Below are positions 1 to 64,000 of a stretch of 64,000 bases of DNA, one piece after another. Source of the stretch: Albidovulum sediminis (GTDB taxonomy: Bacteria; Pseudomonadota; Alphaproteobacteria; Rhodobacterales; Rhodobacteraceae); assembly GCF_025380365.1 (NCBI RefSeq), contig NZ_JAOCQF010000001.1:1290245-1354244 (forward strand), in the 5' to 3' direction. The translations under genes were made by a program, and so were the position numbers. Below the pieces are notes generated by a model. It was not told the DNA's origin. It searched no databases and saw only the letters and a list, made by a program, of their open reading frames with translations. Numbering within the stretch: position 1 is the stretch's first letter; each line of letters opens with the position of its first letter.

Positions 1-182
1 GCGACGACGGGGAAGTATTCCGCCATCGTCCGGTAAAGCAGCGCGCCCTCGCTGACCGAGGCATAGATCGCGCGCGGGTGGAAGACACGGGCCAGGCGGC
101 CCGTGTCGGAGTGGTAAAGCCCGTCGAAATAGGTGTTCAGCACCTCGACGACGGCATCGAAGGGGGGCCGCGCCGACGACAT
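1..182 (-). CDS. NTF2-like (lumazine-binding-like) protein, 5' part only
   Basis: This is the N-terminal part of a gene that runs off the left edge of the window. About 60 residues are visible, beginning MSSARPPFDAVVEVLNTYFD and continuing with a GLYHSDTGRLARVFHP segment. That pattern of a helix followed by 'aromatic-D-G-L...D...L...FHP-A' is typical of SnoaL/NTF2-like proteins of the putative lumazine-binding type. The ATG lies one base beyond the stop codon of the upstream glutathione S-transferase gene, so the two are almost certainly co-transcribed and translationally coupled. The exact function is unknown, and the family call rests on a short fragment. Confidence 0.6.
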   Translation of the reverse strand, partial: MSSARPPFDAVVEVLNTYFDGLYHSDTGRLARVFHPRAIYASVSEGALLYRTMAEYFPVV

Positions 183-183
183 C

Positions 184-789
184 TCAGATCAGCCCCTCGG
201 CCCGCATCGCCGCCTGCGCGGCCGGACGCGCGGCCACGCGGGCGACGAAGGCGCCAAGCCGGGGCCACGCGGCGAGCGAAATGCCGGTGAAATTCGCCCA
301 GTTCGCGACGACGAAGGCATAGGCATCCGCCACGGTGAACTGCGCCCCCGTCAGATAGGCGCGGCCGTCGGCCAGCCGGGCCTCGAGCCAGTCGAACTTC
401 TTCGCCACGTTCGCCCGCGCCGCGTCCTTCTCCGCCTCGTCGCTCGCCGGGTTGAAGAGCGGGCCGAAGGCGGTGTGCAACTCGGTCCCGGTGTAGTTCA
501 GCACCTCGTTCACCCGCGCGCGCGCCAGGGTGCCGGGTTCGGGCGCCAGCACCCGCTCGCCCGCCGCATCGGCGACGAACTGCAGGATCGCGGGGCCCTC
601 GGTCAGCACCTCGTCCCCGACCTCGAGCGCGGGCACCTTGCCCTTGGGGTTGATCGCCCAGTAGTCGGCGCCGCTTTCGGTTCTTTTCGCAGCACCGTCG
701 ACCCGTTCGACGGCAAAGGGCCGGCCGATCTCGTGCAGGACGATGTGGGAGGCCATCGAACAGGCGCCGGGGGAATAGTAGAGCTTCAT
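184..789 (-). CDS. Glutathione S-transferase family protein
   Basis: The 201-residue product starts MKLYYSPGACSMASHIVLHE, the thioredoxin-fold start of GstA-type (beta class) transferases, with the conserved SPGACS motif and Cys10 of that class. NPKGKVPALE around residues 49-58 is the cis-proline glutathione-binding segment. The C-terminal helical domain contains LTGAQFTVADAYAFVV, the N-capping box region. An open frame continues upstream, but the ATG at 789 gives the usual family length and N-terminus. The gene is divergent from an HxlR regulator and is followed one base later by an NTF2-like gene. A role in thiol or electrophile detoxification is inferred from family and neighbourhood; the substrate is unknown. 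Confidence 0.9.
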   Translation of the reverse strand: MKLYYSPGACSMASHIVLHEIGRPFAVERVDGAAKRTESGADYWAINPKGKVPALEVGDEVLTEGPAILQFVADAAGERVLAPEPGTLARARVNEVLNYTGTELHTAFGPLFNPASDEAEKDAARANVAKKFDWLEARLADGRAYLTGAQFTVADAYAFVVANWANFTGISLAAWPRLGAFVARVAARPAAQAAMRAEGLI

Positions 790-913
790 GGTCCGTCTCT
801 CGCTGGTGTTGTCGATGAAGGTTACATAGGACGCCTTGATTACCTTTGGAAACCATGCATCTTGCAGTAACCCACACTTTGCGGTATCCCCGCGGTAACC
901 AGGTGAGGACCGG
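790..913. promoter_or_regulatory. Divergent promoter region between the GST operon and the HxlR gene
   Basis: This 124-bp gap separates two genes reading outward. It contains repeated GTTAC/GTAAC words: GGTTAC at 820-825, ATTAC at 839-843, GTAACC at 867-872 and GGTAACC at 894-900. Some of these are inverted with respect to each other. HxlR-family regulators commonly control an adjacent divergent gene, so these words are candidate operators. No footprint-quality motif can be proven from one sequence. Confidence 0.4.
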
Positions 914-1270
914 ATGCCGCTGAAACGCCGCAAGAACCACGCGCCCAACCCGCTCTGCCCGCTGTCGGCCTGCATGGCGCTGATCGGCGGGGCCTGGACG
1001 CCCAACGTGATCTGGTACCTTTCCGGCGGCCCGCGGCGGTTCTCGGAACTCAAGTCCGACCTTGAGGACATCTCGGCCAAGGTGCTGTCCGCGCGGCTGA
1101 AGGAGATGGAGGAAAACGGCATCGTCCTGCGCCGCGTCATGCCGACCTCACCGCCCTCGGTCGAATATGAACTGACCCCGCTCGGGGCGGAGCTTCTGCC
1201 GGTGATCCGCACGATCGCCGAGGTCGGGCTGAAGCTGAAGACGGGGGCGGAACGCAGCCCCGCGGCCTGA
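914..1270 (+). CDS. HxlR-family winged-helix transcriptional regulator
   Basis: The 118-residue protein carries the complete HxlR signature: CPLSACMALIGGAWTPNVIW near the N-terminus (the Cys is often the redox or aldehyde-reactive residue in this family), RRFSELKSDLEDISAKVLSA as the recognition region, then a wing and LTPLGAELLPVI. It is a normal-length stand-alone regulator with a GGTGAGG Shine-Dalgarno about 6 bases before the ATG. Its divergent position next to the GST/NTF2 pair suggests it senses a reactive or thiol-modifying compound and controls that operon. The inducer cannot be read from the sequence. Confidence 0.9.
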   Translation: MPLKRRKNHAPNPLCPLSACMALIGGAWTPNVIWYLSGGPRRFSELKSDLEDISAKVLSARLKEMEENGIVLRRVMPTSPPSVEYELTPLGAELLPVIRTIAEVGLKLKTGAERSPAA

Positions 1271-1364
1271 GGCAGCCCGGCGTCGCGGGCCGATTTTTGC
1301 CGCCCGCCCCCTTGCAAAGCCTCGCCCCGCGCCAATCTCCTAGGCACGAGCGAGGGAGAAGACT

Positions 1365-2279
1365 TTGACCTATATCCTGTTCCTGGCGGGCCTTGCGGGC
1401 CTTCTGGTCGGTGGAGAGTTCCTGATCCGTGGTGCCGTCGGGCTTGCCCAAAGGTTCCATGTGCCGCCCCTGATCATCGGCCTGACCATCGTCGGCTTCG
1501 GCACCTCGACGCCGGAGCTTCTGGTCTCGCTCCAGGCGGCGCTCGACGGCGCGCCGGCGCTCGCCATCGGCAACGTCGTGGGCTCCAACATCGCCAACAT
1601 CCTGCTCATCCTCGGCCTGTCGGCGATGATCGTACCCATGATGCTCGACTTCGCACGCCTGCGCCGCGACTTCGCCTTCATGATCGGGGCGACGATCGTG
1701 CTCTGGGTCATGCTCGGCGGCGGCGTGGTGTCCCGCCCGGAAGGGATGCTGCTGCTGGCCGGGCTTGGCGTCTACCTCTGGATTTCGCTCAAGGGCGCGC
1801 GGGAAATCCCCGAAGGCCCGGTCGTGGCCCGTCCTGTCTGGCAGACCGCGCTGATGGCGGTGGGCGGATTGCTCGTCCTGATGGCCGGAGCAAAGGCGAT
1901 GGTCGTCAGCTCGACCGAGATTGCCCGTGCCTTCGGCGTGTCCGAGGCGGTGATCGGGCTGACCATCGTCGCGGTCGGAACCTCGCTGCCGGAAATGGCG
2001 ACCTCGATCATGGCGGCCTTCCGCAAGCATCCCGAACTGGCCATCGGCAACATCCTCGGCTCCAACATCTTCAACATCCTCGGCATCCTCGGCGTCACCG
2101 CGACGGTCACGCCGGTCCCGGTGGACCCGCACTTTTCCGGCCTTGACATCGGCCTGGCGCTGGGCGCGGCGCTGGCCTTCCTGGCACTCGCGGCCCTTCC
2201 CGGCCGCGTGGGGCGTCTGGCGGGAACCGGCCTTCTGGCCAGCTACGCCGGATATCTGGCGCTGCTCGGGCTGGGATAG
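1365..2279 (+). CDS. Calcium/sodium antiporter (CaCA family, YrbG type)
   Basis: A 304-residue inner-membrane protein with about ten transmembrane segments and the two inverted alpha repeats that define cation/Ca2+ exchangers. The first repeat has GFGTSTPELLVS followed by GNVVGSNIANI, and the second has AVGTSLPEMATS followed by GNILGSNIFNI. The acidic residues in the two TPE/LPE motifs are the predicted ion ligands. Translation most likely begins at a TTG at 1365, preceded by a GGGAGAAG ribosome-binding site. The gene stands alone between the HxlR gene and the ilv leader. It would exchange cytoplasmic Ca2+ for Na+ or H+. Confidence 0.92.
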   Translation: MTYILFLAGLAGLLVGGEFLIRGAVGLAQRFHVPPLIIGLTIVGFGTSTPELLVSLQAALDGAPALAIGNVVGSNIANILLILGLSAMIVPMMLDFARLRRDFAFMIGATIVLWVMLGGGVVSRPEGMLLLAGLGVYLWISLKGAREIPEGPVVARPVWQTALMAVGGLLVLMAGAKAMVVSSTEIARAFGVSEAVIGLTIVAVGTSLPEMATSIMAAFRKHPELAIGNILGSNIFNILGILGVTATVTPVPVDPHFSGLDIGLALGAALAFLALAALPGRVGRLAGTGLLASYAGYLALLGLG

Positions 2280-2378
2280 GCCCCGGCAGATTCGGTTTCT
2301 TGCGCGAAAACCGCAGGTGAACGCAACAAAAGTGCGACCGCCGGCGCCCCTGCGACACTTTATTCCCGATTTTGGCGG

Positions 2379-2405
2379 TTGACGCTGCAATCAAGCCTGC
2401 ATAAT
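2379..2405 (+). promoter_or_regulatory. Probable sigma-70 promoter of the ilvI leader transcript
   Basis: TTGACG at 2379-2384 and CATAAT at 2400-2405 are separated by 15 bp, with a TG dinucleotide just before the -10. The predicted transcript would start roughly 30 bp ahead of the leader-peptide ATG at 2441. The spacing is at the short end of the usual range, so this is a candidate rather than a certain call. Confidence 0.5.
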
Positions 2406-2440
2406 GTCCGCCGCACAGCAGCAAAGGGCCGTTGGAAGCG

Positions 2441-2488
2441 ATGGACGCGATCCTGGTACTTGTGGGGACGATGCGCATGGGCCGGTGA
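2441..2488 (+). CDS. ilv operon leader peptide (attenuator peptide)
   Basis: A 15-codon reading frame encodes MDAILVLVGTMRMGR and then stops. Five consecutive codons specify Ile, Leu, Val, Leu and Val, exactly the end products of the pathway encoded downstream. A ribosome stalled on these codons would sit just ahead of the competing hairpins at 2473-2537, the standard layout of transcription attenuation by leader-peptide translation. A weak GGAAG lies before the ATG. The peptide itself is not expected to have a function. Leader-peptide attenuation of acetolactate synthase genes is established in proteobacteria. Confidence 0.85.
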   Translation: MDAILVLVGTMRMGR

Positions 2489-2545
2489 CGGTTGACCAGA
2501 ACGGTTCCCATGCGCCCCGGTCGGAAAAGCCCGGGGCTTTTTGTT
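2473..2545 (+). terminator. ilv attenuator: antiterminator and Rho-independent terminator
   Basis: Two mutually exclusive hairpins are visible. GCGCATGGG at 2473-2481 is perfectly complementary to CCCATGCGC at 2507-2515. GCCCCGG at 2514-2520 pairs with CCGGGGC at 2531-2537, which is followed at once by TTTTTGTT. The first pair's right arm overlaps the left arm of the terminator stem, so only one hairpin can form fully. The upstream arm lies within the last codons of the leader peptide, so ribosome position can decide which hairpin forms. The next gene begins about 30 bases after the T-run. Confidence 0.85.
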
Positions 2546-2575
2546 GCAAGGCATGATGCGAGGATGGAGCGACAG

Positions 2576-4330
2576 ATGTCAGGGCAGATGACCGGCGCGC
2601 GGATGGTGGTTCAGGCGCTGAGGGATCAGGGGGTCGACACGGTCTTCGGGTATCCCGGCGGCGCGGTGCTTCCGATCTATGACGAAATCTTCCAGCAAAA
2701 CGACATCCGCCACATCCTTGTCCGCCATGAACAGGGCGCCGTCCACATGGCCGAGGGCTACGCCCGCTCGACCGGCAAGCCGGGCGTCGTCCTCGTCACC
2801 TCGGGCCCCGGCGCCACCAATGCCGTCACCGGCCTGACCGACGCGCTGATGGATTCGATCCCGCTTGTCGTGCTGACGGGACAGGTGCCCACCTTCATGA
2901 TCGGCACCGACGGCTTCCAGGAGGCCGACACGGTCGGCATCACACGCCCCTGCACCAAGCACAACTGGCTGGTGAAGGACACCGACCGGCTGGCCGACAC
3001 CATTCACCAGGCCTTCCACGTCGCCACCTCGGGCCGCCCCGGCCCGGTTCTGGTCGACATTCCGAAGGACGTGCAGTTCGCCACCGGCAGCTACACCGCG
3101 CCGAAGGCCGCCCGGACATCGCATTACCAGCCGAAGGTGAAGGGCGACATCGGCCTGATCACCGAACTGGTCGAGATGATGGAAAAGGCGGAACGCCCGA
3201 TCCTCTATACCGGCGGCGGCGTCATCAACTCCGGCCCCGGCGCCAGCCAACTGCTGCGCGAACTGGCCGATGCGGCGGGCTTTCCGGTCACCTCGACGCT
3301 GATGGGCCTTGGCGCCTACCCGGCCAGCGGAAAGAACTGGATCGGCATGCTCGGCATGCACGGCCTTTACGAGGCGAACCTCGCGATGCACGGCTGCGAC
3401 CTGATGATCAACCTCGGCGCGCGCTTCGACGACCGCATCACCGGCCGCATCGCCGACTTCTCCCCCCGTTCGAAGAAGGCGCATGTCGACATCGACCCTT
3501 CGTCGATCAACAAGGTCATCCATGTCGACATCGGCATCGTCGGCGACGTCGGCCACGTCCTTGAAGACCTGCTGAAGGTCTGGAAGTCGCGCGGCCGCAA
3601 GGTCAACAAGGAGGGGCTGGCGAAGTGGTGGGGCCAGATCGACCAGTGGCGACTGAAGAACTGCCTTGCCTACAAGGGCTCCGAAAAGACGATCAAGCCG
3701 CAGCACGCGCTGGAACGGCTTGAGGCGCTGACCAAGGGCCGCGACCGCTATGTCACCACAGAGGTCGGCCAGCACCAGATGTGGGCGGCGCAATACCTCG
3801 GCTTTGACGCGCCGAACCGCTGGATGACCTCCGGGGGCCTCGGCACCATGGGCTATGGACTGCCGGCCTCGATCGGGGTGCAGGTCGCCCATCCCGACGC
3901 GCTCGTCATCAACGTCGCAGGCGAGGCGTCGTGGCTGATGAACATGCAGGAGATGGGGACGGCGGTGCAGTTCCGCGCGCCGGTCAAGCAGTTCATCCTG
4001 AACAACGAGCGCCTCGGCATGGTGCGCCAGTGGCAGCAATTGCTGCACGGAGAGCGCTATTCGCATTCCTGGTCCGAAAGCCTGCCCGACTTCGTGAAGC
4101 TGGCCGAGGCCTTCGGCTGCGGCGGCGCCAAGGTGGACAGCCCGAAGGACCTCGACGACGCGATCATGGCGATGATCGAGTATGACGGGCCCTTCATCCT
4201 CGACGTGCTGGTGGAGAAGCATGAGAACTGCTTCCCGATGATCCCTTCGGGCAAGCCGCACAACGAGATGCTTCTGGGCGACGCCTCGACCGAGGGCGCG
4301 ATCCAGGCGGGCGGCGCGGTTCTGGTCTGA
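2576..4330 (+). CDS. ilvI: Acetolactate synthase large (catalytic) subunit
   Basis: The 584-residue ThDP enzyme condenses pyruvate with pyruvate or 2-ketobutyrate, the first common step of branched-chain amino-acid synthesis. It begins [20 protein letters not shown]; this ATG has GGAG six bases upstream, whereas the ATG at 2564 has no usable spacing. [12 protein letters not shown] and the catalytic glutamate in [15 protein letters not shown] are present, as are the central FAD-binding domain and the C-terminal ThDP domain. The ThDP motif reads [14 protein letters not shown], with Glu where most family members have Asp (GD(G/A)S). Expression is probably set by the attenuator immediately upstream. 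The small subunit gene lies 1.3 kb further on. The symbol ilvB would be equally acceptable. Confidence 0.96.
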
Positions 4331-4363
4331 GGCCCGCCGTCACCGGCCGGCGCGCGCACCCCG

Positions 4364-5473
4364 TCAGGCGCGCCCCGGCGTGCCCTTCTGCCGAAGGGAG
4401 GCGGGTCCGAGCCCGACGCCGTGCGTCCGTCGCGTCTCGATCATCAGCAGCGCAAAGCAGAGCGCGGACAGCAGTTCGCGCATCTCGGCCACGCGCAGCC
4501 CCCCCGCAGGCGTCATGAAGGCATTCACGACCGGCTCCTGCATCAGGCTGGCCAGGAACATGCCGACCGCCAGCCCCGCCGAGGGCAGCGGGAGACCCGT
4601 CGCCACGACGACGCGCCGGACATCGGCCAGGGCCCGGTAGAGGATCGGCAGGATCACGCCCCAGCAGAAGAAGCCAAGGATGAAGAGGTGATCGAAAAGA
4701 TAGCCCATCATATTGTGCAGGTTGAACTCGCGCTGCACGTTGATCGTCTCCATCGCCTTGGGGGTTTCAAAGCCGAAGATGCGCTGGCCCCAGCTGATCT
4801 CCTCGCCCGCCATGGCGAAGAACAGAAGCCCGAGGCCAAGCCACATGAAGCGCCGCGCCCCGTTCGGCCGCCCGCGCGCGAACAAGGCGAAACCCGTCAC
4901 GCTCGCCAGCAAGAGGAAGATGAACTGGCCATCCTCGATCACGCCATCCTCAAGGTTGATCCAGGCCATCTGATCGACGGTGAACACCCGCTCTCCGGCG
5001 GCGGCGTAGACGATAAGCGCGACTGCGACGGGGACGAGGGCAAACAGGGAAAGGTTCCATATCTTCCCCAGTTCCGCTTCCGCCGTGGCACCCAGCCGGT
5101 CCGGCAGGCGGCGCAGCGCCCGCACGGGTGCTGCCTGTCCGATCCGCTCGCCCCAAAGGCCGGCCAAAATGAACCCCGCCGCCATCACGACCAGCGAACC
5201 GCGCGCAACCATGATCTCGATCACCGTGGTGTGCCGCGTCAGCGGATTGTCCGAGGTCAGCGAATCGTCCAGCAGGCCAAGGCTCAGGAACAGGTCGGCC
5301 CGGCAGTAGAAGGCCAGCACGGACACAACGATCGCCGCCAGAAGCATTCGAAACCGGTACCGCGCCGCTTGGGCCAAGATGTCCACCGTCATCGGGCGCA
5401 GGGGTCGCCCCTGACGCAGCCTTTCCTTGCGGACGGCAGCGGCAGGCGACTCGAAGAGCCAAAGTTCACTCAC
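4364..5473 (-). CDS. Polytopic membrane protein with GEEISWGQR motif, function unknown
   Basis: The 369-residue protein is convergent to ilvI and has about eight to nine hydrophobic segments. Its most conserved-looking part is a cytoplasmic or interfacial loop reading GEEISWGQRIFGFETPKAME, followed shortly by NVQREFNLHN and a further membrane segment. The density of charged and His/Asn residues there suggests a catalytic or metal site, but I do not recognise a characterised family. The start is uncertain: GTG at 5473 opens the longest frame, and MTVDILAQAARYRFR about 27 codons in is an alternative. It sits between ilvI and ilvH on the opposite strand, so it is not part of that operon. Confidence 0.6.
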   Translation of the reverse strand: MSELWLFESPAAAVRKERLRQGRPLRPMTVDILAQAARYRFRMLLAAIVVSVLAFYCRADLFLSLGLLDDSLTSDNPLTRHTTVIEIMVARGSLVVMAAGFILAGLWGERIGQAAPVRALRRLPDRLGATAEAELGKIWNLSLFALVPVAVALIVYAAAGERVFTVDQMAWINLEDGVIEDGQFIFLLLASVTGFALFARGRPNGARRFMWLGLGLLFFAMAGEEISWGQRIFGFETPKAMETINVQREFNLHNMMGYLFDHLFILGFFCWGVILPILYRALADVRRVVVATGLPLPSAGLAVGMFLASLMQEPVVNAFMTPAGGLRVAEMRELLSALCFALLMIETRRTHGVGLGPASLRQKGTPGRA

Positions 5474-5649
5474 GTGACGCTTTTATGACAACAGCGCGCG
5501 GAAAAAGTCCAATGCGACACCTTTGGCCGCATGACATTTTTCTTGCCTTGCGCACATTTCCCGTGTTGCAAGCCTATCGTCCCCTGTGCACAAACGACCC
5601 GTCCGAATTGGCCCAACACGCGATCCCGCCCGAAGGCAAGGAAACGGAA

Positions 5650-6210
5650 ATGTCTGCCCTGAAGATCAAGAAAGGCTCGTCGAGCCACTCCGCCTACGAC
5701 CTGCGCGACCCCAACGCCGAGGTGATCGAGACCCACACGCTCGCCGTGCTCGTCGACAACGAGGCGGGCGTGCTGGCGCGCGTGATCGGGCTTTTCTCGG
5801 GCCGGGGCTACAACATCGACAGCCTGACGGTGGCCGAGGTCGACCACAAGGGGCACCGGTCGCGGATCACCGTCGTCACCCGCGGCACGCCGGCCGTGAT
5901 CGAACAGATCAAGGCGCAGCTTGGCCGCCTCGTGCCCGTCCACGAGGTCCACGACCTGACGGTCGAGGGTCCGTCGGTCGAGCGGGAGCTTTCGCTTTTC
6001 AAGGTCGTGGGCACCGGCGAGAAGCGGATCGAGGCGCTGCGGCTCGCCGAGATCTTCCGCGCCAACGTGGTCGACAGCACCCTGGAAAGCTTCGTCTTCG
6101 AGATCACCGGCACGCCCGAGAAGATCGACGCCTTCGCCGACCTGATGCGCCCGCTCGGGCTTGTCGACGTCGCGCGCACCGGCGTGGCGGCCCTCTCGCG
6201 CGGCGCCTGA
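5650..6210 (+). CDS. ilvH: Acetolactate synthase small (regulatory) subunit
   Basis: The 186-residue protein has an N-terminal ACT domain (HTLAVLVDNEAGVLARVIGL followed by FSGRGYNIDSLTV), the valine-binding regulatory fold of acetolactate synthase small subunits. A second ferredoxin-like C-terminal domain follows, with ELSLFKVVG and FVFEITGTPEKIDAF. An AAGGAAA ribosome-binding site precedes the ATG at 5650; the longer upstream frame is not needed. It stimulates the catalytic subunit and confers valine feedback. It has its own upstream gap because a convergent gene separates it from ilvI, so it is either transcribed separately or by long readthrough. The symbol ilvN is an alternative. Confidence 0.95.
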   Translation: MSALKIKKGSSSHSAYDLRDPNAEVIETHTLAVLVDNEAGVLARVIGLFSGRGYNIDSLTVAEVDHKGHRSRITVVTRGTPAVIEQIKAQLGRLVPVHEVHDLTVEGPSVERELSLFKVVGTGEKRIEALRLAEIFRANVVDSTLESFVFEITGTPEKIDAFADLMRPLGLVDVARTGVAALSRGA

Positions 6211-6272
6211 GGCGGCGCGCAGGGAGGATATGATCGCGCGGCGCCCGAGACGCCGCGCGAGGGGCGTCCGCC

Positions 6273-6524
6273 CTATTCGGCCGCCACAAGCTGACCCGCA
6301 TCCACCGCCGCGGTGAACTCCGCCTCGTCGAGCGATCCGTCGGCGTTGGTGTCGAGCGGCTGCAGCGTTTCCGGCGTCAGTGCCGGAAAGGCCACCTGAA
6401 GCTCCTCCAGCGTCAGCGTGCCGCTGGCGTCCGCATCAAGCTCGGCCAGCGTCGCGGCCAGGGCAAGCGCGGGGGCAAGCGCCGGCGCGGCGATGCAGAG
6501 GGCAATGGCGAGACTGCGTTTCAT
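6273..6524 (-). CDS. Small exported EF-hand protein (copy 1 of 3)
   Basis: The 83-residue protein has an N-terminal signal sequence of about 23 residues rich in Ala and Leu, then two EF-hand loops. Loop 1 is DADASGTLTLEE at residues 30-41 and loop 2 is DTNADGSLDEAE at 58-69, both with canonical Ca2+ ligands at positions 1, 3, 5, 9 and 12. It was probably secreted to the periplasm. The start at 6524 is chosen because AGGAG lies 7 bases upstream. It is divergent from the sigma-factor gene at 6773 and is paralogous to the two EF-hand genes at 7340 and 7756, though its loops are more diverged from theirs than they are from each other. Confidence 0.82.
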   Translation of the reverse strand: MKRSLAIALCIAAPALAPALALAATLAELDADASGTLTLEELQVAFPALTPETLQPLDTNADGSLDEAEFTAAVDAGQLVAAE

Positions 6525-6772
6525 GTCGATTCTCCTGTCTGTCTGTCGTTGCGAAGGCTTGTGCGGCCTTCCCTGACAGGACGCGTGCGGCGGCATCCTC
6601 ATCCCGCCTCGGGACGTCGCCCGGCGCCGGCCGCTGCGTTCCGCCGATCCCCCCGTGCCGTCTGGGCGTCATCCCGCCGGAAAAGGCCGATACCGCCGCG
6701 GGGCAATCCGCCGGGCGGATTCCGGCGCATTGCCGGGCGGGTTGGCAGGTGCAGATGCTGTGGGGTCAACGG

Positions 6773-7267
6773 ATGGACCCCATGCCCCAGGATCACGACA
6801 TCACCGCCGCCCTGCCAGCCCTCGGGCGCCTGGCCCGAAGCCTGACGCGCGACCCCGCGCGGGCCGAGGACCTGGTGCAGGAAACCGCCCTGCGTGTGCT
6901 GGCGCGACTGGCCGCAGGGGCCGAAGTCGCGGACCTTGCCCCCTATCTGAAGGAGACACTGCGCAACCTCGCCCGCCGGCCGGAGCGCCCCACCCTTCCC
7001 CTGGCCGAGGCGCCCGAACCTTCCGTCCTTCCCGATGCGATGCTGCGGCTGACGCTGGCCGAGGTTTCGGCGGCGCTCGACGGCCTGCCCGACGACGACT
7101 CGCGCCTGCTTCGTCGCCTTGCCGCCGGTGAGCCGATCGAGGCGATCGCGCGCGCAGAGAGCATTCCGGCAGGCACCGTGATGTCGCGCGCTGCGCGCAC
7201 CCGCGCGCTCCTGCGGCGGCGGTGCGGCCTTGACCGGGGCGACATCGCGGCGCTGGCCCGGTCATGA
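6773..7267 (+). CDS. ECF-type RNA polymerase sigma factor
   Basis: The roughly 164-residue protein has a sigma-70 region 2 core, LGRLARSLTRDPARAEDLVQ followed by ETALRVLARL. Region 4 (residues ~95-150) contains LTLAEVSAALDGLPDDDSRL and the helix-turn-helix AIARAESIPAGTVMSRAART. That is the minimal two-domain architecture of extracytoplasmic-function sigma factors. ATG at 6773 or 6782 could start it, and neither has a strong Shine-Dalgarno. No anti-sigma gene is adjacent. Instead small Ca2+-binding exported proteins lie on both sides on the opposite strand. They could be its regulon or its sensors, but this is inferred only from location. Confidence 0.8.
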   Translation: MDPMPQDHDITAALPALGRLARSLTRDPARAEDLVQETALRVLARLAAGAEVADLAPYLKETLRNLARRPERPTLPLAEAPEPSVLPDAMLRLTLAEVSAALDGLPDDDSRLLRRLAAGEPIEAIARAESIPAGTVMSRAARTRALLRRRCGLDRGDIAALARS

Positions 7268-7296
7268 GAAAGGCCCCGGAGCGTCGCTCCGGGGCC
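7268..7296 (-). terminator. Rho-independent terminator downstream of EF-hand gene copy 2
   Basis: GGCCCCGGAGC at 7272-7282 and GCTCCGGGGCC at 7286-7296 form a perfect 11-bp stem with a 3-nt loop. Read on the minus strand it is followed by TTTC, so it terminates leftward transcripts from the EF-hand gene at 7340-7573. It abuts the stop codon of the convergent sigma-factor gene and may serve both directions. Confidence 0.75.
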
Positions 7297-7339
7297 CTGA
7301 TCCCGCCGGGGAAATCCCGTGCGGAAGATCGCTGGCCGA

Positions 7340-7573
7340 TCAGGCCGCGATCTTGCCGGCTTCCTGTGCGGCCGTCAGTTCGTCGGCGTCAACCGCACCG
7401 TCGGCGTTCGCGTCGATTTCCGCGAACAGCTCGGGGGTCATGTCCGGATAGGCCGCGGTCATCTCCTCGATCGAGTAGGTGCCGTTGCCGTCCGCATCGG
7501 TGACGACCGTCTGGGCGTGCGCGACGGAGCCGAATGCGGCAAGGGCGCCAAAGGCCAGAACGAACTTCTTCAT
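7340..7573 (-). CDS. Small exported EF-hand protein (copy 2 of 3)
   Basis: The 77-residue product has a 20-residue signal peptide ending VAHA and two EF-hand loops, DADGNGTYSIEE at 26-37 and DANADGAVDADE at 54-65. The linker MTAAYPDM is identical to that of the neighbouring copy at 7756, so the two genes are recent tandem duplicates. GGAG lies about 9 bases before the ATG. The protein is convergent to the sigma-factor gene and is followed by a strong terminator. It probably binds Ca2+ in the periplasm, but nothing in the sequence reveals a partner. Confidence 0.85.
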   Translation of the reverse strand: MKKFVLAFGALAAFGSVAHAQTVVTDADGNGTYSIEEMTAAYPDMTPELFAEIDANADGAVDADELTAAQEAGKIAA

Positions 7574-7755
7574 CTTTCTTGTCTCCAGATAGGGGCTTGT
7601 GCCCTGGAATCAGTGGCTTGCTTGCCACCGCAGACTGTGTGCGCCTGTCCGGAAATGTTCGCAAGGGTCGGCCTTACGCGGCGGCAATCGGGCGCCGAAG
7701 GCTCGGCGCAACCCTGCCGATCGGCGCCTCGGCGCCCCCCGGACGCGCGCCGTTT

Positions 7756-7989
7756 CTAGCCGATCAGGCCGTTCTCGCGGGCGGCCTGAAGCTCATCGGC
7801 GTCGATCTCGCCCGAACCGTCCACATCGATCTGGGAAAAGAGCGGCGCGGACATGTCCGGATAGGCCGCCGTCATCTCCTCGATCGAGAAGGTGCCGTTG
7901 CCGTCGGTGTCGCTGACGGCAACCTGCGCCTGGGCGGCGGCGGCGCCAAGCGCCAGGGCGAACGACAGGGCAAGGGTGCGGAACTTCAT
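7756..7989 (-). CDS. Small exported EF-hand protein (copy 3 of 3)
   Basis: The 77-residue product has an Ala/Leu-rich signal peptide ending AQAQ and two EF-hand loops, DTDGNGTFSIEE at 27-38 and DVDGSGEIDADE at 55-66. A TTG two codons upstream would also be in frame, but AAGGAG sits correctly for the ATG at 7989. It is very similar to copy 2 through the first EF loop and the shared TAAYPDM linker. It reads away from nrdJ, whose terminator lies at 8110-8137 just upstream, so it has its own promoter. Function unknown beyond predicted Ca2+ binding outside the cytoplasm. Confidence 0.85.
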   Translation of the reverse strand: MKFRTLALSFALALGAAAAQAQVAVSDTDGNGTFSIEEMTAAYPDMSAPLFSQIDVDGSGEIDADELQAARENGLIG

Positions 7990-8109
7990 CGACAATCTCC
8001 TTCAGAACGCCGGCGCGACGGCGCCAGCCTTGGGGCAAAGATGGTCCGGGGGGCGCTGTAAGGCAATAACAGAGCGGCGGAAACCCGATAACGGGTCGGA
8101 CCTGCGGGC

Positions 8110-8137
8110 AAAAAAAGGGGGCGGGTCGCCCCGCCCC
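8110..8137 (-). terminator. Rho-independent terminator of nrdJ
   Basis: GGGGCGGG at 8118-8125 pairs perfectly with CCCGCCCC at 8130-8137 around a 4-nt loop. On the minus strand the stem is followed by seven consecutive T residues (A-run at 8110-8116 on the plus strand). It lies about 140 bases after the nrdJ stop codon and before the next leftward gene, the third EF-hand gene. Confidence 0.88.
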
Positions 8138-8276
8138 TCTCCAGGTTTCGCCGCTCAGGCTCGTCCTTCATACCGCTCGGTGTTCTCGCCTGCGGCCTGA
8201 ACGTCGTCGGGGGCGAGCGCACCCGCCCCGGAACCGCACCCCCCGCCGGCGTGACACGGCCGGGGGCTTGGATGGC

Positions 8277-11200
8277 TCAACTACACCCGCTCGTCCCGCC
8301 GCAGGTGTTGCATTTCATGCAGGTGCCGTTCCTCACCAGCGTGTAGTTCCCGCACTCGCCGCAGGGGTCGCCCTCGTAGCCCTGCATGCGGGCCTTGGTG
8401 CGGGCGTCCATGGTGACGGTGCCGGTGACGATGGCGGTGGCACCCGCCGTCGCGGCGACGGCGGTCGCGGGGACCAGCGTTGCCAGCGCGGCGATCGGGT
8501 CGCCCGCCAGCGCGGTGCCCCCCGCCCCGCCCTGCAGGACGACGAGTTCCTGCGGCAGGCGCTTTCTCAGGTAGCCGGTCGAGGAAATCGACTTGAGGAA
8601 CTCCATCGACTTCGAGGCCGCCGTCTCGCTCACCTCGGCGACGTTCACCCGGCCCTCGTCCGCCCCGCCGCCGAGGTCGTCGAAGGTCGCGCCCTGCGGC
8701 TTCACATGGGCAAGGTCGGTGCGGTCGAGGTAGCTGACCGCCAGTTCGCGGAAGATGTAGTCGAGGATCGAGGTCGCGTTCTTGATCGAGTCGTTGCCCT
8801 GCACCATCCCCGCGGGTTCGAACTTGGTAAAGGTGAAGGCGTCGACGAACTCCTCCAGCGGCACGCCGTATTGCAGGCCCACGGACACCGCGATGGCGAA
8901 GTTGTTCATCATCGCGCGGAAGCCCGCGCCTTCCTTGTGCATGTCGATGAAGATCTCGCCCAAGGAGCCGTCTTTGTATTCGCCGGTGCGCAGGTAAACC
9001 TTGTGGCCGCCGACGATGGCCTTCTGGGTGTAGCCCTTGCGCCGTTCGGGCAGCTTTTCGCGGTGGCGGCGGACGATTTCCTTCACCACGATCTTCTCGA
9101 CGATCTTCTCGGCCAGGACGGCGGCCTTTTCCTGCGCCGAGCCGGTGGCGAGGATCTCCTCCGCCTCCTCGTCGTCCTCGACCAGCGCCGAGGCGAGCGG
9201 CTGCGACAGCTTGGACCCGTCGCGGTAGAGCGCGTTGGCCTTGATGCCGAGGCTCCACGACAGTTCATAGGCCGCCAGCACATCCTCGATCGTGGCCGAG
9301 TTCGGCATGTTGATCGTCTTGGAGATGGCGCCCGAGATGAACGATTGCGCCGCCGCCATCATGGTGATGTGGCTTTCGACCGAGAGGAACCGCTTGCCGG
9401 TCTTGCCGCAGGGGTTGGCGCAGTCGAACACGTGATAGTGCTCCGGCTTCAGGTGCGGCGCCCCTTCCAGCGTCATCGTCCCGCAGACATGGTCGTTCGC
9501 CGCGTCGATCTGGGCCCGGGTAAAGCCCAGGTGCCGGAGCAGGTCGAAGGTCGGATCGGCCAGCTTTTCGGCCGGGATGCCAAGGGTTTCGCGGCAGAAG
9601 CTTTCCCCCAGCGTCCACTGGTTGAAGACAAAGCGGATATCGAAAGCCGAGGGCAGCGCCGCCTCGATCTTGGCCAGTTCCGCCGGGCCGAAGCCGTGGC
9701 CGACCAGCGCGGTGTGGTTGACGCCGGGGCAGTTGCCGAGGGAGGCATGGCCGACGGCATGGGCGACGATCTCCTCGATCTGCGCGCTGCCGTAGCCCAG
9801 CGTCTCCAGCGCCGCCGGGACGGAGCGGTTGATGATCTTGAAGTAGCCGCCGCCGGCCAGCTTCTTGAACTTCACCAGCGCGAAGTCCGGCTCGATCCCG
9901 GTGGTGTCGCAGTCCATCACCAGGCCGATGGTGCCGGTCGGCGCGATCACCGTGGCCTGCGCGTTGCGGTAGCCGTGCGTCTCGCCCAGCGCCAGCGCCT
10001 CGTCCCAGGCGGATTTCGCAAGGCCGACAAGGGTTTGATCGGGGACATTCGCGTGATCGAGCGGCACCGGCCGAACCGCCAGCGCCTCATAGCCCTCGGT
10101 CCTGCCGTAGGCAGCGGCGCGGTGGTTGCGGATCACCCGCAGCATGTGGTCGCGGTTCTGCGGGTAGGACGGGAAGGCGCCCAGCTCGCCCGCCATCTCC
10201 GCCGAGGTGGCATAGCTCACCCCGGTCATGATCGCGGTCAGCGCGCCGCAAAGCGCCCGGCCCTCGGGGCTGTCGTAGCCAAGGCCCATGTTCATCAGGA
10301 GGCCGCCGATATTGGCGTAGCCCAGGCCGAGCGTGCGGAAGTCATAGGACCGCTGGGCGATCTCCTTCGATGGGAACTGCGCCATCAGGACCGAGATTTC
10401 CAGCGTCACGGTCCAGAGCCGGGTCGCATGGACATAGCCTTCCGCGTCGAACTTGCCGCCGTGGTAGAAGGTCAGCAGGTTCATGGACGCCAGGTTGCAG
10501 GCGGTGTCGTCGAGGAACATGTATTCCGAGCAGGGGTTCGAGCCGCGGATCTGCCCGTCCGCCGGGCAGGTGTGCCAGGCGTTCACCGTGTCGTGGAACT
10601 GGATGCCGGGGTCGGCACAGGCCCAGGCGGCGTGGCCGACCTGCGCCCAGAGGTCGCGCGCCTTCACGGTCTTGGCCACCTTGCCGTCGGTGCGGCGGAT
10701 CAGTTCCCAGTCGGCATCGTCCTTCACCGCCTTGAGGAAGGCGTCGGTCACCCGAACGGAGTTGTTGGAGTTCTGGCCGGAGACCGACGCGTAGGCTTCA
10801 CTGTCCCAATCGGTGTCATAGGTCGGGAATTCGATGCTCCCGTACCCCTGCTTTGCGTAGTCGAGCACGCGCTTGACGTAGGTTTCCGGGATCATCGCGC
10901 GCTTGGCGCCGCGGATCGCGGACTTCAGACTCTCGTTCTTCGCCGGATCGACCGCGTCCTCGGTCGAGCCGTCCCACTGGCGGATCGCCGCGAAGATGTC
11001 GTTCAGCCGCGCCTCATGCGCCTTGGAGCCGGCGACGAGCGAGGCGACCTTCTGCTCCTCGATCACCTTCCAGTTCACGAAGGCCTCGATATCAGGGTGA
11101 TCCATGTCGCAGATCACCATCTTGGCCGCGCGCCGCGTGGTGCCGCCCGACTTGATCGCGCCCGCCGCGCGGTCGCCGATCTTCAGGAACCCCATCAGGC

Positions 11201-11957
11201 CCGAGGACTTGCCGCCGCCCGAAAGCCGCTCGCCCTCGCCCCTGAGCGAGGAGAAGTTGGTGCCGGTGCCGGAGCCGTACTTGAACAGCCGCGCCTCGCG
11301 GACCCAGAGGTCCATGATGCCGCCCTCGTTCACGAGGTCGTCGGCGACGGACTGGATGAAGCAGGCATGCGGCTGGGGATGTTCATAGGCCGAGTCGGAC
11401 TTCACCAGCTTGCCGGTCCTGTAGTCGACGTAGAAATGGCCCTGCCCCGGACCGTCGATCCCGTAGGCCCAGTGCAGGCCGGTGTTGAACCACTGGGGCG
11501 AGTTCGGCGCGGCCATCTGTTCGGCCAGCATGAAGCGCATTTCGTCGAAATAGGCCTCGGCGTCGGCTTCGGAGGAGAAATAGCCGCCCTTCCAGCCCCA
11601 GTAGGCCCAGGCGCCGGCTAGACGGTCGAACACCTGCTTGGCCGAAGTCTCGCCGCCGAAGCGGGTCTCTTTCGGCAAACGGGCCAGCGCGTCCTCGTCC
11701 GGGACGGAACGCCAGAGAAACTCGGGCACGCCCTTTTCGCGCACCTTCTTCAGGCAGGCCGCGACGCCGGCCTTGCGGAAATACTTCTGCGCCAGCACGT
11801 CCGAGGCGACCTGGCTCCAGCCCGCGGGAACCTCGACCGCGTCGTTGCGGAACACCACCTTGCCGTCCGGATTGCGGATCTCGGACACGGTCGTGGTGAA
11901 GGCGATCTCGGAATAGGCGCCCGCCCCCGGTTTGGTGAATCGTCTTTCGATTTTCAT
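8277..11957 (-). CDS. nrdJ: Adenosylcobalamin-dependent (class II) ribonucleotide reductase
   Basis: The 1226-residue enzyme reduces ribonucleotides to deoxyribonucleotides using a B12-derived radical and works with or without oxygen. It has [15 protein letters not shown], the [20 protein letters not shown] active-site loop, and [20 protein letters not shown] near the barrel. The C-terminal tail contains a four-cysteine zinc-ribbon-like element, [20 protein letters not shown], with further Cys for active-site re-reduction. An open frame extends upstream, but the ATG at 11957 ([20 protein letters not shown]) gives the family N-terminus. The promoter region carries two NrdR-type palindromes and a DnaA box, consistent with replication-linked control. 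A terminator follows at 8110-8137. Confidence 0.97.
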
Positions 11958-12091
11958 CTCTGCCCCGTTCCTTGCGCGGCGTTCCGCCGCTTGTTTCCGT
12001 CCCATCCGGGCGACGCGTTGCAGCGTTCTTGCCCGTGCCGGACTCTCGCAAAAACCCTTCACGGCCCGCGGGAAGGCCCGCAGATCACGCG

Positions 12092-12106
12092 CCACAGCAT
12101 CTGTGG
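12092..12106 (-). promoter_or_regulatory. Candidate NrdR box, nrdJ-proximal
   Basis: The palindrome CCACAGCATCTGTGG shares the CCAC...CATCT...GTGG framework with the second box at 12134-12149. Its centre is about 42-43 bp from the centre of the other, close to four helical turns. Paired boxes on one helical face upstream of ribonucleotide reductase genes are characteristic of NrdR control. The match to the published consensus is partial, so the call is inference from position and symmetry. Confidence 0.55.
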
Positions 12107-12133
12107 CTCCGTTTTCGATTTTTTTCAGAGGCG

Positions 12134-12149
12134 CCACTACATCTAGTGG
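12134..12149 (-). promoter_or_regulatory. Candidate NrdR box, nrdJ-distal
   Basis: The 16-bp palindrome CCACTACATCTAGTGG agrees with the NrdR box core (CW-A-T-A-T-A-T-WG flanked by AC/GT) at most positions and lies about 180 bp before the nrdJ start. Read on the minus strand, a TAGATG inside it, with a TTGTGC about 19 bp upstream, could be the -10 and -35 elements. Repressor binding would then cover the promoter. Confidence 0.65.
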
Positions 12150-12364
12150 CATTCGTTCCAGCCTGCACAAACTGGCGTGTATTCGCCCCTCTGGTCAACA
12201 GCATTTTTCGTTCACGGAGGCGTTATTTTCGGTTGACGCCCGACCCTGCCGCAGGCCCCGCGGCGGGCAGGTGATTCATGCACAGCCGGTTGCCCGCGCC
12301 AGGCATCGCGAAAAGCCAAGGGAATGGCGCGCCTTGCCCCGGAATGCTCACACGTCGCGTGAAT

Positions 12365-12373
12365 TTATCCACA
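12365..12373 (+). promoter_or_regulatory. DnaA box
   Basis: TTATCCACA matches the high-affinity DnaA-box consensus TTAT(C/A)CACA exactly. It lies about 410 bp upstream of the nrdJ start codon. DnaA control of ribonucleotide reductase promoters is known in other bacteria. A nine-base match can also occur by chance, and no cluster of boxes marks this as an origin. Confidence 0.5.
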
Positions 12374-12406
12374 GGCCGGGCGGCGTCGGGCGGTGGCGGC
12401 GCGGCG

Positions 12407-12434
12407 GCCGGGAGTATTGCAAAAAGATGACAGG
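12407..12434 (+). repeat. Diverged copy of the GGAGTATT intergenic repeat
   Basis: GGCCGGGAGTATTGCAAAAA followed by GATGACAGG resembles the conserved right half of the repeats at 26567-26619 and 58335-58389 (GGAGTATTTTCGCCAGAATG then AAGG). The GC hairpin that precedes that half in the other two copies is absent here, so this copy is partial or degenerate. Confidence 0.4.
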
Positions 12435-12487
12435 GGCAGTCTTGCCCGCCCGAGGGGGCGCCACGCGCAATGGTTGCCAAGACTGCC
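12435..12487 (-). terminator. Long-armed inverted repeat 3' of tRNA-Pro, possible terminator
   Basis: GGCAGTCTTG at 12435-12444 is perfectly complementary to CAAGACTGCC at 12478-12487. The 33-nt interior can itself pair through GCCC/GGGC. On the minus strand, the direction of tRNA-Pro transcription, a run of five T residues follows about ten bases after the stem. The distance to the T-run is longer than ideal, so the terminator role is tentative. Confidence 0.4.
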
Positions 12488-12490
12488 GGT

Positions 12491-12567
12491 TGGTCGGGGC
12501 GAGAGGATTCGAACCTCCGGCCTACGGTACCCAAAACCGTCGCGCTACCAGGCTGCGCTACGCCCCG
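12491..12567 (-). tRNA. tRNA-Pro (anticodon UGG)
   Basis: On the minus strand a 77-nt cloverleaf is present. The acceptor arm CGGGGCG pairs with CGCCCCG, the D-arm lies in AGCGCAGCCTGGTAGCGC, and the anticodon stem ACGGT/ACCGT encloses the loop TTTGGGT with anticodon TGG. The T-arm contains GGTTCGAATCC. The 3' CCA is encoded. It stands alone between nrdJ and the DUF192/cold-shock pair. Confidence 0.97.
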
Positions 12568-12609
12568 ACGCACCGTCTCTAGCCGCTTGCACCGGCGATG
12601 GAAAGGACG

Positions 12610-13083
12610 TTATTCGCCGGCGCAGGGCCACAGCGCGGCGGCCTGGTCGATCGCCGGGTGGCGCAGTTCCGCGCCTTCCACGATGCCCAGGCGACGCGCA
12701 AGCCCGCCGTTGATCTCGAGCACGTACTGGATGCCGCTGCCGCCGGGAATCAGCGTCTCGTCCTGCGGCACGGCGTTTTCGTGCACCCGGGCGACGCGGC
12801 CGTCGGGCGCGACGAAGATCATGTCGAGCGGGATCAGGGTGTTCTTCATCCAGAACCCCACCTCGCGCGGGGTCTCGAAGACGAAAAGCATCCCCGCCCC
12901 CGAGGACATGCTGTCACGGAACATCAGCCCCCTGGCGCGTTCCTCGGTCGTGTCGGCAATCTCGACGCGGAAGCGGGCCTTGCCGCCGTCCCAGCGCAGC
13001 TCCGCAACATCGGGGGCGCATCCCGCGAAGGCGGGCAATGCCGCGATCGTGCCGGCAAGACCGAAAAGGAAACGTCGGATCAC
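12610..13083 (-). CDS. DUF192 family exported protein
   Basis: The 157-residue product has an N-terminal signal sequence ([20 protein letters not shown], then GC) and a DUF192 domain: [51 protein letters not shown] and ENAVPQDE. The R-G-L-M-(F/Y)-R motif and the FWMKNT segment are the family hallmarks. Translation starts at a GTG whose last bases overlap the stop codon of the upstream cold-shock gene (GTGA), so the two are coupled. The Cys after the signal sequence could be a lipidation site, but the lipobox is poor. Biochemical function is unknown for the family. Confidence 0.9.
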
Positions 13084-13613
13084 CGGACTTCCCTGACGCC
13101 CGCTTCCCACGAGGTGACCTGCGCGGCCATGCGCCCGCGCTTGCCCTCGATCACGCGCAGGCAGACGGCCTCGCCCGGGGCAAGGTCGGCGAACCCGGAC
13201 CGGCGCAGCACCTCGATATGGATGAACACGTCCTCGGGGCGCGAAAAGATGTTGGCAAAGCCGAAGCCCTTGGCCTTGTCGAACCACTTCACCCGCGCGG
13301 GTTCCAGCGGCAGCGCAAGGATCATGGCCATGTCGCTGTCGCCCAGATCCTCGATCGGCGGGGCGGCATCGCCTTCGGGCGGCAGGATCTCCAGGACCTC
13401 GACCGCCTGAGAGCCGCGCCCGGTGACCTGCACCATCACGGTGATGCGGGCATTGTCCGCGACAGACCCCTGCCCGAAGTTGCGAAGCACATTCGCATGC
13501 AACAGGATGTCGCCGGCGCCTTCGCTGCCGACGATGAAGCCGAACCCCTTTGCAGGATCGAACCATTTGACCCGACCCGTGACCCGTCTTGATGCGGGCT
13601 CTTGCTGCGTCAT
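13080..13613 (-). CDS. Protein with two cold-shock domains
   Basis: The 177-residue protein contains two CSD folds joined by a linker of about 35 acidic and proline-rich residues. CSD1 begins [20 protein letters not shown] (RNP1-like KGFGFI) and continues [18 protein letters not shown]2 has [17 protein letters not shown] and [15 protein letters not shown]. It is about 2.5 times the length of a single-domain Csp and should bind single-stranded RNA or DNA as a chaperone. A leader of at least 130 bases separates it from pdxH. It is translationally coupled to the downstream DUF192 gene, an arrangement I infer to be ancestral in this lineage. Confidence 0.93.
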
Positions 13614-13747
13614 TAGCGTGCCCCGTCTTGTATTTTTGGGCTTCTTTCACCGAACACCCGAAACTCGCATGGCAGCCGGTCCATTTTCAAGTCCCTTTCC
13701 AAGCGCTAACGGCAATCCTGGAATTTGCATTGCGCAAAGCGTTTCCC

Positions 13748-14353
13748 TCAGGGGTTTAGTCGATCGATGTGCCAGTCCTGCAACAAATCTGCGCGAGTCC
13801 ACCTGAACCTGTCGTGAAGACGGAAGGCGCCGTCGGCCCAGAATTCGATCTCGAGCGGGCGGATTCGATACCCGCCCCAGAAGGGCGGGCGCTTCGGGTT
13901 CGGGCCCTGTTCGGCGGTGACGCGCGCCACCTCGGCCATGAGCGCCAGGCGCGAGGACAGCGGGCGCGACTGCTGCGAGGCCCAGGCGCCAAGCCTGCTC
14001 TTGAGCGAGCGCGAGGCGTAGTAGGCGTCTGCCTGCGGCCCCTCCTCGCGGGAGACGAGGCCGCGGACGCGAATCTGCCGGCGCAGCGATTTCCAGTGCA
14101 GGACGAACGCGGCCTTTCCGGTCGCGTCGATCTCGCGCGCCTTGGCAGATCCGTAATTCGTGTAGAAGACGAAGGCATCGGCCTCGATCTCCTTCAGAAG
14201 GACCATCCGGACGTTCGGAAGGCCATCGGTATCCACCGTCGCAAGCGCGATCGCGTCGGGATCGTTCGGCTCCCGCCCTTCGGCTTCCTTCAACCACGTT
14301 CGCGCGATTGCAAAGGGATCGTTACCTGAAAACATACCGCTTCTGTCCGACAT
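13748..14353 (-). CDS. pdxH: Pyridoxine/pyridoxamine 5'-phosphate oxidase
   Basis: The 201-residue FMN flavoprotein makes pyridoxal 5'-phosphate from pyridoxamine or pyridoxine phosphate. [20 protein letters not shown] and [20 protein letters not shown] are the FMN-binding strands; [19 protein letters not shown] and [15 protein letters not shown] are the C-terminal signature. It ends with the conserved W-(H)-I-D-R-L-N-P. The ATG at 14353 follows AAAGGTGG; the upstream frame extension lacks family similarity. It is divergent from fabI across a 160-bp gap. Confidence 0.96.
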
Positions 14354-14514
14354 CGGCCACCTTTCTTTCGTGCCGTCGCCCGGGTCCGACCCGTTTTTCG
14401 CCGATACTCTGCACATCGCCGGGGGCGAAGCGCAAGCCCCGCCGCTACCCTTGCGGCAGTCCCGGACATGGCCTAATGGAAGGGAACGCGGAACAGGTCG
14501 CCCGGGGGACGGAG

Positions 14515-15345
14515 ATGACAACGAAGCTGATGGCAGGCAAGCGCGGCCTGATCATGGGCCTTGCGAACGACAAGTCCATCGCATGGGGAATTGCCAAGGC
14601 CGTTGCCGAGCAGGGCGCCGAACTGGCCTTTTCCTATCAGGGAGAGGCGCTGAAGAAGCGGGTCGAGCCGCTTGCCGCGGAAGTGGGATCGACCGAAATC
14701 GTCGAGTGCGACGTTGCCGACGAAGCCTCGCTCGACGCGCTCTTCGCTCATCTCGAAAAGGTCTGGGGCAAGCTCGACTTCGTGGTGCACGCGATCGGAT
14801 TTTCCGACAAGAACGAGCTGCGCGGCCGCTATGTCGACACGAGTTCGGCGAACTTCCGCATGACCATGGACATCTCGGTCTATTCCTTCACCGCCGTCTG
14901 CCGGCGCGCGGCGGCGCTGATGCCCGATGGCGGCTCGCTCCTCACGCTGACCTACTACGGCGCCGAACGGGTGATGCCGCACTACAACGTCATGGGCGTG
15001 GCCAAGGCCGCGCTTGAAGCCTCGGTGCGCTACATCGCCGAGGATCTGGGCAAGGTCGGCATCCGCTGCAACGCGATTTCGGCCGGGCCGATCAAGACGT
15101 TGGCGGCCAGCGGCATCGGCGATTTCCGCTACATCCTGAAGTGGAACGAGCTGAACTCGCCGCTCCGCCGCAACGTCAGCCAGGACGAGGTCGGCAAGTC
15201 CGCGCTCTACCTGCTCTCGGACCTCGGCTCCGGCGTGACCGGCGAGGTGCACCATGTCGACGCGGGCTATCACCTGGTCGGCATGAAGGCTGTTGACGCG
15301 CCCGACATCGACGTCGTGACCGGGCGCAAGGATGGCGGGCAATGA
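14515..15345 (+). CDS. fabI: Enoyl-[acyl-carrier-protein] reductase (NADH)
   Basis: The 276-residue short-chain dehydrogenase-type enzyme reduces trans-2-enoyl-ACP, the last step of each fatty-acid elongation cycle. It has the atypical FabI nucleotide motif [34 protein letters not shown], and the catalytic Y-x6-K as YNVMGVAK. The start [15 protein letters not shown] is the family N-terminus, with GGGGG at 14504-14508 upstream; an earlier in-frame ATG at 14476 is less likely. Its stop codon overlaps the start of the following LysE-type gene (ATGA). Confidence 0.96.
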
Positions 15346-15956
15346 CGCTCGCGGCCTTCATGGTTTTTGTCGGGCTTGTCGTGTTTGCGGCGATTTCGCC
15401 AGGTCCGGCCGTGCTCATGTCTGCCCGAACCGGACTGACCGAGGGTCTGCGGACAGGTGTCATGCTGGCCATGGGGATCGGGGCTGGCGCCGTGGTCTGG
15501 GCCTCGACCGCCATGTTCGGTCTGAACCTGCTTTTCGTGGCAGCCCCCGCGCTTCTCTGGGCGCTGAAGATCGGTGGCGCCGCCTATCTCGTCTGGATGG
15601 GCTGGAAGCTCTGGCGCCTTGCGCCCGAGCCGTTCGTGACGGCCGACAGCCGGCCCGTGCCGCGTTCCGCCCTGTCGGCGTTCCGGCTTGGCCTGTTCAC
15701 CCAGCTTGCGAATCCCAAGCCGGCCGTGATGTTCTCGGCCATCTTCCTCGGCACCGTGCCCCCGGAAACCCCGCTTTGGACCTATGCCGCGCTTCTTGCG
15801 GTGATCTTCGCCTCCGAGACGCTGTGGAACACGCTGGTCGCGCGAATCTTCTCGCTCGAACGGACGCGGGCGGGCTATGTCGGCCTCAAGACCGTGATCG
15901 ACCGCGGTTTCGGCGGCCTGCTGGCAATCCTGGGACTGAAGATCGCCGCCACCTGA
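15342..15956 (+). CDS. LysE-family amino-acid/metabolite exporter
   Basis: The 204-residue membrane protein has about six transmembrane segments. The family signature is visible as [20 protein letters not shown] at the N-terminus, [15 protein letters not shown] in the third segment and [20 protein letters not shown] in the middle. The ATG overlaps the fabI stop codon by four bases, so translation is coupled to fabI. The LysE/RhtB family exports amino acids or homoserine lactone-like compounds; the substrate cannot be read from the sequence. Confidence 0.9.
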
Positions 15957-15967
15957 AGGAGTTTCTC

Positions 15968-16477
15968 ATGTCCGCCGACCGCCTGCCGCATGAAAAGGGG
16001 TTCCACGTTTCCTGGGACCAGATCCACCGCGACGCCCGCGCGCTGGCTTGGCGGCTGGACGGCAAGGGCCCCGACGGCGGCGCCTGGCGCGCGGTCGTCG
16101 CGATCACCCGTGGCGGCATGGCGCCGGCGATGATCGTCAGCCGCGAGCTTGACATCCGCGTGGTCGACACGATCTCGGTCAAGTCCTACAACCACCAGGC
16201 CCAGACGGCGCCGCGCGTGATCAAGGCCCCGCAGGCCGACATCATGGGCGATCAGGGCGAAGGCGTGCTGGTCGTCGACGACCTCGTCGACACCGGCAAG
16301 ACGCTGGAACTGGTGCGCAATCTATACCCCAAGGCGCATTTCGCCACCGTCTACGCCAAGCCCGAGGGGCGCGGCATGGTCGACACCTACATCACCGAGG
16401 TCAGCCAGGACACCTGGATCTTCTTCCCCTGGGACATGGCGCTGCAATACGTCGAGCCCTACCGCGGCAAGGACTGA
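15968..16477 (+). CDS. gpt: Xanthine(-guanine) phosphoribosyltransferase
   Basis: The 169-residue type I phosphoribosyltransferase salvages xanthine and guanine with PRPP. The PRPP-binding loop is [17 protein letters not shown], and [20 protein letters not shown] is the pyrophosphate-binding loop region. The C-terminal [20 protein letters not shown] is characteristic of Gpt. AAGGAG lies six bases upstream of the ATG. It follows the LysE gene by 11 bp and probably shares the fabI transcript. Confidence 0.94.
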
Positions 16478-16482
16478 AGGCC

Positions 16483-16908
16483 TCAGGGATCGAGGTTCCA
16501 GGTGTAGCGGCCCGGCTGGTCCGCGTGCATGGCCACGAATTCCGCAACGTCCTGGTGGCTTTCGCAGGCCTCGCCGTCCCTGGTCCAGAACCCGAACGGG
16601 CCGGGGTGTTCGACGCACTCCGAATGGTCCCCGCCCCAATAGCGTGAACTGTCGCCGTCCACCTCGGCGTACATGTAGAAATAGGCGTTGTCGGTCTCGG
16701 CGATGATCTGGCACTCGCCCGCCCGCACGCTGTACCAGCCCTCGTTGCGCCAGTCGCTGTCGCTGCTGCCGACCGGCTGGTAGGAGACGGCCACGAAGGC
16801 ATCGTCGCTGCTGCGGTTGCAGACCTCGAGGTCGAGAAGCGCTTCGGCGGCCGCAGGCATTGCCAGCCCGAGGCTTGCTGCGCTGAGTGCGATGGTTCTG
16901 AGTGACAT
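16483..16908 (-). CDS. Exported DUF1036 protein
   Basis: The 141-residue protein begins with a signal peptide (MSLRTIALSAASLGLAMPAA then AEA) and continues LDLEVCNRSSDDAFVAVSYQ and GWYSVRAGECQIIAETDNAY, then FYMYAEVDG with a pair of Cys later (HSECVEH, GEACESH). The CN(R/K)(S/T)...V...GW..V..G.C pattern is that of DUF1036. Four cysteines suggest disulfides in the periplasm. The start is chosen to give the signal peptide; an open frame extends 22 codons upstream. It is convergent to gpt. Function unknown. Confidence 0.85.
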   Translation of the reverse strand: MSLRTIALSAASLGLAMPAAAEALLDLEVCNRSSDDAFVAVSYQPVGSSDSDWRNEGWYSVRAGECQIIAETDNAYFYMYAEVDGDSSRYWGGDHSECVEHPGPFGFWTRDGEACESHQDVAEFVAMHADQPGRYTWNLDP

Positions 16909-17041
16909 TGCGGACCCCGCGTTGGTGATCGTTGGCACACGCAAAGGATGTGCCGGAAGCCGACCTTGCGTCAACGGGCTTGCGCTGCGCCTCCGCTGCC
17001 GTCAAGGCTGTCAGCGCAACGCGACAGGACGGAGCCCCGCG

Positions 17042-18220
17042 ATGACCCTGCCCCTCAACCCCGCGATGGCCGCGACCTTCGCCCCGCCGGTGATGGAGGC
17101 GCGGCGCTGGCTTGACGGCGTGACCTTTCCGCCCGACCGCCCGCTTCTGAACGTGAGCCAGGCTGCGCCCGTCGATCCCCCGCCCGAAGGGCTGCGCCGC
17201 GCCATCGCCGAGGCGGCCATGAACGATCCCGCCGCGCATCTTTACGGCCCCGTCCTTGGCCTGCCGGAACTGCGCGCCGAGGTGGCCGCGCAGTGGTCGG
17301 CGGCCTATGGCGGCGCCATTGCCCCGGCCGAGGTCGCGATCACCCAGGGCTGCAACCAGGCCTTCTGCGCGATCCTGTCCACGCTCGCCGGCGCGGGGGA
17401 TGAAGTCATCCTGCCAACCCCTTGGTATTTCAATCACAAGATGTGGCTCGACATGCAGGGGATCGCCACCGTTCCCTTGGCCACCGGCGCGTCCCTCATC
17501 CCCGACGCCGCGGCCGCGGCGCGGCTGATCACGCCGCGCACGCGCGCCATCGTGCTGGTCTCGCCAAACAATCCCGGCGGCGTGGAATACCCGGCCGAAA
17601 CGCTGCGGGCGTTCTTCGACCTTGCCCGCGCGCACGGCATCGCGCTGATCGTGGACGAGACCTACCGCGACTTCGACGCCCGCAGCGGCGCGCCGCACGA
17701 CCTCTTTGCCGACCCCGACTGGCAGGGCACGCTGGTGCATCTCTATTCCTTCTCCAAGGCCTATCGCCTGACCGGGCACCGGGTGGGCGCCATCGTCGCC
17801 GACGCCCGGCAACTGGCCGAGGTGGAGAAGTTCCTCGACTGCGTGGCGATCTGCCCAAGCCAGCTTGGCCAGATCGGCGCGCTCTGGGGGATGCGGAACC
17901 TGTCGCAATGGGTCGCGGGCGAACGTGACGAGATCCTCGCCCGTCGGGCGGCGATGCAAGGCGCCTTCGCCGACCTGCCCGGCTGGCGGCTGATGGGCTG
18001 CGGCGCCTATTTCGCTTATGTCGCGCAGGACACCGGCCTGCCCTCGCCCGACCTTGCCCGCCGGCTGGTGCGCGAGGCGGGCGTACTGATGCTGCCCGGC
18101 ACCATGTTCATGCCCGCGGGCGACCCGGCGGGGGCTGCCCAGATGCGCATCGCCTTTGCCAATGTCGACCGCGCCGGCATCGCCGAACTGGCCCGGCGGC
18201 TGGCCGGCTGGCACCCCTGA
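17042..18220 (+). CDS. PLP-dependent aminotransferase, class I/II
   Basis: The 392-residue protein is a fold-type I aminotransferase. It has LYGPVLGLPELRAEVAAQWS, ITQGCNQAFCAILSTLAGAG, PTPWYFNHKMWLD, SPNNPGGVEYPAETL (substrate and PLP ring binding) and VDETYRDF. The Schiff-base lysine is in LYSFSKAYRLTGHRVG, and the final Arg is in MRIAFANVDR. It resembles the aspartate/aromatic group without specific identifying residues. It reads alone between a convergent DUF1036 gene and ppiD. The amino donor and acceptor are unknown. Confidence 0.9.
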   Translation: MTLPLNPAMAATFAPPVMEARRWLDGVTFPPDRPLLNVSQAAPVDPPPEGLRRAIAEAAMNDPAAHLYGPVLGLPELRAEVAAQWSAAYGGAIAPAEVAITQGCNQAFCAILSTLAGAGDEVILPTPWYFNHKMWLDMQGIATVPLATGASLIPDAAAAARLITPRTRAIVLVSPNNPGGVEYPAETLRAFFDLARAHGIALIVDETYRDFDARSGAPHDLFADPDWQGTLVHLYSFSKAYRLTGHRVGAIVADARQLAEVEKFLDCVAICPSQLGQIGALWGMRNLSQWVAGERDEILARRAAMQGAFADLPGWRLMGCGAYFAYVAQDTGLPSPDLARRLVREAGVLMLPGTMFMPAGDPAGAAQMRIAFANVDRAGIAELARRLAGWHP

Positions 18221-18338
18221 CGCGGCCCCTGAGGCACCCCTGAGGCGCCCCCGGGCCATCCCGCAAGCGGGCACGTCTTGCCCCGCCCGGGGCTCTGCCC
18301 TAAACACCTGCAAGATTTCCTGACCGGAGCCCCGCAAG

Positions 18339-20186
18339 ATGTCGACCAAGCTGCGCAACAAGAAGGGCAAGAACTCCGTCATCTGGGTGCTGATGGGCCT
18401 CATGGTGGCCGGTCTGGGCGGCTATGGCGTGACCAACTTCGGCGCCTCGATCGGCTCCATCGGCTCGGTCGGCGAGCGTGAGGTGGACCTGCGCGACTAT
18501 GCGCGCGCGCTCAACCAGGAGATCAGCGCGATGTCGGCGCAGATCGGCCTGCCGCTGACCTTCGCGCAGGCGCAGGAACTGGGCCTGACCGACCGCGTGC
18601 GCGCCCAGCTTTTCGCCACCGCCGCGCTCGAGGACGAGGCCGACCAGCGCGGTCTTTCGGTCGGCGACGGCGAGGTGCGCCGCGTGGTCACCTCGATCTC
18701 GTCGTTCCGGGGGCTGGATGGCAGCTTCGACCGCGAGGCCTACAAGCTCACGCTGCGCCAGCAGGGCATGACCGAGGCCGAGTTCGAGGAACGCATGCGC
18801 GCCGAATCCGCCCGCGGGCTGCTGCAACGCGCGGTGATGGGGGCCAGTGCCGCGCCGGAGACCTTCGTGACCGCGGTCGCCGCCTGGACGAACGAGACGC
18901 GCGACTTCACGCTGGCCGAACTGATCGCCTCCGACCTCGACGCGCCGGTGGAAGCGCCCTCGGAAGAGGCGCTGAAGGCCTATTACGAGGCCAATCCCGA
19001 CGCCTACACGCGGCCCGAGACGCGGCACATCACCTATGTGTGGCTGTCGCCCGAGATGGTGCAGCCCACGATCGAGATCGACGAGGCGACGCTGCGCGCC
19101 GCCTATGACGAACGGATCGACGAATTCGTGGTGCCGGAAAAGCGGCTGGTCGAACGGCTGGTCTTCGCCAACGACGACGAGGCCGCGGCGGCCAAGGCGC
19201 GCCTCGACGCGGGCGAGGTGACGTTCGAGGAGCTGACCGCCGAACGCGGCCTGACGCTGGCCGACATCGACCTCGGCGAGATGAGCCGGGAAGACCTGGG
19301 CGAGGCCGGCGAGGCGATCTTTGCCATGGCCGAACCGGGGGTGGCCGGCCCCCTGCCCTCAAGCCTCGGGCCTGCGCTTTATGCGATGAACGGCATCCTG
19401 GAGGCTCAGGAAACCACCTTCGAGCAGGCGCGCGACATGCTTCTGCCCGAACTGACCATCGACCGCGCCCGCCGCGCCATCCTCGAACAGAGCGAGGGCA
19501 TCGCCGATGTGCTGGCAGGCGGCGAGACGCTGGAGCAGGTGGCCGAAAGCATGAAGATGGAGCTGGGCCAGATCGACTTCAGCAGCGAGACGCAAGACGG
19601 CATCGCGGCCTATGCAGAGTTCCGCGATGCGGCCGGGGCGGCGACGGCGGAGGATTTCCCGCAGCTGGTCGAGCTTGACGATGGCGGCGTCTTCGCGCTG
19701 CGCCTCGACGGGATCGACCCGCCCGCCGTGCGCCCGCTGGACGAGGTGCGCGAGGCTGTCGCCGCCGACTGGACGCGGGCGGAAACGCAAAAACGCCTGT
19801 TGGAGAAGGGCGCCGAGATTCAGGCCGCGCTCGACAACGGCGCAACGCTTTCCGCGCTCGGGCTGGTGACGACGCATTACGCGGGCTTCGCTCGGTCGGG
19901 CCACCTTGCCGACCTGCCGGCCGAGATCGCGACGCGGGCCTTCCGCCTTGACGCGGGGAAATCGGCCGTGATCGACGCCTCCGCACGCGTCTTCGTGGTC
20001 CAGGTCGACGCGGTCCACGCGGCCGCGCCCGAAGAGGCCGCAGCCGTTGCCGAGGCGATGCGGCCGCGCGTCGCGCAGTCGGTGGCGGGCGATGTCATCG
20101 ACCTCTTCATCACGGCGATCGAGACGGAAAAGGGCATCACCGTCGATCAGGCCGCGATCAACGCCGTTCACGCGCAGATGCAGTAG
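18339..20186 (+). CDS. Periplasmic peptidyl-prolyl isomerase, PpiD/SurA-like
   Basis: The 615-residue protein has a short positively charged N-terminus, one transmembrane anchor at about residues 14-33, and a large periplasmic part. An N-terminal SurA/PpiD chaperone region (EREVDLRDYARALNQEISAM ... FRGLDGSFDREAYKLTLRQQ) is followed by a parvulin-type region near residues 235-370. This topology and length fit PpiD, an envelope-folding chaperone at the Sec translocon. trpE begins 10 bases after its stop codon, so it is the first gene of a ppiD-trpE transcript. The catalytic parvulin residues appear weakly conserved, so isomerase activity is uncertain. Confidence 0.85.
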   Translation: MSTKLRNKKGKNSVIWVLMGLMVAGLGGYGVTNFGASIGSIGSVGEREVDLRDYARALNQEISAMSAQIGLPLTFAQAQELGLTDRVRAQLFATAALEDEADQRGLSVGDGEVRRVVTSISSFRGLDGSFDREAYKLTLRQQGMTEAEFEERMRAESARGLLQRAVMGASAAPETFVTAVAAWTNETRDFTLAELIASDLDAPVEAPSEEALKAYYEANPDAYTRPETRHITYVWLSPEMVQPTIEIDEATLRAAYDERIDEFVVPEKRLVERLVFANDDEAAAAKARLDAGEVTFEELTAERGLTLADIDLGEMSREDLGEAGEAIFAMAEPGVAGPLPSSLGPALYAMNGILEAQETTFEQARDMLLPELTIDRARRAILEQSEGIADVLAGGETLEQVAESMKMELGQIDFSSETQDGIAAYAEFRDAAGAATAEDFPQLVELDDGGVFALRLDGIDPPAVRPLDEVREAVAADWTRAETQKRLLEKGAEIQAALDNGATLSALGLVTTHYAGFARSGHLADLPAEIATRAFRLDAGKSAVIDASARVFVVQVDAVHAAAPEEAAAVAEAMRPRVAQSVAGDVIDLFITAIETEKGITVDQAAINAVHAQMQ

Positions 20187-20196
20187 GACCAGACCC

Positions 20197-21708
20197 TTGG
20201 CACTCGTCCCCTCCTTCGCCGAGTTCGAGGCCGGCTGGACCGCCGGGCGCAACCAGCTTGTCTTCACGCGCCTCGCGGCCGACCTCGACACGCCGGTGTC
20301 GCTGATGCTGAAACTGGCCGATGCCGGCCGGATGAGCTTCATGCTGGAAAGCGTGACCGGCGGCGAGGTGCGCGGCCGCTATTCGGTGGTGGGGCTGAAG
20401 CCCGACGTGATCTGGGACTGCCGCGGCACGCAAAGCCGGATCAACCGCCAGGCCCGCTTCGACGCCGAGGCGTTCGAGCCGCTGGAGGGGCATCCGCTGG
20501 CCACGCTGCGCGCGCTGATCGCCGAAAGCCGCATCGACATGCCCGAGGGCATCCCCGCGATCGCGGCGGGGCTATTCGGCTATCTCGGCTACGACATGAT
20601 CCGGCTGGTCGAGCATCTGCCCAACGTCAAGCCCGACCCGATCGGGGTGGCGGACGCGATGCTGATGCGGCCCACGATCGTTGCCGTCCTTGACGGCGTG
20701 AAGGGCGAGGTGACGGTCTGCTCGCCCGCCTGGGTCACCTCGGGCCTTTCGGCGCGGGCGGCCTATGCGCAGGCGGCCGAGCGGGTGATGGACGCCGTCC
20801 GCGACCTTGAACGCGCGCCCTCGGGTGAAAGCCGCAGCCTAGGCGACAGCGCGCACCTGGGCGAGATGCGGTCCAACTTCACGCCTGAGGGCTACCGCGC
20901 CGCGGTCGAGAAGGCGAAGGAATACATCCGCGCCGGCGACATCTTCCAGGTCGTGCCCTCGCAGCGCTGGACGGCAGACTTCAAGCTGCCGCCCTTCGCG
21001 CTCTACCGCTCGCTCCGGCGCACCAACCCCTCGCCGTTCCTGACCTTCTTCAACTTCGGCGCGTTCCAGATCGTCGGCGCCAGCCCCGAGATCCTGGTCC
21101 GGCTGCGGGCCGGAGAGGTGACGATCCGCCCCATCGCCGGCACCCGCCCCCGCGGCGCGACGGTGGAACAGGACCGGGCGCTCGAGGCCGACCTTCTGGC
21201 CGACACCAAGGAACTGGCCGAACACCTGATGCTGCTGGACCTTGGCCGCAACGACGTCGGCCGGGTGGCGAAGATCGGCACCGTGCGCCCGACCGAGAAA
21301 TTCATCATCGAGCGCTACAGCCACGTCATGCACATCGTCTCAAACGTGGTGGGCGAGATCCGCGAGGATGAGGACGCGCTGTCGGCGCTGCTAGCGGGGC
21401 TTCCTGCCGGCACCGTCTCCGGGGCGCCCAAGGTCCGCGCGATGGAGATCATCGACGAGCTGGAGCCGGAAAAGCGCGGCATCTACGGCGGCGGCGTCGG
21501 CTATTTCGCGGCGAACGGCGAGATGGACATGTGCATCGCGCTGAGGACGGCGGTGGTGAAGGACGAGAAGCTCTATATCCAGGCCGGCGGCGGCGTCGTC
21601 TACGACAGCGACCCGGAGGCCGAGTTCCAGGAAACCGTCAACAAGTCCAAGGCGCTGAAGAAGGCCGCCGAAGACGCGGGCCTGTTCGTCGGCCGCGGGA
21701 ATGGGTGA
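20197..21708 (+). CDS. trpE: Anthranilate synthase component I
   Basis: The 503-residue enzyme converts chorismate to anthranilate together with TrpG. The Trp feedback site is visible as SFMLESVTGGEVRGRYSVVG. The chorismate-binding core contains GDIFQVVPSQRW, PIAGTRPRG, LMLLDLGRNDVGRV and the C-terminal YGGGVGYFAANGEMD. Translation appears to start at TTG 20197, with AGGA eight bases upstream inside the ppiD stop region; longer frames in the track of the preceding gene are out of context. A TauE-like permease gene separates it from trpG. Confidence 0.96.
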   Translation: MALVPSFAEFEAGWTAGRNQLVFTRLAADLDTPVSLMLKLADAGRMSFMLESVTGGEVRGRYSVVGLKPDVIWDCRGTQSRINRQARFDAEAFEPLEGHPLATLRALIAESRIDMPEGIPAIAAGLFGYLGYDMIRLVEHLPNVKPDPIGVADAMLMRPTIVAVLDGVKGEVTVCSPAWVTSGLSARAAYAQAAERVMDAVRDLERAPSGESRSLGDSAHLGEMRSNFTPEGYRAAVEKAKEYIRAGDIFQVVPSQRWTADFKLPPFALYRSLRRTNPSPFLTFFNFGAFQIVGASPEILVRLRAGEVTIRPIAGTRPRGATVEQDRALEADLLADTKELAEHLMLLDLGRNDVGRVAKIGTVRPTEKFIIERYSHVMHIVSNVVGEIREDEDALSALLAGLPAGTVSGAPKVRAMEIIDELEPEKRGIYGGGVGYFAANGEMDMCIALRTAVVKDEKLYIQAGGGVVYDSDPEAEFQETVNKSKALKKAAEDAGLFVGRGNG

Positions 21709-21770
21709 GTTGGGGGCGAAGACCGGCGGTCCCCGACGCGCCGCGGCAACGCGATCCGAGCCACCCGCCG

Positions 21771-22577
21771 ATGTCTGAGGATCGCGGCACTTCCCGCGGC
21801 CGGGATCTGCCGTCCGCGTTCGGCGGAGGGGCGGTCATCGGAACCCTCGGCGGGCTGGTCGGCCTTGGCGGAGCGGAGTTCCGACTGCCGCTCCTCATAG
21901 GCCGGTTCCGTTTCGCCGCACTGGAGGCGGTGATCCTCAACAAGGCCATGAGCATCGTCGTCGTCGCGACCGCCCTGCCGTTCCGGGCGGGAACGGTCGG
22001 CTTCGACGAGATCGCGGGGCACTGGCCCGTCGTCCTCAATCTGCTTGCCGGAAGCCTCGCCGGTGCCTGGTCGGGTGCTGGCTGGGCGACCCGGCTGAGG
22101 TCCGAGGCACTCCACCGGGTGATTGCCGTGCTGCTGGTCGGAATCGCCGCAGTTCTCGTCTTCGGCCACGCAGACGCCGGGGCCGGCCCGCCGCTTGCAG
22201 GCGCGGCGCAGATGGCCGCCGGGGTCGCCGCCGGGTTCGGCATCGGAGTCGTGGCGTCCCTGATGGGGGTGGCGGGGGGCGAGCTGCTGATCCCGACCAT
22301 CGTTCTGCTGTTCGGGGTGGACGTGAAGCTGGCCGGCTCTCTGTCGCTTGCGGTCAGTCTGCCGACCATCCTGATGGGCTTCGCGCGGTATAGCCGGGAC
22401 CGGAGCTTTGCGGTCCTCGCACGGAACCGGCGGTTCGTGCTGGTCATGGCGGCGGGTTCGATCGTCGGAACCTTCATCGGGGGCATGCTGCTCGGCGTCG
22501 TGCCGGGTGGCGTCCTGCTCCCCGCGCTGGCGGCGATCCTGCTGATCTCGGCCGTCAAGGTGTGGCGGCACGCCTAG
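21771..22577 (+). CDS. TauE/SafE (TSUP) family sulfite/anion permease
   Basis: The 268-residue membrane protein has about eight transmembrane helices in two repeats. GTLGGLVGLGGAEFRLPLLI and GIGVVASLMGVAGGELLIPT are the paired glycine-rich motifs of the TSUP family, each followed by a helix reading FRFAALEAVILNKAMS or VDVKLAGSLSLAVS. It lies 62 bp downstream of trpE in the same direction, inserted between trpE and trpG. Family members export sulfite, sulfoacetate or other small anions. A specific link to tryptophan synthesis is not evident. Confidence 0.88.
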   Translation: MSEDRGTSRGRDLPSAFGGGAVIGTLGGLVGLGGAEFRLPLLIGRFRFAALEAVILNKAMSIVVVATALPFRAGTVGFDEIAGHWPVVLNLLAGSLAGAWSGAGWATRLRSEALHRVIAVLLVGIAAVLVFGHADAGAGPPLAGAAQMAAGVAAGFGIGVVASLMGVAGGELLIPTIVLLFGVDVKLAGSLSLAVSLPTILMGFARYSRDRSFAVLARNRRFVLVMAAGSIVGTFIGGMLLGVVPGGVLLPALAAILLISAVKVWRHA

Positions 22578-22613
22578 GCGTCCGGGCCATGCCGCAGACC
22601 GTGGGCGGGGGGG

Positions 22614-24185
22614 CTACTCCCCCGCCCGCTCCGCGATCATGCCGGCCGAAACGGGGGCGAGCGTCACGCCCTTCGGGCCGGTGGCCACCCAGTCGTAAAG
22701 CGCCTTCAGCGTCTCGGGGTAGGCGTGGGCGACAATGACAGAGCGGCCCTTCTGGCCCGCGTCGAAGGCGGCGCGGTCAAGGAAGCGGCGCACGGCCGCG
22801 GCGTCTTCCTTGTACTCGTCCACCACGCGGTCCACGCTCGCATGCGGGACGTCGGCCTGTTCGGCCGCCTGCCCCGCGACATTGAGCCCGCGCGCGTAGG
22901 TGATGAGCCCGCGCCCGTCGTCCTTGATCGCGACGGCCAGGTGCTTGACCACCTCGCGGTCGATCTGGAACAGCGCGTCGGGCGCCGGGATCATCGCCAC
23001 CGTTTCCGGCAACCCGGTCGAAAGCGCCTCGACCGCGACCTCGACATCCTTGGCGGTCATGCCGCGCTGAAGCCCGTTGGTGGCAAGGATGGCCAGTTCG
23101 AATCCGGCGGCGCGGTAGGTTCCCGCGCGTTCGCGGGCGTTCGAGCTTGCGGGGTCGAGCGCGATGGTGACCGGGAAGGAGATCGCCCGGATCGTGGCCT
23201 CGTCCACGCCGCCGCGCCCCTCGCCCACGTCAAGCAGGACGATGGAGACGATCGGCCCGGCGCCGGAGGCATCGAACGGCGCCGCATAGCGCAGGAGCGC
23301 GGGCAGGTCGGCCGCTTCCTCGGCGGCATCGGGCGCGGCTTCGGCGACGGGTTCGGTGGCGGGTTCGGCGGTCTGGCCGCCAATGGTGGGCAACTGGCCC
23401 ACCTTCTGGCCGGGCAGGACGGGTTCGCCGGTGCCCGCGGCCTCAAGCTGATCGGCGAGGCCCGCAGGGGCGGCCTCGGCGGTCACAGGAGCGGTCGCCT
23501 CGGCGGCGGGCTCCCCGGCGGGCTCCCCGGCGGGCGCATCGGCCGGGGCCTCAGCCTCTGCGGTGGCGCCCTGGCCCTCGGGCAGTTGCGGCAGGGCGTT
23601 GCCCGCGTCATCCGCCGTGGGCTGCGGCGCCGGATCGGCGACGGTTCCCGCCGCGGGTGCTGCACCTTCCGCGGCCGGCGCCCCGGCCTCGGCGGTCACC
23701 GCCGGCGCCTCCGGCGCGACGGGTGCCTCGGTCTGGCTTTCCGGCTGGGACGCGGTGCTGACCTCGGGCAGGTCGGGGGCGGCCTCGGCCGCGGGTTCAG
23801 AGACGGCGGGCGCGGCCGGTGCCGCCGCTGCGGGTTCGGTCGCGGGGGTGGCGGGATCCTCCTCGGGGCGGGCCCTGGCGAACTCCGATCCGGCCGGAAC
23901 CTCGACGATGGGCGTCTCGGGCGCGGGCGCTGCCGTCCCGGAGGCCGAAGCGTCGGGCGCGGGCTCGACCTCGGGGCGGGCCTCGGCGGCGGCATCGGGC
24001 TCGGGCATCGCGGCCGGGGCGGCGTCGCCTTCTGTCCCCCCTGCCGCCGCGCGGGCCTTCTCGGCCGCCGCATGCAGGGCCTCGAGCTGCGCGCCCGGAG
24101 GCGCCGCCTGCAAGGACAGCACCGCCGCGATCGCGCCGCCAAGCGCCGTCCCCATCAACAAACCCGCCAACGTGTTCTTGCCCAC
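22614..24185 (-). CDS. Divergent polysaccharide deacetylase family protein with long low-complexity region
   Basis: The 523-residue protein has an N-terminal membrane anchor (VGKNTLAGLLMGTALGGAIA then AVLSL). A roughly 270-residue segment made almost only of Ala, Pro, Glu, Gly and Thr follows. The C-terminal 220 residues match the YibQ-like 'divergent polysaccharide deacetylase': GPIVSIVLLDVGEG, ISFPVTIALDPASSNARERA, MIPAPDALFQIDREVVKHLA, GLITYARGLN and GRSVIVAHAYPETLKAL. GTG at 24185 is chosen because GGAGG lies six bases upstream. Several usual metal ligands of true deacetylases are not obvious. It is antisense to the trp genes. Confidence 0.82.
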   Translation of the reverse strand: MGKNTLAGLLMGTALGGAIAAVLSLQAAPPGAQLEALHAAAEKARAAAGGTEGDAAPAAMPEPDAAAEARPEVEPAPDASASGTAAPAPETPIVEVPAGSEFARARPEEDPATPATEPAAAAPAAPAVSEPAAEAAPDLPEVSTASQPESQTEAPVAPEAPAVTAEAGAPAAEGAAPAAGTVADPAPQPTADDAGNALPQLPEGQGATAEAEAPADAPAGEPAGEPAAEATAPVTAEAAPAGLADQLEAAGTGEPVLPGQKVGQLPTIGGQTAEPATEPVAEAAPDAAEEAADLPALLRYAAPFDASGAGPIVSIVLLDVGEGRGGVDEATIRAISFPVTIALDPASSNARERAGTYRAAGFELAILATNGLQRGMTAKDVEVAVEALSTGLPETVAMIPAPDALFQIDREVVKHLAVAIKDDGRGLITYARGLNVAGQAAEQADVPHASVDRVVDEYKEDAAAVRRFLDRAAFDAGQKGRSVIVAHAYPETLKALYDWVATGPKGVTLAPVSAGMIAERAGE

Positions 24186-24316
24186 TGTCGCCTCCGGCCC
24201 TTTTTCGCCCTGTCCGCTTCCGCCCTTGACCCCGGCGCGCGGCTCTGACCATGTATAGCCCGACCTGCCCCGGGGTTCATCCCCCGATTGCAGTTGCACC
24301 GACCGGGACCTGCGAC

Positions 24317-24910
24317 ATGTTGCTGCTGATCGACAACTACGACAGTTTCACCTACAACCTCGTCCACTATTTCGGCGAACTGGGTGCCGATGTGGTCGTG
24401 CGCCGCAACGACGCGCTCGACGTGCAGGAGGCGATGGCGCTGAACCCGCAGGCGATCGTGCTTTCGCCCGGGCCCTGCGACCCCGACCAGGCCGGGATCT
24501 GCCTGCCGCTGACCCATGCCGCCGCCGAGACGCGGACGCCGCTTCTGGGCGTCTGCCTTGGCCACCAGACCATCGGCCAGGCCTTCGGCGGCAACGTCGT
24601 GCGCTGCCACGAGATCGTGCACGGCAAGATGGGCGCCATGCACCACGCGGGAAAGGGCGTTTTCGCCGGCCTGCCCTCGCCCTTCCAGGCGACGCGCTAT
24701 CATTCGCTGGTCGTGGAGCGCGAGAGCCTTCCTGCCTGCCTTGAGGTCACCGCCTGGCTCGAGGATGGGACGATCATGGGGCTTCGCCACCGCGACCTGC
24801 CGATCGAGGGGGTGCAGTTCCACCCCGAATCCATCGCCTCGGAACACGGGCACCGGATGCTGCGGACGTTCCTGGAAGGCGCGGGCGTCGACCTGAAGGT
24901 GCCGGCATGA
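24317..24910 (+). CDS. trpG: Anthranilate synthase component II (glutamine amidotransferase)
   Basis: The 197-residue class I amidotransferase supplies ammonia to TrpE. It starts [32 protein letters not shown] forms the oxyanion strand, the nucleophile Cys is in [15 protein letters not shown], and the catalytic His-Glu pair is in [16 protein letters not shown]. The ATG at 24317 matches the family N-terminus. Its stop codon overlaps the trpD start (ATGA). A promoter must lie in the 130 bp between the divergent deacetylase gene and this start. Confidence 0.96.
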
Positions 24911-25920
24911 CCGACATCCGCCCGCTGATCGGGCTGGCCGCCGAACGCGCGCTGACGCGGGAAGAGGCAGAGGCCGCCTTCGAGGCGCTGTTCGAGGGGG
25001 CCGCGACGCCCAGCCAGATGGGCGGGCTTCTGATGGCGCTGCGTACCCGCGGCGAGACGGTCGAAGAGATCGCCGCCGCCGCCCGCGTCATGCGAGCGAA
25101 ATGCCACAAGGTGCGCGCGCCCGAAGGGGCGATGGACATTGTCGGCACGGGCGGCGACGGCAAGGGCACGCTGAACATCTCGACCGCGACCGCCTTCGTC
25201 GTCGCCGGCGCCGGTGTGCCGGTCGCCAAGCACGGCAACCGCAACCTCAGCTCGAAATCGGGGGCGGCGGACGCGCTGACGCAGATGGGCGTCAACGTGA
25301 TGGTCGGGCCGGATGTCGTTGAAAAGGCGCTGAAAGAGGTGGGTATCGCCTTCATGATGGCGCCGATGCACCACCCGGCGATCCGCCATGTGATGCCGAC
25401 GCGGTCCGAACTTGGCACCCGCACCGTCTTCAACCTTCTCGGGCCGCTGACCAACCCCGCGGGGGTGAAGCGGCAACTGACCGGCGCCTTCTCGCGCCAG
25501 TGGATCCGGCCGATGGCCGAGACGCTCGCGGCGCTTGGGTCGGAGCGCGCCTGGCTGGTCCATGGCGGCGACGGCACCGACGAACTGTCGATCGCGGGGC
25601 CAAGCTGGGTCGCGGCGCTGGAAGACGGCCGCGTGCTGGAGTTCGAGGTGCACCCCGAGGAGGCCGGCCTGCCCGTCCACCCGTTCGACGCGATCATGGG
25701 CGGCACGCCCGAGGACAACGCGATGGCGCTGCGCGCGCTTCTGGCGGGCGCGACGGGCGCCTATCGCGATGCGGTCCTGCTGAATGCCGCGGCAGCCCTT
25801 TTGGTCGCGGGCGCGGCGGGCGACCTGAAGGAGGGCGTGGCGCAGGCCGCCGAAAGCATCGCCTCCGGTGCGGCGCGGGGCAAGATCGAGGCGCTGGCGC
25901 GCGTCACCGCGGCCGCATGA
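24907..25920 (+). CDS. trpD: Anthranilate phosphoribosyltransferase
   Basis: The 337-residue enzyme transfers the phosphoribosyl group from PRPP to anthranilate. The PRPP-binding motif is [20 protein letters not shown], followed by [20 protein letters not shown]. The anthranilate pocket is in [20 protein letters not shown] and [15 protein letters not shown]. It overlaps trpG at its start and ung at its stop by four bases each, indicating a tightly coupled transcript. Confidence 0.97.
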
Positions 25921-26555
25921 TCCCCGCTGCCTGGGCGCACCTGCCCTTTTTCGCGCGCGACTGGCCGCGCATCGCGGCCGCGCTGGCCGCCGAAACGCGC
26001 CTGGTCCTGCCGCCTGCGCCCGCGCGGTTCGCGGCCCTTGACCTGACCCCGCCCGCGGCGGTGCGGGTGGTGATCCTCGGGCAGGACCCCTATCCGACGC
26101 CGGGGCACGCCCATGGCCTTGCCTTTTCGGTGGAGCCCGACGTCCGGCCCCTGCCCCGGTCGCTGCGCAACATCTTTGCCGAGATGACCGACGACCTAGG
26201 TGCCTGTCCCGCGACCGGCGACCTCAGGCCCTGGGCGCGGCAGGGGGTGTTGCTGCTCAACACCTGCCTGACGGTGCCGGCGGGCGAGGCGGGCGGGCAC
26301 GCGCGGCTGGGCTGGCAGCGTCTGGCCGAAGAGGTTCTGGCCGAGGTCTCCCAGCGTCCTTGCGCCTTTCTTCTCTGGGGCGGACAGGCGCAGACGCTGA
26401 GGGGGCATATCCGGGCGGGGGAGCACCTGGTGATCGAGACCGCCCACCCCTCGCCGCTGTCGGCCCGGCGCGGATTTCTCGGCTCGCGCCCCTTCGGCAG
26501 GGTGAACGCCTGGCTGGGCGCGCGGGGCGAGGCGCCGATCCGCTGGGCGGGTTGA
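25917..26555 (+). CDS. ung: Uracil-DNA glycosylase, family 1
   Basis: The 212-residue base-excision enzyme removes uracil from DNA. Its motif A is [20 protein letters not shown] with the catalytic Asp, the [11 protein letters not shown] segment forms the uracil pocket, and [20 protein letters not shown] is the minor-groove His motif. It is slightly shorter than E. coli Ung (229 residues). In motif A the usual GQDPYH reads GQDPYP, so the His commonly stacking near uracil is replaced by Pro. The ATG overlaps the trpD stop, placing a repair gene inside the tryptophan operon. Confidence 0.9.
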
Positions 26556-26566
26556 AACGGCTGGAA

Positions 26567-26619
26567 GCGGGGGTTTCACACCCCCGCACCCCCGTGGAGT
26601 ATTTTCGCCAGAATGAAGG
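26567..26619 (+). repeat. Hairpin plus GGAGTATTTT intergenic repeat (copy between ung and trpC)
   Basis: A perfect 7-bp stem, GCGGGGG (26567-26573) with CCCCCGC (26581-26587), is followed by ACCCCCGTGGAGTATTTTCG and CCAGAATGAAGG. The same hairpin-plus-tail arrangement recurs at 58335-58389, where the tail differs by only a few bases. The element sits 12 bp after the ung stop and within what looks like a continuous trp transcript, so it could set mRNA ends between ung and trpC. Confidence 0.7.
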
Positions 26620-26661
26620 GGCGGGCTTTTCTGGGCTGCGCGTCAGGGCTAAGGAAGGGGC

Positions 26662-27459
26662 ATGGATATTCTCGACAGGATCAGGGCCTACAAGCTTGAG
26701 GAGATCGCGGCGGCGAAGGCGGCGCGGCCCTTGAGCGGGGTGGAGGCAGCGGCGCGCGCGGCAGGGCCGGTGCGCGGGTTTCATGGCGCGCTCACGCGGG
26801 CGTGCGGGGCGGGATACGGGCTGATCGCCGAGATCAAGAAGGCCTCGCCCTCCAAGGGGTTGATCCGGGCCGACTTCAATCCGCCGGCGCTGGCGCGGGC
26901 CTATGCTGCGGGGGGCGCGACCTGTCTTTCGGTGCTGACCGATGCGCCCTCGTTCCAGGGCGCGCCGGAGTTCCTGACCGCGGCGCGCGCGGCCTGCGAC
27001 CTGCCCGTGCTGCGCAAGGATTTCCTTTACGACCCCTATCAGGTGGCCGAGGCGCGCGCCTGGGGGGCGGACTGCATCCTCATCATCATGGCCTCGGTGT
27101 CCGACATGCTTGCGGCCGAACTGGAGGATGCGGCGCGCCAATGGGGCATGGACGCGCTGATCGAGGTGCATGACGAGGCGGAAATGGAGCGGGCGCTCAG
27201 GCTGTCCTCGCCGATGATCGGGGTCAACAACCGCAACCTCAAGACCTTCGAGGTCTCGCTCGACACCACGCGGCGGCTGGCGCCGATGCTGCCCGCGGGG
27301 CGGATGCTGGTGTGCGAGAGCGGGCTTTTCACGCCTGCCGACCTGGCCGCGATGGCGGCGGTCGGCGCGCGCGCCTTCCTGATCGGGGAAAGCCTGATGC
27401 GGCAGGCCGATGTCGCGGCGGCGACGCGCGCGATCCTCGCCGATCCGGTGAGGGCGTGA
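26662..27459 (+). CDS. trpC: Indole-3-glycerol phosphate synthase
   Basis: The 265-residue TIM-barrel enzyme closes the indole ring from Cd[21 protein letters not shown] carries the catalytic Lys and Ser, [20 protein letters not shown] the second catalytic Lys, and [23 protein letters not shown] and FLIGESLMR the phosphate-binding strands. It is a stand-alone TrpC without fused TrpF. AAGGAAGGGG precedes the ATG. moaC starts two bases after its stop codon. Confidence 0.97.
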
Positions 27460-27460
27460 C

Positions 27461-27937
27461 ATGGCGCTGACCCATTTCGACGGCGAGGGCAGCGCCCACA
27501 TGGTCGATGTCTCGGACAAGGCGGTGACGGACCGCGTCGCGGTCGCGGAGGCGCGGGTCGAGATGCGGGCGGAGACGCTGGCGCTGGTGACCTCGGGCAC
27601 CGCGAAGAAGGGCGACGTCCTGGGCGTGGCGCGGCTTGCCGGGATCATGGCGGCGAAGCGGACCGCGGACCTGATCCCGCTTTGCCACCCGCTGCCGATC
27701 ACGAAGGTCGCGGTGGACCTCGTGCCGGATGCGGACCTGCCGGGCGTGCGGATCACGGCGACGGTGCGGACCACGGGGCAGACCGGGGTCGAGATGGAGG
27801 CGCTGACGGCGGCCTCGGTCGCGGCGCTGACGGTCTACGACATGCTGAAGGCGGCGGAGAAGTCCATGCGCATCGAGGGGGTGCGGGTCGTCCTCAAGGA
27901 CGGGGGCAAGTCCGGCCGCTACGAGGCCGGCGCATGA
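27461..27937 (+). CDS. moaC: Cyclic pyranopterin monophosphate synthase
   Basis: The 158-residue protein catalyses the second half of the first step of molybdenum-cofactor synthesis, giving cPMP. It has [39 protein letters not shown] with the active-site His, [20 protein letters not shown] and [15 protein letters not shown], with the final Lys-Gly-Gly-Lys-Ser-Gly tail. It lies between trpC and moeA with no gap, so molybdopterin and tryptophan genes appear to share a transcript. Confidence 0.97.
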
Positions 27938-29118
27938 TCCCGGTCGCGGAGGCGTTGGCGCGGGTGCTGGCGCTGGTGGCGCCGGTCGGCGTGGAACGCG
28001 TGCCCCTGCGCGCGGCCCGGGGGCGCGTTCTGGCCGAACCGGTGGCGGCGCGGCTGACGCAGCCGCCCTTCGCCGCCTCGGCGATGGACGGATACGCGAT
28101 CCGCGAGGCGGACCATGAGACCGGCCGGGTTCTGGCGGTGATCGGCGAGGCCGCCGCGGGCCGCGGCTTTGCGGGCAGCATCGGCACGGGAGAGGCCGTG
28201 CGCATCTTTACCGGCGCGCCGGTTCCGCCGGGGGGCGAACGCGTCGTGCTGCAGGAGGATGTGGAGCGCGCGGGCGATCGCATCACGCTTGGCCCCCGGC
28301 TTGAGGAGGGGCGCAACATCCGGGCGGCTGGCCAGGATTTCGCCGTGGGTGACGTGGTGACGGCGCCGCGCCGGATCGGGCCGCGCGACATCGCGCTGAT
28401 GGCGGCGATGAACCTGCCCGAACTGGACGTGCGGCGGCGCCCGGTGGTCGCGTTCCTGTCGACGGGCGACGAACTGGTGATGCCAGGCGAGACACCGGGG
28501 CCGGACCAGATCGTCGCCTCGAACGGGCTGGCACTGGCCGCCATGGCCGAAGCCGAGGGGGCAGAGGCCCGCGTCCTGCCAATCGCGCGCGACAGCGAGG
28601 CCTCGCTCCGGTTCTGCCTGTCGCTGGCCGACGACGCGGACCTGATCGTGACCATCGGTGGCGCCTCGGTCGGCGATCACGACCTTGTCGGGCGGGTGCT
28701 GGTCGACATGGGCATGGCGCAGGCGTTCTGGAAGATCGCGATGCGGCCGGGCAAGCCGCTGATGGCCGGGCGACTGGCCGGGCAGGCGGTTCTAGGACTG
28801 CCTGGAAACCCCGTTTCCTCAATCGTTTGCGCCCAATTGTTCATGTTACCCATGATCCGCGCGATGCTGGGCCTGCCCGATCCCGGCCCGTCGCCGCGGC
28901 GCGCGGTCCTGGCCGAGGCCGTGGCGGCGAACGGGCCGCGCACCCATTATATGCGCGCCTGCCTGCAACCTGGCGAGGGGATGCCCGCGATCCGGCCGAT
29001 GGCACGGCAGGACAGCGCGCTCTTGTCCATCCTTGCGGAGGCCGACGCGCTGCTGATCCGGCCGTCGGGCGACGGGCCGCGCGCGGCGGGCGAGGTGGTC
29101 GAGTATCTGCCGTTCTGA
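27934..29118 (+). CDS. moeA: Molybdopterin molybdenumtransferase
   Basis: The 394-residue enzyme inserts molybdate into adenylylated molybdopterin. Conserved features are [38 protein letters not shown], the MoaB/MogA-like core with [13 protein letters not shown] and [13 protein letters not shown], and [20 protein letters not shown] followed by [11 protein letters not shown]-terminal beta-barrel domain IV is present. The ATG overlaps the moaC stop by four bases. The SOS-controlled lexA gene follows after about 90 bp with its own promoter. Confidence 0.96.
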
Positions 29119-29140
29119 GGCGAACCGCGCGGCGGCAGCG

Positions 29141-29179
29141 TTGACACAAACCGGGAACGCGCGTAGAACATTTGCGAAC
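29141..29179 (+). promoter_or_regulatory. lexA promoter with LexA (SOS) box
   Basis: TTGACA at 29141-29146 and TAGAAC at 29164-29169 form a -35/-10 pair with a 17-bp spacer. A direct repeat GAAC-N7-GAAC occupies 29155-29169, overlapping the -10, which is the alphaproteobacterial LexA operator type (GTTC-N7-GTTC on the other strand). A third GAAC at 29176-29179 follows with a 6-bp gap. This layout predicts autorepression of lexA. Confidence 0.85.
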
Positions 29180-29211
29180 ATCTCGTTCCGGCGGAAAGGA
29201 CGACGGCCGCA

Positions 29212-29898
29212 ATGCTGACACGCAAGCAACTGGAACTGCTCGACTTCATCCAGAAACGCATGGCGCGCGACGGCGTGCCCCCGTCTTTCGACGAGATGAA
29301 GGACGCGCTCGACCTGCGGTCGAAGTCCGGCATCCACCGCCTGATCACGGCGCTGGAGGAGCGCGGCTTCATCCGGCGCCTCGCCCATCGCGCCCGCGCG
29401 ATCGAGGTCGTGAAACTGCCCGAGGCGATGGAGAGGCCGGGGTTCCGGCCGCAGGTGATCGCGGGCGACCGCCCTGCCGCGCCCCGGGGCGCCCTGCCCG
29501 TCGAGTCGGTCCACGCGATGGAGCTGCCGGTGATGGGCCGCATCGCCGCAGGCGTGCCGATCGAGGCGATTTCTGAAGTCTCGCACCACGTCGCGGTGCC
29601 AGGGTCGATGCTGTCGGGCCGCGGCGCGCATTACGCGCTGGAGGTCAAGGGCGATTCGATGATCGAGGCCGGGATCAACGACGGCGACATCGTGGTGATC
29701 CGCGAACAGTCCACGGCCGAGAACGGCGACATCGTGGTGGCGCTGGTCGAAGGGCTTGAGGCCACGCTGAAGCGGTTTCGCCGCCAGGGCGGCATGATCC
29801 GGCTGGAGGCCGCGAACCCCGCCTATGAGACGCGCATCCTGCCCGAGGCAATGGTGCGCGTCCAGGGGCGGCTGGTGGGCCTGATCCGCAGCTACTGA
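29212..29898 (+). CDS. lexA: LexA repressor (SOS regulator, autoprotease)
   Basis: The 228-residue protein has a winged-helix DNA-binding domain ([20 protein letters not shown] ... [20 protein letters not shown]). A linker and a C-terminal serine-protease domain follow. The cleavage bond Ala-Gly is in [12 protein letters not shown], the catalytic Ser is in [20 protein letters not shown], and the catalytic Lys is in [20 protein letters not shown]. On DNA damage, RecA-stimulated self-cleavage relieves repression. An operator overlaps its own promoter. It is convergent to comEC with only four bases between stop codons. Confidence 0.97.
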
Positions 29899-29902
29899 GG
29901 CC

Positions 29903-31984
29903 CTAGTTGCCCAGCCGGCGCGCCCGTGTGCCGCGGTCGTTCCAGAGCCGCCGCCCGGCGAGGTCGCGCGCCGAGACGACGGTGACAATTCCCTGCCCGC
30001 TGTCCTGCACCGCGACCGCGCCGCTTTGGTCGAGGAACTGGGCGTCGAAAAGCCGGCAGGCGGGGCTGCCGCCCTGCCAGTAGCCGTCGAGGACGACGAT
30101 CGCGCCGGGGGTGCAGACCGCCTCGGCCCGCCGCGCCGAGGTCTTGCCGGTCAGGTGCCAGAGCGCGACCGGGCCAAGGTCGGCGCGAACCTGTCCGCGC
30201 GTGCCGGTGAAGGCGCCGCGGGCGAAGGCGGTTTCCTGATCGACAAGGTCGCCGTCATCCTCAAGCCAGCTTGCGGCGACGAATCCCGCCCCCTTCGCCT
30301 TGGAAAGCGCGCGCCCCTCGGGCGTCCGGAGGCCGACCAGCGCCCCCTCGCCCGCGATCAGGAGGAGCGGGCGTTCCGCAAGGTTCCAGCCTGCCAGGCT
30401 TGCAGCAACGGCCGCAGCGCCGCAGACCCGCAGCCACGGTGGCCGGGTGAGAACGAAGGTGAGCGCGCCGAGGCTCATCACCGGCAGGACCCAGGCCACG
30501 GGGGTGACCACCGGGATCACCGCCCCGTCGAGCCCCGAGACGAAGGCGGCGACCAGAAGGATCGCCCGGCAGCCCTGTTCCATCACCCAGAGGGCGGGCG
30601 CGGCAAGCCCGAAGGGCGCCAGCAGGGCCGCGACGACGCCCGCGGGCATTACCGCCATCCCCATCAGCGGCACGGCGGCGAGGTTGGCCACGAAACCGTA
30701 TTCCGCGATCCGGTTGAAATGCACCGCCGCGATCGGCAGCGTCGCGGTTCCGGCGGCAAGCGAGGAAAGGCAGAGCGCCGCGACGGGCCGCAGCAGTGCG
30801 GGCAGGCGGGCGGAGACCCGCGCCCAGTGCTGGAAGGCCGCGATCAGGGCCACCGTCGCGCCGAAGGACATCTGGAAGCCGGGCTCCACCAGGCTTTCGG
30901 GTTCGAGGAGCAGCACGATCAGCGCGGCGATCGCGACCGAGCGCAGAGAGATCGCGCGCCGGTCGAGGAGGACCGCGACCAGCATCACCGCGGCCATCAC
31001 ATAGGCGCGGCGGGTGGCGACATTGGGACCTGCAAGGAAAAGATAGAAGGTCGCGGCGAAGAGGGCCAAGACGGCGGCGATCTTCTTCGTGTTCAGCCGC
31101 AGCGCGAGCGGCGGCACGAGGGCCAGGCCATAGCGGCAGAAGGCGAATACGAAGCCGCTGAGCAACCCCATGTGCAGCCCCGAGATCGAGATCAGGTGCG
31201 ACAGGTTGGAGTTGCGCAGCGCGTCGTTTGTCGCGCGCGTGACGCCCGAGCGGTCGCCGGTCATCAGCGCCGCGGCGAAGGCGCCCGCCTGCCCCTCCAT
31301 CCCCGCCTGCATCGCCCGCGACAGCCACATCCGCACCCGGAACGCCCAGAGCCCTGGGCCGCCGTCCGAAGGGGCCGTGACCGTGACCGGGTCGCGGGTG
31401 TAGCCCACCGCCCCCAGACGCTCGAACCAGGCGATGCGCTGGAAGTCGAAACCGCCGGGTTCGACCGGGCCGTCGGGCGGCGAGAGATGCGCGATCAGGC
31501 GCACCCGCTGGCCGGGCTCGGGCACGAAGGCGTCTTCGCCGTGGAGCGCGACGCGCACCTTCGCGGGCGTGCGCGACGGGGCGACGATGTCGAGGGAAAC
31601 CTGGTCCAGCGTCAGCCGCGGCTGGTCCGAGAACGACCGGTCGATGCCGACGATCCGCCCCACGACCGGGCCGTAGTAGCGATCAGCCAGGACCGGGCCG
31701 GCGACAAGGTCCGCCCGCGCCCCGGCGATGAGGAAACCGGCCAGCGCGAGCGCGGCGCCGACCGCCGGCAGGTGCCACCGCTCCCCCCCGAAAAGCCGCA
31801 GGAGGAGTGCGAGGAGAAACCCCGCGCCGGCCAGCGCATAGGCGCCCTGCCCCGGCTCCTCGCGCGCCAGGAAATAGGCGCCGATGCCGAAGGACAGCAT
31901 GACCGGCGCCCAGGGCAGGACGGCACCGCGCGCCGCGGAAAGCGCGTCCAGGAGTGTCGCGAGAGGCCGTGCGAGCGCCACCAT
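29903..31984 (-). CDS. ComEC/Rec2 family DNA-uptake channel protein
   Basis: The 693-residue polytopic protein has an N-terminal membrane pair, an OB-like DUF4131 region (VVGRIVGIDRSFSDQPRLTL ... VRVALHGEDAFVPEPGQRVR), and a Competence domain with about ten helices. The domain includes FAAALMTGDRSGVTRATNDA, LRNSNLSHLISISGLHMGLL and ATRRAYVMAAVMLVAVLLDR. The C-terminal ~170 residues lack the HxHxDH motif of the metallo-beta-lactamase domain present in longer ComEC proteins. The protein moves single-stranded DNA across the inner membrane in transformation. Other competence genes are not seen in this window. Confidence 0.9.
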   Translation of the reverse strand: MVALARPLATLLDALSAARGAVLPWAPVMLSFGIGAYFLAREEPGQGAYALAGAGFLLALLLRLFGGERWHLPAVGAALALAGFLIAGARADLVAGPVLADRYYGPVVGRIVGIDRSFSDQPRLTLDQVSLDIVAPSRTPAKVRVALHGEDAFVPEPGQRVRLIAHLSPPDGPVEPGGFDFQRIAWFERLGAVGYTRDPVTVTAPSDGGPGLWAFRVRMWLSRAMQAGMEGQAGAFAAALMTGDRSGVTRATNDALRNSNLSHLISISGLHMGLLSGFVFAFCRYGLALVPPLALRLNTKKIAAVLALFAATFYLFLAGPNVATRRAYVMAAVMLVAVLLDRRAISLRSVAIAALIVLLLEPESLVEPGFQMSFGATVALIAAFQHWARVSARLPALLRPVAALCLSSLAAGTATLPIAAVHFNRIAEYGFVANLAAVPLMGMAVMPAGVVAALLAPFGLAAPALWVMEQGCRAILLVAAFVSGLDGAVIPVVTPVAWVLPVMSLGALTFVLTRPPWLRVCGAAAVAASLAGWNLAERPLLLIAGEGALVGLRTPEGRALSKAKGAGFVAASWLEDDGDLVDQETAFARGAFTGTRGQVRADLGPVALWHLTGKTSARRAEAVCTPGAIVVLDGYWQGGSPACRLFDAQFLDQSGAVAVQDSGQGIVTVVSARDLAGRRLWNDRGTRARRLGN

Positions 31985-32079
31985 GCACCCCCCATTGCTC
32001 CCTTGTGTCCCCGCCGGGCATTGCCTAATGAACGCTGGTCACCCTGAATGCACATGGTTTCCGAAAGGTTAACGCGCCC

Positions 32080-33489
32080 ATGACCCAGCCCGACGCGCAG
32101 ATCGTGACCCGGTTCGCCCCCTCGCCCACGGGCTATCTGCACATCGGCGGCGCGCGCACCGCGCTGTTCAACTGGCTGTTCGCGCGCGGGCGCGGCGGGC
32201 GCTTCCTGCTCCGGATCGAGGATACCGACCGCGAACGCTCCACCCCCGAGGCGACCGAGGCGATCCTGCGCGGGCTGACCTGGCTTGGCCTCGACTGGGA
32301 CGGCGAGGTGGTCAGCCAGTTCGACCGCCGCGACCGCCACGCCGAGGTCGCGCGAGAGATGCTGGCGCGCGGGCACGCCTACAAGTGCTTTGCCACGCAG
32401 GAGGAGATCGAGGCGTTCCGCGAAGCCGCGCGGGCCGAGGGACGCTCGACCCTGTTCCAGAGCCCCTGGCGCGACGCCGACCCCGCGACCCACCCCGACG
32501 GCCCCCATGTGATCCGCCTGAAGGCCCCGCGCGAGGGCGCGACCGTGGTCGAGGATGCGGTGCAGGGCACCGTCACCTTCCGCAACGACCAGCTCGACGA
32601 CATGGTTTGTTTACGCTCGGATGGTACGCCGACCTACATGCTCGCCGTGGTGGTCGACGACCACGACATGGGCGTCACGCATGTGATCCGGGGGGACGAC
32701 CACCTGAACAACGCCGCACGCCAGACGCAGGTCTATCACGCCATGGGCTGGACCGTGCCGGTCTGGGCGCATATCCCGCTGATCCACGGGCCGGACGGCA
32801 AGAAGCTGTCCAAACGGCACGGCGCCGTCGGGCTGGAGGAATACCAGGCGATGGGCTACCCCGCCGCCGGCATGCGCAACTACCTGGCGCGGCTGGGCTG
32901 GGCGCATGGCGACGCGGAGTTCTTCACCGACGCCGAGGCGAAGGCCTGGTTCGACCTTGAGGGAATCGGCCGGGCGCCCGCGCGGCTCGACTTCAAGAAG
33001 CTGGAAAACCTCTGCGGTCAGCACATCGCGGCGACGCCGGACGCGCAGCTTTTGCCTGAAATTGAGGCATTTCTGGTCGCCGCAGGCAAGCCGCCGCTTT
33101 CGCAGGCGCAGAAAGACGGGCTATCACGCGCACTTTACTGCCTGAGAGAGCGGTCGAAGACCTTCCCGGAACTGGTTGAAAAGGCGCATTTTGTCCTGTC
33201 TTCCCGGCCGCTTGACCTGGACGAGAGGGCGCAGGCGGCGCTGGATACGGTATCCCGTGGTATACTGCACGAATTGACGCCGCACCTGCAAAATGCTAGC
33301 TGGACGAGAGAGGAACTGGAGGCCGTGGTCGCCGCCGCCGCGGGTGCGCACGGGCTGGGTCTGGGCAAGATCGCAGCCCCCTTGCGCGCCGCGCTGGCCG
33401 GGCGCACGGTCACGCCCAGCGTCTTCGACATGATGCTCGTCATCGGACGGGACGAGACGATCGCCCGCCTGACAGACGCCGCCGGCTGA
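32080..33489 (+). CDS. gltX: Glutamyl-tRNA synthetase
   Basis: The 469-residue class I synthetase has the HIGH-type motif in [20 protein letters not shown] and KMSKS as KLSKRHG. The insertion reading [20 protein letters not shown] is also present. The anticodon-binding alpha-helical domain ends with [20 protein letters not shown]. It may charge tRNA-Glu only or also tRNA-Gln, which cannot be judged here. Two stretches, about 32600-32630 and 33050-33300, use codons rare elsewhere in the window (TTA, ATA, AGA, CTA), so the gene appears mosaic in base composition. It is divergent from comEC across 95 bp. Confidence 0.96.
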
Positions 33490-33573
33490 GATCCCGCGCG
33501 GATCCGGCAACGGGGTTCAGGTTCGCAGGGCCCGGCGCCTTGCGGACAAGCCGAATAGAGGAGAGGGACGGAC

Positions 33574-34869
33574 ATGGCCGAGACGAAGAAGACCGCAACG
33601 CTCAGCATCGACGGCAAGAGCTTCGACCTGCCGGTGATGACGCCCACCGCCGGCCCCGACGTGATCGACATCCGAAAGCTTTACGGCCAGGCGAACGTCT
33701 TCACCTACGACCCCGGCTTCACCTCGACCGCGGCCTGCGACAGCTCGATCACCTATATCGACGGCGATGTCGGCGAGCTTCTCTATCGCGGCTACCCGAT
33801 CGAGCAGCTGGCAGAGAAGTCGCACCATCTGGAAGTCTGCTACCTGCTTCTTTACGGCGAACTGCCGAATGCCGCGCAGATGAAGGACTTCGAGGGCCGC
33901 GTGACGCGGCACACGATGCTGCACGAGCAGATCCAGTATTTCTTCCGCGGCTTCCGTCGCGACGCCCATCCGATGGCGACCATGGTCGGCGTGGTCGGCG
34001 CGCTGTCGTCGTTCTACCACGACAGCCTCGACATCAACGACCCCTGGCAGCGCGAGGTGGCCGCGATCCGCATGATCGCCAAGCTGCCGACCATTGCCGC
34101 CTGGGCCTACAAGTACTCGATCGGGCAGCCGTTCGTGTATCCGAAGAACGCGCTCTCCTACGCCGGCAACTTCCTGCACATGTGCTTTGCCGTCCCGTGC
34201 GAGGACTATGTGGTGCAGCCCGCGCTGGAACGCGCGATGGACCGCATCATGATGCTGCACGCGGACCATGAGCAGAACGCCTCCACCTCGACCGTGCGGC
34301 TGGCGGGCTCCTCGGGCGCGAACCCCTTCGCCTGCATCGCCGCGGGCATCGCCTGCCTTTGGGGCCCCGCGCACGGCGGCGCCAACCAGGCCTGCCTCGA
34401 GATGCTGAAGGAAATCGGCTCGGTCGACCGCATCCCCGAATACATCGCCAAGGCGAAGGACAAGACCTCCGGCTTCCGCCTGATGGGCTTCGGGCACCGG
34501 GTCTACAAGAACTTCGACCCGCGCGCGAAGGTGATGAAGGAATCGGCCGACGAGGTGCTGGACCTTCTCGGCGTCCACGACAACCCGCTTCTGCAGGTCG
34601 CCAAGGAGCTGGAGCGCATCGCGCTCGAGGATGACTATTTCGTCCAGAAGAAGCTCTATCCGAACGTCGACTTCTATTCGGGCATCATCCTCGAGGCGAT
34701 GGGCTTCCCCACCTCGATGTTCACGCCGATCTTCGCGCTGAGCCGCACTGTCGGCTGGATTTCGCAGTGGAAGGAAATGATCGGCGACCCGCAGCAGAAG
34801 ATCGGCCGCCCGCGCCAGCTTTACGTCGGCCCCACCCGGCGCGACTACACCGACGTGCGCCACCGCTGA
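33574..34869 (+). CDS. gltA: Citrate synthase (type II)
   Basis: The 431-residue enzyme condenses acetyl-CoA and oxaloacetate. [20 protein letters not shown] is the small N-terminal domain, and [55 protein letters not shown] and [14 protein letters not shown] carry the active-site His and Asp residues. It is the Gram-negative, NADH-sensitive length class. GAGGAGAGGG precedes the ATG. A strong Rho-independent terminator lies 35 bases after the stop. Confidence 0.98.
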
Positions 34870-34903
34870 GGCGGCGCCGGACCGGACCGCAGCCCAAAGC
34901 GAC

Positions 34904-34933
34904 AAGGCCGCCCCGAGGGCGGCCTTTTTCTTT
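34904..34933 (+). terminator. Rho-independent terminator of gltA
   Basis: GGCCGCCC (34906-34913) and GGGCGGCC (34917-34924) form an 8-bp stem with loop CGA. It is extended by AA/TT and followed by TTTTTCTTT. It cleanly ends the gltA transcript before the convergent EF-G-like gene. Confidence 0.92.
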
Positions 34934-35052
34934 CAAGCCGTTTCGTCCAGGTCGATGTCGTAAAGGATCGGCCGCGCGCGCGGACCGGCAGCGGCAGCGA
35001 CAACGGCGGCGCAGCTCGTGACCGCGAAACCGCACCGGGGCCTCCGCCCCAT
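34933..35052 (-). CDS. Possible 39-residue small ORF coupled to the EF-G-like gene
   Basis: An ATG six bases after the stop codon of the EF-G-like gene, preceded by AAGG, opens a frame of 39 codons. The product begins MGRRPRCGFAVTSCAAVVAA and ends GPRARPILYDIDLDETA. It has a basic N-terminus, an Ala/Val-rich hydrophobic middle and an acidic tail. Its 3' end runs into the gltA terminator read in reverse. I do not recognise it; a random frame in GC-rich DNA is the main alternative. Confidence 0.25.
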   Translation of the reverse strand: MGRRPRCGFAVTSCAAVVAAAAGPRARPILYDIDLDETA

Positions 35053-35058
35053 CTGGCC

Positions 35059-36984
35059 TTACGCCGCCGCGTGTTCCTTGCTGATCTTCTCGGCCTCCTT
35101 GCCGTAGATCTCCTCGTAATGGTCGAAGGCGGCCTCGTGCCAGGCGGTGCCTTGCGTCGAGGAGCCGAGCGCCATCACCAGATCCTCCGTCGCCGAGGCG
35201 GGCACCAGCGCGCGGAAGATGTCCCAGCCGCGGAAGACGGGGTCGGCGTCGAAGCCCAGCACCTGCCCCTTGAGCGAGGAGACGAGCGAGACCATCGCCC
35301 CCGAATAGACGGAAGGAACGTGGATATCGAGCCGCTCGATCGGTTGCAGCAGGACCGGACCCGCCTTCTGCAGCGCCTCGCGCACGCCCATGCGGCCGGC
35401 GGTGCGGAAGGCGAAGTCAGAACTGTCGACCGAATGCGACTTGCCGTCGGTGAGCGTCACCGCGACGTCGATCACCGGAAAGCCCAGGGGACCCTTGTCC
35501 ATCGCCTCGCGCGCGCCCTCCTCGACCGAGGGGATGTAGTTGCGCGGCACGGCGCCGCCCTTGACCACCTCGTCGAAGCGGAAGCCCTCACCGCGCGGCA
35601 GCGGGCCCACGGTCAGTGCCACGTCGGCGAACTGGCCCGCCCCGCCTGATTGCTTGCGGTGGCGGTAGTGTTCCTCGATCCGGGCGGAGATGGTTTCGCA
35701 ATAGCGGGGCGCGGGTGCCTCGATCGCCACCTCGATGCCGAAATCGTCGGCGAGCGCGCCGAGCGTCTGGCGCTGGTGCATCGGGCCCTGCAGGCGGATG
35801 GCGGCGTGGCCGGTCGCCTCGTCCTGCCCGACCGAGAGCATTGGGTCGGCCTCGGACAGTCGCGCGAGCGCGGTCGACAGGCGCACCTCGTCACGCTCGC
35901 TCGCGGGTTTGACGATGCGGGTGAAGGCCGGCGGGCAGCCGCGGGCCCAGGCCGGGGCGGGCAGGACGGCGGAGAGGGAAAAGACCTTGCCCGCGTCCAG
36001 CTGGTCGGACTTGACGCTGAGCGCCACCTCGCCGGGGGAGAGCCGGTCGGCATGGCCCTTGCCACCCAGTTCGCTGAGCCCGCCGAGGTTGTCGCCGCCC
36101 AGTTGGCTGCCGACAGCCACCCCGTCGCCGAGCGCGCGCAGGAAGACGCACTTGCCCAGGTGCTTGCGGTTCTGCGCGTGGAAGCCCACCGCCAGCGCGT
36201 CGGCGGCACCCAGCCGCGCCTTGAGCGCCTCGGGCGCCGGCGCCTCGTGCCGGAGCGCCTTCATCAGGCGCATCACGCCGTTCATGTGGCTGGCCGCGCC
36301 GAGGAAGGCGGGGATCAGCACGGCGTCCTGCGTTTCCCGCCGCGCCACGGCGAACAGCGCGCCGACTGCGGGTTCGTGATCCTCGATCAGTTCCTCCAGC
36401 AGCGCGTCGTCGAAGTCGGACATGTGTTCCAGCAGTTCGGCCCGCGCCTCATGCTCCCGGTCTGCCTCGGACTTCGGGATTTCGACCAGCGTCGAGGGCT
36501 GGCCTTCCCGGTAGCGCCAGGCGCGTTCGGAGATCAGGTCGATCGCGCCGACGACCTGCCCGCCCTCGCGAATCGGGATCTGGCGCAGGACGATGGCGTG
36601 GTTGGTGTAGGCCTGGAGCGCGGAGACGATGTCGCGCACGCGGCCCTTCGGCGCGTCCATGCGGTTGATGAAGATCATGCAGGGCGTGCCCGCCTCCTCG
36701 ACCGCGCGCAGCCAGGGGGCGGCAAGGACGGCCTCGTCCGGGTCCGAGGCGACGCAAAGGACGGCGGCGTCCGAGGCCAGGAGCGGCGCCCCGGCCATGC
36801 GGGCAAACTCGGGGCCGCCCGACATGTCGATGGCGCACCAGTCCTCCTCCATGAAGTGGAAGCGGGTGAGGTTCAGGTGGCCGGCCGCCTCGGTGCGGGC
36901 GGGCTTGCCGTCGAGCGCCGCGAGTTGTCGGACAAGCTCGGTCTTGCCCGACTGCGACGGGCCGAGAACTGTGATGCAACGCAT
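35059..36984 (-). CDS. EF-G-like translational GTPase paralogue with degenerate G domain
   Basis: The 641-residue protein has the EF-G domain order (G, II, III, IV, V) but is about 60 residues shorter than EF-G. The P-loop GPSQSGKT is at residues 8-15 and G4 is NRMD at 107-110. G3, normally DTPGHVDF, reads DMSGGPEF at 53-60, replacing the catalytic His with Gly. The switch I region is also very short. Domain IV is recognisable (HYRHRKQSGGAGQFADVALT; GFRFDEVVKGGAVPRNYIPS) and so is domain V (EALQKAGPVLLQPIERLDIH; VPSVYSGAMVSLVSSLKGQV). The start at 36984 follows GGGGAGG. It is probably not the main elongation factor, and its role is unknown. Confidence 0.85.
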   Translation of the reverse strand: MRCITVLGPSQSGKTELVRQLAALDGKPARTEAAGHLNLTRFHFMEEDWCAIDMSGGPEFARMAGAPLLASDAAVLCVASDPDEAVLAAPWLRAVEEAGTPCMIFINRMDAPKGRVRDIVSALQAYTNHAIVLRQIPIREGGQVVGAIDLISERAWRYREGQPSTLVEIPKSEADREHEARAELLEHMSDFDDALLEELIEDHEPAVGALFAVARRETQDAVLIPAFLGAASHMNGVMRLMKALRHEAPAPEALKARLGAADALAVGFHAQNRKHLGKCVFLRALGDGVAVGSQLGGDNLGGLSELGGKGHADRLSPGEVALSVKSDQLDAGKVFSLSAVLPAPAWARGCPPAFTRIVKPASERDEVRLSTALARLSEADPMLSVGQDEATGHAAIRLQGPMHQRQTLGALADDFGIEVAIEAPAPRYCETISARIEEHYRHRKQSGGAGQFADVALTVGPLPRGEGFRFDEVVKGGAVPRNYIPSVEEGAREAMDKGPLGFPVIDVAVTLTDGKSHSVDSSDFAFRTAGRMGVREALQKAGPVLLQPIERLDIHVPSVYSGAMVSLVSSLKGQVLGFDADPVFRGWDIFRALVPASATEDLVMALGSSTQGTAWHEAAFDHYEEIYGKEAEKISKEHAAA

Positions 36985-37137
36985 GAAAACCTCCCCGTTC
37001 GGCACGTTGAAGAGGGTGCGGCGAAACGCCGGCCCCTCGTGCCAAGGGGCCGTGCGCCCTCTGGTTCAACCTTCGGGCGGGAAAGGACTTCGGTCAAGCC
37101 GGGACATGGCGGCGGCGGCGAAAAGCGGCGCGGCGGA

Positions 37138-37914
37138 TCAGCGCCCCTCGAACCGGGCGGGGCGCTTTTCGAGGAAGGCCAGCACGCCTTCCTTGAAGTC
37201 GCGCGTCATGCCGCATTCCCCCTGAAGCCGCGCCTCGAGCGCAAGCTGACCGTCGAGGTCGTGCCCCCAGGCGGAGCGGATCGCCGTCTTGATGTTGCGG
37301 AAGGCGACCGTCGGGCCCTGCGCCAGATGTTCGGCGCGCCGGCGCCAGTGGGCGTCGAAATCCGCGTCGGGCACGCATTCCCAGATCATGCCCCAGTTGG
37401 CGGCCTGCCGGGCGGGGATTCGATCGGCGAAGAGCGCGGCCCCCATCGCCTTGGCAAACCCCATCTGGCGCGGCAGCCACCAGGTGCCGCCCGCGTCCGG
37501 CATCAGGCCGATGCGGGTGAAGGCCTGGCTGAAGAAGGCGCTTTCGGCGGCGATCACCACGTCGGCGGCCAGCGCGAGGTTGGCCCCTGCCCCCGCAGCC
37601 GCACCGTTCACCGCCGCGATGACCGGAACCGGGCAGTCGTAGATCGCCCGCAGCATGGGTTCGTATTCGTCGCGCAGCGTGCGTTCGAGGTCGATGTCGG
37701 CAACCTGCGCGCGGTCGCCCAGGTCCTGCCCGGAGCAGAAGGCGCGGCCCGCGCCGGTCAGAACCACGCAGCGCGCCTCTGCCCCCGCGCGGCGCATGGC
37801 GTCGGTGATCTCCGCCCGCATCTGGGTGTTGAGCGCGTTCATCACCTCGGGGCGGGCCAGCGTGATGACCGCAAGGCCCGCGTCGGTTTCGGTGGTGATC
37901 GTCTGGTAGGCCAT
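37138..37914 (-). CDS. Enoyl-CoA hydratase/isomerase, PaaG-like
   Basis: The 258-residue crotonase-fold protein begins TTETDAGLAVITLARPEVMN. It contains FCSGQDLGDRAQ, NGAAAGAGANLALAADVVIA (oxyanion hole) and FTRIGLMPDAGGTWWLPRQM. The QDLG and LMPDAGGTW motifs resemble PaaG, the 1,2-epoxyphenylacetyl-CoA isomerase, more than the fatty-acid hydratases. No other paa genes lie nearby, so a role in phenylacetate breakdown is tentative. It stands alone between the EF-G-like gene and ccmH on the same strand. Confidence 0.88.
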   Translation of the reverse strand: MAYQTITTETDAGLAVITLARPEVMNALNTQMRAEITDAMRRAGAEARCVVLTGAGRAFCSGQDLGDRAQVADIDLERTLRDEYEPMLRAIYDCPVPVIAAVNGAAAGAGANLALAADVVIAAESAFFSQAFTRIGLMPDAGGTWWLPRQMGFAKAMGAALFADRIPARQAANWGMIWECVPDADFDAHWRRRAEHLAQGPTVAFRNIKTAIRSAWGHDLDGQLALEARLQGECGMTRDFKEGVLAFLEKRPARFEGR

Positions 37915-37983
37915 CGGCTTCTCCCCCTGTCGGTCGGGGAGGAGATTAGCGGCCCCGGCGGCAAGCGGAAGGGGAACGGTGCG

Positions 37984-38442
37984 TCACTCTTCCAGGATTT
38001 CGCGCAGGCGGCGGGCCTCGTCCTCGGAGAGCGGCCGGGGGGCGGTGTCCGGCGCAGTGCCGCGCCGGCGCAGGTAGAGTGCGGCGACGCAAAGGCCCAG
38101 GAGCAGCATCGCGGGTCCCGCGATCCAGAGGATGAGGTTGGCCCCCTTCGCGCGCGGATCGAACAGGACGAACTCGCCAAAGCGCTCCACGACGAAGTCG
38201 ATGACCTCGTCGTTGGTGTCACCCGCCATCACCCGTTCGCGCACCACAAGGCGCAGGTCGCGGGCGACGGGCGCGTTCGAATCGTCGATCGTCTCGCCCT
38301 GGCAGACCGGGCAGCGCAGGACCGAGGAGATTTCGCGCGCCCGCGCCTCGAGCGCGGGATCGGCAAGCATCTCGCCGGGTTGAACGCCGAGGACCGGCGC
38401 GGCCGAAAGGAGGAGGAGAAGGGCAAGGGCCGTCCGTCTCAT
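37984..38442 (-). CDS. ccmH: Cytochrome c maturation protein CcmH
   Basis: The 152-residue protein has a signal sequence, a periplasmic domain with the LRCPVCQGETIDDSN redox motif (two Cys that reduce the apocytochrome CXXCH), and VVRERVMAGDTNDEVIDFVV. A C-terminal transmembrane helix, ILWIAGPAMLLLGLCVAALY, follows. Only the N-terminal CcmH (CycL-like) half is present, not the TPR-bearing CycH half. It starts four bases after the ccmF stop codon, so the two are coupled. Confidence 0.95.
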   Translation of the reverse strand: MRRTALALLLLLSAAPVLGVQPGEMLADPALEARAREISSVLRCPVCQGETIDDSNAPVARDLRLVVRERVMAGDTNDEVIDFVVERFGEFVLFDPRAKGANLILWIAGPAMLLLGLCVAALYLRRRGTAPDTAPRPLSEDEARRLREILEE

Positions 38443-38446
38443 CGCC

Positions 38447-40408
38447 CTACTCCGCCGGGGTCGGGGCTGCGGCGAGGCTGCGCCGCGCGCCCGCGGCGAC
38501 GCGGTAGCGGCGGTCCGAAAGGCTGAGAAGCCCGCCCAGCGCCATCAGGATCGACCCCGCCCAGATCCAGTTGGCGAAGGGCTTGACGTAGGTGCGCACC
38601 GCCCAGCCGCCGTTTTCCTGCGGATCGCCGATGACAAGGTAGATGTCGCGGAAGACGCCGTTGTCGATTGCCGCCTCGGTCGTGGGCATGGCCGCGACCG
38701 GGTAGATGCGTTTTTCCGGGTGGAGGGTGGAGATCACCTTGCCGTCGCGGGCGACGATCATCGTCGCCATGGTCGAGGTGTAGTTCGGCCCCTCGACCTC
38801 CTCGACGGCGGCGAGGGTGATCTGGTAGCCGCCCGCCTCATAGGTCTCGCCCACCTGCGCCACGCGGATGTCCTCCACGTCCCAGGCCATCAGCGTGGAG
38901 ATGCCGATGAAGACGATGCCGAGGCCCGAATGTGCTGCGGCCTTGCCCCAGTCGGCGCGCGGCAGGCGGGCGAGGCGCGGCGCGCGGCGGCCGGCGCGGT
39001 GCCAAAGCTCTGCCGCGGCCCCGGCGATCAGCCAGGTGCCGAGCGCCACGCCCACGGGGGCGAGCGCCGAACGGCCGGTCTGGAGTGCGAAGGCCAGCGC
39101 CGCAAGCGCCAGCGCAAGCACCAGCGCGCCGGCCAGCGGGCGCATCGCCGACCGCACCGAGCCGCGCTTCCAGGGCAGGATCGCGCCGAGCGGCAGCAGG
39201 ATCGCCAGCAGCACCATGAAGGGGGTGAAGGCCTTGTCGAAGAAGGGCGCGCCGACCGACAGCTTGCGCTCGAAGAACATCTCGGCAAAGAGCGGCCAGA
39301 CGGTGCCGATGAAGACGACGAAGGCCGCGACCGCCAGAAGCAGGTTGTTCAGCACCAGCGCCGATTCGCGGCTGACAAGTCCGAAGACCCCCCGCGCCTC
39401 GAGCGCGCCGGCCCGCGCAGCGTAAAGCGTCAGGGCGCCGCCGATGAAGACGGCAAGGATCGCAAGGATGAAGACGCCGCGTTCGGGGTCGTTGGCGAAG
39501 GCATGAACGCTGGTCAGGACACCCGAACGCACGATGAAGGTGCCGATCAGCGAGAAGCCGAAGGCGAGGATCGCGAGAAGCACGGTCCAGCTTTTCAGCG
39601 CCTCGCGCTTTTCCACGACGATGGCGGAATGGAGGAGTGCGGCGGCCAGAAGCCAGGGCATGAAGCTGGCGTTCTCGACCGGGTCCCAGAACCAGAAGCC
39701 GCCCCAGCCCAGCTCGTAGTAGGCCCACCAGGAGCCCAGCGCGATGCCGATGGTCAGGAACATCCAGGCGGCCAGCGTCCAGGGCCGGACCCAGCGCGCC
39801 CAGGCGGCGTCCACCCTGCCCTCGATCAGGGCGGCGACGGCGAAGGAGAAGGCCATCGAAAGGCCGACATAGCCGAGGTAGAGGAAGGGCGGATGGAAGG
39901 CGAGGCCGGGATCCTGCAGGAGCGGGTTGAGGTCGTGCCCGTCGAAGGGCGGAAAGGCGACGCGGTCGAACGGATTCGAGGTGAGCAGGATGAAGGCAAG
40001 GAACGCCACGCCGATCATCGCCTGCACCGAGAGGACGCGGGCGAGCAGCCGGGGCGGCAGGTTGCCGCCGAAGACCGCCGCCGCCGCGCCGAAGAGCGCG
40101 AGGATCATCACCCACAGAAGCATCGAGCCCTCGTGGTTCCCCCAGACGCCCGCGACCTTGTAGAGCATGGGCTTCAGCGTGTGGGAATTCTCGACCACCA
40201 CGCGCAGCGAGAAGTCCGAGGTGACGAAGCCGTAGGTCAGCGCCGCGAAGGCCGCCGCGATCAGCAGGAACTGCATCTTCGCCGCAGGCACCGCGACCGC
40301 GATCCAGCCGTGCCAGCCCCGGGCGGCGCCGATCATGGGAATGAGGGACTGCACCAGGGCAACGCCCAGCGCAAGGGTGAGGGTGAAGTGGCCAAGCTCT
40401 GCGATCAT
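38447..40408 (-). CDS. ccmF: Cytochrome c heme lyase subunit CcmF
   Basis: The 653-residue polytopic membrane protein attaches heme to apocytochromes c together with CcmH. The WWD heme-handling motif is WGGFWFWDPVENASFMPWLL. Conserved His residues are in VWGNHEGSMLLW and in LLQDPGLAFHPPFLYLGYVG, and the later LIGTFIVRSGVLTSVHAFAN also fits. The family usually begins MIAELGHF, at 40408. An ATG four codons upstream (40420) is preceded by AAGGG and is an alternative start. The neighbours ccmE and ccmI are not in this segment. Confidence 0.96.
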   Translation of the reverse strand: MIAELGHFTLTLALGVALVQSLIPMIGAARGWHGWIAVAVPAAKMQFLLIAAAFAALTYGFVTSDFSLRVVVENSHTLKPMLYKVAGVWGNHEGSMLLWVMILALFGAAAAVFGGNLPPRLLARVLSVQAMIGVAFLAFILLTSNPFDRVAFPPFDGHDLNPLLQDPGLAFHPPFLYLGYVGLSMAFSFAVAALIEGRVDAAWARWVRPWTLAAWMFLTIGIALGSWWAYYELGWGGFWFWDPVENASFMPWLLAAALLHSAIVVEKREALKSWTVLLAILAFGFSLIGTFIVRSGVLTSVHAFANDPERGVFILAILAVFIGGALTLYAARAGALEARGVFGLVSRESALVLNNLLLAVAAFVVFIGTVWPLFAEMFFERKLSVGAPFFDKAFTPFMVLLAILLPLGAILPWKRGSVRSAMRPLAGALVLALALAALAFALQTGRSALAPVGVALGTWLIAGAAAELWHRAGRRAPRLARLPRADWGKAAAHSGLGIVFIGISTLMAWDVEDIRVAQVGETYEAGGYQITLAAVEEVEGPNYTSTMATMIVARDGKVISTLHPEKRIYPVAAMPTTEAAIDNGVFRDIYLVIGDPQENGGWAVRTYVKPFANWIWAGSILMALGGLLSLSDRRYRVAAGARRSLAAAPTPAE

Positions 40409-40586
40409 GGGGCGGAGCATAAGCCCTTGCCGTGACCGCGCCAATGGGCTGCGCGCCGATGTCGCGGGATGTTTTGATACTTCGGGACGGTTCGCGCCTA
40501 TTATCCGATTTTTTCACTCAGATATTGACGGGTGACGCAAAATCCCGCATCAGGGGCACAGATAACCCGACCAAAGGACTCAGGAT

Positions 40587-41591
40587 ATGAAGACCCGGAT
40601 CATGCTCTCGCTGCCGCTTCTGGCGATCGCACTGCCCGCCGCCGCGCAGGAGGTGAACGTCTATTCGCACCGCCAGCCCGAACTGGTGCAGCCGCTGTTC
40701 GACGCCTTCACGAAGGAAACCGGCATCCCGGTCAACGTCGCCTTCGTCGACAAGGGCATGGTGGAGCGGCTGGTCAGCGAGGGCGACCGCAGCCCCGCCG
40801 ACCTGGTGATGACGGTCGATATCGCGCGGCTGTCGCAGGTGGTCGAGGCCGGCGTGACCCAGCCGGTCACATCGGAGGTGCTGGCCGCGAACATCCCGGC
40901 AGAGTTCCGCGACCCCGGCAACCAGTGGTTCGGCCTGACCTCGCGCGCCCGCATCGTCTACGCCTCGAAGGAGCGGGTGGCAGACGGCGAGGTGACGACC
41001 TACGAGGATCTGGCCGATCCGAAGTGGCAGGGCCGCATCTGCACCCGCCCCGGCACCCATGACTACAACCTCGGCCTGATGGCGGGCATGATCGCCCACC
41101 ATGACGAGGCGGCGGCGAAGGCCTGGGCCGAAGGCGTCCGCGCCAACCTGGCCAAGAAGCCCGAAGGCGGCGACCGCGATCAGGTCAAGTCGATCTGGGC
41201 GGGCGAATGCGACATCTCGCTCGGCAACACCTATTACATGGGCGCGATGCTGGCCGACCCGGAGCAGAAGGACTGGGCCGAGAGCGTCCGCATCATCTAC
41301 CCGACCTTCGAGAACGGCGGCACGCATGTGAACGTCTCGGGCGTGGCGATGACCAAGGCCGCGCCGCACCGCGACGATGCGCTGAAGCTGATGGAATTCC
41401 TCGCCTCGGACGAGGCGCAGGCGATCTATGCCGAGATCAACCACGAGTTTCCGGTCAAGCCGGGTGTGGCGCGGTCCGAACTGGTGCAGAGCTGGGGCGA
41501 TTTCACCGCCGACAGCGTGAACCTGGGCGAACTGGCGCGTCTGCGCCCGACGGCGCTGAAGCTGATGGAAGAAGTGAACTTCGACGGCTGA
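40587..41591 (+). CDS. Ferric iron ABC-transporter periplasmic binding protein
   Basis: The 334-residue protein has a 21-residue signal peptide ending PAAAQ, then EVNVYSHRQPELVQPLFDAF, the start typical of FbpA/FutA-type binding proteins. FENGGTHVNVSGVAMTKAAP and the adjacent tyrosines in GNTYYMGAM are the expected Fe3+ ligands. It lacks neighbouring permease and ATPase genes, so it is an orphan binding protein here. Upstream 40445-40586 contains an A+T-rich stretch that may hold an iron-responsive operator, not identifiable from one sequence. A hairpin follows the stop codon. Confidence 0.9.
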   Translation: MKTRIMLSLPLLAIALPAAAQEVNVYSHRQPELVQPLFDAFTKETGIPVNVAFVDKGMVERLVSEGDRSPADLVMTVDIARLSQVVEAGVTQPVTSEVLAANIPAEFRDPGNQWFGLTSRARIVYASKERVADGEVTTYEDLADPKWQGRICTRPGTHDYNLGLMAGMIAHHDEAAAKAWAEGVRANLAKKPEGGDRDQVKSIWAGECDISLGNTYYMGAMLADPEQKDWAESVRIIYPTFENGGTHVNVSGVAMTKAAPHRDDALKLMEFLASDEAQAIYAEINHEFPVKPGVARSELVQSWGDFTADSVNLGELARLRPTALKLMEEVNFDG

Positions 41592-41616
41592 CCTCCCTTC
41601 CCTGCCGTCTGAGGAA

Positions 41617-41650
41617 GGCCCCGGCTTTTCCCGGCCGGGGCCGTTTCGTT
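41617..41650 (+). terminator. Probable terminator of the ferric-binding protein gene
   Basis: GGCCCCGG (41617-41624) pairs with CCGGGGCC (41635-41642) around a 10-nt interior, followed by GTTTCGTT. The stem is strong but the T tract is interrupted. It lies 25 bases after the stop codon and 57 before the next gene. Confidence 0.6.
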
Positions 41651-41706
41651 GCCGCTGGACAAGCCGGCCCGCCCGCGCCAATCTCCGCGCCCTCAGGGAG
41701 GGCTGA

Positions 41707-42642
41707 ATGGCACGCAAGATCATCATCGACACCGATCCGGGGCAGGATGACGCCGTGGCGATCCTTCTGGCGCTGGCCTCGCCGGAACTGGATGTCCTTG
41801 GCATCACTGCGGTCGCGGGCAACGTGCCGCTGGCGCTGACGGAGCGCAACGCCCGCATCGTCTGCGAGATCGCCGGCCGCCCCGATGTGCGCGTCTTCGC
41901 CGGCTGCGACCGCCCGATCGCGCGGCGGCTGGTGACGGCGGAACATGTGCACGGCAAGTCGGGGCTGGACGGGATCGAGCTGTTCGAGCCGACGATGCCG
42001 CTTCAGCCGGAGCACGCCGTCGACTTCCTGATCGAGACGCTCCGGCGCGAGGCGCCGGGGACGGTCACGCTCTGCCCGCTCGGGCCGCTGACCAACATCG
42101 CCACCGCCTTCACCCGCGCGCCCGACATCGTCGGCCGCGTCGCCGAGATCGTGCTGATGGGCGGGGCCTATTTCGAGGTCGGCAACATCACCCCGGCGGC
42201 GGAGTTCAACATCTACGTCGACCCGGAGGCCGCCGACATCGTCTTTCGCGCCGGCGTGCCGCTGGTCGTTGTGCCGCTGGACGTCACCCACAAGGCGCTG
42301 ACCTCGCGCGGCTGGATCGAGCGGCTGCGCTCGATGGGCACGCGCGTGGGCCACGCCGTCGCCGGACTGACGGATTTCTTCGAGCGATTCGACATGGCGA
42401 AATACGGCAGCCAGGGCGCGCCGCTGCATGACGCCTGCGTGATCGGCTATCTCCTGAAGCCCGACCTGTTCACCGGGCGCCACATCAACGTGATGATCGA
42501 GACGAAGGGGGAGTTCACCACCGGCATGACCGTCGCCGACTGGTGGCGCGTGACCGGGCGCGAGGCGAACGCGATGTTCCTGGGCGGGATCGACCGCGAC
42601 GGGTTTTACGCGATCCTGACCGAGCGGCTGGCCCGGCTGTGA
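41707..42642 (+). CDS. Nucleoside hydrolase (inosine/uridine-preferring type)
   Basis: The 311-residue enzyme hydrolyses the N-glycosidic bond of ribonucleosides. The Ca2+-binding signature is KIIIDTDPGQDDAVAILLAL at the N-terminus. It also has LCPLGPLTNIATAFTRAP, IVLMGGAYFEVGNITPAAEF, NIYVDPEAADIVF and the C-terminal PLHDACVIGYL with the catalytic-site Asp and His neighbours. The GTG start of the GNAT gene overlaps its stop codon. Substrate preference is not deducible. Confidence 0.94.
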   Translation: MARKIIIDTDPGQDDAVAILLALASPELDVLGITAVAGNVPLALTERNARIVCEIAGRPDVRVFAGCDRPIARRLVTAEHVHGKSGLDGIELFEPTMPLQPEHAVDFLIETLRREAPGTVTLCPLGPLTNIATAFTRAPDIVGRVAEIVLMGGAYFEVGNITPAAEFNIYVDPEAADIVFRAGVPLVVVPLDVTHKALTSRGWIERLRSMGTRVGHAVAGLTDFFERFDMAKYGSQGAPLHDACVIGYLLKPDLFTGRHINVMIETKGEFTTGMTVADWWRVTGREANAMFLGGIDRDGFYAILTERLARL

Positions 42643-43088
42643 CCGCCGCGCTGACCCTTGCGGAGCCGGAGGATCTGGACCGGCTTCTGCCGCTGGTCGC
42701 GGCCTACCACGCCTTCGAGGGGATCGAGACGACCGACGCCTTCCGCCGTGCCGCGCTGGCGCCCCTGCTTGCGGGGACCGACCTGGGCGCGGTCTGGCTG
42801 ATCGGACCGCGCGCGGCGCCCCTGGGCTACATCGCCACCGGGCTGGGCTGGTCGATCGAACTGGGCGGGCCGGATGCCTTCGTGGACGAGCTGTTCGTGG
42901 TGCCCGAGGCGCGCGGGCGCGGCCTTGGCGCGGCGGCGCTGGAGCACCTCGCGGCGGCGCTTGCGGCGCGCGGGGTGGTGGCGCTGCACCTGGAAGTGGC
43001 CCGCGAAAACGGCGGGGCGCAGCGTTTTTATGCCCGCAAGGGCTTTGAATCGCGCGAGCGCTATTTTCTCATGACCCGCAAGCTCTAG
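42639..43088 (+). CDS. GNAT-family N-acetyltransferase
   Basis: The 149-residue protein ends with a typical GNAT core. FVDELFVVPEARGRGLGAAA contains the acetyl-CoA-binding R-G-x-G-x-G/A turn, and VALHLEVARENGGAQRFYAR then KGFE is the closing segment. Translation starts at a GTG overlapping the stop codon of the nucleoside hydrolase gene. SelO starts 9 bp later, so the three form one transcript. Substrate unknown. Confidence 0.88.
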   Translation: MTAALTLAEPEDLDRLLPLVAAYHAFEGIETTDAFRRAALAPLLAGTDLGAVWLIGPRAAPLGYIATGLGWSIELGGPDAFVDELFVVPEARGRGLGAAALEHLAAALAARGVVALHLEVARENGGAQRFYARKGFESRERYFLMTRKL

Positions 43089-43097
43089 ATTGGGGGC

Positions 43098-44522
43098 ATG
43101 ACATTCGCCCTGCCCTTCGACAATTCATATGCCCGGCTGCCGGATCGCTTCTTCGTGCGGCAGGCCCCCGTGCCGGTTGCCGCGCCCGGCCTGATCGCGG
43201 TGAACGACGCGCTGGCGCGCGATCTCGGCCTTGACCCCGACGCCTTGCGCACGCCCGAGGCGGTGGCGGCCCTCGCCGGCAACGCGGTGCCGGGCGGGGC
43301 GGAGCCGCTGGCGCAGGCCTATGCGGGCCACCAGTTCGGCGGCTGGGTGCCGCAGCTGGGCGACGGCCGCGCGATCCTTCTGGGCGAGGTGGTGGCCCCG
43401 GACGGACGGCGCTTCGACCTCCAGCTGAAGGGCGCGGGGCAGACGCCGTTCTCGCGCCGGGGCGACGGGCGGGCCTGGATCGGGCCGGTCATGCGCGAAT
43501 ACATCGTGTCCGAGGCGATGGCGGCCCTTGGCGTGCCGACGACGCGGGCGCTGGCCGCCGTCACCACGGGCGAGGCGGTCTGGCGCGAAAGCGCCCTTCC
43601 CGGCGCGGTGCTGACGCGCGTCGCGGCCAGCCACATCCGCGTCGGCACCTTCCAGTATTTCGCCGCGCGCGAGGATGCCGAGGCGCTCGACCTGCTGATG
43701 CGCCATGTGATCGACCGCCACTATCCGGGCGTCGAGGGGCCGCTTGCGCTGCTCGATGCCGTGACCGCGCGGCAGGCGCGGCTGATCGCGCGGTGGATGA
43801 GCCTCGGCTTCATCCACGGCGTGATGAACACCGACAACATGGCGGTGTCGGGCGAAACCATCGACTACGGGCCTTGCGCCTTCATGGACGCCTACCATCC
43901 GGGCAAGGTCTTTTCCTCGATCGACCAGTTCGGTCGCTACGCCTATGGCAACCAGCCGCGGATCGCGGTCTGGAACCTGGCGCAGTTCGCCTCCTGCCTC
44001 TTGCCGCTGATGGGGGCCGAGGGCCCGGCGGTGGCGGCGGCGACCGAGAGCATCAACCGCTTCCCCGCGATCTACGAGGAGGAATGGCTGCGGCTCTTCC
44101 GCGCCAAGCTGGGGATCACCAGCGCGGAGGATGGCGACCGCGAACTGATCGCGGGGCTTCTGGAGATCATGGACGCGGCGGGCGCCGATTTCACCCGCGT
44201 CTTCCGGGGGCTGGCGACGGGCTTGGCGGCGGCGGAGTTCGCCGACCCCGCCCCCTTCGCCGCCTGGGAGACGCGCTGGCGGGCGCGGATTGCCGCGGAG
44301 CCGGAGCCGGAGGCGGTGATGCGCGCCGCAAACCCCGCCCTGATCCCCCGCAACCACCGGGTCGAGGAGGCGATCCGCGCCGCAGTCGCTGGCGATCTTG
44401 CCCCCTTCCGGCGGTTGAACGCCGCGTTGGCTCAGCCCTTCGAAGTGCGGGCGGAGGATGCCGACCTCGCTTTGGCGCCTCTGCCCGACGAGGAGGTGCG
44501 GCGCACCTTCTGCGGCACCTGA
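43098..44522 (+). CDS. selO: Protein adenylyltransferase SelO (YdiU)
   Basis: The 474-residue pseudokinase-fold enzyme transfers AMP to protein Ser, Thr or Tyr, a redox-linked modification. Its signature runs [80 protein letters not shown], and the active-site [20 protein letters not shown]. It starts nine bases after the GNAT gene. The C-terminal part is of normal length; the selenocysteine/Cys near the C-terminus of some homologues corresponds to the Cys in FCGT here. Confidence 0.95.
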
Positions 44523-44543
44523 GCGGCACCTGAACAGGGCGGC

Positions 44544-45191
44544 TCAGCGGCGGTGCTTGCGGAAGAAGCGGCGGTTGGCGGCGACGAATTCGCGCAGCGC
44601 CGCCGTCAGCCCGCCCAGTTCGCGCCCTTTCAGGTAGAAAAGCCCGGCGATGGCGCCGATGCTGGCGCCCAGCGTGTCGACGATCAGATCCCACATCGTG
44701 TCGATCAGGCCCGATTTTTGCATGTTCAGCCCGAAGATCTGGTCCATCGCGAACTCGAAGATCTCCCACAGCGTGCCGATCGAGAGCGCGAAACAGAAAC
44801 TGACGAAGGCCACCGCCCAGGCGGGCGCGGCATAACGGTCGCCCTCGAACAGCATGAAGACGAAGAGAAAGCCGACAAGGCCGAAGCCCACCGCCGACCC
44901 GCCGTGCAGGATCACGTCCCACCACCAGTAGCGGTTGTAGAAGTCGAACGCCTCGCCCAGGAAGATGGTGCCGAAGACGAAAAGGACGATCCAGCCGAAG
45001 AAGCGGACCGGGATGCGGATGCCGAAGCGGCGCGAGGCGACGACGGGCAGGATCGACAGTCCGAACGTGGCCGCACAGACGAAGGCGAGCGACCAGCGGC
45101 TTTCGATCAGCGCGACGACAAAGGCCACGACCAGAACGGCCCAGATGGCCTGGACGATCAGCGGCTGGCGCAGGAAGCGGCGATACATCAT
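44544..45191 (-). CDS. Membrane protein of the DUF2238/YjdF type
   Basis: The 215-residue protein has about six to seven transmembrane segments. A conserved acidic stretch reads LGEAFDFYNRYWWWDVILHG, and IGTLWEIFEFAMDQIFGLNM is followed by SGLIDTMWDLIVDTLGASIG. The E-x-x-E-F/D-T-M-x-D-L pattern matches DUF2238 (YjdF-like) proteins, whose function is unknown. Two consecutive ATGs, 45191 and 45188, are possible starts. It is convergent to selO and divergent from the EEP-family gene. Confidence 0.7.
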   Translation of the reverse strand: MMYRRFLRQPLIVQAIWAVLVVAFVVALIESRWSLAFVCAATFGLSILPVVASRRFGIRIPVRFFGWIVLFVFGTIFLGEAFDFYNRYWWWDVILHGGSAVGFGLVGFLFVFMLFEGDRYAAPAWAVAFVSFCFALSIGTLWEIFEFAMDQIFGLNMQKSGLIDTMWDLIVDTLGASIGAIAGLFYLKGRELGGLTAALREFVAANRRFFRKHRR

Positions 45192-45257
45192 CCAAGAAGA
45201 CTGGGTGCGACCTCATGCGGCTTCAAGTCCCGCGCGGAGGCGGGTACATCCCGAGGG

Positions 45258-45959
45258 ATGAGACTTCGACTTGCCTCCTACAATGTCCACAAGTGCGTGG
45301 GCCTCGACCGCCGCCGCAAGCCGGGGCGGATCGTCGACGTGATCAACGAGGTCGGCGCCGACATCGTGGCGTTGCAGGAGGTGGACCTGAGGCTCGGGAA
45401 CCGGCCCGCCGCCCTGCCGCTTCACCTGATCGAGCACGAGACGGATTTCCACGTCCCCGACTTCGCCCCCGAAAGCCCGAGCCTGGGCTGGCACGGGCAG
45501 GCGATCCTCATCAGGCGGGGGATCGCGATCCGCGACATCCGCCGCATTCTGCTGCCGGGGCTGGAGCCGCGCGGCGCGCTTCTGGCCGAGGGCGAGGCGG
45601 GTGGGCAGCCCTTCCGCATCGTCGCCGTTCACCTCGGGCTGCTCAGGCGCTACCGGCTGATGCAGATGGCGGCGATCCGGGCAGCGATGTCGACGCGCGA
45701 GGCGATGGCGACCGCGATCCTGGGCGATTTCAACGAATGGTCGTCGCGCGATGGCATGGCGCCCCTGGCGGATGCGTTCCGCGTCCATGCGCCGGGCCGG
45801 TCGTTCCCCGCCGCGCGGCCGATCGCGCGGCTGGACCGGATCGCGCTGTCCGAGGGCTGGCACCTGGGCGATGCGGGTGTGCATGTCTCGCCGCTGGCGC
45901 GGCTGGCCTCGGATCACCTGCCGGTCTGGGCGGATGTCAGGCTTTCGCCGGACGGTTGA
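45258..45959 (+). CDS. Endonuclease/exonuclease/phosphatase family protein
   Basis: The 233-residue EEP-fold protein begins MRLRLASYNVHKCVGLDRRR and has IVALQEVDLRLG (metal-binding Glu), FRIVAVHLGLLRRYRLMQMA (His), TAILGDFNEWSSRDGM (Asp/Asn) and LASDHLPVWADVRL (terminal Asp-His). It is a short cytoplasmic form without a signal peptide. Its last 23 bases overlap the 3' end of the convergent DMT transporter gene. Substrate (phosphodiester, inositol or nucleic acid) unknown. Confidence 0.9.
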   Translation: MRLRLASYNVHKCVGLDRRRKPGRIVDVINEVGADIVALQEVDLRLGNRPAALPLHLIEHETDFHVPDFAPESPSLGWHGQAILIRRGIAIRDIRRILLPGLEPRGALLAEGEAGGQPFRIVAVHLGLLRRYRLMQMAAIRAAMSTREAMATAILGDFNEWSSRDGMAPLADAFRVHAPGRSFPAARPIARLDRIALSEGWHLGDAGVHVSPLARLASDHLPVWADVRLSPDG

Positions 45960-46824
45960 TCAGGACGATCCCCACCGCGACCAGGACAAGGGCCGCGAAA
46001 AGCCGTGGGCCCACCGGCTCATCCAGCAGAAGCCAGCCGAGCGCCACCCCGAAGACCGGGGTGAGGAAGGCAAAGCTGGCCACGCCCGAGGCCGGGTAGA
46101 TCGACAGGAGCCAGAGCCAGAAGGCGAAACCGGCGGCCACGACGACGACGCCCTGATAGGCGAGCCCCGCGAGGTGGACGGGCTGAAGGTCGCGGATGAA
46201 GGGGCCGAAGAAGACCGAGGCGCCCAGCAGAAGCGGCACCGAGACGATCACCTGCCAGTAAAGCTGCATGTCGGGCCTGAGCGTGGACAGCCGCGAGGCC
46301 CGCGCGATCAGCGCGATGCCGGCCCAGCACATGGCCGCGACCACGGCGCAGAGATCGCCTGCAAGGCTGGCCTCGCCCCCGGCCGCGCGGTCGGTCAGGG
46401 CAAGCGCCACGCCGAGGAAGGCAAGCGCCAGCCCCGCCACGCGCATCGGCCTGAGCCGTTCGCCGGGAAGCAGGAAATGCGCCGCCAGCGCCATCCACAC
46501 CGGCATCGAATAAAGCAGCACCGCCGTTCGCGTCACCGTGGTCAGGTCGAGTGCGAGGAACATGAACAGGAACTCGAACCCGAAGACGAGGCCGACCGCG
46601 ATCCCCGGCCCGGCCATGTCGCGCGTGAGCCGCATGGGCCGGCCGCGCCAGCGCATCCATGCCCAGAGCGCGACCGCCGCGATGAGCGACCGCATGCCGG
46701 CGAAGAACACCGGCTGAAGGCCCGCGTTCACCATCTTGATGATGATCTGGTTGACCGCGAGAAAGAGCGCGAAGGCGACAAGCGCCCCGGCCCCGAAGGC
46801 GTCGATACCGTTCTTACGTTCCAT
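45937..46824 (-). CDS. EamA/DMT-family transporter
   Basis: The 295-residue protein has ten predicted transmembrane helices in two EamA repeats. Helix-4 regions read AVLLYSMPVWMALAAHFLLP and VASFAFLTPVFGVALGWLLL, and the pairs GERLRPMRVAGLALAFLGVA and DEPVGPRLFAALVLVAVGIV follow each. These are the standard (E/D)xx...(G/A)..L...G(V/I) positions. It overlaps the convergent EEP gene by 23 bp. It exports or imports an unknown metabolite. Confidence 0.9.
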   Translation of the reverse strand: MERKNGIDAFGAGALVAFALFLAVNQIIIKMVNAGLQPVFFAGMRSLIAAVALWAWMRWRGRPMRLTRDMAGPGIAVGLVFGFEFLFMFLALDLTTVTRTAVLLYSMPVWMALAAHFLLPGERLRPMRVAGLALAFLGVALALTDRAAGGEASLAGDLCAVVAAMCWAGIALIARASRLSTLRPDMQLYWQVIVSVPLLLGASVFFGPFIRDLQPVHLAGLAYQGVVVVAAGFAFWLWLLSIYPASGVASFAFLTPVFGVALGWLLLDEPVGPRLFAALVLVAVGIVLINRPAKA

Positions 46825-46961
46825 CCTGCGCCCCCGTCCGGTCGGCCCGAACGGACGCGCCCGACCGGGCAAAGTCAAGGGGGTGCGATTGCGGCTTGCC
46901 CATGGCGGGGCACATCGGGAGACTGTGCCCGACGTTCCCGACCGCGCTGGGGGAGAGCCGC

Positions 46962-47987
46962 ATGCCGTTCGACTGGTCCAGAACCCGCATCCATTGCCCC
47001 GTCGACCTTGAAAGCCCGGGCAGGCGGTGCGGCCATCTGCTGCTGCCCTGGTCGGACAATTCCAACCCGCTGGGCGGCCACCCGGTTCCGATCCTGATCG
47101 CGGCGGGGGCGCCGGGGCCGACGCTGCTGCTGACCGCGGGGGTTCATGGCGACGAGTTCGAGGGGCCGGTCGCGCTTCTGGACCTGTGGCGCGGGGTCGA
47201 TCCCGCCGGCCTATGCGGCCGGATCGTGGTTCTGCCAGCGTTGAACGCGCCCGCCGTCCGGGCCGCCTCGCGCACCTCGCCGCTGGACGGCGCGAACCTG
47301 AACCGCGCCTTTCCCGGCGACCCGGACGGCGGCCCGACGGCGCAGATCGCCCACATGGTGGAGGCGGTGCTGATGCCCGGCAGCGACGCGGCGGTGGATC
47401 TTCATTCGGGCGGCAAGGCCTCGTGGTTCCATCCCTGCGCCCTGCCCGCCCGCGCCGCCGACGGAACCATCGATGCCGCGAACATGGCGCTGGCGCGGGC
47501 CTTCGGCGCCCCGGCGATCTGGCTGCTGGGGTCGGGCAACGATGCCAGATCGCTGAACGGGGCGGCGACGCGGGCGGGCGTGCCGATGATCGCGGCGGAA
47601 CTGGGCGGGGGTGGCGCCATCGACCCGGCGCTGGTTGCGCTGGCCGGGCGCGGGCTGCGCAGGATCATGGCGCACCTCGGCATGATCGACGGCGGGCCGG
47701 AGGCGGAGAATGCCGATGCGGGCGTCTGGGAAACCGCCGATCCCGCTCTCAGGATCACCGCGCCGCTTGACGGGCTGGTCGAGCCGCTGGCCGCGGCGGG
47801 CGAACGGGTGGCGGCGGGCCAGCCGGTGGCGCGCTGGCTGTCGCTGGCGGAGCCGGACCGCGCGCCCCTGATCCTGACCGCGCCGCGCGACGCGCTGGTG
47901 CTGGCGACGGGGCGGCGCGGGCTGGTCGCGCAGGGCGAGATCGCCTGCCAGCTTGCCTCTGCCGTGGACGGGGCGCAGGGCCGCTGA
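46962..47987 (+). CDS. Succinylglutamate desuccinylase/aspartoacylase family protein
   Basis: The 341-residue zinc hydrolase has the metal motif TAGVHGDEFEGPVALLDLWR (His and Glu), NLNRAFPGD, and AVDLHSGGKASWFHP with the third ligand His. The C-terminal beta domain after about residue 245 resembles the lid of AstE/AspA relatives. GGGGGAG precedes the ATG. It sits 137 bp from a divergent EamA transporter. The acyl amino acid hydrolysed is unknown; no ast operon is present nearby. Confidence 0.9.
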   Translation: MPFDWSRTRIHCPVDLESPGRRCGHLLLPWSDNSNPLGGHPVPILIAAGAPGPTLLLTAGVHGDEFEGPVALLDLWRGVDPAGLCGRIVVLPALNAPAVRAASRTSPLDGANLNRAFPGDPDGGPTAQIAHMVEAVLMPGSDAAVDLHSGGKASWFHPCALPARAADGTIDAANMALARAFGAPAIWLLGSGNDARSLNGAATRAGVPMIAAELGGGGAIDPALVALAGRGLRRIMAHLGMIDGGPEAENADAGVWETADPALRITAPLDGLVEPLAAAGERVAAGQPVARWLSLAEPDRAPLILTAPRDALVLATGRRGLVAQGEIACQLASAVDGAQGR

Positions 47988-48067
47988 CGCCCGCGGCCGG
48001 AAATTCCCGCTTTCCCCACGCGCCCGAAGGGCTTAAACCCCCCGCCACGAGCACGGGAACCGGACGC

Positions 48068-48490
48068 ATGGCGGAAAGCATCATCGCGCGCTGCGAGGCC
48101 AAGGGCCTCAGGCTGACGGAACAGCGCCGGATCATCGCGCGCGTGCTGCAGGAATCCGAGGATCACCCGGATGTCGAGGAGCTTTACACCCGCGCCTGCG
48201 CGGTCGATCCGAAGATCTCGCTTGCCACGGTCTACCGGACCGTCCGGCTCTTCGAGGAGGCGGGGATTCTCGACCGGCTCGAATTCGGGGACGGGCGCGC
48301 GCGCTACGAGGATGCCGAGCGGGATCACCACGACCACCTGATCGACCTGTCCACAGGCGCGGTGATCGAGTTCTGCGACCCCGAGATAGAGGCGCTGCAG
48401 GAAAAGATCGCCGAAAGGCTGGGGTTCCGCCTGAAGGGACACCGGATGGAATTGTTCGGCGTGCCGCTCGGCGCCCGCAAGAAGGGCTGA
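48068..48490 (+). CDS. Fur-family metalloregulator, Mur/Fur type
   Basis: The 140-residue protein has a winged helix (GLRLTEQRRIIARVLQESED ... ISLATVYRTVRLFEEAGILD) and a dimerisation/metal domain. The metal region reads RYEDAERDHHDHLIDLSTGA and VIEFCDPEIEALQEKIAERL. The HHDHLID motif carries the metal-binding His residues. The absence of a CxxC structural zinc site and the C-terminal KGHRMELFGVPL fit alphaproteobacterial Mur/Fur, which often responds to Mn2+ or Fe2+. It is followed seven bases later by a DMT transporter gene. Target genes cannot be named. Confidence 0.92.
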   Translation: MAESIIARCEAKGLRLTEQRRIIARVLQESEDHPDVEELYTRACAVDPKISLATVYRTVRLFEEAGILDRLEFGDGRARYEDAERDHHDHLIDLSTGAVIEFCDPEIEALQEKIAERLGFRLKGHRMELFGVPLGARKKG

Positions 48491-48496
48491 GCGGTC

Positions 48497-49372
48497 ATGT
48501 CGAACCTGCGCGGGATCGGGCTGGTCCTTTTTGCCATGCTCGCCTTTTCGGTCGAGGACGCGCTGATCAAGTCGCTGACGCGGACGCTGCCCATCGGCGA
48601 GATCCTGATGATCGTCGGCGTGTCGGGAACGCTGGTGTTCCTGATCGCCGCGGGGGACGGCGGGCGGGCGGCGACGGTGCGGGCGACTTTCGTGCCGAGC
48701 CTGTTCCTGCGGACGCTTTCGGAGGGCGTCGGCGCGCTGAGCTTCGTCACTGCCCTGTCGATCCTGCCGCTGTCGACGGTGGCGGCGGTCTTTCAGGCCA
48801 CGCCGCTGGCGGTCACGGCGGGGGCGGCCGTCTTCATGGGCGAACGCGTGGGCTGGCGGCGCTGGCTGGCGGTGATCGTGGGCTTCGCCGGCGTCCTGAT
48901 GATCATCCGCCCGGGGTCCGAAAGCTTTCGCATCGAGGCGCTGCTGGTGATCCTCACCGTCGTGGTTATCGCCGCGCGCGACCTGCTGACCCGGCGCATC
49001 CCCACCTACATCCCCTCGGTCGCGGTATCCTGCCACGGCTTCTTCGCCGTTGCGGTCGCGGGTGCGGCGCTGATCGCGCTGGGCGATGTGCCGGTGATGC
49101 CCGATGGCCCGGCGCTGTGGAAGATCGCGCTGGTTATCCTGTGCTCGACCACCGGCTATTATGCCATCGTCGCGGCGATGCGGCTGGCGGAGGCCTCGGC
49201 GCTGATGCCGTTCCGCTATGCGCGGCTGGTTCTGTCGCTGGCCATCGGCGTCGTCGTCTTTGCCGAACGCCCCGACGCGATGACCCTTGCTGGGGCCGGC
49301 GTGATCCTGTGCGCGGCCTTCTACACCTACCTGAGGGAGCGGAAGATAGCGCTAACGGCGCGCGCCGCCTGA
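48497..49372 (+). CDS. EamA/DMT-family transporter
   Basis: The 291-residue protein has ten predicted membrane segments. The N-terminal FAMLAFSVEDALIKSLTRTL, the helix reading STVAAVFQATPLAVTAGAAV with FMGERVGWRRWLAVIVGF, and the C-terminal ALMPFRYARLVLSLAIGVVV with FAERPDAMTLAGAGVILC match two EamA repeats. The start lies six bases after the Fur-type gene, suggesting co-transcription, and eno follows after 72 bp. Substrate unknown. Confidence 0.9.
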   Translation: MSNLRGIGLVLFAMLAFSVEDALIKSLTRTLPIGEILMIVGVSGTLVFLIAAGDGGRAATVRATFVPSLFLRTLSEGVGALSFVTALSILPLSTVAAVFQATPLAVTAGAAVFMGERVGWRRWLAVIVGFAGVLMIIRPGSESFRIEALLVILTVVVIAARDLLTRRIPTYIPSVAVSCHGFFAVAVAGAALIALGDVPVMPDGPALWKIALVILCSTTGYYAIVAAMRLAEASALMPFRYARLVLSLAIGVVVFAERPDAMTLAGAGVILCAAFYTYLRERKIALTARAA

Positions 49373-50722
<1,350 letters not shown>

Positions 50723-50738
50723 GGCGCACGGCGCGCAC

Positions 50739-51074
50739 ATGGCCCTGGCGTTGAACCACGCGCTGGCCCTGGCGGTGGAGGCGTGGATGGTCTGGGCCGT
50801 CGCCCGATGGGGTTACGGGCTTGGGCCTTCGCCTGCGACCCGCCGGGGGCTGGCGCTGGCTGTCGTGGTCGTGGCGCTGGCGCTTTGGGGGCGTGTCGCA
50901 GCCCCGAAGGCTCCACGGCGCCTGAGCGGCGCAAAGCTCCTGTCCTTCAAGGTCGCGGCGGTCGCTACGGGTGCCGCGGCCACCCTGCCCGTGTACGGCA
51001 TGACACCTGCGGCGGCATTTTTCGTCATCGCGCTCGCGCAGCTGTCGCTGGCGCTCTGGCTGGACGCGCTTTAG
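50739..51074 (+). CDS. Small membrane protein, YrdB/DUF2568-like
   Basis: The 111-residue protein has three to four hydrophobic helices (MALALNHALALAVEAWMVWA; LALAVVVVALALWGRV; AAFFVIALAQLSLALWL) separated by a loop with APKAPRRLSGAKLLSFKVAA. The arrangement of a polar loop between helices 2 and 3 and the length match DUF2568 (YrdB). It starts 16 bases after eno and is probably co-transcribed. Function unknown. Confidence 0.65.
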   Translation: MALALNHALALAVEAWMVWAVARWGYGLGPSPATRRGLALAVVVVALALWGRVAAPKAPRRLSGAKLLSFKVAAVATGAAATLPVYGMTPAAAFFVIALAQLSLALWLDAL

Positions 51075-51084
51075 CCCCTGCGCG

Positions 51085-51855
51085 TCAGAGCGCGACCTTG
51101 TATTCCTGGATGGTGTTGCCGCCGTCCACGACGATCAGTTGCCCGGTCATGTAGCTGGCCTCTTCCGCCGCGAGGAAGAGGACGGCATGGGCCACCTCCT
51201 CGGGGCGGCCGGGGCGGCCTAAAGGCGTGTAGCGTCCCGCCGTAATCTCCGCCTCGCTGGACGAGCCGGTGCGAATCCAGCCGGGGCCGACGCAGTTGAC
51301 CGTCACCCCCTGCCCGCCCACGTCGATGGCAAGCGCCCGCGTCATGCCGAGGATGCCTGCCTTGGCCGAGGCATAGATGGCCGAGGTCGGGATGCCGACG
51401 ACCGGCCCGGTGACCGAGGACATCTGGACGATGCGGCCATAGCGCCGTGCCGTCATGCCGGGCAGGACCGCACGGGTCATACGGAAGACCGAGGTCAGGT
51501 TGATGTCGATGCCGAAGGCCCAGTCGGCGTCGGGCGTGTCGGCAAGCCGGCGCGATTCGGTGTCATGGCCGGTCTGGACCATGCCCGCGTTGTTCACGAG
51601 GATGTCGATCGGCCCCAGTGCTGCCTCCGTCTCGGCGATCAGGCGGTCGACATCCTCCTGCCGGGTGAGGTCGGCGGAGGCGGCAAAGGTGCCTTCCCCC
51701 CCGAGTTCGCCCCGGCGGTCATGGATGCGGGCGGTCGTCGATGTGATCGCGACGCGCGCGCCCGCCGCTTTCAGCACCCGCGCGCAGGCGAAGCCGATCC
51801 CGTCCGCACTGCCCGCCCCGGTGACAAGCGCCACACGCCCCGCTACACCTGCCAT
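51085..51855 (-). CDS. Short-chain dehydrogenase/reductase (classical SDR)
   Basis: The 256-residue protein has the cofactor-binding glycines in VALVTGAGSADGIGFACARV, LVNNAGMVQTG, the catalytic Ser in QMSSVTGPVVG and Y-x3-K as YASAK. Conserved VNCVGPGWIRTG and YMTGQLIVVDGG close the fold. The ATG at 51855 is preceded by GGAGG with proper spacing; a GTG two codons earlier is possible. It is convergent with the eno-DUF2568 transcript. Substrate not identifiable. Confidence 0.93.
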   Translation of the reverse strand: MAGVAGRVALVTGAGSADGIGFACARVLKAAGARVAITSTTARIHDRRGELGGEGTFAASADLTRQEDVDRLIAETEAALGPIDILVNNAGMVQTGHDTESRRLADTPDADWAFGIDINLTSVFRMTRAVLPGMTARRYGRIVQMSSVTGPVVGIPTSAIYASAKAGILGMTRALAIDVGGQGVTVNCVGPGWIRTGSSSEAEITAGRYTPLGRPGRPEEVAHAVLFLAAEEASYMTGQLIVVDGGNTIQEYKVAL

Positions 51856-52104
51856 CCTCACCCTCCCCTTGCCATCTCCGCAAAGCTAGGACGTCCCGGC
51901 ACGCATGGGAAGCCCCGTACCTCCCGCCCCTGCCGGCCGTCCCCCGCTATGCCGGAGTTTTCGAAGCTGCAAGAGCGACGGCGGGTTCTCCGCCGGGGCA
52001 AGAGAGACGGCCGATGTGACCCCGCAACCGGGGATCGGCCGGGAGATATCTCGGCCTGTTGCCGGGCGCCAGCCCGGACCCGCCCCCCGCTTCGCCTGGC
52101 GCGG

Positions 52105-54714
52105 TCAATCGAGCCCCGATCGGGCCTCGATGGACTTCTGCCCGGGCCATGCGAACAACAGGGTGCGTATCTTCTGACTGAGCCAGGCATCGACCGGATC
52201 GTAAAGGCGCCAGACCACGACCCCGCCCACGATCGCGAGTCCCCATGACACGGCGGGGTTGTCGCCAAGGAGCGGCCGGGCAATCGCCGCGAACTGGAAA
52301 TGCGAAAGGTAGATGATCAGCGATGCACCTGCGACCATGCGCAGCCCCGTCGCAAAGATCCTTGGAAGCTGGATCACAGGTAGCCAGACGAGCGTCAAGA
52401 CCGCGAGCGCGAAGAAGGCGGGCCCGATGCTCTGGTACCCGTTCATCTGCCAGGCTCCGACCAGCAGGATTGCGGTGACGACGGCCTTTTCAATCGCCGA
52501 CCTTGCCACCCCGGCGGCAACTCCGATCATGAATATCCAGGCCATCAGATGCGGCAGCCGACGAAACAGATGGTGCGTATCCACCATCGAATCCGAAACC
52601 GCGGCAACCGCGACCAGCGCCGCGGCAGCGCACGCGGTCGCCCGACAGGTCTGCCGCTCCGTCGTGCGGCGTGCAGCGGAAATGGAAAGGACCAGCATCA
52701 GGACGCAAAGTAGCTGCAGATAGACTTCGATGAACCAGGCCGATCCTTCGACCTTGGGGGAAATCCAGTTGCCGATGAAAAGGAACGCGGGCCATTCGCC
52801 ATAGCCGGTGGCCACGAAGTTGAGTAGGGTGAAGCCGAAGGTGATGAGCGCAATCCGTACCGCCAGGACAGCGATCGGCGCAACACTCGCGAACTGGAAG
52901 ACCTGCGGCAGGGTAAAGGCTGCGAATGACATGCCCGCCACGACGAGAAGCGTTTGCGCGCCACCGCCGCCATATCCCAGAAATTCGAAATGCCCCGCGA
53001 CGACCAGCATGATGGCAAGCGCGCGCAGCAGCGTCGGCGTATCCAGGGGTGTCGTCCAGCCGCGCTTGCCGGCCTGGGCTTCGAGGTCGGCGACGCGCAT
53101 CGCAGGCCAGTTCCCGGGGAGCCGCCCGAGAACGGATTCGAGTTCCAGCGAAACGGCGACGTAACTCAGGCTGTCGCCGCCGAGATCTTCGAACGAGGTG
53201 GCAGAGGTGACCGTGGCGCGCGGGAAATGGGCCTTGAAGACCCCGGCGACATCGCGCCGCCGCCTGAACAGGATCCGGTCAGCGAAGGCGCGAAGGCCGG
53301 TTCGCGCGAGGTCCTGGCGGGTGGCGGCGTTGTCCGTCGCCGGCATGTCCTCGAGCATGGCGCCGAGCGCCTGGAGATCGACCTTGCCCGATGGCTGGCG
53401 CGGCAGCGACTGAATCTGCACGATCCTGAAGCTTCCCGCCGGAACGCCAAGCCAGTCCGCCAGGTGGTGATCGAGGCCTTCGGCCGGCATCGCAGGTCCA
53501 TCCACCGCCATGACGAACAAGCCTTCGCCGCGCGCCACGCAGGCGGCCTCAAGACCCAAGCCCTGCAGATGCCGATCGATTTCGTCGAGGCCGATTCGGA
53601 GTCCGAACAGCTTCACGAAACGGCTCTTGCGCCCGACAATCTCAAAGAGCCCGTTCGGCAGGCGTTGCGCGATGTCGCCGGTCTTCAGCAAATTGCTGCC
53701 CTGCCCCTCAAGCAGGTCGGCGTCCGACTGGGCATAGCCCATCATCGTGTTGGGCCCGCGATAGCACAATTCGCCGGGCATTCCGTCCGCCAAGGGTCTG
53801 CCGAATTCGTCTGCGACCCACATCTCGCCTCCGGGGATGGCAATGCCGATGGCCGAAGGCGTATCAAGCGCCATTGCCGGAGGAAGATACGAAATGCGCG
53901 GCGCGGCCTCTGTCTGGCCGTACATGACGAAGAAGTCCCAGCCCTCGGCGCGGCCCCGCTCGGCCCATTGCCGGACACGGGCTGCGTCCAGGCGACCACC
54001 GGCCTGCGTCATGTAGCGCAAACTGCCGAGGTGGTCGGTGCGGATACGCGCCTTTTCCATCAGTTCGAAACTATGCGGAACGCCGGCAAGGCTCGTGCAT
54101 CCGCAGCGTTCGAAGATTTCCCAGAACCCTGCATCAACGACGGAACCCTCGGTCAGCACGATCGCCGCGCAGACGGCGAGATGCGAATTCACGACCGACA
54201 TTCCGTAGGAGTACTGGAACGGAAGTGCCATAGGCGCGCGATCCTGCGGTCCGAGAGCGAGGTACTCCGCGATCGAGGCGGCATTCGACGCGAGGTTCCG
54301 GTATGAAAGGCGCACCCATTTCGCCGACCCCGTCGAACCCGACGTGGACAGGAGCACGGCCAGGTCCGGATGCCAGTCGGTGGCGGCGGCACCGAGCCTG
54401 ACCAGTTCATCGGTCGCCGGCGAATAGAGATGGGCAAGCGACAGCCCGGTTGTCTCGGCGTCCTGATCTTGCCCCATCAGAAGCACGGGGCAGCTCGCAT
54501 TCAGCGCGGCGAGATAGGCGACGTACTGGCGGTAATGACCGCTGCACCGGATACCGATCGGCCCTGGTTCCCCGGCGATCCTGCTGGCGAACGCCTCGAC
54601 ATCCTCTCCCAGTTCTCGATAGCTCAGCATTTTGCCGTCGGGGAAGAAGAAGGCCGGCGATTCCGATTTGACGATTCTCCAGAATTCTTCGTTCTTGTCA
54701 GGGATCGACGACAT
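52105..54714 (-). CDS. Adenylation domain - acyl/peptidyl carrier - acyltransferase-3 membrane fusion protein
   Basis: The 869-residue protein joins three modules. Residues ~1-455 are an AMP-forming adenylation domain: STSGSTGSAK at 123-132, MYGQTEA at 264-270, TGD near 346, and the C-terminal lysine of PSGK at 444. Residues ~480-545 are a phosphopantetheine carrier with LGGDSLSYVAV and the attachment Ser at about 515. Residues ~558-860 are an acyltransferase-3 domain of about ten helices, beginning LLRALAIMLVVAGHFEF with the conserved His near 575. This predicts activation of an acid, loading onto the carrier, and transfer to a sugar or lipid at the membrane in one chain. The start at 54714 follows GGAG. 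The gene is visibly less GC-biased than its neighbours. The substrate is unknown. Confidence 0.87.
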   Translation of the reverse strand: MSSIPDKNEEFWRIVKSESPAFFFPDGKMLSYRELGEDVEAFASRIAGEPGPIGIRCSGHYRQYVAYLAALNASCPVLLMGQDQDAETTGLSLAHLYSPATDELVRLGAAATDWHPDLAVLLSTSGSTGSAKWVRLSYRNLASNAASIAEYLALGPQDRAPMALPFQYSYGMSVVNSHLAVCAAIVLTEGSVVDAGFWEIFERCGCTSLAGVPHSFELMEKARIRTDHLGSLRYMTQAGGRLDAARVRQWAERGRAEGWDFFVMYGQTEAAPRISYLPPAMALDTPSAIGIAIPGGEMWVADEFGRPLADGMPGELCYRGPNTMMGYAQSDADLLEGQGSNLLKTGDIAQRLPNGLFEIVGRKSRFVKLFGLRIGLDEIDRHLQGLGLEAACVARGEGLFVMAVDGPAMPAEGLDHHLADWLGVPAGSFRIVQIQSLPRQPSGKVDLQALGAMLEDMPATDNAATRQDLARTGLRAFADRILFRRRRDVAGVFKAHFPRATVTSATSFEDLGGDSLSYVAVSLELESVLGRLPGNWPAMRVADLEAQAGKRGWTTPLDTPTLLRALAIMLVVAGHFEFLGYGGGGAQTLLVVAGMSFAAFTLPQVFQFASVAPIAVLAVRIALITFGFTLLNFVATGYGEWPAFLFIGNWISPKVEGSAWFIEVYLQLLCVLMLVLSISAARRTTERQTCRATACAAAALVAVAAVSDSMVDTHHLFRRLPHLMAWIFMIGVAAGVARSAIEKAVVTAILLVGAWQMNGYQSIGPAFFALAVLTLVWLPVIQLPRIFATGLRMVAGASLIIYLSHFQFAAIARPLLGDNPAVSWGLAIVGGVVVWRLYDPVDAWLSQKIRTLLFAWPGQKSIEARSGLD

Positions 54715-54975
54715 TGCCACTCCAAACCAGGCAATCCGAGCGCACCGTTGGGGTGGATTCTAGCATGACCGTGTCCCAATTCACCATCTTCGCAGCGGGC
54801 CTGAAGTCACCCGATCCCCGGAAGACCTTGCCCGCGGGCGGTGCAAGGCAGGGGTTCGGATCAGCCACGACACCTGACCGGAAGGCGCGGCGGTTGTGAA
54901 TGTATCGGGCACAAAAGCGTTGTGGCGGTCTTGTCGGTCATGGGCTACCCAGCGGGCCAAACGAGGGAGCCCGCG

Positions 54976-55887
54976 ATGAGCGCCATCGACACAACCGTCA
55001 ACAAGACCGGCGACACCCTGCCGGGCTTCCTGTTCGCCCTGGCGGCCTATGTCCTCTGGGGCTTCCTGCCGATCTACATGAAGGCGCTGGCCCATATCCC
55101 GCCGGTCGAGGTCATCCCGCACCGGGTGATCTGGTCGGTGCCGATCGCGGGGGCGGTGCTGATCGCGACCGGGCGGACGGCCGACCTGATGCGGGCGCTG
55201 GCCACGCCGCGGATGATCGGGATGGCGGCGCTGGCGGCAGCGCTCGTCTCGCTCAACTGGGGGATCTATGTCTGGGCGATCGGGTCGGGGCACGCGCTGG
55301 ACGCGGCCCTTGGCTACTACATCAACCCGCTTTTCTCGATCTTCCTCGGCGCGGTCCTCTTGGGCGAGCGGCTGTCGCGGGCGCAGTGGGCGGCAATCGC
55401 GCTGGCGGCCCTTGCGGTCCTCATCCTGACGCTGGAGGCGGGGCGCCTGCCGGTCGTGGCGCTGGCGCTGACGCTGACCTGGGGCTGCTATGCGTTCCTG
55501 AAGCGGCGCCTGCCGATCGGGCCGAACCAGGGGTTCATGCTGGAGGTGCTTCTGCTGACGCCGCCTGCGCTGGCCTACATGGTCTGGCTTGGCCTGACCG
55601 GGCAAGGTCATTTCCTGATGGGATCGACCTTCGATACCGCGATGCTGCTGGGCTGTGGGCTGGTGACGGCGGTGCCGCTGATCCTTTACGCCAACGGGGC
55701 CAAGGGGCTGACGCTGTCGACCATAGCGATCATGCAGTATATCGCGCCGACCATGATCTTCCTGACCGCGGTCTTCATCTTCGGAGAGCCGTTCGACACG
55801 ATCCGCGCCGTCACCTTCGCGCTGATCTGGGCGGCGCTGGTGATCTACAGCGCGGCGATGCTGCCGCGCCGCCGGCCCGTGGATTGA
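54976..55887 (+). CDS. rarD: RarD protein (EamA-type transporter)
   Basis: The 303-residue protein has ten membrane segments. RarD features include FLFALAAYVLWGFLPIYMKA, PPVEVIPHRVIWSVP, SLNWGIYVWAIGSGHALDAA, LGYYINPLFSIFLGAVLLGE and MQYIAPTMIFLTAVFIFGEP. The long open frame upstream is not part of the protein; ATG 54976 follows GAGGGAG. It is divergent from the fusion protein gene across 261 bp, in which I find an imperfect TTGTG/CACAA inverted repeat (54894-54914) near the likely promoter. Substrate unknown. Confidence 0.93.
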   Translation: MSAIDTTVNKTGDTLPGFLFALAAYVLWGFLPIYMKALAHIPPVEVIPHRVIWSVPIAGAVLIATGRTADLMRALATPRMIGMAALAAALVSLNWGIYVWAIGSGHALDAALGYYINPLFSIFLGAVLLGERLSRAQWAAIALAALAVLILTLEAGRLPVVALALTLTWGCYAFLKRRLPIGPNQGFMLEVLLLTPPALAYMVWLGLTGQGHFLMGSTFDTAMLLGCGLVTAVPLILYANGAKGLTLSTIAIMQYIAPTMIFLTAVFIFGEPFDTIRAVTFALIWAALVIYSAAMLPRRRPVD

Positions 55888-55899
55888 CGGCAAGTCACC

Positions 55900-56997
55900 T
55901 CAGGGCGTGCTGATCTGGCCGCCGCCAACCGCCGCCGCCACACCCGTGGTCGTCGGGCAGGAGGTCGGCAGGCCGCGCGCCACACGCACGGCGAGAAAGG
56001 CGAAGGCCTGCGCCTCGAGCATGTCGCCGTCCAGGCCCGCGTCCTCGACCGGGGCCACCGGCGCGTCGAGGACATCGTCGAGCATCGCCATCAGCGTCAG
56101 GTTGTGCCGCCCGCCGCCGGTGACGAGCACACGTTCGGGCGGCGCGGGGAAATGTTCGGCAGCGCGGCCCACGGCGGCGGCGGCGGCAAAGGTCAGTGTC
56201 GCGGCGGCGTCCGCGTCCGAGAGGCCCGACACGCGCTCAAGCAGGCCGTGGAAGTCGTTCCGGTCGAGCGATTTCGGCGGAACCCTGAGGAAATAGGGAT
56301 GATCGAGGAAGCGGGCGATGACGGCCTCGTCCACCTCGCCCGCGCCGGCGAGGCGGCCGGCCTCGTCGTGGGAGAGGCCGAGGCGCGCGGTCATCAGGTC
56401 GTTCACCGGGGCGTTGGCGGGGCCGGTGTCGAAAGCCAGACAGGCGCCGGGCACTTCGGGCGCGGGCTGGGCCGGATCGACCCAGGTCAGGTTGCCGACG
56501 CCGCCGAGGTTCAGGAACACGACCGGCGCGCGCGCGCCGATGTGGCGGGCGCAGGCGAAGTGGAAGAACGGAGCCAGCGGTGCCCCCTGTCCGCCAAGGC
56601 GCACGTCGGCGGTGCGGAAATCCCAGACCACCGGGCAGCCGAGCGCACGGGCAAGCGCCGCACCGTCGCCCGCCTGATGGGTGCCGCGCCCGCCCGGATC
56701 GTGGGCGAGCGTCTGGCCGTGAAAGCCGCAAAGCTCCGCCTTCGGGGCGAGCGGGGCCATCACCGCGGCGTGCGCCGCCTCGACGATGCGCGCGGCCCGT
56801 GCCACGTCCGGCCCGCCAGGCCACTGGCCAAGCGCTGCGCGCAGGCCCGCGCGTTCGTCATCGCCATAGGGCCGGTAGGCGGAGGCGCCGAACGCCTCGA
56901 TCCGGTGGCCGTCGGTCAGCACAAGCGCCGCGTCCACCCCGTCGAGCGAGGTGCCCGACATCGCGCCGAGTGCCCAGACCGCGCCGGATTTCATCAT
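55900..56997 (-). CDS. anmK: Anhydro-N-acetylmuramic acid kinase
   Basis: The 365-residue enzyme phosphorylates and opens 1,6-anhydro-MurNAc during peptidoglycan recycling. [17 protein letters not shown] is the ATP-binding beta hairpin. [62 protein letters not shown] and [14 protein letters not shown] are all conserved. Two adjacent ATGs (56997 and 56994) can start it. It is divergent from tyrS and convergent with rarD. The neighbouring recycling genes are not in the window. Confidence 0.96.
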
Positions 56998-57058
56998 GCC
57001 CTTCCCCTCGCCTGCCCCCGAAGATATACGCAGGGCGCAATCATTGGGACAAGCGGCG

Positions 57059-58309
57059 ATGACCTACCATCCGAAATCCGATTTCATGCGCGTGATGATC
57101 GAGCGCGGCTTTCTGGCCGACTGCACCGATTATCAGGGGCTGGACGAGGCTTTGGCGAAGGGGATCGTGCCGGCCTATATCGGCTTCGACGCGACGGCGA
57201 AATCGCTCCATGTCGGCAGCCTGATCCAGATCATTATGCTGCGCTGGCTGCAGAAGACCGGGCACAAGCCGCTGGTCCTTATGGGGGGCGGCACCACCAA
57301 GGTGGGCGATCCGTCCTTCCGCGCCGAGGAGCGGCCGCTGCTGACGCCCGCGCAGATCGACGACAACATCGCCGGCATCCGGCGCGTCTTTTCGGCCTAT
57401 GTCACCTTCGGCGAGGGGCCGGGCGACGCCTTGATGCTGAACAATGCCGAGTGGCTGGACAGCCTCAACTACCTCGACTTCCTGCGCGACATCGGGCGGC
57501 ATTTCAGCGTCAACCGGATGCTCAGCTTCGAGAGCGTGAAATCGCGGCTGGACCGGGAACAATCGCTGTCGTTCCTGGAATTCAACTACATGATCCTGCA
57601 GGCCTACGACTTCCTGGAACTGAACCGCCGCTACGGCTGCCTGCTGCAGATGGGCGGGTCGGACCAGTGGGGCAACATCGTCAACGGCATCGACCTGACG
57701 CGGCGGGTGCTGGACCGGGAGATCTACGGGCTGACCTCGCCCTTGCTGACGACGAGCGACGGCAAGAAGATGGGCAAGTCGGCGACCGGCGCGGTCTGGC
57801 TGAACCCGGAGATGCTGAGCCCCTACGAGTTCTGGCAGTTCTGGCGCAACACCACGGATGCCGACGTGGGCCGGTTCCTGAAGCTCTACACCGAACTGCC
57901 GGTCGAGGAGTGCGAGCGCCTGGGCGCGCTGGAAGGCGCCGAGATCAACGGCGCCAAGGTGATCCTGGCCAACGAGGTGACGCGGCTTGCCCATGGCGCG
58001 GAGGCGGCCGCGGCCGCGGAGGCGACGGCGCGCGAGGTCTTCGAGCGGGGCGGCGTGGGCGACGACCTGCCGACGCTGAAGCTGAGCCCGGAGGAACTGG
58101 GCGAGGGCATCAGCCTGGCGCAGCTGATCGTGCGCTCGGGACTGGCGAAATCGGGCAAGGACGCCAAGCGGCTGATCGCGGAGGGTGGCGCGCGGGTGAA
58201 CGACGACCTGGCCACCGACGCGGGCCAGATGTTCGGCGCAAGCCATTTCGCGGCGCCGCTGAAGCTGACCGCGGGCAAGAAGCGGCATGCGCTGGTGGTG
58301 CTGGACTGA
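57059..58309 (+). CDS. tyrS: Tyrosyl-tRNA synthetase
   Basis: The 416-residue class I synthetase has the HIGH-like motif in [17 protein letters not shown], the tyrosine-specific [17 protein letters not shown], and KMSKS as [13 protein letters not shown]-terminal S4 RNA-binding domain is present: [20 protein letters not shown] and [16 protein letters not shown] 57059 gives [20 protein letters not shown]; the frame extends upstream but antisense to anmK. A hairpin repeat lies 25 bases after its stop. Confidence 0.97.
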
Positions 58310-58334
58310 CGCCGGGCGCCAGTGCCTGAAGGAA

Positions 58335-58389
58335 GCGGGGGGCTGTCTGCCCCCCGCACCCCCCGAGAGTATTTCCGCCAGAATGAAGG
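58335..58389 (+). repeat. Hairpin plus GAGTATTTCC intergenic repeat (copy after tyrS)
   Basis: A perfect 8-bp stem, GCGGGGGG (58335-58342) with CCCCCCGC (58350-58357), is followed by ACCCCCCGAGAGTATTTCCG and CCAGAATGAAGG. The tail matches the copy at 26567-26619 apart from a small number of substitutions. It lies between the convergent tyrS and cyclophilin genes, where the hairpin could act as a bidirectional 3' end. Confidence 0.7.
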
Positions 58390-58443
58390 CAGGGCCCGGA
58401 AGGCTTGGTCGCGAAGGCCGGGCCCGGAAAGCCCGGTCGGACC

Positions 58444-59047
58444 TCAGTTCTCGACCGTGACCTTTTCCATCCGGTCGGGGTCGGTGACGGAGCCGTTCTG
58501 GGCCTGATCGCCGCGCTTGATCGCATCGACGACCTCCATCCCCTCGACCACGTGGCCCACGACCGTGTACTGGCCGTTGAGGAATTCGCCCGGCGCGAAC
58601 ATGATGAAGAACTGGGAATTCGCGCTGTCGGGGTCCTGCGCGCGCGCCATGCCGACGATGCCGCGCAGATAGGGCGTGTCGGAGAATTCGGCCGGCAGGT
58701 CCGGCAGGTCCGAGCCGCCCATGCCGGCCATCGAGGTATCGGCGCCCGCCTTGCCGTACTGCACGTCGCCGGTCTGGGCCATGAAGCCGTCGATGACGCG
58801 GTGGAAGACGACGCCGTCATAGGCGCCCGACCCGGCGAGCGCGGTGATCTGCGCGACGTGCTTCGGCGCGAGTTCGGGGAAGAGGTCGATGACGACGCGG
58901 CCCTGGGCCTTGCCCGCGACCTCGATCACGAGGTTCGGGCCGGGGCCGTCGGTGGCGTCGGCCTCGGTGCCCGACTGGGCCAGCGCCATCATCGCGCCGA
59001 GGACGAGGAAGCCCGCGCCGAAAAGGCCGCCGGCGAGAAGGCGCGCG

Positions 59048-59055
<8 letters not shown>
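58444..59055 (-). CDS. Exported cyclophilin-type peptidyl-prolyl isomerase
   Basis: The 203-residue protein has an N-terminal membrane or signal segment (LLAGGLFGAGFLVLGAMMAL) and a cyclophilin domain. VVFHRVIDGFMAQTGDVQYG, GIVGMARAQDPDSANSQFFI and GQYTVVGHVVEGMEVVDAIK carry the catalytic Arg, Phe and His equivalents, though the loop is shorter than in E. coli PpiA. Its start overlaps the stop of the upstream cyclophilin gene by eight bases. It probably assists periplasmic folding. Confidence 0.93.
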
Positions 59056-59554
<499 letters not shown>

Positions 59555-59705
59555 GGGGGACTCCTTGGGGAAAAGTTCGGGGGGAACCTAGTGCGGCGGG
59601 GCGCGCATTGGAAGGGCAAAGCGCCACGCTCGGTTGACCTTTGCCGATTGTTGGGCTGAATGGACGGGACGGCGGGCCCCGCGCCCGGAAGGAAAGGATG
59701 ACGCG

Positions 59706-60896
59706 ATGCGCTGGAAGACACTCGACGACATGGAACTGAAGGACAGGACGGTGCTGGTCCGGGTCGACATCAACGTGCCGGTCGAGGCGGGCCATGTCAC
59801 GGATGCGACGCGGATCGAGAAGATCGCGCCGACGGTCAACGACATCCTGAAGGCGGGCGGGCGGCCGGTGCTGCTGGCCCATTTCGGGCGGCCGAAGGGT
59901 GCGGTGGTGCCGGAGATGAGCCTGCGGGTGACGCTGCCCGCGTTGGAAAAGGCGCTGGGGCGGCGGGTGATCTTCGCCGAGGACTGCATCGGCGGCCCGG
60001 CCAAGCAGGCGGTCGCAGCGATGCAGCCGGGCGACGTGGTGCTGCTGGAGAACACCCGCTTCCACAAGGGCGAGGAGCAGAATGATCCGGTGCTTGCGGC
60101 CGGGATGGCGGCACTGGGGCAAGTCTACGTGAACGATGCCTTTTCGGCCGCGCACCGGGCGCATGCCTCGACCGAGGGGATCGCGCGGCTGATGCCGTCC
60201 TGCGCCGGGCGGCTGATGGAGGCGGAGTTGCGGGCGCTGAACGCGGCGCTTGGCGATCCGGCGCGGCCGGTGGCGGCGGTCGTCGGCGGGGCCAAGGTGT
60301 CGACCAAGCTCGACCTTCTGGGCAATCTGGTCACCAAGGTCGATCACCTCGTGATCGGCGGCGGCATGGCCAACACCTTCCTGGTGGCCAAGGGCGTCGC
60401 CGTGGGCAAGTCGCTGGCCGAGCATGACATGGCCGAGACGGCGCGAACGATCCTTGCCAAGGCGGCGAAGGCGGGCTGCACGATCCACCTGCCGGAGGAT
60501 GTCGTCATCGCGCGGGAGTTTGCCGCCGGGGCGGCGAGCGAGGTGGTGGCGGCGGACGCCTGCCCGGCCGATGCGATGATCCTGGACGCGGGGCCGGAGA
60601 CGGTCGCCGCCATCGCTGCGGTCTTCGAGGCGTGCCGGACGCTGATCTGGAACGGCCCGCTGGGCGCCTTCGAGATCGCGCCCTTCGATGCGGCCACCAA
60701 CGCGGCGGCGCGCAAGGCGGCGGAGCTGACCAAGGCCGGGCGGCTGGTGTCGGTCGCGGGCGGCGGCGACACGGTCGCGGCGCTGAACAAGGCCGGGGCG
60801 GCGGCGGATTTCACCTATATCTCCACCGCGGGCGGGGCGTTCCTCGAATGGATGGAGGGCAAGGATCTGCCGGGAGTCGCGGCCCTGATGCAATAG
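59706..60896 (+). CDS. pgk: Phosphoglycerate kinase
   Basis: The 396-residue glycolytic/Calvin-cycle enzyme transfers phosphate between 1,3-bisphosphoglycerate and [89 protein letters not shown] and [11 protein letters not shown] are intact. ATG 59706 is preceded by GGAAAGGATGACGC. An SDR and a class I aldolase follow in the same direction. Confidence 0.97.
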
Positions 60897-60989
60897 GATC
60901 CTTGCGGCGGCGATCGACATGACCTTGCGTCAGGGTGGCTTGCGTCCCGGCCACGCCGCCCTACCCTTGTCCCGAGGCGGGAGGATCGC

Positions 60990-61769
60990 ATGGACTGGGT
61001 TCTGATCACGGGCGCGTCGGAGGGTTTGGGGCGCGAGTTCGCCGACATTGCCGCGGGGGCGGGCCTGCCCGTCATCCTGTCGGCGCGGCAGGAGGCGAAG
61101 CTGGACACGCTGGCCGCGGACCTGCGGTCCCGTCACGGGGTCGAGTCGGTCGTGATCCCCGCCGATCTGGCGGCGGCGGGCGAGGCCGAACGGCTCTGGG
61201 ACCGCGCCTGCGAGGGGCGGCGGATCGGCATTCTGGTCAACAACGCGGGGCTCGGATCGAACGGCGCCTTCGAGGCGGCCGACTTCGGGCGCGAGGCGGC
61301 GTCGGTCGCGGTCAATGTCACCGCGGCCACCGTGCTGATGAAGCGCGCGGTGCAGGCGATGCGGGCCACGGGCGGCGGGCGCATCCTGAACGTGGGATCG
61401 ACCGCGGGCTTCATGCCGGGGCCGGAGATGGCCGTCTACCACGCGACCAAGGCCTATCTGCTGTCGCTGTCGGAGGCGGTGGCCGAGGAGTTGCGGGGCA
61501 CCGATGTGAGCGTGACGGTGCTTTGCCCCGGCGCGACGGCCACGAACTTTGCCCGCGACGCTGGGATGGAGGCGATACCGCTGTTCACGCTGACCCGGCC
61601 CGCCTCGGCGCGCGGCGTGGCCGAGGCCGGGTGGCGGGCGATGCAGCGCGGGCAGCGTGTGCGTGTCACCGGCCTTCTGAACCGGGGCTTTGCGCTGGGC
61701 CCCCGTTTCGCGCCAAGGTGGCTTGTGACCCGGATCGCGCGGATTGTTCTCGCCCGGCCGCGCCGTTAA
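60990..61769 (+). CDS. Short-chain dehydrogenase/reductase (DltE/YqjQ-like)
   Basis: The 259-residue SDR has VLITGASEGLGREFADIAAG, LVNNAGLGSNGAFEAADFGR, the catalytic Ser in GSTAGFMPGPEMAV and YHATK as the Y-x3-K pair. Its C-terminus carries LCPGATATNFARDAGMEAIP and a basic membrane-proximal tail. This subgroup is variously called DltE-like or YqjQ-like. It lies between pgk and the aldolase gene without obvious metabolic connection. Substrate unknown. Confidence 0.92.
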   Translation: MDWVLITGASEGLGREFADIAAGAGLPVILSARQEAKLDTLAADLRSRHGVESVVIPADLAAAGEAERLWDRACEGRRIGILVNNAGLGSNGAFEAADFGREAASVAVNVTAATVLMKRAVQAMRATGGGRILNVGSTAGFMPGPEMAVYHATKAYLLSLSEAVAEELRGTDVSVTVLCPGATATNFARDAGMEAIPLFTLTRPASARGVAEAGWRAMQRGQRVRVTGLLNRGFALGPRFAPRWLVTRIARIVLARPRR

Positions 61770-61857
61770 CGCCACCATGTTTGCAACACCCCTGCCCCTC
61801 GCCTAATACGGAAAAGACGGGTCGCGGCACCCGAGGATTCCCGGTGGAGAGAGACGG

Positions 61858-62748
61858 ATGGCACGGCAGGATCAGGCGAGACAGATGCGTTCGGGCAAGG
61901 GCTTCATCGCGGCGCTCGACCAGAGCGGCGGGTCGACGCCGAAGGCGCTGAGGCTTTACGGGATCGCCGAAGGGTCCTGGGCCAGCGACGAGGAGATGTA
62001 TGCCCTCATCCACCAGATGCGGAGCCGTATCGCGACCTCTCCCGCCTTTACCGGCGACCGGGTGATCGGCGCGATCCTGTTCGAGCGAACGATGGACGCC
62101 ATGATCGGCGACAAGCCCGCCGCGCAGTTCCTGTGGGAAAACCGCGGCGTGGTCCCATTCCTGAAGATCGACAAGGGGCTTGAGGGCGATACCGACGGGG
62201 TGAAGCTGATGAAGCCGATCGGCGGGCTTGATGCGCTGCTGGAACGGGCGGTCAAGGCAGGGATCTTCGGCACCAAGGAGCGGTCGGTCATCGACGCGGC
62301 CAATCCGAAGGGGATCGCGGCCTGTGTGGCGCAGCAGTTCGACCTCGCGCGGCAGGTGATGGCGCACGGGCTGATGCCGATCATCGAGCCGGAGGTGACG
62401 ATCTCCATCCCCGACAAGGCCGAGGCGGAGGATATCCTGCTGGCCGAGATCCTGAAGCAGCTTGACGCGCTGCCCGAGGGGGCCGAGGTGATGCTGAAGC
62501 TGACGCTGCCGACGAAGCCCGGACTTTATGCGCCGCTGGTCGCGCATCCGAAGGTGATGCGGGTGGTGGCGCTGTCGGGCGGCTACAGCCGCGATGAGGC
62601 GAACGCGCATCTGGCGAAGAACCCCGGCGTCATCGCCAGCTTCTCGCGCGCGCTGACCGAGGGGCTTTCGGCGCAGCAGAGCGACGCGGAGTTCAACGCG
62701 ACGCTCGACCGTGCGATCCAGTCGATCTACGACGCCTCGATCACCTGA
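61858..62748 (+). CDS. Fructose-bisphosphate aldolase, class I
   Basis: The 296-residue Schiff-base aldolase has GKGFIAALDQSGGSTPKALR, VIGAILFERTMDAMIGDKPA, VVPFLKIDKGLEGDTDGVKL and MKPIGGLDALLERAVKAGIF, with LMPIIEPEVTI as the later barrel strand. It belongs to the bacterial class I group (~295 residues), not the eukaryotic length. The upstream neighbour pgk and downstream ftsB/pdhA make a glycolysis-related cluster, seen in order pgk-SDR-fda-ftsB-pdhA. Confidence 0.95.
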   Translation: MARQDQARQMRSGKGFIAALDQSGGSTPKALRLYGIAEGSWASDEEMYALIHQMRSRIATSPAFTGDRVIGAILFERTMDAMIGDKPAAQFLWENRGVVPFLKIDKGLEGDTDGVKLMKPIGGLDALLERAVKAGIFGTKERSVIDAANPKGIAACVAQQFDLARQVMAHGLMPIIEPEVTISIPDKAEAEDILLAEILKQLDALPEGAEVMLKLTLPTKPGLYAPLVAHPKVMRVVALSGGYSRDEANAHLAKNPGVIASFSRALTEGLSAQQSDAEFNATLDRAIQSIYDASIT

Positions 62749-62843
62749 GCCGGCGAAGTTTATGAAAACAGGGGATTCCCTTTGCGAATCACCTGTGCGA
62801 TGATGGTCCGGAGCCGCCCGTCAGAGGCGGCGACGAGGCTGAG

Positions 62844-63146
62844 ATGAGCGCAATTCGCAAATCCCCGACCATCGGCGCGGTGCTGATCTACGGACTGGCG
62901 CTGGCGATGTCGTTCTACTTCACCTTCGCCGCCGTTCAAGGGGATTACGGTGTCTTCCGCCGCGTGCAGATCGGCGCCGAGAAGGAAGCCCTGATCGAGG
63001 AGCGCGACCGGCTGAAGGCCGAGGTCGGGCGCATGGCGAACCTGACGCGGCGGCTGTCGGACGGCTATCTCGACCTCGACCTGCTCGACCAGCAGGCGCG
63101 CGACGTGCTGGGCCTGATCCGCGCCGACGAGCTGGTCATCCGCTGA
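62844..63146 (+). CDS. ftsB: FtsB/DivIC-type septum formation initiator
   Basis: The 100-residue bitopic protein has a cytoplasmic basic N-terminus, one transmembrane helix (GAVLIYGLALAMSFYFTFAA) and a periplasmic coiled coil (EKEALIEERDRLKAEVGRMA). The tail DGYLDLDLLDQQARDVLGLI matches the FtsB motif that contacts FtsL and FtsQ. It lies upstream of pdhA and after the aldolase gene. It acts in the divisome. Confidence 0.92.
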   Translation: MSAIRKSPTIGAVLIYGLALAMSFYFTFAAVQGDYGVFRRVQIGAEKEALIEERDRLKAEVGRMANLTRRLSDGYLDLDLLDQQARDVLGLIRADELVIR

Positions 63147-63232
63147 CCCCCTGCCGAACCTGTTGCGGAGCGCTGCAAGGCGCGCCGGATCCCAATTTTT
63201 GCTCGCCCTGAGGCACAGAATGCGCTATTAGA

Positions 63233-63250
63233 TAGTTCAACATTGAACTA
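63233..63250 (+). promoter_or_regulatory. 18-bp palindromic operator candidate upstream of pdhA
   Basis: TAGTTCAA and TTGAACTA form perfect inverted arms around a CA centre. The site lies 28 bp upstream of the pdhA ATG. A TATTAG at 63225-63230 just before it could be a -10 box, so a bound repressor would block transcription near +1. The TTCAA/TTGAA half-sites resemble those bound by MarR- or GntR-type dimers, but no regulator gene is adjacent in this window. Confidence 0.65.
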
Positions 63251-63277
63251 CTTTTCTGCCATTGGGAGGTCGCCGCT

Positions 63278-64000
63278 ATGGCTGCAAGAAAAGGCGCAGC
63301 GAAATCAAATACATCCAGGGAAGAATTGCTGTCCTATTACCGCGAGATGCTGTTGATCCGGCGATTCGAGGAAAAGGCCGGCCAGCTTTACGGGATGGGC
63401 CTGATCGGCGGCTTCTGCCACCTCTACATCGGGCAAGAGGCGGTCGTCGTCGGGCTTGAGGCCGCGGCGGAAGAGGGTGACAAGCGCATCACCTCCTACC
63501 GCGACCATGGCCACATGCTGGCCTGCGGGATGGACCCCAAGGGCGTGATGGCGGAACTGACCGGGCGTGAGGGCGGCCTTTCCAAGGGCAAGGGCGGCTC
63601 CATGCACATGTTCTCCAAGGAAAAGCATTTCTACGGCGGGCATGGCATCGTCGGCGCCCAGGTGCCGCTGGGCGCGGGGCTCGCCTTCGCCGACAAGTAC
63701 AAGGGCAACGGCCGCGTCACCTTCGCCTATTTCGGCGACGGGGCGGCGAACCAGGGCCAGGTCTACGAGACCTTCAACATGGCGGCGCTGTGGAAGCTGC
63801 CGGTGATCTTCGTGATCGAGAACAACCAGTACGCCATGGGCACCGCGCAGAAGCGGTCGACCTCGACGCCGGAGCTGCACACCCGCGGCCTCGCTTTCGG
63901 CATCGCCGGCGAGACGGTGGACGGCATGGACGTGCTGGCGGTGAAGGCTGCCGGCGAAAAGGCGGTCGCCGCCTGCCGCGCAGGCAACGGCCCCTACATC
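63278..64000 (+). CDS. pdhA: Pyruvate dehydrogenase E1 component, alpha subunit (5' part)
   Basis: About 241 residues are visible before the window ends. The protein has ELLSYYREMLLIRRFEEKAG, HLYIGQEAVVVG, TSYRDHGHMLACGMDPKGVM, GGHGIVGAQVPLGAGLAFAD and the ThDP-binding FAYFGDGAANQGQVYETFNM followed by WKLPVIFVIENNQYAMGT. It is the alpha subunit of the alpha2beta2 E1 type. GGGAGG precedes the ATG. An upstream palindrome suggests dedicated regulation. The missing 3' end presumably leads into pdhB. Confidence 0.96.
   Translation, partial: MAARKGAAKSNTSREELLSYYREMLLIRRFEEKAGQLYGMGLIGGFCHLYIGQEAVVVGLEAAAEEGDKRITSYRDHGHMLACGMDPKGVMAELTGREGGLSKGKGGSMHMFSKEKHFYGGHGIVGAQVPLGAGLAFADKYKGNGRVTFAYFGDGAANQGQVYETFNMAALWKLPVIFVIENNQYAMGTAQKRSTSTPELHTRGLAFGIAGETVDGMDVLAVKAAGEKAVAACRAGNGPYI

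Follow-up and report, generated by a model that had tools for sequence, protein, structure and literature searches.

The window analyzed in this study, a 64,000-nucleotide stretch of Albidovulum sediminis DNA, carries on its minus strand a gene (52105..54714) for a fused protein of 869 aa, in which an adenylation (A) domain, a carrier domain and an AT3-type membrane acyltransferase domain follow one another. All three share one uninterrupted 869-codon frame, as the first-pass annotation of this DNA had described with the right coordinates. The frame starts with an ATG at 54714 and its last codon ends at 52108, the stop codon occupying 52105-52107; a GGAG at 54720-54723, 5 nt before the ATG, supports this assignment of the start. 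The less GC-biased base composition noted at first sight is borne out by values of 0.639 vs. a mean of 0.691 for GC and 0.773 vs. a mean of 0.884 (sd 0.041) for GC3 in 16 nearby frames, only one of which has a GC3 below that of the fused gene (0.744).

In the window, the fused gene is accompanied by an SDR (51085-51861, same strand) and an EamA transporter, with enolase, AnmK and TyrS also nearby (named by eye from translations); as previously remarked, no glycan or NRPS gene is among these named neighbors. The SDR was considered as a conserved operon partner and rejected, since the gene maps of the relatives L023, L024 and L025 have no SDR adjoining. A Fur-family gene lies 4 kb from the fused gene and, by position, outside any operon with it. 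A defense role for the fused protein was set aside in view of the lack of a PADLOC match, and a search of viral contigs returned four A domains, 25-30% identical.

The A domain (residues 1-455; 53350..54714, minus strand) scores above the cut-off of Pfam AMP-binding (E 5e-43) and contains TSGSTG (residues 124-129), TGD, GR and the A10-type Lys444 within SGKVD, all of which are named motifs of ANL adenylation domains. An alignment of the window protein with 48 long homologues from two phyla (49 members; identity to the nearest relatives is 56 to 68%) matches AMP-binding in 49/49 members at E<=0.01 and keeps both Lys444 and Arg273 throughout (49/49). In the window protein itself, the other two domains fall under their curated cut-offs (16.2 bits vs. 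20.8 for PP-binding and 19.3 bits vs. 31 for Acyl_transf_3), and they are called here because the family backs both, with matches at E<=0.01 in 36/49 and 39/49 members, respectively. The carrier domain (residues about 486-550; 53065..53259, minus strand) includes the motif FEDLGGDSL, in which Ser515 (codon 53170..53172, minus strand) is the predicted site of phosphopantetheine (Ppant) attachment; this Ser of GGDSL is kept in 48/49 members, the one exception (L033) having Leu in its place. Two PPTases are found in the window genome.

The AT3-type domain (residues 556-869; 52108..53049, minus strand) has 9 predicted hydrophobic segments, and 9 or 10 are predicted in 43/49 members. The carrier Ser signature and the AT3 helices, both read from the letters in the first-pass annotation, are thus recovered at the level of the family. 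The family's best AT3 score (5.8e-27) comes from L082, a member with a divergent type of AT3 part. The RX10H motif of TMH1 is present as R564/H575, its first residue (Arg564, codon 53023..53025, minus strand) being Arg in 48/49 members and Lys in 1/49, and its last (His575, codon 52990..52992, minus strand) being His in 49/49; OafB has the identically spaced pair R14 and H25, both of them essential (PMC12423673). Other AT3 landmarks are also kept, namely a TMH2 Gly (47/47 rows), a TMH6 Gly (47/47) and a TMH9 Tyr (46/47). The window family therefore resembles AT3/TmAT proteins (OafB, OatA, OacB) in its 9-10 predicted segments, RX10H, TMH2/TMH6 Gly and SxxxY-type TMH9 Tyr. Unlike them, it lacks the TMH1 Asp of DxxR, the TMH2 Phe and the TMH3 RxxR at its usual place, with K/R at P-3 and P-6 (each 0/47 rows), and has its AT3 domain behind its own A and carrier domains. 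A single Arg occupies P-4 of TMH3 in 23/47 rows, and RxxR occurs somewhere else within the TMH2-3 segment in 14/49 members. As a control, the motif was present in all 9 clear AT3 proteins, selection of which required the Asp (19/30 loci yielded a row and 10 of these 19 were wrong frames). AlphaFold, given four input sequences, returned a model too poor to confirm the TmAT fold (mean pLDDT of 41.7).

The fusion recurs well beyond the window. Six of the 22 genomes of its genus (its own genome counted) have a long fused homologue with E below 1e-87, and matches at E<=1e-100 occur in 12/295 genomes of Rhodobacteraceae, where 10 are fused and 2 split (as judged by open frame and reading). In overlapping samples of the class and the phylum, 12/385 genomes match (5 fused, the other 7 having frames of 444-696 codons) and 16/299 genomes match (6 fused, 1 split, 9 stand-alone or LuxE-linked), respectively. 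Rhizobiaceae contribute 35/394 genomes matching at E<=1e-200, and Rhizobium etli CFN 42 has a homologue in RHE_RS24855. Among plasmids, a Mycolicibacterium query hits 86 records at E<=1e-60, and in 74 the match spans at least 80% of its length. Because long fused homologues recur across many separate genomes and plasmids, a join by assembly or frameshift error is ruled out, and the earlier call of a real fusion stands. The two split forms in Rhodobacteraceae have their A-carrier and AT3 genes adjacent and on the same strand: in L084 the two overlap by 8 bp (AT3 41.4 bits vs. the cut-off of 31), and in L083 the AT3 gene lies about 80 bp upstream (92.6 bits vs. 31). This adjacency in two genomes supports a joint function of the A-carrier and AT3 parts. 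A further fused locus, L097, places another kind of A domain ahead of the same arrangement, with AT3 over the cut-off (45.1 bits).

In a tree of A domains, a single group with an SH-aLRT of 99 unites the fused and split forms and excludes the 10 stand-alone A domains sampled (the motif filter removed those of six further loci); L097 falls outside this group. Genomes of the window's genus occupy four places in the tree and a plasmid location is common among copies of the family, which, in combination with the GC3 difference given above, supports horizontal transfer. Transfer of the fused gene, hinted at earlier from its composition, is thus likely. Some exchange of parts is also suggested: by A domain, L081 and L082 join the window clade, yet their AT3 parts are only 18-19% identical to that of the window protein, which we read as a putative exchange of the acyltransferase part. 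The window AT3 part shares 26-30% identity with actinobacterial AT3 parts vs. 18-24% with most others, and may be somewhat nearer to the former (tree support 88), a placement that is suggestive only.

The likely class of substrate can be approached through the binding pocket of the A domain. In amino-acid-activating A domains (NRPS, DltA), an Asp at the position of GrsA-235 holds the amino group. Two NRPS alignments place this Asp opposite Gly171 of the window protein and a third places it opposite Ser169; across the 49 members, column 171 is always G and column 169 varies among S, C, I, A and G, with no acidic residue at either (0/49). An alpha-amino acid is thus an unlikely substrate, and the pocket points to some other carboxylic acid as the probable one. 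This observation weighs against the Dlt analogy, that of a one-protein Dlt-like system aminoacylating a surface polymer, with AT3 taking the place of DltB. The Dlt membrane transferase is an MBOAT protein. The first-pass annotation had proposed a Dlt-like logic, and the part of it that stands is the sequence in which an acyl group is activated, loaded on a carrier and transferred at the membrane, here combined in one chain and in Dlt (DltABCD) distributed over separate proteins handling D-alanine. The aminoacyl function is the part that does not fit the A domain without the amino-acid Asp. DltA models do match all 49 A domains, as do many other A-domain models; the 25 curated models listed for the window protein all score far below cut-off. 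With an AT3-type domain in place of the MBOAT transferase, no teichoic acid or DltD gene among the near neighbors in the window (translations, by eye) and iron-type control in relatives (see below), we consider aminoacylation of this kind improbable.

The residues missing from the AT3 domain bear on the acyl donor. In PMC12423673, most of the conserved TmAT residues are described as touching the common part of CoA; given this role and the absence of the CoA-contacting RxxR from its usual place, we infer that the donor may be the acyl group on the protein's own phosphopantetheine instead of CoA. The opposing possibility, in which the AT3 domain takes cytosolic acyl-CoA as usual and the A-carrier part does a separate job, draws on a review in which the AT3 proteins tested are taken to favor acyl-CoA, and not ACP, as the donor. 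It is set against the missing RxxR as well as the physical linkage of the two parts, by fusion among the aligned members and by adjacency at the two split loci (loci found with the fused profile), and we give it little credence.

Comparison with known multi-domain and multi-gene systems places the architecture among several partial analogues. In AlmEFG, which transfers glycine to lipid A, an A domain, a carrier and an acyltransferase are combined as in the window protein; unlike it, these are separate proteins with another kind of acyltransferase and an amino acid substrate. Epsilon-poly-lysine synthetase (Pls)/PosA likewise has an A domain, a carrier and a membrane-bound end domain in one chain, and the A. 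baumannii gene is a single-gene operon, as here. As described in the literature, the Pls/PosA end domain is, however, of about 730 residues with six helices and three soluble parts and serves diamino acid substrates, in contrast to the window protein with its end domain of about 310 residues, AT3 type and 9 hydrophobic segments, and with an A domain devoid of the amino-acid Asp. The AT3 fusions named in the AT3 literature consulted are those with SGNH, with alanine racemase and eukaryotic ones. In agreement with the first-pass annotation, no characterized A-carrier-AT3 protein was found in the open-license literature searched for this architecture (background was drawn from PMC9558356, PMC9833829, PMC7874193, PMC4618611, PMC6386902, PMC8464063, PMC10522769, PMC12423673 and PMC3783018).

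DNA signals of iron scarcity at many relatives suggest that these relatives help in obtaining iron. Among Actinomycetota, an IdeR/DtxR-like box precedes the first gene by about 30-70 bp at all ten loci opened, agreeing with the IdeR consensus at 13-15 of 19 positions. When the 100 bp concerned were shuffled 2000 times, 0-17 of the shuffles scored as high (kinship uncorrected); at L115 and L121, a higher score than that of the promoter is reached elsewhere in the locus. Since five Rhodococcus loci are close kin, the number of independent cases is about four. Ferric ABC transporter genes adjoin the fused gene, before or after it, in all eight Mycobacteriales plasmid loci opened, with 4-bp gene overlaps at those of R. 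fascians and M. crocinum; they are absent from both of the two Micrococcaceae loci. A YY pair, which is a trait of ferric-binding proteins, is present in nine clustered substrate-binding proteins (seven from Mycobacteriales and two from Rhizobiaceae).

Among Pseudomonadota, the corresponding signal is TGA-N9-TCA, the form given for RirA boxes in the literature. In a first set of 39 non-actinobacterial loci (including one record labeled Roseateles, a betaproteobacterium), it was found at the promoter in 15/39 loci, or 11/34 without near-copies, vs. a mean of 1.1 loci for other spacings (kinship uncorrected). A later set comprised 31 of the 35 matching Rhizobiaceae genomes, four already seen being left out, and yielded the box in 24/31 loci and 13/19 upstream clusters, vs. 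a mean of 0.8 of 31 for the other 15 spacings (kinship uncorrected). Two of its loci (L218 and L220) proved to duplicate records that the first set contains as L130 and L132, which leaves 29 fresh loci with the box in 22 of them (11/17 clusters), or in 20/27 upon removal of anything over 90% identical; one locus of the Rhizobiaceae set (L208) has no clear start codon. As a control, TGA-N9-TCA was present in 10/289 other genes of the same stretches, with no peak at nine. The TTGAC within the boxes could instead be a -35 element. Ferric ABC genes adjoin just 2/31 loci of the later set, in addition to L031 and L104 of the first set, and at L127 an ABC transporter is located two genes away.

In the window clade (P0001, L023, L024, L025 and L076) and its sister pair (L081 and L082), the TGA-N9-TCA box is present in 0/7 loci, and gene maps of the clade contain no adjoining ferric transporter. 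According to the literature, Rhodobacteraceae lack RirA and use IscR with the Iron-Rhodo-box instead; no hemP match, which would have offered a route to that box, was found in the window genome, and a strict palindrome search returned two places. With neither box nor iron transporter alongside, the iron role suggested for the window copy is one by homology only, and so is its proposed chemistry.

Computed features, i.e., domain order, active residues and the fused and split forms, as well as the iron-type operators and ferric-transporter operons of relatives, lead us to infer the following order of reactions. The cytosolic A domain would adenylate a carboxylic acid, probably not an alpha-amino acid, and charge with it the Ppant arm of the carrier that follows. 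The loaded arm, tethered in place of CoA, would then be offered by the carrier to the AT3 domain, whose pore would be the route of acyl transfer to an acceptor located either at the outer face of the inner membrane or beyond it. A large part of the family would serve the iron-shortage response, an iron-binding product (a small chelator or a surface group) feeding ferric uptake. Thus, the explanation that we favor, with a confidence only slightly on the positive side of even, is that of a self-loading single-chain membrane acyltransferase, often induced by iron shortage, with an extracytoplasmic and probably iron-binding product, the window protein taking its iron role by homology. A more specific version, which we regard as tentative and rather doubtful, is a one-gene iron-repressed system in two phyla, in which a CoA-independent AT3 would pass the acyl group of a self-charged chelating or chelator-forming acid through the membrane, with the chelator assembled outside and feeding an FbpABC-type transporter without a multi-gene siderophore cluster.

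The acceptor might also have little to do with iron binding. Envelope acylation would consist in transfer of a non-amino acyl group (e.g., a hydroxy- or dicarboxylic acid) onto LPS, a glycan or a lipid, iron, where relevant, only timing the remodeling. Sugars at the outer face are the usual targets of AT3 proteins with an established function, and acyl transfer to a glycan or lipid may also take place here. Indeed, the Rhodobacteraceae locus L074 adjoins genes for a WecG-family glycosyltransferase, a DegT aminotransferase and a GFO/IDH oxidoreductase, suggesting that at least one member may act on a glycan. Related stand-alone A domains, found with the family profile, sit in operons with SDR, LuxE and LuxC, sometimes with a small carrier, similar to the Aeromonas group II flagellin glycosylation islands, which include an AMP-dependent synthetase (orf3). 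They are likened by operon only: unlike the window protein they are without AT3, and the 10 included in the tree fall outside the fused/split group. In the neighbor scan, which covered 78 of the 92 listed neighbor proteins of relatives (14 short ones and near-copies were dropped), Glycos_transf_2 and Epimerase were found in 2/78 each, and no family exceeded 3/78 among the 25 of 125 families listed, so that the window's relatives have no conserved operon partner by this measure and envelope acylation no recurrent glycan partner. Moreover, decoration alone hardly explains ferric ABC genes at all eight Mycobacteriales loci opened. Overall, we hold envelope acylation apart from iron binding to be unlikely, short of implausible.

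AT3 proteins are widespread, and the way in which the acyl donor enters the membrane pore is one open question of the field. If the donor is indeed carried by the acyltransferase itself on another of its domains, as the favored self-loading reading would imply, replacement of a single serine would make the question of pore entry testable. In relatives, the iron-type operators and the operons with ferric transporters provide a first testable function, in non-pathogenic strains such as Rhizobium etli and Rhodococcus opacus, for an architecture for which we found no characterized member. Should the one-gene reading be true, the family would make a chelator on the outer face without the usual multi-gene siderophore cluster.

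The profile of the fused family, in which an adenylation domain, a carrier and an AT3-type membrane acyltransferase share one chain, was also matched by stand-alone adenylation domains, which are found at loci L110 (6935-11713), L106, L113 and similar loci in operons with LuxE, LuxC and SDR genes. A small carrier is sometimes also present in these operons, apparent sugar-acid synthesis genes often adjoin them, and at L113 a LuxE-like part and the adenylation domain are joined in one protein of 877 aa.

Two genomes each carry two fused copies from different branches of the family (L074 and L082 in genome G112; L073 and L076 in genome G157). At L074 (1868-8831), genes for a WecG-family glycosyltransferase, a DegT aminotransferase and a GFO/IDH oxidoreductase, as well as a large cadherin-like/lectin-like protein, adjoin the fused member, and these surroundings possibly represent a glycan cluster.

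The fused member of Rhizobium sp. Pop5 (L033, 9995-12604), in which the carrier serine is replaced by leucine (GGDLL) and which is adjoined by two IS30 transposase genes, may be decaying. The copy of Rhizobium sp. NXC14 (L119, 8983-11594) is annotated as two overlapping frames and, therefore, may be broken.

Within the window, a Fur-family regulator gene (48068-48490; Pfam FUR, E 3.5e-39) lies ~4 kb from the fused gene. Elsewhere in the same genome (G000:C11:2292707-2295957), the second gene resembling a phosphopantetheinyl transferase adjoins a 1530-codon frame containing an adenylation domain, and this is likely an NRPS locus.
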